Source of the DNA: Methylomarinum sp.
Lineage (GTDB): Bacteria > Pseudomonadota > Gammaproteobacteria > Methylococcales > Methylomonadaceae
Assembly: GCA_013139755.1 (NCBI GenBank)
Contig: WTAG01000499.1
Location: 1-8,098 of the forward strand
DNA length: 8,098 nt
Reading direction: 5' to 3'
This document shows, one piece after another, positions 1 through 8,098 of this stretch. The stretch's first letter is position 1, and each line of letters opens with the position of its first letter. The notes beneath the pieces are model-generated. The model ran no database searches, was not told the DNA's origin, and worked only from the letters and a program-made list of their open reading frames with translations. A program made the position numbers and the translations under genes.

Positions 1-194
1 GGTCCTGATTTGCCTTTATCACCATTCACCGGCACATCATCAAAAAAAATAACCTGAGCGGCGGGTGTTTTTTGTAATTGCTCTTCAACGCCTTCTAAAT
101 CAGCTACTGACAACACATTGCCTTTTAACTCCCGTCTTAATTGAGTATCTAACTGGCTAATAATGATCTGCTCGACACCTAAGTAATCTTCCAA
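1..194 (-). CDS. gp37-like tail terminator protein, N-terminal part (runs off left edge)
   Basis: This partial gene has a TTG start at 194, one base after the stop of the preceding gene. An AGGA Shine-Dalgarno six bases upstream supports this rare start, and no ATG or GTG is equally well placed. The 64 visible codons read MEDYLGVEQIIISQL and continue with a helix-rich stretch, then NVLSVADLEGVEEQ and TPAAQVIFFDD. An N-terminal helix, an 'ADL..V.E' segment and 'TPA..V.F' before a beta strand resemble the Mu gp37 / tail-terminator-like family, which closes the tail tube at the head-tail junction. In Mu this gene follows gp36; here it is about 3.6 kb away. The family call rests on pattern recognition of a fragment. 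The translation start is better supported than the function. Confidence 0.6.
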   Translation of the reverse strand, partial: MEDYLGVEQIIISQLDTQLRRELKGNVLSVADLEGVEEQLQKTPAAQVIFFDDVPVNGDKGKSG

Positions 195-195
195 T

Positions 196-501
196 TTAGT
201 TCCTAATAATCACTTTTAACGATTCAGTCCAAACGATGCCGTTTATATTCGTTGCATCCCATGTTTCAACTCTGGTTGTATATTTTCCGGCCACAATCCC
301 AGACAACCCAACCTTTATCACCAAACTATTGCCTGACCAATCCAGCCATTCAGGGTTAACATCAGAATCAATTAAATTTGATTCTAGGGAGACAAGAACC
401 CTGGTTATGGGCGAATAATCAGCAATATTTTTACCGTTTTCACGAAGCTCAATATCAATATTGTTGTCTCGTCCTTTATATATCGTTTCAACGTTAAGCA
501 C
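196..501 (-). CDS. small beta-rich phage protein of unknown function
   Basis: The 101-residue protein starts with GTG at 501, supported by AGGA six bases upstream; this Shine-Dalgarno lies directly after the stop of the repeat-protein gene. It has alternating hydrophobic strands and no signal peptide or membrane segment. The layout (an 'IYKGRDN.IDIELRENG' start, then 'ITRVLVSLES', then 'GKYTTRVETWDA' near the end) resembles small Ig-like beta-sandwich proteins often encoded beside phage fibre genes. I do not recognise the family. Its place between a repeat-rich fibre-like protein and the tail-terminator-like gene suggests a virion accessory or fibre-associated role, which is inference only. 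Confidence 0.7.
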   Translation of the reverse strand: MLNVETIYKGRDNNIDIELRENGKNIADYSPITRVLVSLESNLIDSDVNPEWLDWSGNSLVIKVGLSGIVAGKYTTRVETWDATNINGIVWTESLKVIIRN

Positions 502-513
502 TTTTAATCCTGT

Positions 514-1347
514 TTAATATTTGTTGTATTTACTTATTACAAACCTGATAGTTGAGATTGAATAAATACCTGGATTGTCTATATTGCCCAATCCTGCGGG
601 TAAAAAGTCATAACCACTCATTACTGATGCGCTTGAAAGTAATACACCTGAGCCTGTCACTATTTTTGTGCCCGTTGCTGATAAAAATGATGGTGCTGAT
701 TGTAGTGTTGCTGATCCTGTTATTTTTCTTGTTGCCTGGCCTGAGACTTGCGAGAAACTTGCAGAAAGAGTGCCTACTCCCGTAGTGGTATGGCCCGTTG
801 AGCCAATGCCGGATAAATTAGCAATCGTTGACTGTAAATTCCCTATTGCGGTTGTTTTTCTTACTGCAGTGCCATTAAAGGTAAACTCACCCGCTTGAAT
901 AGCGCCTAAACCTGTTATTTTTCTTATTGCCTGGCCTGTTGCACTAGCTACGCCTGATGTTAATGCACCAAATCCATCAATTGCGCCATTAACAGAGCCT
1001 GAGCCTGTCACAAATGAATTAATGTTAACTAGGTTTCCAATTCCGTTTATCTGTCTGATTGCTATACCAGACACACTAGCACCGCTACTCAGTAGCACAC
1101 CTGAGCCAGATATATTGCTACCAGAAGACCCGGAGCCTGATACATTTGCTGGCTCAGATTGTAATACGGTAACAGTTGCTATTATTTCTCGCTCTGCTAC
1201 AGCTGTTGTTGAGGAGCTGTCAGCTTGCAAGCTAGCTAAAACTGAGGTGATTTTTCGTTTTCCTGTGCCAGATAGTGTCGCGGATGTTGATGTTAATGCG
1301 CCTGTTCCTGTTATCCCTCCAGCAGTGTTTAAATATATTCTACTCAT
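514..1347 (-). CDS. Gly/Ser/Thr-rich tandem-repeat protein, probable virion fibre or surface protein
   Basis: The 277-residue protein consists almost entirely of about eleven imperfect repeats (residues 11-248) of 21-24 residues. The unit resembles ITGxGxLQSxxAxxSGxGxRK, with G/S/T turns alternating with short hydrophobic strands, as expected for a beta-helix or beta-solenoid. The C-terminal 29 residues (GLGNIDNPGIYSI...) are not repetitive and could form a cap. There is no signal peptide or transmembrane segment. The gene starts four bases after the stop of the LamG-like gene without a clear Shine-Dalgarno, which suggests translational coupling. With the LamG-like neighbour it probably forms a surface-exposed virion structure such as a fibre or decoration. 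That role is inferred from composition and location; no enzymatic motif is visible. Confidence 0.8.
   Translation of the reverse strand: MSRIYLNTAGGITGTGALTSTSATLSGTGKRKITSVLASLQADSSSTTAVAEREIIATVTVLQSEPANVSGSGSSGSNISGSGVLLSSGASVSGIAIRQINGIGNLVNINSFVTGSGSVNGAIDGFGALTSGVASATGQAIRKITGLGAIQAGEFTFNGTAVRKTTAIGNLQSTIANLSGIGSTGHTTTGVGTLSASFSQVSGQATRKITGSATLQSAPSFLSATGTKIVTGSGVLLSSASVMSGYDFLPAGLGNIDNPGIYSISTIRFVISKYNKY
604..1317 (-). repeat. about eleven tandem 21-24-codon repeats inside the fibre-like gene
   Basis: The units begin near residues 11, 33, 55, 79, 100, 123, 144, 165, 188, 209 and 230. Most units end in R-K/Q/E. Three (ending near residues 78, 122 and 187) instead carry a two- or three-residue longer 'GS.G/N' junction. 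At DNA level parts are nearly identical: bases 716-743 and 911-938 match at 27 of 28 positions and lie 195 bp (65 codons, three units) apart. This allows unit gain or loss by recombination. Confidence 0.85.
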
Positions 1348-1351
1348 AGCG

Positions 1352-2071
1352 CTATGCTGGGATTAGGGATTGATAGAGGTCTTGGTGTAACTCAAATATC
1401 TCGTCATTTGTTAACATTAAATCGTGACACATTTCGGCAATGATACCGCCATCAAATGATTCACCAGTACGCCACGGAATTACATTACCCCAATTCGGTA
1501 AAGATGTAGGTACGTCGCCACTGTACGTCAAAGAAACTTCTTTTCCGTCGATGTAAAGTTTTAGCTTATCTACATTAGATACAGCACTACCGTCATACAC
1601 TACTGAAAGTGTGAAAGTAGTGTTTAAGCTTAGTATGTCTGGCGAGTACGCATAGTTTGTGCTGTTATTCCTAAAATACAGATATATTTTTTGTTGGTGT
1701 AGCTGTATTTGTACTGTGTAGGAGTCTGAGTAATACTGCTGTCTCGCAAAAGTACCCCAATCCCTAAAGGATTTTAAATACATTTTAAATGTGATAGTTG
1801 CGGAAGTAGCGCCTATTAAATTATCCCACGCATGATCCCTGTAATCGGAAGGAGATGATGACTCTACAGCCTCTCCTTCTGGCGTAAATGTGCCGACTTC
1901 CACAGTTACGCCAGTATCGCTAACCATGTCATAATCATTATTTAATGATAGTCGGCTTAGGGATTTGCACATATCCCCCTCCCAATCCACTTTTACTGGG
2001 CCAACAGGCTTTCTACCAAGCTCTAATAGCTCAAGCGTTTCAAGTCGAGAATCAGGCAGCCAAAGCACCAT
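1352..2071 (-). CDS. LamG-like / concanavalin-fold phage structural protein
   Basis: The 239-residue protein has a short N-terminal segment containing GRKPVGPVKVDWEGD, the kind of lead-in seen in phage LamG-type proteins. A jelly-roll-like domain follows: 'ATITFKMYLKS' (about 90), 'YTVQIQLHQQKIYLYF', 'FTLSVVYDGS', and 'DKLKLYIDGKEVSLTYSG' (about 170-185), the last being the typical 'LYIDGK' hairpin. It ends with 'GGIIAEMCHDLMLTNDEIFELHQD', the usual closing strand and helix. The ATG directly abuts the upstream stop (TAGATG) and has an AGGA upstream. LamG folds bind glycans or other ligands, so a receptor-binding or capsid-surface role is plausible. The fold is a good guess, the ligand is unknown, and no catalytic residues are apparent. 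Confidence 0.75.
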   Translation of the reverse strand: MVLWLPDSRLETLELLELGRKPVGPVKVDWEGDMCKSLSRLSLNNDYDMVSDTGVTVEVGTFTPEGEAVESSSPSDYRDHAWDNLIGATSATITFKMYLKSFRDWGTFARQQYYSDSYTVQIQLHQQKIYLYFRNNSTNYAYSPDILSLNTTFTLSVVYDGSAVSNVDKLKLYIDGKEVSLTYSGDVPTSLPNWGNVIPWRTGESFDGGIIAEMCHDLMLTNDEIFELHQDLYQSLIPA

Positions 2072-2509
2072 CTATACGTCCTCGTAACTGTCTATTTCAT
2101 ACTCCAGCTCGTTACCTGTTGCAGCTAAAGTTACACCAATTTCATTGATGAGAAGTATCTTAAAGTCACAATTAGGTATTGAAATTTTATCAATAATATC
2201 TACTCCTGCTGCGGTGTCCTGTGTAAACTCAAAAGTTCCTATAAAACCTTTTAATGGGTCAACCGTTACACTTCCAGTGCGATAAACTCCGTTTACCTCG
2301 GGGATTAGGTAGGCTTTGATACTGCTACCCGTTCTTGCTGAAGATGCCGCTATAGACAAGCGCAACTTCATAAAAAAATCTCTTTCAGCTGCCCCGTCAT
2401 TAGATATTGCTATGCTAACGATGTTATCCCCATCATCAAACGTGCCTGAGTTTAGCCCTGCGTTTAGCAATACTACAGGAGATGAGTGAACAGTATATTT
2501 AGCAGCCAT
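2072..2509 (-). CDS. hypothetical phage structural protein (beta-rich)
   Basis: The protein has 145 residues. Its ATG overlaps the upstream stop by one base (TAATG), a coupled start. It is rich in predicted strands ('KYTVHSSPVVLLNAG', 'DNIVSIAISNDG', 'RDFFMKLRLSIA', 'KAYLIPEVNG', 'CDFKILLINEIGVTLAAT') and has an acidic C-terminus. There is no signal peptide or membrane segment. I do not recognise the family. It lies just upstream of the LamG-like gene and may form the base to which that protein attaches, but this is inference from position. Confidence 0.7.
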   Translation of the reverse strand: MAAKYTVHSSPVVLLNAGLNSGTFDDGDNIVSIAISNDGAAERDFFMKLRLSIAASSARTGSSIKAYLIPEVNGVYRTGSVTVDPLKGFIGTFEFTQDTAAGVDIIDKISIPNCDFKILLINEIGVTLAATGNELEYEIDSYEDV

Positions 2510-2946
2510 TACAATGCCCTCGCTTTAGCAAAATACCCGATACGGAGCGGATTGTATCCGTTCTGATCTGCCCACGATTCCAGCACTTCACCCATTTTGA
2601 TCAATGCTGTTTTATGATGAAGCTCAAATCCATTAATCACAGTCACTAATTGACTCATAACTGCATCTATAAAATCTCTTACCTCGACATCAGTCATATC
2701 AAATTCAGTATCTGTCGGATCAGGATCTATCAGCATTTCATAAGCCATTACTGCATAACTATCTGTGCTGTTTTTTAACAAGCCCCACAAACCATTCATA
2801 CGCAAATATGTTTTCCAATCGCCTTTTTTGATCGGTATATAACGTATGATTTCTTTGTTTTTTAAAGCACTTAATCGTGCCTCATCATCAGCTAGCGCAA
2901 CGATACCAGGCTCTAATAACTTAACTTTTAATTTAGAGTAATTCAT
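2509..2946 (-). CDS. hypothetical phage protein (mixed alpha/beta)
   Basis: The 145-residue protein starts at ATG 2946, preceded by GGGAG at a normal distance. It appears mostly helical: 'EARLSALKNKEIIRYIPIKKGDWKTYLRMNG..GLLKNS' comes first, then an acidic 'DPDPTDTEFDMTDVEVRDFID' stretch, then a helix 'FELHHKTALIKMGEVLESWADQ' and a basic tail. I do not recognise the family. Its neighbours are virion structural genes and it is translationally coupled to the next gene by a one-base overlap. Conserved spacing and a good Shine-Dalgarno support a real gene; the function is unknown. Confidence 0.7.
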   Translation of the reverse strand: MNYSKLKVKLLEPGIVALADDEARLSALKNKEIIRYIPIKKGDWKTYLRMNGLWGLLKNSTDSYAVMAYEMLIDPDPTDTEFDMTDVEVRDFIDAVMSQLVTVINGFELHHKTALIKMGEVLESWADQNGYNPLRIGYFAKARAL

Positions 2947-2957
2947 TTCTTTACTCC

Positions 2958-3341
2958 CTAAACTTGCGCTGTATAAGTTAAAGATGATGTTGCTACGGTG
3001 TCAGTTGCACCAATCGCAACACTAGACAACTCAATATCACCACCGCCACTTGTCGCTGTAACCGACCCCTGCAAAGTTTCTAAATTGTTACGATCCTGCA
3101 GCTTAAACTTTGCCACTGTACCGCCTGTGGCGTTAGTATCATCAGCAATCACTCCTGCTGTCGCTACACCAGAAGCTGCCGCACCAAACGCAGGGTTCGC
3201 CATCGCCAATATTGCAACTTCAACATCACCAGAGGTCATATAAACAAGATCACCAGTGGCATCAGTAGCACCGACATCAAGCAAATCAACCACGGCATCT
3301 GCAACCACATTTCGTGTTGCTGTTGTGTGAGTTAAAGGCAT
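2958..3341 (-). CDS. small Ala/Thr/Gly-rich phage structural protein
   Basis: The 127-residue protein starts at ATG 3341 with a strong GGAGG six bases upstream. The sequence opens with PLTHTTATRNVVADAVVDLLD, a helix, followed by 'GDLVYMTSGDVEVAILAMANPAFGAAASGVATA'. It then runs through strands 'TVAKFKLQDRNNLETLQGSVT' and 'IELSSVAIGATDTVATSSLTY'. This layout recurs in a family of small uncharacterised phage virion proteins that begin 'M.LTH..A.RN...D.VV..ID'. Strand-rich composition without membrane segments fits a capsid or neck decoration. The family resemblance is from memory and its role is not established. Confidence 0.7.
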   Translation of the reverse strand: MPLTHTTATRNVVADAVVDLLDVGATDATGDLVYMTSGDVEVAILAMANPAFGAAASGVATAGVIADDTNATGGTVAKFKLQDRNNLETLQGSVTATSGGGDIELSSVAIGATDTVATSSLTYTAQV

Positions 3342-3343
3342 TG

Positions 3344-3679
3344 CTATCCTCCCGTTACTACGCCAGCAGGCGCATCATCAAAATCAAAAGTAATCAAACT
3401 ACCTTCAACATAAGTAGCCTTGCCAGCAGTAACCCAGCTATCTACAACACCCGAAAAAGCATCATCAATGCAATAGCTTGTAGTTCCAGCTTTAAACGTT
3501 GCCCCAAACATTTCCAGGTCTTCATTAACTGTAAATAGCGTTGCCTTTAACCAGCGTGCCGCCATATTTTGTAGCTTTTTATTGCCGTCCCGAATGGTGT
3601 AAGTCAGCCCTTTGGCATATTGAGTCCCGTTAAACTCACGACTTTTAAAGTCGCATAGCGCTTTAAATTTTCTAGGCAT
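3344..3679 (-). CDS. hypothetical phage protein following a duplicated gene start
   Basis: The 111-residue protein starts at ATG 3679, with GAGG seven bases upstream; this Shine-Dalgarno lies inside the last codons of the small upstream ORF. The N-terminus (MPRKFKALCDFKSREFNGTQY) suggests a small beta domain. The middle has 'NMAARWLKATLFTVNEDLEMFGATF' and the end is glycine-rich. The first 13 codons are repeated exactly in the small ORF upstream. I do not recognise the family. Placement between gp36 and other structural genes suggests a virion or head-tail accessory role. Confidence 0.7.
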   Translation of the reverse strand: MPRKFKALCDFKSREFNGTQYAKGLTYTIRDGNKKLQNMAARWLKATLFTVNEDLEMFGATFKAGTTSYCIDDAFSGVVDSWVTAGKATYVEGSLITFDFDDAPAGVVTGG

Positions 3680-3682
3680 TTT
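3641..3682. repeat. 42-bp direct repeat, copy 1
   Basis: This is a perfect 42-base match to 3789-3830. It covers the first 13 codons of the 111-residue protein gene plus three bases upstream of its ATG. The sequence after the repeat stays partly similar (aattcct versus tacttcct), covering the Shine-Dalgarno area. The offset between copies is 148 bp, not a multiple of three, so this is a duplication of a gene start rather than an in-frame protein repeat. Confidence 0.95.
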
Positions 3683-3827
3683 AATTCCTCATGGCATTCT
3701 CTAAATGCCTGTTAACTATATTTAAAATCTCTGTATCGTCAGCGTTATTTAACGCTGAGGGTAATATTGGTCTAGCTGGCAAGGTCACACTTTTAAAGTC
3801 GCATAGCGCTTTAAATTTTCTAGGCAT
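3681..3827 (-). CDS. chimeric 48-codon small ORF with duplicated N-terminus
   Basis: The ORF runs from ATG 3827 to a TAA one base before the next gene's ATG. Its Shine-Dalgarno AGGAAG lies five bases upstream. The first 13 codons (MPRKFKALCDFKS) are identical in DNA and protein to the start of the next gene. The remaining 35 residues (VTLPARPILPSALNN..., ending HLENAMRN) are unrelated to it. Two inverted repeats lie inside: 3739-3758 (9-bp arms) and 3693-3709 (6-bp arms, just upstream of the next start). It may be a small functional phage gene or the scar of a rearrangement that joined a duplicated start to the end of another gene. Coding potential is plausible because the signals are intact, but no homologue is recognised. 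Confidence 0.5.
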   Translation of the reverse strand: MPRKFKALCDFKSVTLPARPILPSALNNADDTEILNIVNRHLENAMRN

Positions 3828-3830
3828 TTT
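3789..3830. repeat. 42-bp direct repeat, copy 2
   Basis: This is the perfect partner of 3641-3682. It supplies the start codon and first 13 codons of the 48-codon ORF. Divergence begins directly after codon 13 on one side and just upstream of the ATG on the other, so the duplicated unit is sharply bounded. Confidence 0.95.
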
Positions 3831-3844
3831 TACTTCCTAATTTT

Positions 3845-4261
3845 TTATAAAAAACCATTATCACTTCTTGTAAATACTCGACCACCTGAAGTCATTTCCG
3901 CACTATCATTAGTCACTGGAATATCGCCTGATTCATCAGGCCCCAAGCTGATGGTGCCTTTAGACACATTCAGTAAAAACTTAATCGCAGCATCGTAACG
4001 ATCCTTCACTCTTTCAGGTGCTGCATCGTCATATAAAAAATAACGTGCTATATCCGCACAAAGACGAACGAGTACTGCGGGAACAGTGGTTAATGGCAGG
4101 TCGTATTTTGCTAAATAACCGTCAATTTCAGCCCCTGCATCATCAATCGCCAGGTTTAATACACTGTCATCAATCACATCAAGATTATCGTTATCAGTGA
4201 GCTGGATTAGCTCTTCTTCACTGAATCGTCCGATCATGTCCTGGCGAGTGCAATAAGGCAT
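3845..4261 (-). CDS. Mu gp36-like (DUF1320) head-completion protein
   Basis: The 138-residue protein has the family's hallmark start, MPYCTRQDMIGRFSEEELIQ. It continues with 'LNLAIDDAGAEIDGYLAKYDLP', 'VPAVLVRLCADIARYFLYDD' and 'VKDRYDAAIKFLLNVSKG', then a flexible C-terminus with 'SGGRVFTRSDN' close to the end. This matches DUF1320/Mu gp36 proteins in length and motif order. They are helical proteins related to head-tail connector (gp6-like) folds and act at the head-tail junction. The ATG lies two bases after the upstream stop with only a weak Shine-Dalgarno, so coupling is likely. Identification is confident; the exact structural role follows family knowledge. Confidence 0.88.
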   Translation of the reverse strand: MPYCTRQDMIGRFSEEELIQLTDNDNLDVIDDSVLNLAIDDAGAEIDGYLAKYDLPLTTVPAVLVRLCADIARYFLYDDAAPERVKDRYDAAIKFLLNVSKGTISLGPDESGDIPVTNDSAEMTSGGRVFTRSDNGFL

Positions 4262-4263
4262 AA

Positions 4264-4515
4264 TTACTCAGCTTCAGCTTCGTCTTGATTAACTTCATCA
4301 AGTTCTATGTCTTGAACGACTAACATAGATTCAGCTCGAATCTGCTTTAATTGCTCTTCAGTAAAATCACTGACTAAAACGTCTGTGCTTCCGACCCATT
4401 CACGGCCACCACGACGAAAGCCGTCTTTTTTTGTGGTGACTTTTAAGCCAGGTAATTTTTCAATTTCGTTTGCCTTAGCTTCTGCTTCTGCTTTTTTTTC
4501 TGCTGCTGTTGTCAT
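4264..4515 (-). CDS. FluMu N-terminal-domain protein (HI1506-like)
   Basis: The 83-residue protein has an N-terminal Ala/Glu/Lys helix (MTTAAEKKAEAEAKANEIEK). The core follows as 'GLKVTTKKDGFRRGGREWVGSTDVLVSDFTEEQLKQIRAESMLVVQDIEL', with an acidic tail. The 'GFRRGGR.W....T.V..SDFTEEQL..I.....L.V' pattern is characteristic of the Mu-like FluMu N domain, found next to gpT in Mu-like phages (HI1506 in Haemophilus FluMu, Mu gp35 region). Function is not well established; its constant place between the major head gene and gp36 indicates a head assembly role. A recognisable but weak purine-rich Shine-Dalgarno precedes the ATG. Confidence 0.82.
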   Translation of the reverse strand: MTTAAEKKAEAEAKANEIEKLPGLKVTTKKDGFRRGGREWVGSTDVLVSDFTEEQLKQIRAESMLVVQDIELDEVNQDEAEAE

Positions 4516-4554
4516 TGTCTTTATCTCGATAGAAAGTTTATTTTTTTATCCCGC

Positions 4555-4578
4555 CCAGACCTGAGCCATCAGGCCTGG
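4555..4578 (-). other. mRNA hairpin in the gap after the major head gene
   Basis: On the minus strand this forms a 10-bp stem with one G-U pair and a UGGC tetraloop, 36 bases after the gpT stop. It is not followed by a U tract (the RNA continues GGGCGGGAUAAAAAAA), so it is not a typical terminator. It could protect the 3' end of the major-capsid message or mark a processing site that sets different levels of capsid and downstream proteins. The 98-base gap it lies in is the largest coding-free gap within the minus-strand gene run. Confidence 0.55.
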
Positions 4579-4613
4579 AAGTGACTGTAGTAGAGCATCC
4601 GTGGTTAGGGTTA

Positions 4614-5639
4614 TCAGTTCAACCAAGGAACAACTAACAATTCAACCGCTTTATAGTTAGTGTTATCTTCACCACCCGCTAACGTCGCTTTTTCAATCAG
4701 TGCTTTTGCCGCTGCAAAATTACCAGGGCCTACCACCAATAAATCGTATTTAATCCCTAACTTTCGGCCTTCATCTGTTTCTAATGACATCCCCGCTACA
4801 ATAGCGGCTTCAAAATTACTTGCATCTAAGGTCGCTTTAGAGCCAAAGGCTGTTTGCCATAAGCCAAAACCAACATTCACTCTTGCATCAATGCCATAAC
4901 GGAATTCTTTGCGCATAAATACAGCTTCATCATCCACTGAGGTCATGGTTGCAAAGGTGTAATCTTTACGACGTTGAAAAATAATAGGCTTTAAAGCGCG
5001 GCGGGTAGAAAGTAAAAACCAGGCAGCACCTGCACCCGCTTGCATATTACTGACCGATGCATCACCTACGGGATGATCTGTATCAAAGAAAAACTGGCCA
5101 TCAAAACAAGGTTTGGTAAAGCCTTCTCCTAACAAACCAAACACTAGTTCATCTGGATGGTCATTAGCCGCACTGCCCATTTCTTCCATTAATGGTGAAT
5201 ATACGCCGTATGAATCATCTTCGATATCATCCTTTGGAATAGCTACCGTCGCTTCAAAAGGTTCGTTTTTAATTGAATAGTCGCTTAAAGACAGACTCTT
5301 AATCTGTCTATCGCCGATCCACTTTCTTAATCTTGGCCATTGACCTAACCAGGCATACTTTTCTTCTTTAGCAGATGAAGGCACCAGTGTTGCAATCCGC
5401 TGCCATTGCGATTCATGCAGCCCTAAACCCTTCTTAAATGCGGTATTAAACGCCTGAAAAATGATGGTTAAATTAGCTTTATTTAAAATAATTCCACCAA
5501 ACATCATTGATGTCATTGCATCATTGGATAGAATCGTGAATTGGGCTATATCTATAGGTACGGCGGTTGCTGATGCCGTAAATGTTAAACAGACCATCAT
5601 TAGGCTGGCCAGAATTAACAAAGGGATTTTAAACTTCAT
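4614..5639 (-). CDS. Mu gpT-like major head (capsid) protein with N-terminal leader
   Basis: The protein has 341 residues. The gpT family region begins near residue 50 with 'ILNKANLTIIFQAFNTAFKKG' and continues with 'SQWQRIATLVPS...EKYAWLGQWPRLRKWIGDR', 'FEATVAIPKDDIEDD.YGVY' and 'FFFDTDHPVG'. These motifs are typical of the Mu-like major capsid, which assembles the icosahedral head. The start at 5639 has GGAG six bases upstream; the 14-codon-longer ATG at 5681 lies inside the previous gene and lacks support. Unusually, residues 1-26 (MKFKIPLLILASLMMVCLTF then TASATA) look like a Sec signal peptide, with K2/K4, a 16-residue hydrophobic core and an AxA site. Ordinary gpT proteins start close to 'NKANL'. 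An internal ATG pair at residues 45-46 would give that form but has no Shine-Dalgarno. Confidence 0.9.
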   Translation of the reverse strand: MKFKIPLLILASLMMVCLTFTASATAVPIDIAQFTILSNDAMTSMMFGGIILNKANLTIIFQAFNTAFKKGLGLHESQWQRIATLVPSSAKEEKYAWLGQWPRLRKWIGDRQIKSLSLSDYSIKNEPFEATVAIPKDDIEDDSYGVYSPLMEEMGSAANDHPDELVFGLLGEGFTKPCFDGQFFFDTDHPVGDASVSNMQAGAGAAWFLLSTRRALKPIIFQRRKDYTFATMTSVDDEAVFMRKEFRYGIDARVNVGFGLWQTAFGSKATLDASNFEAAIVAGMSLETDEGRKLGIKYDLLVVGPGNFAAAKALIEKATLAGGEDNTNYKAVELLVVPWLN

Positions 5640-5662
5640 TTTTATCTCCAAAAGGATTTTGA

Positions 5663-6064
5663 TTATTTGATTTCTACCCAAACGCCATCAGCTTCAACAT
5701 CAATCAGCTTTCCTGCTGCTGATCGTGTCCCTGTGCCATCGGTTGCGGCCAATGTCTGGTCATCAACGATGTAAACGGTTGCATCAATATGTGTTCTATT
5801 GATAGAGCCATCATTAGCGAATTTATAAGTGCCACGGCGAACAGCAACACTTACATCACCCGCTACACCACTTGAGTTATCGATATTTTCTTCAGCACGA
5901 CCACGGGCTTTTAATCCTGTTGCCGTTGATCCTGGTGCAGCATTTCCTGAAGCATCCAAAACCACTAACGATCCTGCATAAATTTTTGTAGCGGCCGCAA
6001 CGGGGTCAGAAACATCTTCACCCGTCCGGTATGGAGTATTACGATCTTTAGTTAATGCTGTCAT
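5663..6064 (-). CDS. small head decoration / capsid cement-type protein
   Basis: The 133-residue protein starts at an ATG overlapping the stop of the protease gene by one base (TAATG). Motifs include 'TYRTG'-like 'PYRTGEDVSDPVAAATKIYAGSLVV', 'GLKARGRAEENIDNSSG', 'VRRGTYKFAND' and 'IDATVYIVDDQTLAATDG', ending 'GVWVEI'. The 'GRA...DNS.G......V..G.Y.F' and 'VYIVDD.TV' pattern is that of small beta-barrel capsid decoration proteins encoded between protease and major head genes in many Mu-like siphophages. It probably binds the outside of the gpT lattice and stabilises it. The family is recognised by pattern and location, not proven. Confidence 0.75.
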   Translation of the reverse strand: MTALTKDRNTPYRTGEDVSDPVAAATKIYAGSLVVLDASGNAAPGSTATGLKARGRAEENIDNSSGVAGDVSVAVRRGTYKFANDGSINRTHIDATVYIVDDQTLAATDGTGTRSAAGKLIDVEADGVWVEIK

Positions 6065-6567
6065 TAGTCTTTACCGTTTGCTTTTTTATAATCTTCAACA
6101 TCAATGCCTGTTGCTGCACAAATCGTTACTTCATCAGCGGTTAAGCCGTTTTCATCTGTGACTTCAGGATCTTTGCCACCCGTTTGAGTGCCTTGCAATG
6201 CTGCAATCGGTTGGGCTTCTTTTAGATAGGCATTTAAGGCGGCAATCTCTAACGATTCAGCCCAGCCTTTTTGTGCTTCTAATAATCGGCCATCATTTAA
6301 AGCGGCGGTAATTAAATCACCACATTGCTTATCGTTGACCTGGTTAGAAAGTGCGGCCACTTGATTTTGCAAAGCAGTCATGGTTTCTACAGGCACAAAT
6401 TTAGCTGGATCGGGATTAGCACTGTCATTGGCTTTTAAGGCTGCAATTTCATCAGTCAATGGTTCCACTGATGCTGCTGCAAGCTGCATTGTTTTACAAG
6501 CAGCCAGCACTTCTTCATCGGTTGCATTGTCTGAGAGTTTCAGTAATGCCAACAATTCTTTATTCAT
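6064..6567 (-). CDS. nested in-frame scaffold protein (Mu gpZ-like)
   Basis: An internal ATG at 6567 (codon 178 of the protease gene) is preceded by GAGG five bases upstream. It would give a 167-residue protein, MNKELLALLKLSDNATDEE... to the shared stop. The sequence is Ala/Leu/Glu-rich, with a probable coiled coil 'VETMTALQNQVAALSNQVNDK' and acidic ends, which is typical for scaffold proteins. In phage Mu the scaffold gpZ is made from exactly such an internal start within gene I; the same arrangement is known for lambda C/Nu3. The internal Shine-Dalgarno is better than that of the full-length gene. The scaffold would shape the prohead and then be removed by the protease. Confidence 0.8.
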   Translation of the reverse strand: MNKELLALLKLSDNATDEEVLAACKTMQLAAASVEPLTDEIAALKANDSANPDPAKFVPVETMTALQNQVAALSNQVNDKQCGDLITAALNDGRLLEAQKGWAESLEIAALNAYLKEAQPIAALQGTQTGGKDPEVTDENGLTADEVTICAATGIDVEDYKKANGKD

Positions 6568-7098
6568 AGTGTCCTCTTCAGGGTGGGTTTGGGGTAAAAA
6601 ACTAGCTGCAGCCAACTCTATAGCTTGCATATTTTTAATAGCAGGCGAATCGGTTACAGCAACACTAATAAGCTGATTAACCGCACCTGTTGATTTGTGA
6701 TAAGTGAACAAGGGGGAGATATAAAGAAACTCTCCTTTTGCAAAATGTTTTTTAGCAGCAGCAGCCCAAGCAACATTGGTTGCAAACAGGCCTATGGATT
6801 CACGCCACTCAAGCTCTGAACCTGCAAACGTGCCAGCGGCTTCTAATGGTTTCTTATTTTTGGTAAATAGCAGGGACTGATGATCGTAATCGATCAGAAT
6901 ATTATCGTTTGTAGTTAAAGCAGCTATAACAGCTGATGCAAGCGTTGCATCTAAATGCCAAGGCCCTTCACCTGTAAGCGCACCGTCAGGCGCAGTGAAT
7001 TTGCCTGCTGGAAATAGTTGAATGGCATTGTCTTGACTGTCTTGTCCGAGAGGGAAAAGACAGGCGGCGATACCAAGTGGGCTGTTATTTTTGTTCAT
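6064..7098 (-). CDS. Mu gpI-like prohead protease/scaffold precursor
   Basis: The 344-residue protein matches Mu-like I proteins. It has 'AIQLFPAGKFTAPDG...GPW' near residues 25-47, the conserved 'NILIDYDHQSL' (about 66-76) and 'AAGTFAGSELEWRESIGLFATNVAWAAAAKKH'. 'GEFLYISPLFTYHKSTGAV' follows at about 122-140, and then a helical scaffold half. His73 in DYDHQ and Ser128 in YISP are conserved features likely to lie at the active site; I have not proven the catalytic set. It processes the prohead and is auto-cleaved. It is the first gene of the minus-strand cluster here, whereas in Mu gpG precedes it. The ATG at 7098 lacks a Shine-Dalgarno and an in-frame stop lies four codons upstream. Confidence 0.9.
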   Translation of the reverse strand: MNKNNSPLGIAACLFPLGQDSQDNAIQLFPAGKFTAPDGALTGEGPWHLDATLASAVIAALTTNDNILIDYDHQSLLFTKNKKPLEAAGTFAGSELEWRESIGLFATNVAWAAAAKKHFAKGEFLYISPLFTYHKSTGAVNQLISVAVTDSPAIKNMQAIELAAASFLPQTHPEEDTMNKELLALLKLSDNATDEEVLAACKTMQLAAASVEPLTDEIAALKANDSANPDPAKFVPVETMTALQNQVAALSNQVNDKQCGDLITAALNDGRLLEAQKGWAESLEIAALNAYLKEAQPIAALQGTQTGGKDPEVTDENGLTADEVTICAATGIDVEDYKKANGKD

Positions 7099-7156
7099 GT
7101 GGCCAGTTTAGGCCGATGGATCAGGTAAATATCGTGGGAATGAGTTCCGTGGTGAT

Positions 7157-7175
7157 AGGGGCTGTAGCCCTTTTT
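7157..7175 (+). terminator. weak plus-strand terminator-like hairpin in the divergent gap
   Basis: A short stem (AGGGGC/GCCCTT, one G-U pair) with a TGTA loop is followed by five T. It would stop plus-strand transcripts coming out of the head genes before they enter the c4/ant promoter. On the minus strand the same bases lie in the leader of the protease gene. The stem is short, so this is a weak call. The rest of 7099-7224 shows no gene. Confidence 0.3.
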
Positions 7176-7224
7176 ACACCTTAACGGGTATTTTTAGGGT
7201 TGGCAAGGTTGCTAGTTTTTTATA

Positions 7225-7253
7225 TTGACAGAATAGCAAAGTTAATCTAAATT
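7225..7253 (+). promoter_or_regulatory. sigma70-type promoter for the C4 RNA/antirepressor transcript
   Basis: A perfect -35 TTGACA (7225-7230) is followed after 17 bases by TAAATT (7248-7253), which matches four of six -10 positions. Transcription would begin near 7260, giving a leader of about 160 bases before the C4-like RNA and about 290 bases before the antirepressor start codon. The consensus -35 with ideal spacing suggests constitutive activity, as expected for a lysogenic C4-type antisense RNA. Confidence 0.7.
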
Positions 7254-7259
7254 GGTGGC

Positions 7260-7415
7260 TGGTGCTAAAAACACTTTCAAACAGCGGACGACTCTCCCGA
7301 CAGCAGAGAAACCGCAAAATAAACCCTAGTGCTTTTTGCCAACTTTGGCGAAAACATTCAATTTACTGGTTTAGGCGGTTTTTTTATGCCTGTAATTTAG
7401 GCATAAACCCCAATT
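7260..7415 (+). other. structured non-coding leader upstream of the C4-like RNA
   Basis: Several foldable elements are visible. A long-range stem AAACCGC/GCGGTTT (7309-7315 with 7375-7381) runs into a T7 tract (7379-7385), and AAACC/GGTTT (7321-7325 with 7368-7372) lies inside it. The apical 9-bp hairpin 7333-7354 has loop ACTT. A separate 9-bp hairpin at 7383-7407 has a 7-base loop. The first stem and T tract could act as an early terminator. Bases 7294-7301 (CTCCCGAC) duplicate the 3' arm of the C4 stem and could pair with its 5' arm. No convincing gene is present: the GTG-initiated frame here has no Shine-Dalgarno and overlaps the RNA. Confidence 0.5.
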
Positions 7416-7417
7416 AT

Positions 7418-7495
7418 GGTCGGGAGTGCGGAGAATACAATACCCTTCGGGGAAATAATCCTGCCTCTCTGTTTGGAGGTTTTTAGCTCCCGACC
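7418..7495 (+). ncRNA. c4: C4-family antisense RNA
   Basis: The RNA folds into a closed three-way junction. The outer stem is GGTCGGGAG/CTCCCGACC (7418-7426 with 7487-7495, 9 bp). Hairpin 1 is CCC-TTCG-GGG (7443-7452, UUCG tetraloop) and hairpin 2 is CCTC/GAGG (7464-7467 with 7476-7479). Fold, size and location directly upstream of an ant gene match the C4 RNA of phages P1/P7, a family widespread in gammaproteobacterial prophages. C4 blocks translation of the antirepressor message by base pairing. Here CCTCTCTGTTT (7464-7474) is complementary, with one bulged base, to the ant Shine-Dalgarno region AAACAGGAGG. GGGGA plus TAA (7449-7458) can pair with TTA and TCCCC in codons 4-6. An intrinsic terminator follows at once. 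Confidence 0.88.
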
Positions 7496-7522
7496 GCCCA
7501 TTTCTAAAATAAATGGGCTTTT
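7496..7522 (+). terminator. intrinsic terminator between C4 RNA and antirepressor gene
   Basis: An 8-bp stem GCCCATTT/AAATGGGC with a 7-base loop is followed by TTTTAATT. It begins at the base after the C4 outer stem and would define the 3' end of the C4 RNA. The antirepressor gene, 30 bases further on, would then be expressed only by read-through from the shared promoter. Confidence 0.8.
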
Positions 7523-7536
7523 AATTAAAAAATATC

Positions 7537-7569
7537 AAACAGGAGGTCATCATGACCGATTTAATCCCC
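7537..7569 (+). promoter_or_regulatory. C4 antisense target around the antirepressor start
   Basis: AAACAGGAGG (7537-7546) contains the strong AGGAGG Shine-Dalgarno, five bases from ATG 7552. It is complementary to 7464-7474 of the C4-like RNA. TTA (7561-7563) and TCCCC (7565-7569) are complementary to 7449-7458. The order of the two target segments is reversed relative to the RNA, as required for a colinear antisense duplex spanning the start codon. The first match is strong; the second is short and less certain. Confidence 0.65.
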
Positions 7570-8098
7570 ACCCAAACTGCCGATTTCAATGGCGAAACAG
7601 TCAGATCAGTTAATGCCCGAGCTTTACATCAATTCCTTGAAGTGGGTAAAGATTTTGCAACCTGGATAAAAGACCGTATCAACACTTATCAGTTTACTAG
7701 AGACATAGACTTTACACCGCTCCCCAATTCTGGGGAGCGAATGGATAAAGGCGTGCAGGGGTTTATCCCTGGTCTTAACCGTATTGATTACCTGCTCACT
7801 TTAGATATGGCCAAAGAACTAGCGATGTTAGAACGCTCTGAAAAAGGCCGTCAGGTACGCAAATACTTTATCGCCATTGAAAAACAATACCGCGTGGGAA
7901 ATCTGCAAGCACAGCAGATGGCTAAGTTGCTGTTACAAAGTAAGCCATTGTGGAAAAAGATTGCGCGTTACGTGGGCAAAGACCTGAATAATTATGAGAT
8001 AGGTCGATTATTGCAGTGTCATGAAAAAACCGTGCGTAGACATAAGCAACAAATGATCCAATGTGGTTTATTATCGCTGTCTACCGAACTGGCGGTGC
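7552..8098 (+). CDS. ant: AntA/AntB-type phage antirepressor, N-terminal part (runs off right edge)
   Basis: 182 codons are visible from ATG 7552 with no stop; AGGAGG lies five bases upstream. An AntA/AntB domain spans about residues 16-80: 'ETVRSVNARALHQFLEVGKD', 'FATWIKDRI..Y.F....DF', and 'GFIPGLNRIDYLLTLDMAKE'. 'LAMLERSEKGRQVRKYFIAI' follows, the usual extension of the family. Residues about 131-172 (KPLWKKIARYVGKDL, EIGRLLQCHEKTVRRHKQQM) look like a helix-turn-helix region. Such proteins inactivate phage repressors and trigger lytic growth, as P1 Ant1/2 does with C1. Expression is probably held back by the C4-like RNA and the terminator upstream. The gene runs opposite to all head genes here. 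Its repressor target lies outside the window and is unknown. Confidence 0.9.
   Translation, partial: MTDLIPTQTADFNGETVRSVNARALHQFLEVGKDFATWIKDRINTYQFTRDIDFTPLPNSGERMDKGVQGFIPGLNRIDYLLTLDMAKELAMLERSEKGRQVRKYFIAIEKQYRVGNLQAQQMAKLLLQSKPLWKKIARYVGKDLNNYEIGRLLQCHEKTVRRHKQQMIQCGLLSLSTELAV

Follow-up and report, generated by a model that had tools for sequence, protein, structure and literature searches.

On the plus strand, the right end of the window (the whole stretch of DNA analysed, 8,098 nucleotides) shows a promoter-like site followed by a leader, a structured RNA, a small hairpin and an AntA/AntB gene. The individual parts are:

7225..7253, plus strand: sigma-70-like promoter TTGACA-17-TAAATT, the candidate start of a leader-RNA-ant transcript; 10 of 12 consensus matches, a score that one site in that stretch is expected to reach by chance
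7264..7272, plus strand: a1, GCTAAAAAC, a 9-nt leader segment that is the complement of linker a' (7479-7487) in the RNA
7278..7284, plus strand: b1, CAAACAG, complement of the b' loop of the RNA, beginning 14 nt past a1, a spacing identical to that of P1
7284..7315, plus strand: candidate antiterminator, GCGG (7284-7287, touching b1) with CCGC (7312-7315), from folding
7309..7385, plus strand: leader hairpin resembling an intrinsic terminator, AAACCGC (7309-7315) with GCGGTTT (7375-7381) and a T run at 7379-7385, from folding
7418..7495, plus strand: RNA of the sRNA-Xcc1 family (RF02221), about 78 nt, from the covariance model and folding
7418-7426 with 7487-7495, plus strand: outer stem of the RNA, with the conserved core AATACAATACCC at 7434-7445, from folding
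7469..7475, plus strand: b', CTGTTTG, the hypervariable loop region of hairpin 2, from folding and complementarity
7479..7487, plus strand: a', the linker GTTTTTAGC joining hairpin 2 to the outer stem, from complementarity
7496..7518, plus strand: 3' hairpin GCCCATTT-loop-AAATGGGC, weakly terminator-like, with a TTTTAATT tail, from folding
7504..7509, plus strand: a2, CTAAAA, inside the loop of the 3' hairpin, from complementarity to a'
7536..7546, plus strand: b2, CAAACAG (7536-7542), overlapping the Shine-Dalgarno sequence AGGAGG (7541-7546), whole region CAAACAGGAGG, from complementarity
7552..8098, plus strand: ant, AntA/AntB antirepressor, ATG at 7552, 182 aa visible, open at the contig end (PF08346; phrog_5817, anti-repressor Ant)

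A sequence-only reading of this DNA had proposed a P1 immI-like switch here, with promoter, C4-like RNA, terminator and AntA/AntB gene. The gene assignment was borne out, the product matching PF08346 (AntA) at 83.5 bits against a cut-off of 27 and having two relatives in viral contigs. A promoter-like site and a 3' hairpin with a tail are likewise present, the hairpin being a weak terminator candidate. The region 7415-7525 folds with an energy of -43.4 kcal/mol (z -4.5 against shuffles). In 138 related loci among the matches listed, promoter-like sites are most frequent at distances of 75-149 nt ahead of the RNA; the -10 element of the window ends 164 nt upstream of it, a distance bin that holds seven loci. 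Two frames cross the RNA, one from ATG 7416 (65 aa, entering ant out of frame) and one from GTG 7262 (74 aa, stopping at 7486). The 56-nt gap between the RNA 3' end and the ant ATG contains no icd-like frame, with no open reading frame of at least 30 aa starting inside it, as had been claimed. It is the Shine-Dalgarno region of ant itself (7536-7546) that carries the complement to the RNA loop, again in agreement with the earlier reading, and b2 ends 9 nt before the ATG.

To the left of the RNA-ant unit, on the minus strand, lie Mu-like head genes (protease gpI, the gpT major head subunit and Gp36). The back-to-back arrangement with capsid genes that had been pointed out is present but looks incidental, and an association of the RNA with such capsids was rejected, as the RNA is carried by 1 of the 58 searched loci with a related capsid (58 of 80 loci). 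The divergent RNA-ant unit lies upstream of the protease gene (window 7098-7552), a place taken in a related locus (L284) by a different gene (5578-6105), and the RNA-ant module may therefore be an insertion. In the window, the major head subunit of the Mu-like type begins with a hydrophobic, signal-peptide-like stretch (5568-5639, minus strand), and by eye its 65%-identical relative in L284 (from 7974) has a signal-peptide-like start too. Two adjoining minus-strand open reading frames, 3344-3679 and 3681-3827, begin alike, with 13 identical residues (MPRKFKALCDFKS), the start of a gene having been partly duplicated within the block of structural genes.

An Rfam covariance search of the window identified the RNA as sRNA-Xcc1 (RF02221; 74.2 bits, cut-off 53, E 1.5e-12), the match spanning the full model (positions 1-87 of 87, window 7418-7503). 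The C4 match that had been named as a check, and whose absence was to count against the switch, did not appear: neither C4 (RF01695) nor c4-a1b1 (RF03163) matched in the window even at E<=10, nor did isrK (RF01394) at E<=10. With the Rfam library unchanged, the P1 record gave 68.8 bits for C4 and 51 bits for c4-a1b1, and RF02221 had no match in it. By family the RNA is therefore not C4, and membership of RF01695 is rejected, though an architecture of the P1 type holds. RF01695 and RF03163 form clan CL00128; RF02221 stood in the output without a clan. Our own covariance model, R1, scored the window at 80.6 bits, the window being among its training sequences, and did not match P1 c4, so that the models in either direction give no demonstration of common ancestry. 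RNAalifold missed the outer stem on alignment A3 (72 of 77 selected sequences), we think because the stem arms are out of register there, and R1 accordingly has 8 base pairs.

The likeness to immI of P1 and P7 (C4, RF01695; c4-a1b1, RF03163) lies in the layout. The P1 record is annotated with a1 and b1 (putative) in the leader, then c4, then a2 and b2 before icd, and the promoter-a1-b1-RNA-a2-b2-RBS order and the 14-nt step from a1 to b1 are the same in the window. In our own reading of its letters, P1 likewise places b' in the loop of hairpin 2 and a' in the linker that comes next. In both cases b2 is placed at the Shine-Dalgarno sequence, 10 nt from the start of icd in P1 and 9 nt from that of ant in the window, and a GCGG-CCGC-GCGG-T arrangement adjoins b1 in the leader. 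They differ in RNA family by the models tried, the window RNA having the conserved AAUACAAUACCC core, and also in that the window is without icd and has its a2 inside a hairpin loop. What survives of the proposed P1-like switch is thus the layout, the order of a1/b1/a'/b'/a2/b2 and the position of b2 at the RBS, with RF02221 taking the place of the C4 family. The role of C4 in P1 is treated in passages of PMC12197685 and PMC8546580, both C4 and c4-a1b1 are listed in a table of PMC2864571, and C4-like sRNAs of A. baumannii appear in a passage of PMC5320573.

Relatives were drawn by the exact core motif, giving at least 120 viral and at least 115 genome stretches. Of the 239 core matches listed, window included, 206 had the outer stem by our score, which 55 of 720 shuffled flanks also reached, and these 206 comprised 169 distinct RNAs. 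Among 18 sampled loci of the matches listed, 13 held 14 RNAs above the Rfam cut-off and five held none. A phylum tally of RF02221 under stricter filters found it above the cut-off in 31 of 200 genomes, a number that includes the centre genome G003, a known carrier of the RNA, and in 0 of 14 controls. A downstream open reading frame was present for 163 of the 169 distinct RNAs among the matches listed, and 102 of the 163 fell into a single protein cluster, mostly of phage antirepressor families. Its 92 representatives among the matches listed matched Bro-N (32), P22_AR_C (24), KilA-N (18), Rha (16), P22_AR_N (13), ORF6C (13) and AntA (11), multiple matches per protein being possible, and the 57 representatives outside it matched SymE (6), Rha (2) or others singly, or nothing.

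Removing from the 169 listed RNAs the 6 without an open reading frame and the 19 without a start 20-80 nt away left 144 loci, in which the median distance from RNA to start was 47 nt (among the matches listed, with starts restricted to 20-80 nt). The frame and its start were picked on length, Shine-Dalgarno sequence and nearness, and complementarity played no part. In 96 of 102 members of the antirepressor cluster among the matches listed, window included, the chosen start lay 20-80 nt after the RNA. The simpler, direct circuit without icd that had been suggested for this locus is supported as a mechanism, with the ant RBS as direct target, but is the usual arrangement in the family and not peculiar to the locus. 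In a few relatives a short frame overlaps the antirepressor gene (P22_AR_N with a 13-nt overlap in L036 and L107, Rha with an 8-nt overlap in L127) or abuts an antirepressor candidate whose Bro-N match is 0.3 bits below the cut-off (L141), which recalls icd. A 3' hairpin is found in 80 of the 144 relatives among the matches listed, compared with 23% in shuffles, and a 3' hairpin with a T run in 28 of 144, compared with 3.6%. Four short contig stretches (L267, L046, L119 and L142) each hold two RF02221-like RNAs with different loops, hinting at duplication and diversification; by eye, both RNAs of L267 precede SymE-like proteins.

With each RNA set against its own downstream RBS and against the RBSs of other members (swapped partners), hairpin 2 matched its own RBS perfectly over at least 7 nt in 98 of the 144 loci among the matches listed, compared with 4.2% for swapped partners (z 30.9, inflated by relatedness like the other z values for the family). 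Adding the linker to hairpin 2 raised this to 114 of 144 (5.8% swapped) among the matches listed. The 98 matches were spread over all classes of the matches listed (antirepressor 65/96, SymE-like 5/6, other 28/42), and in 78 of them the match ended 8-11 nt upstream of the start codon. The safer numbers are those obtained when each distinct loop is represented by a single RNA, 47 of 71 against 4.2% among the matches listed, and those from a held-out set found independently of the motif with the Rfam model in whole genomes, where 15 of 32 RBSs matched against 7.1% for swapped partners (z 7.5). The held-out loci came from five genomes chosen for holding a first-set locus and from the phylum survey genomes; 45 matches without the window left 43 with an open reading frame, and removal of 5 first-set duplicates and of 6 with starts outside 15-100 nt left 32. 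Pyrimidine-rich loops might be thought to fit any purine-rich RBS, and by eye GGAG is common to many RBSs and CU to many loops. Such chance pairing we regard as highly improbable, since swapped partners retain this bias and yet reach 7 nt in just 4.2% of cases, and the 98 matches comprise 66 different heptamers (both among the matches listed).

The linker showed the same tendency more weakly, with at least 6 nt of complementarity to the stretch between RNA and Shine-Dalgarno sequence in 42 of 144 loci among the matches listed (4.6% swapped, z 8.0), and with z -1.1 in a control against the stretch between Shine-Dalgarno sequence and ATG. In the window the pairing comprises 7 perfect pairs between b' and b2 and 6 between a' and a2; the hairpin-RBS duplex has an energy of -17.5 kcal/mol, and the hairpin pairs at least equally well with 5 of the 144 RBSs among the matches listed, its own included. 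The layout of the window recurs in three named phages, the lengths of the loop-RBS matches being read by eye: in Aaphi23 before an annotated ant gene (7-nt loop-RBS match), in Acinetobacter phage 4316 before a KilA-N gene (6 nt) and in Vibrio phage VPBES, where sRNA-Xcc1 is annotated and the downstream gene matches KilA-N (10 nt).

In the literature the family has mostly been treated as a virulence RNA of bacteria. In the parts of the papers available to us, sRNA-Xcc1 is one of four novel sRNAs of Xcc and is mapped at 88 nt (PMC2996969), it has seven homologues in Xylella (PMC12189769) and 15 copies in A. salmonicida J223 (PMC8780938), and in integron cassettes it lies upstream of symE, "suggesting a divergent regulatory mechanism" (PMC12444791). 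For EHEC, a section of PMC5331693 on low ribosomal coverage gives it tens of thousands in two table columns, unlabelled in that part of the source. It stands in tables or lists in the portions seen of PMC12370729, PMC11932112 and PMC11701678, and in the reference list only in those of PMC6557892, PMC4909258 and PMC8876359. The word "antirepressor" is absent from the sRNA-Xcc1 literature searched ("anti-repressor", checked in PMC12189769 only, gave 0), with the main 2011 paper (10.4161/rna.8.6.16690) outside that search, so that the link may exist there or elsewhere; "C4 antisense" turns up in a single paper of this literature, in the excerpts as an entry of a genome table, and SymE likewise in a single one. 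The Xanthomonas integron sRNA and the window RNA agree in being RF02221, with a full-length match above the cut-off, and differ in setting, the former being treated as a virulence-linked sRNA in several papers and reported upstream of symE in integron cassettes, the latter lying upstream of an antirepressor gene with a matching RBS. A regulator acting in trans on host genes, for which the phage location and the RBS match would be incidental, might be argued from the tie of the Xanthomonas RNA to HrpG/HrpX and from the many host targets predicted (passages of PMC2996969, PMC12444791 and PMC12189769). It leaves aside the hypervariable loop that changes together with the adjacent RBS and the prevalence of antirepressor genes downstream, and we consider it very unlikely.

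SymE/SymR, a type I toxin-antitoxin system, offers a further comparison, since there too an RNA controls a small toxin gene. SymR lies on the strand opposite to symE, whereas the RF02221 RNA sits upstream on the same strand as the gene that follows it. In the six-member SymE-like cluster of the matches listed, five RBSs match the hairpin over at least 7 nt. The passage seen of PMC12444791 describes SymR as cis-encoded.

The leaders contain a second set of complementary sites. Among the matches listed, the b1 complementarity has z 20.1 and a1 (a' against the leader) a weaker z of 6.1; both reach at least 6 nt in 32 of 141 leaders, and among these 32 the step from a1 to the b1 after it is 9-16 nt in 13 and scattered in the others. 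Of the 141 leaders among the matches listed, 124 have a terminator-like hairpin at a distance of up to 170 nt before the RNA (52.1 in block shuffles), and in 78 of the 141 (4.1 in block shuffles) its 5' arm can alternatively pair with an upstream copy of the 3' arm. In 38 of the 58 listed leaders that have this triple and a loop match of at least 7 nt, the upstream copy lies at most 8 nt from the end of the match. The triple is also present in P1 and Aaphi23, and in 14 of 27 non-Xanthomonas held-out leaders (1.2 in shuffles). In the window, the GCGG/CCGC pairing (7284-7287 with 7312-7315) has a probability of 0.99 when the leader is folded only to 7370, and once the 3' arm is made the terminator, at 0.99 in the whole leader, displaces it. 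This terminator/antiterminator beside b1 suggests that transcription attenuation may act as a second control. In the equilibrium model the terminator stays at 0.99 when a1/b1 are blocked, so that any attenuation would need to act kinetically. In duplex energy the RNA pairs more stably with its own leader (-39.2) than with the RBS (-25.8), and leader pairing could therefore compete with targeting. A mimic of the outer-stem arm in the leader (CTCCCGAC, 7294-7301) is not claimed, because at least 8 nt of such a match occur in 4 of 140 leaders among the matches listed (1.4% swapped, z 3.2) and because by eye the stretch resembles a CCCGAYAGC-like leader motif of the relatives.

The isrK RNA has a role in Gifsy-1. 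On the part of the P1 leader that includes a1/b1 and the terminator (L238, 18231-18312), the isrK model (RF01394) reaches 35.1 bits, short of its cut-off of 50, so that isrK may describe the corresponding part of a leader, and isrK and C4-type leaders may be related.

Among the held-out loci, Xanthomonas stands apart. Its 13 loci (L239 and from L241-L254) come from two genomes, G001 and G002, found by way of L159 (X. prunicola) and L147 (X. melonis), and include the first-set duplicates L241 and L246 as well as L254 with its distant start. The hairpin matches the downstream RBS over at least 7 nt in 1 of the 13 (L239, adjoining a SymE domain), whereas 12 of the 13 have a match between RNA and leader (29% swapped); the other held-out loci match in 14 of 22 at the RBS (8.4% swapped) and in 15 of 22 in the leader (20% swapped). 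In Xanthomonas the leader site is thus the co-varying one, a pattern that leader-only control would fit, or other targets. All 13 leaders have a terminator-like hairpin and one has the triple (0.8 in shuffles). Several of the Xanthomonas RNAs have a SymE domain a short way downstream. In Xanthomonas RF02221 RNAs near SymE genes, the loops differ and the RBSs are near-constant.

These leaders bear on a device working purely in cis, in which the RNA would never be released and pairing between a1/b1 and the RNA within one transcript would switch read-through into ant in the manner of an attenuator, with no immunity in trans. The terminator/antiterminator in the leader speaks for it, as do the minimum-energy fold of 7250-7575, which is dominated by leader-RNA pairing, and the leader match kept in Xanthomonas (12/13 against 29% swapped) where the RBS match is lost. 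It does not account for hairpin 2 matching the RBS so strongly, with the matched sites 8-11 nt ahead of the start codon. Partial texts moreover report the founding Xanthomonas member as a discrete RNA, end-mapped at 88 nt and about 100 nt on Northern blots (PMC2996969), and transcripts of all seven Xylella homologues as detected in cells (PMC12189769). We judge a purely cis-acting device unlikely, although less so than either chance pairing or a regulator of host genes.

The reading we favor, with good though not full confidence, is an immunity switch of the P1-immI type built on an sRNA-Xcc1 (RF02221) RNA that would target the ant RBS directly. Visible in the letters themselves are the RNA, the gene, the four sites and, across the family, the way in which loop and RBS vary together. 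The RNA loop matches the ant RBS, and many related phages and prophages show such a match as well, so the RNA most probably holds the phage in dormancy through a block on the antirepressor gene; for the steps in between, we infer expression and processing of the RNA, its action in trans, a translational block and antagonism of a repressor by AntA. One promoter would give the leader, the RNA of about 78 nt and, by read-through, ant. In the lysogen the RNA would accumulate and make two short contacts with ant mRNA, one between linker a' and a2, directly downstream of the RNA, and the other between loop b' and b2, at the Shine-Dalgarno sequence, so that ribosome loading would be blocked and, the antirepressor being absent, the repressor would remain active. 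An incoming phage with an identical loop would be silenced too, and one with a different loop would not (heteroimmunity). In a likely but less certain second step, the RNA would bind a1/b1 in the nascent leader; as b1 touches the 5' arm of the small antiterminator, binding would remove a competitor and favor the leader terminator, and transcription would stop before the RNA and ant, amounting to autoregulation.

As an RF02221 locus this one is ordinary, and its interest lies in the functional reading of the family and in the leader attenuator. New are a likely function for sRNA-Xcc1, proposed here from sequence comparison, and the leader terminator/antiterminator beside b1 with the second control that it suggests. 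More tentatively, and with somewhat less than even confidence, the sRNA-Xcc1 family as a whole may represent a widespread second branch of C4-type RNA immunity, in which an antisense switch with two sites combines a leader attenuator, with b1 touching an antiterminator arm, and an RBS block of the next gene. Such a module would guard antirepressors of many types as well as SymE toxins, the SymE copies of Xanthomonas would be run mainly from the leader, and a1/b1 of P1 would then also be attenuator targets. In several genome papers, as far as the portions seen go, RF02221 copies are discussed as virulence-linked (PMC12189769, PMC8780938). If they are instead immunity RNAs of phages and toxin cassettes, their specificity would be readable from the loop, and cross-immunity between prophages would become predictable.
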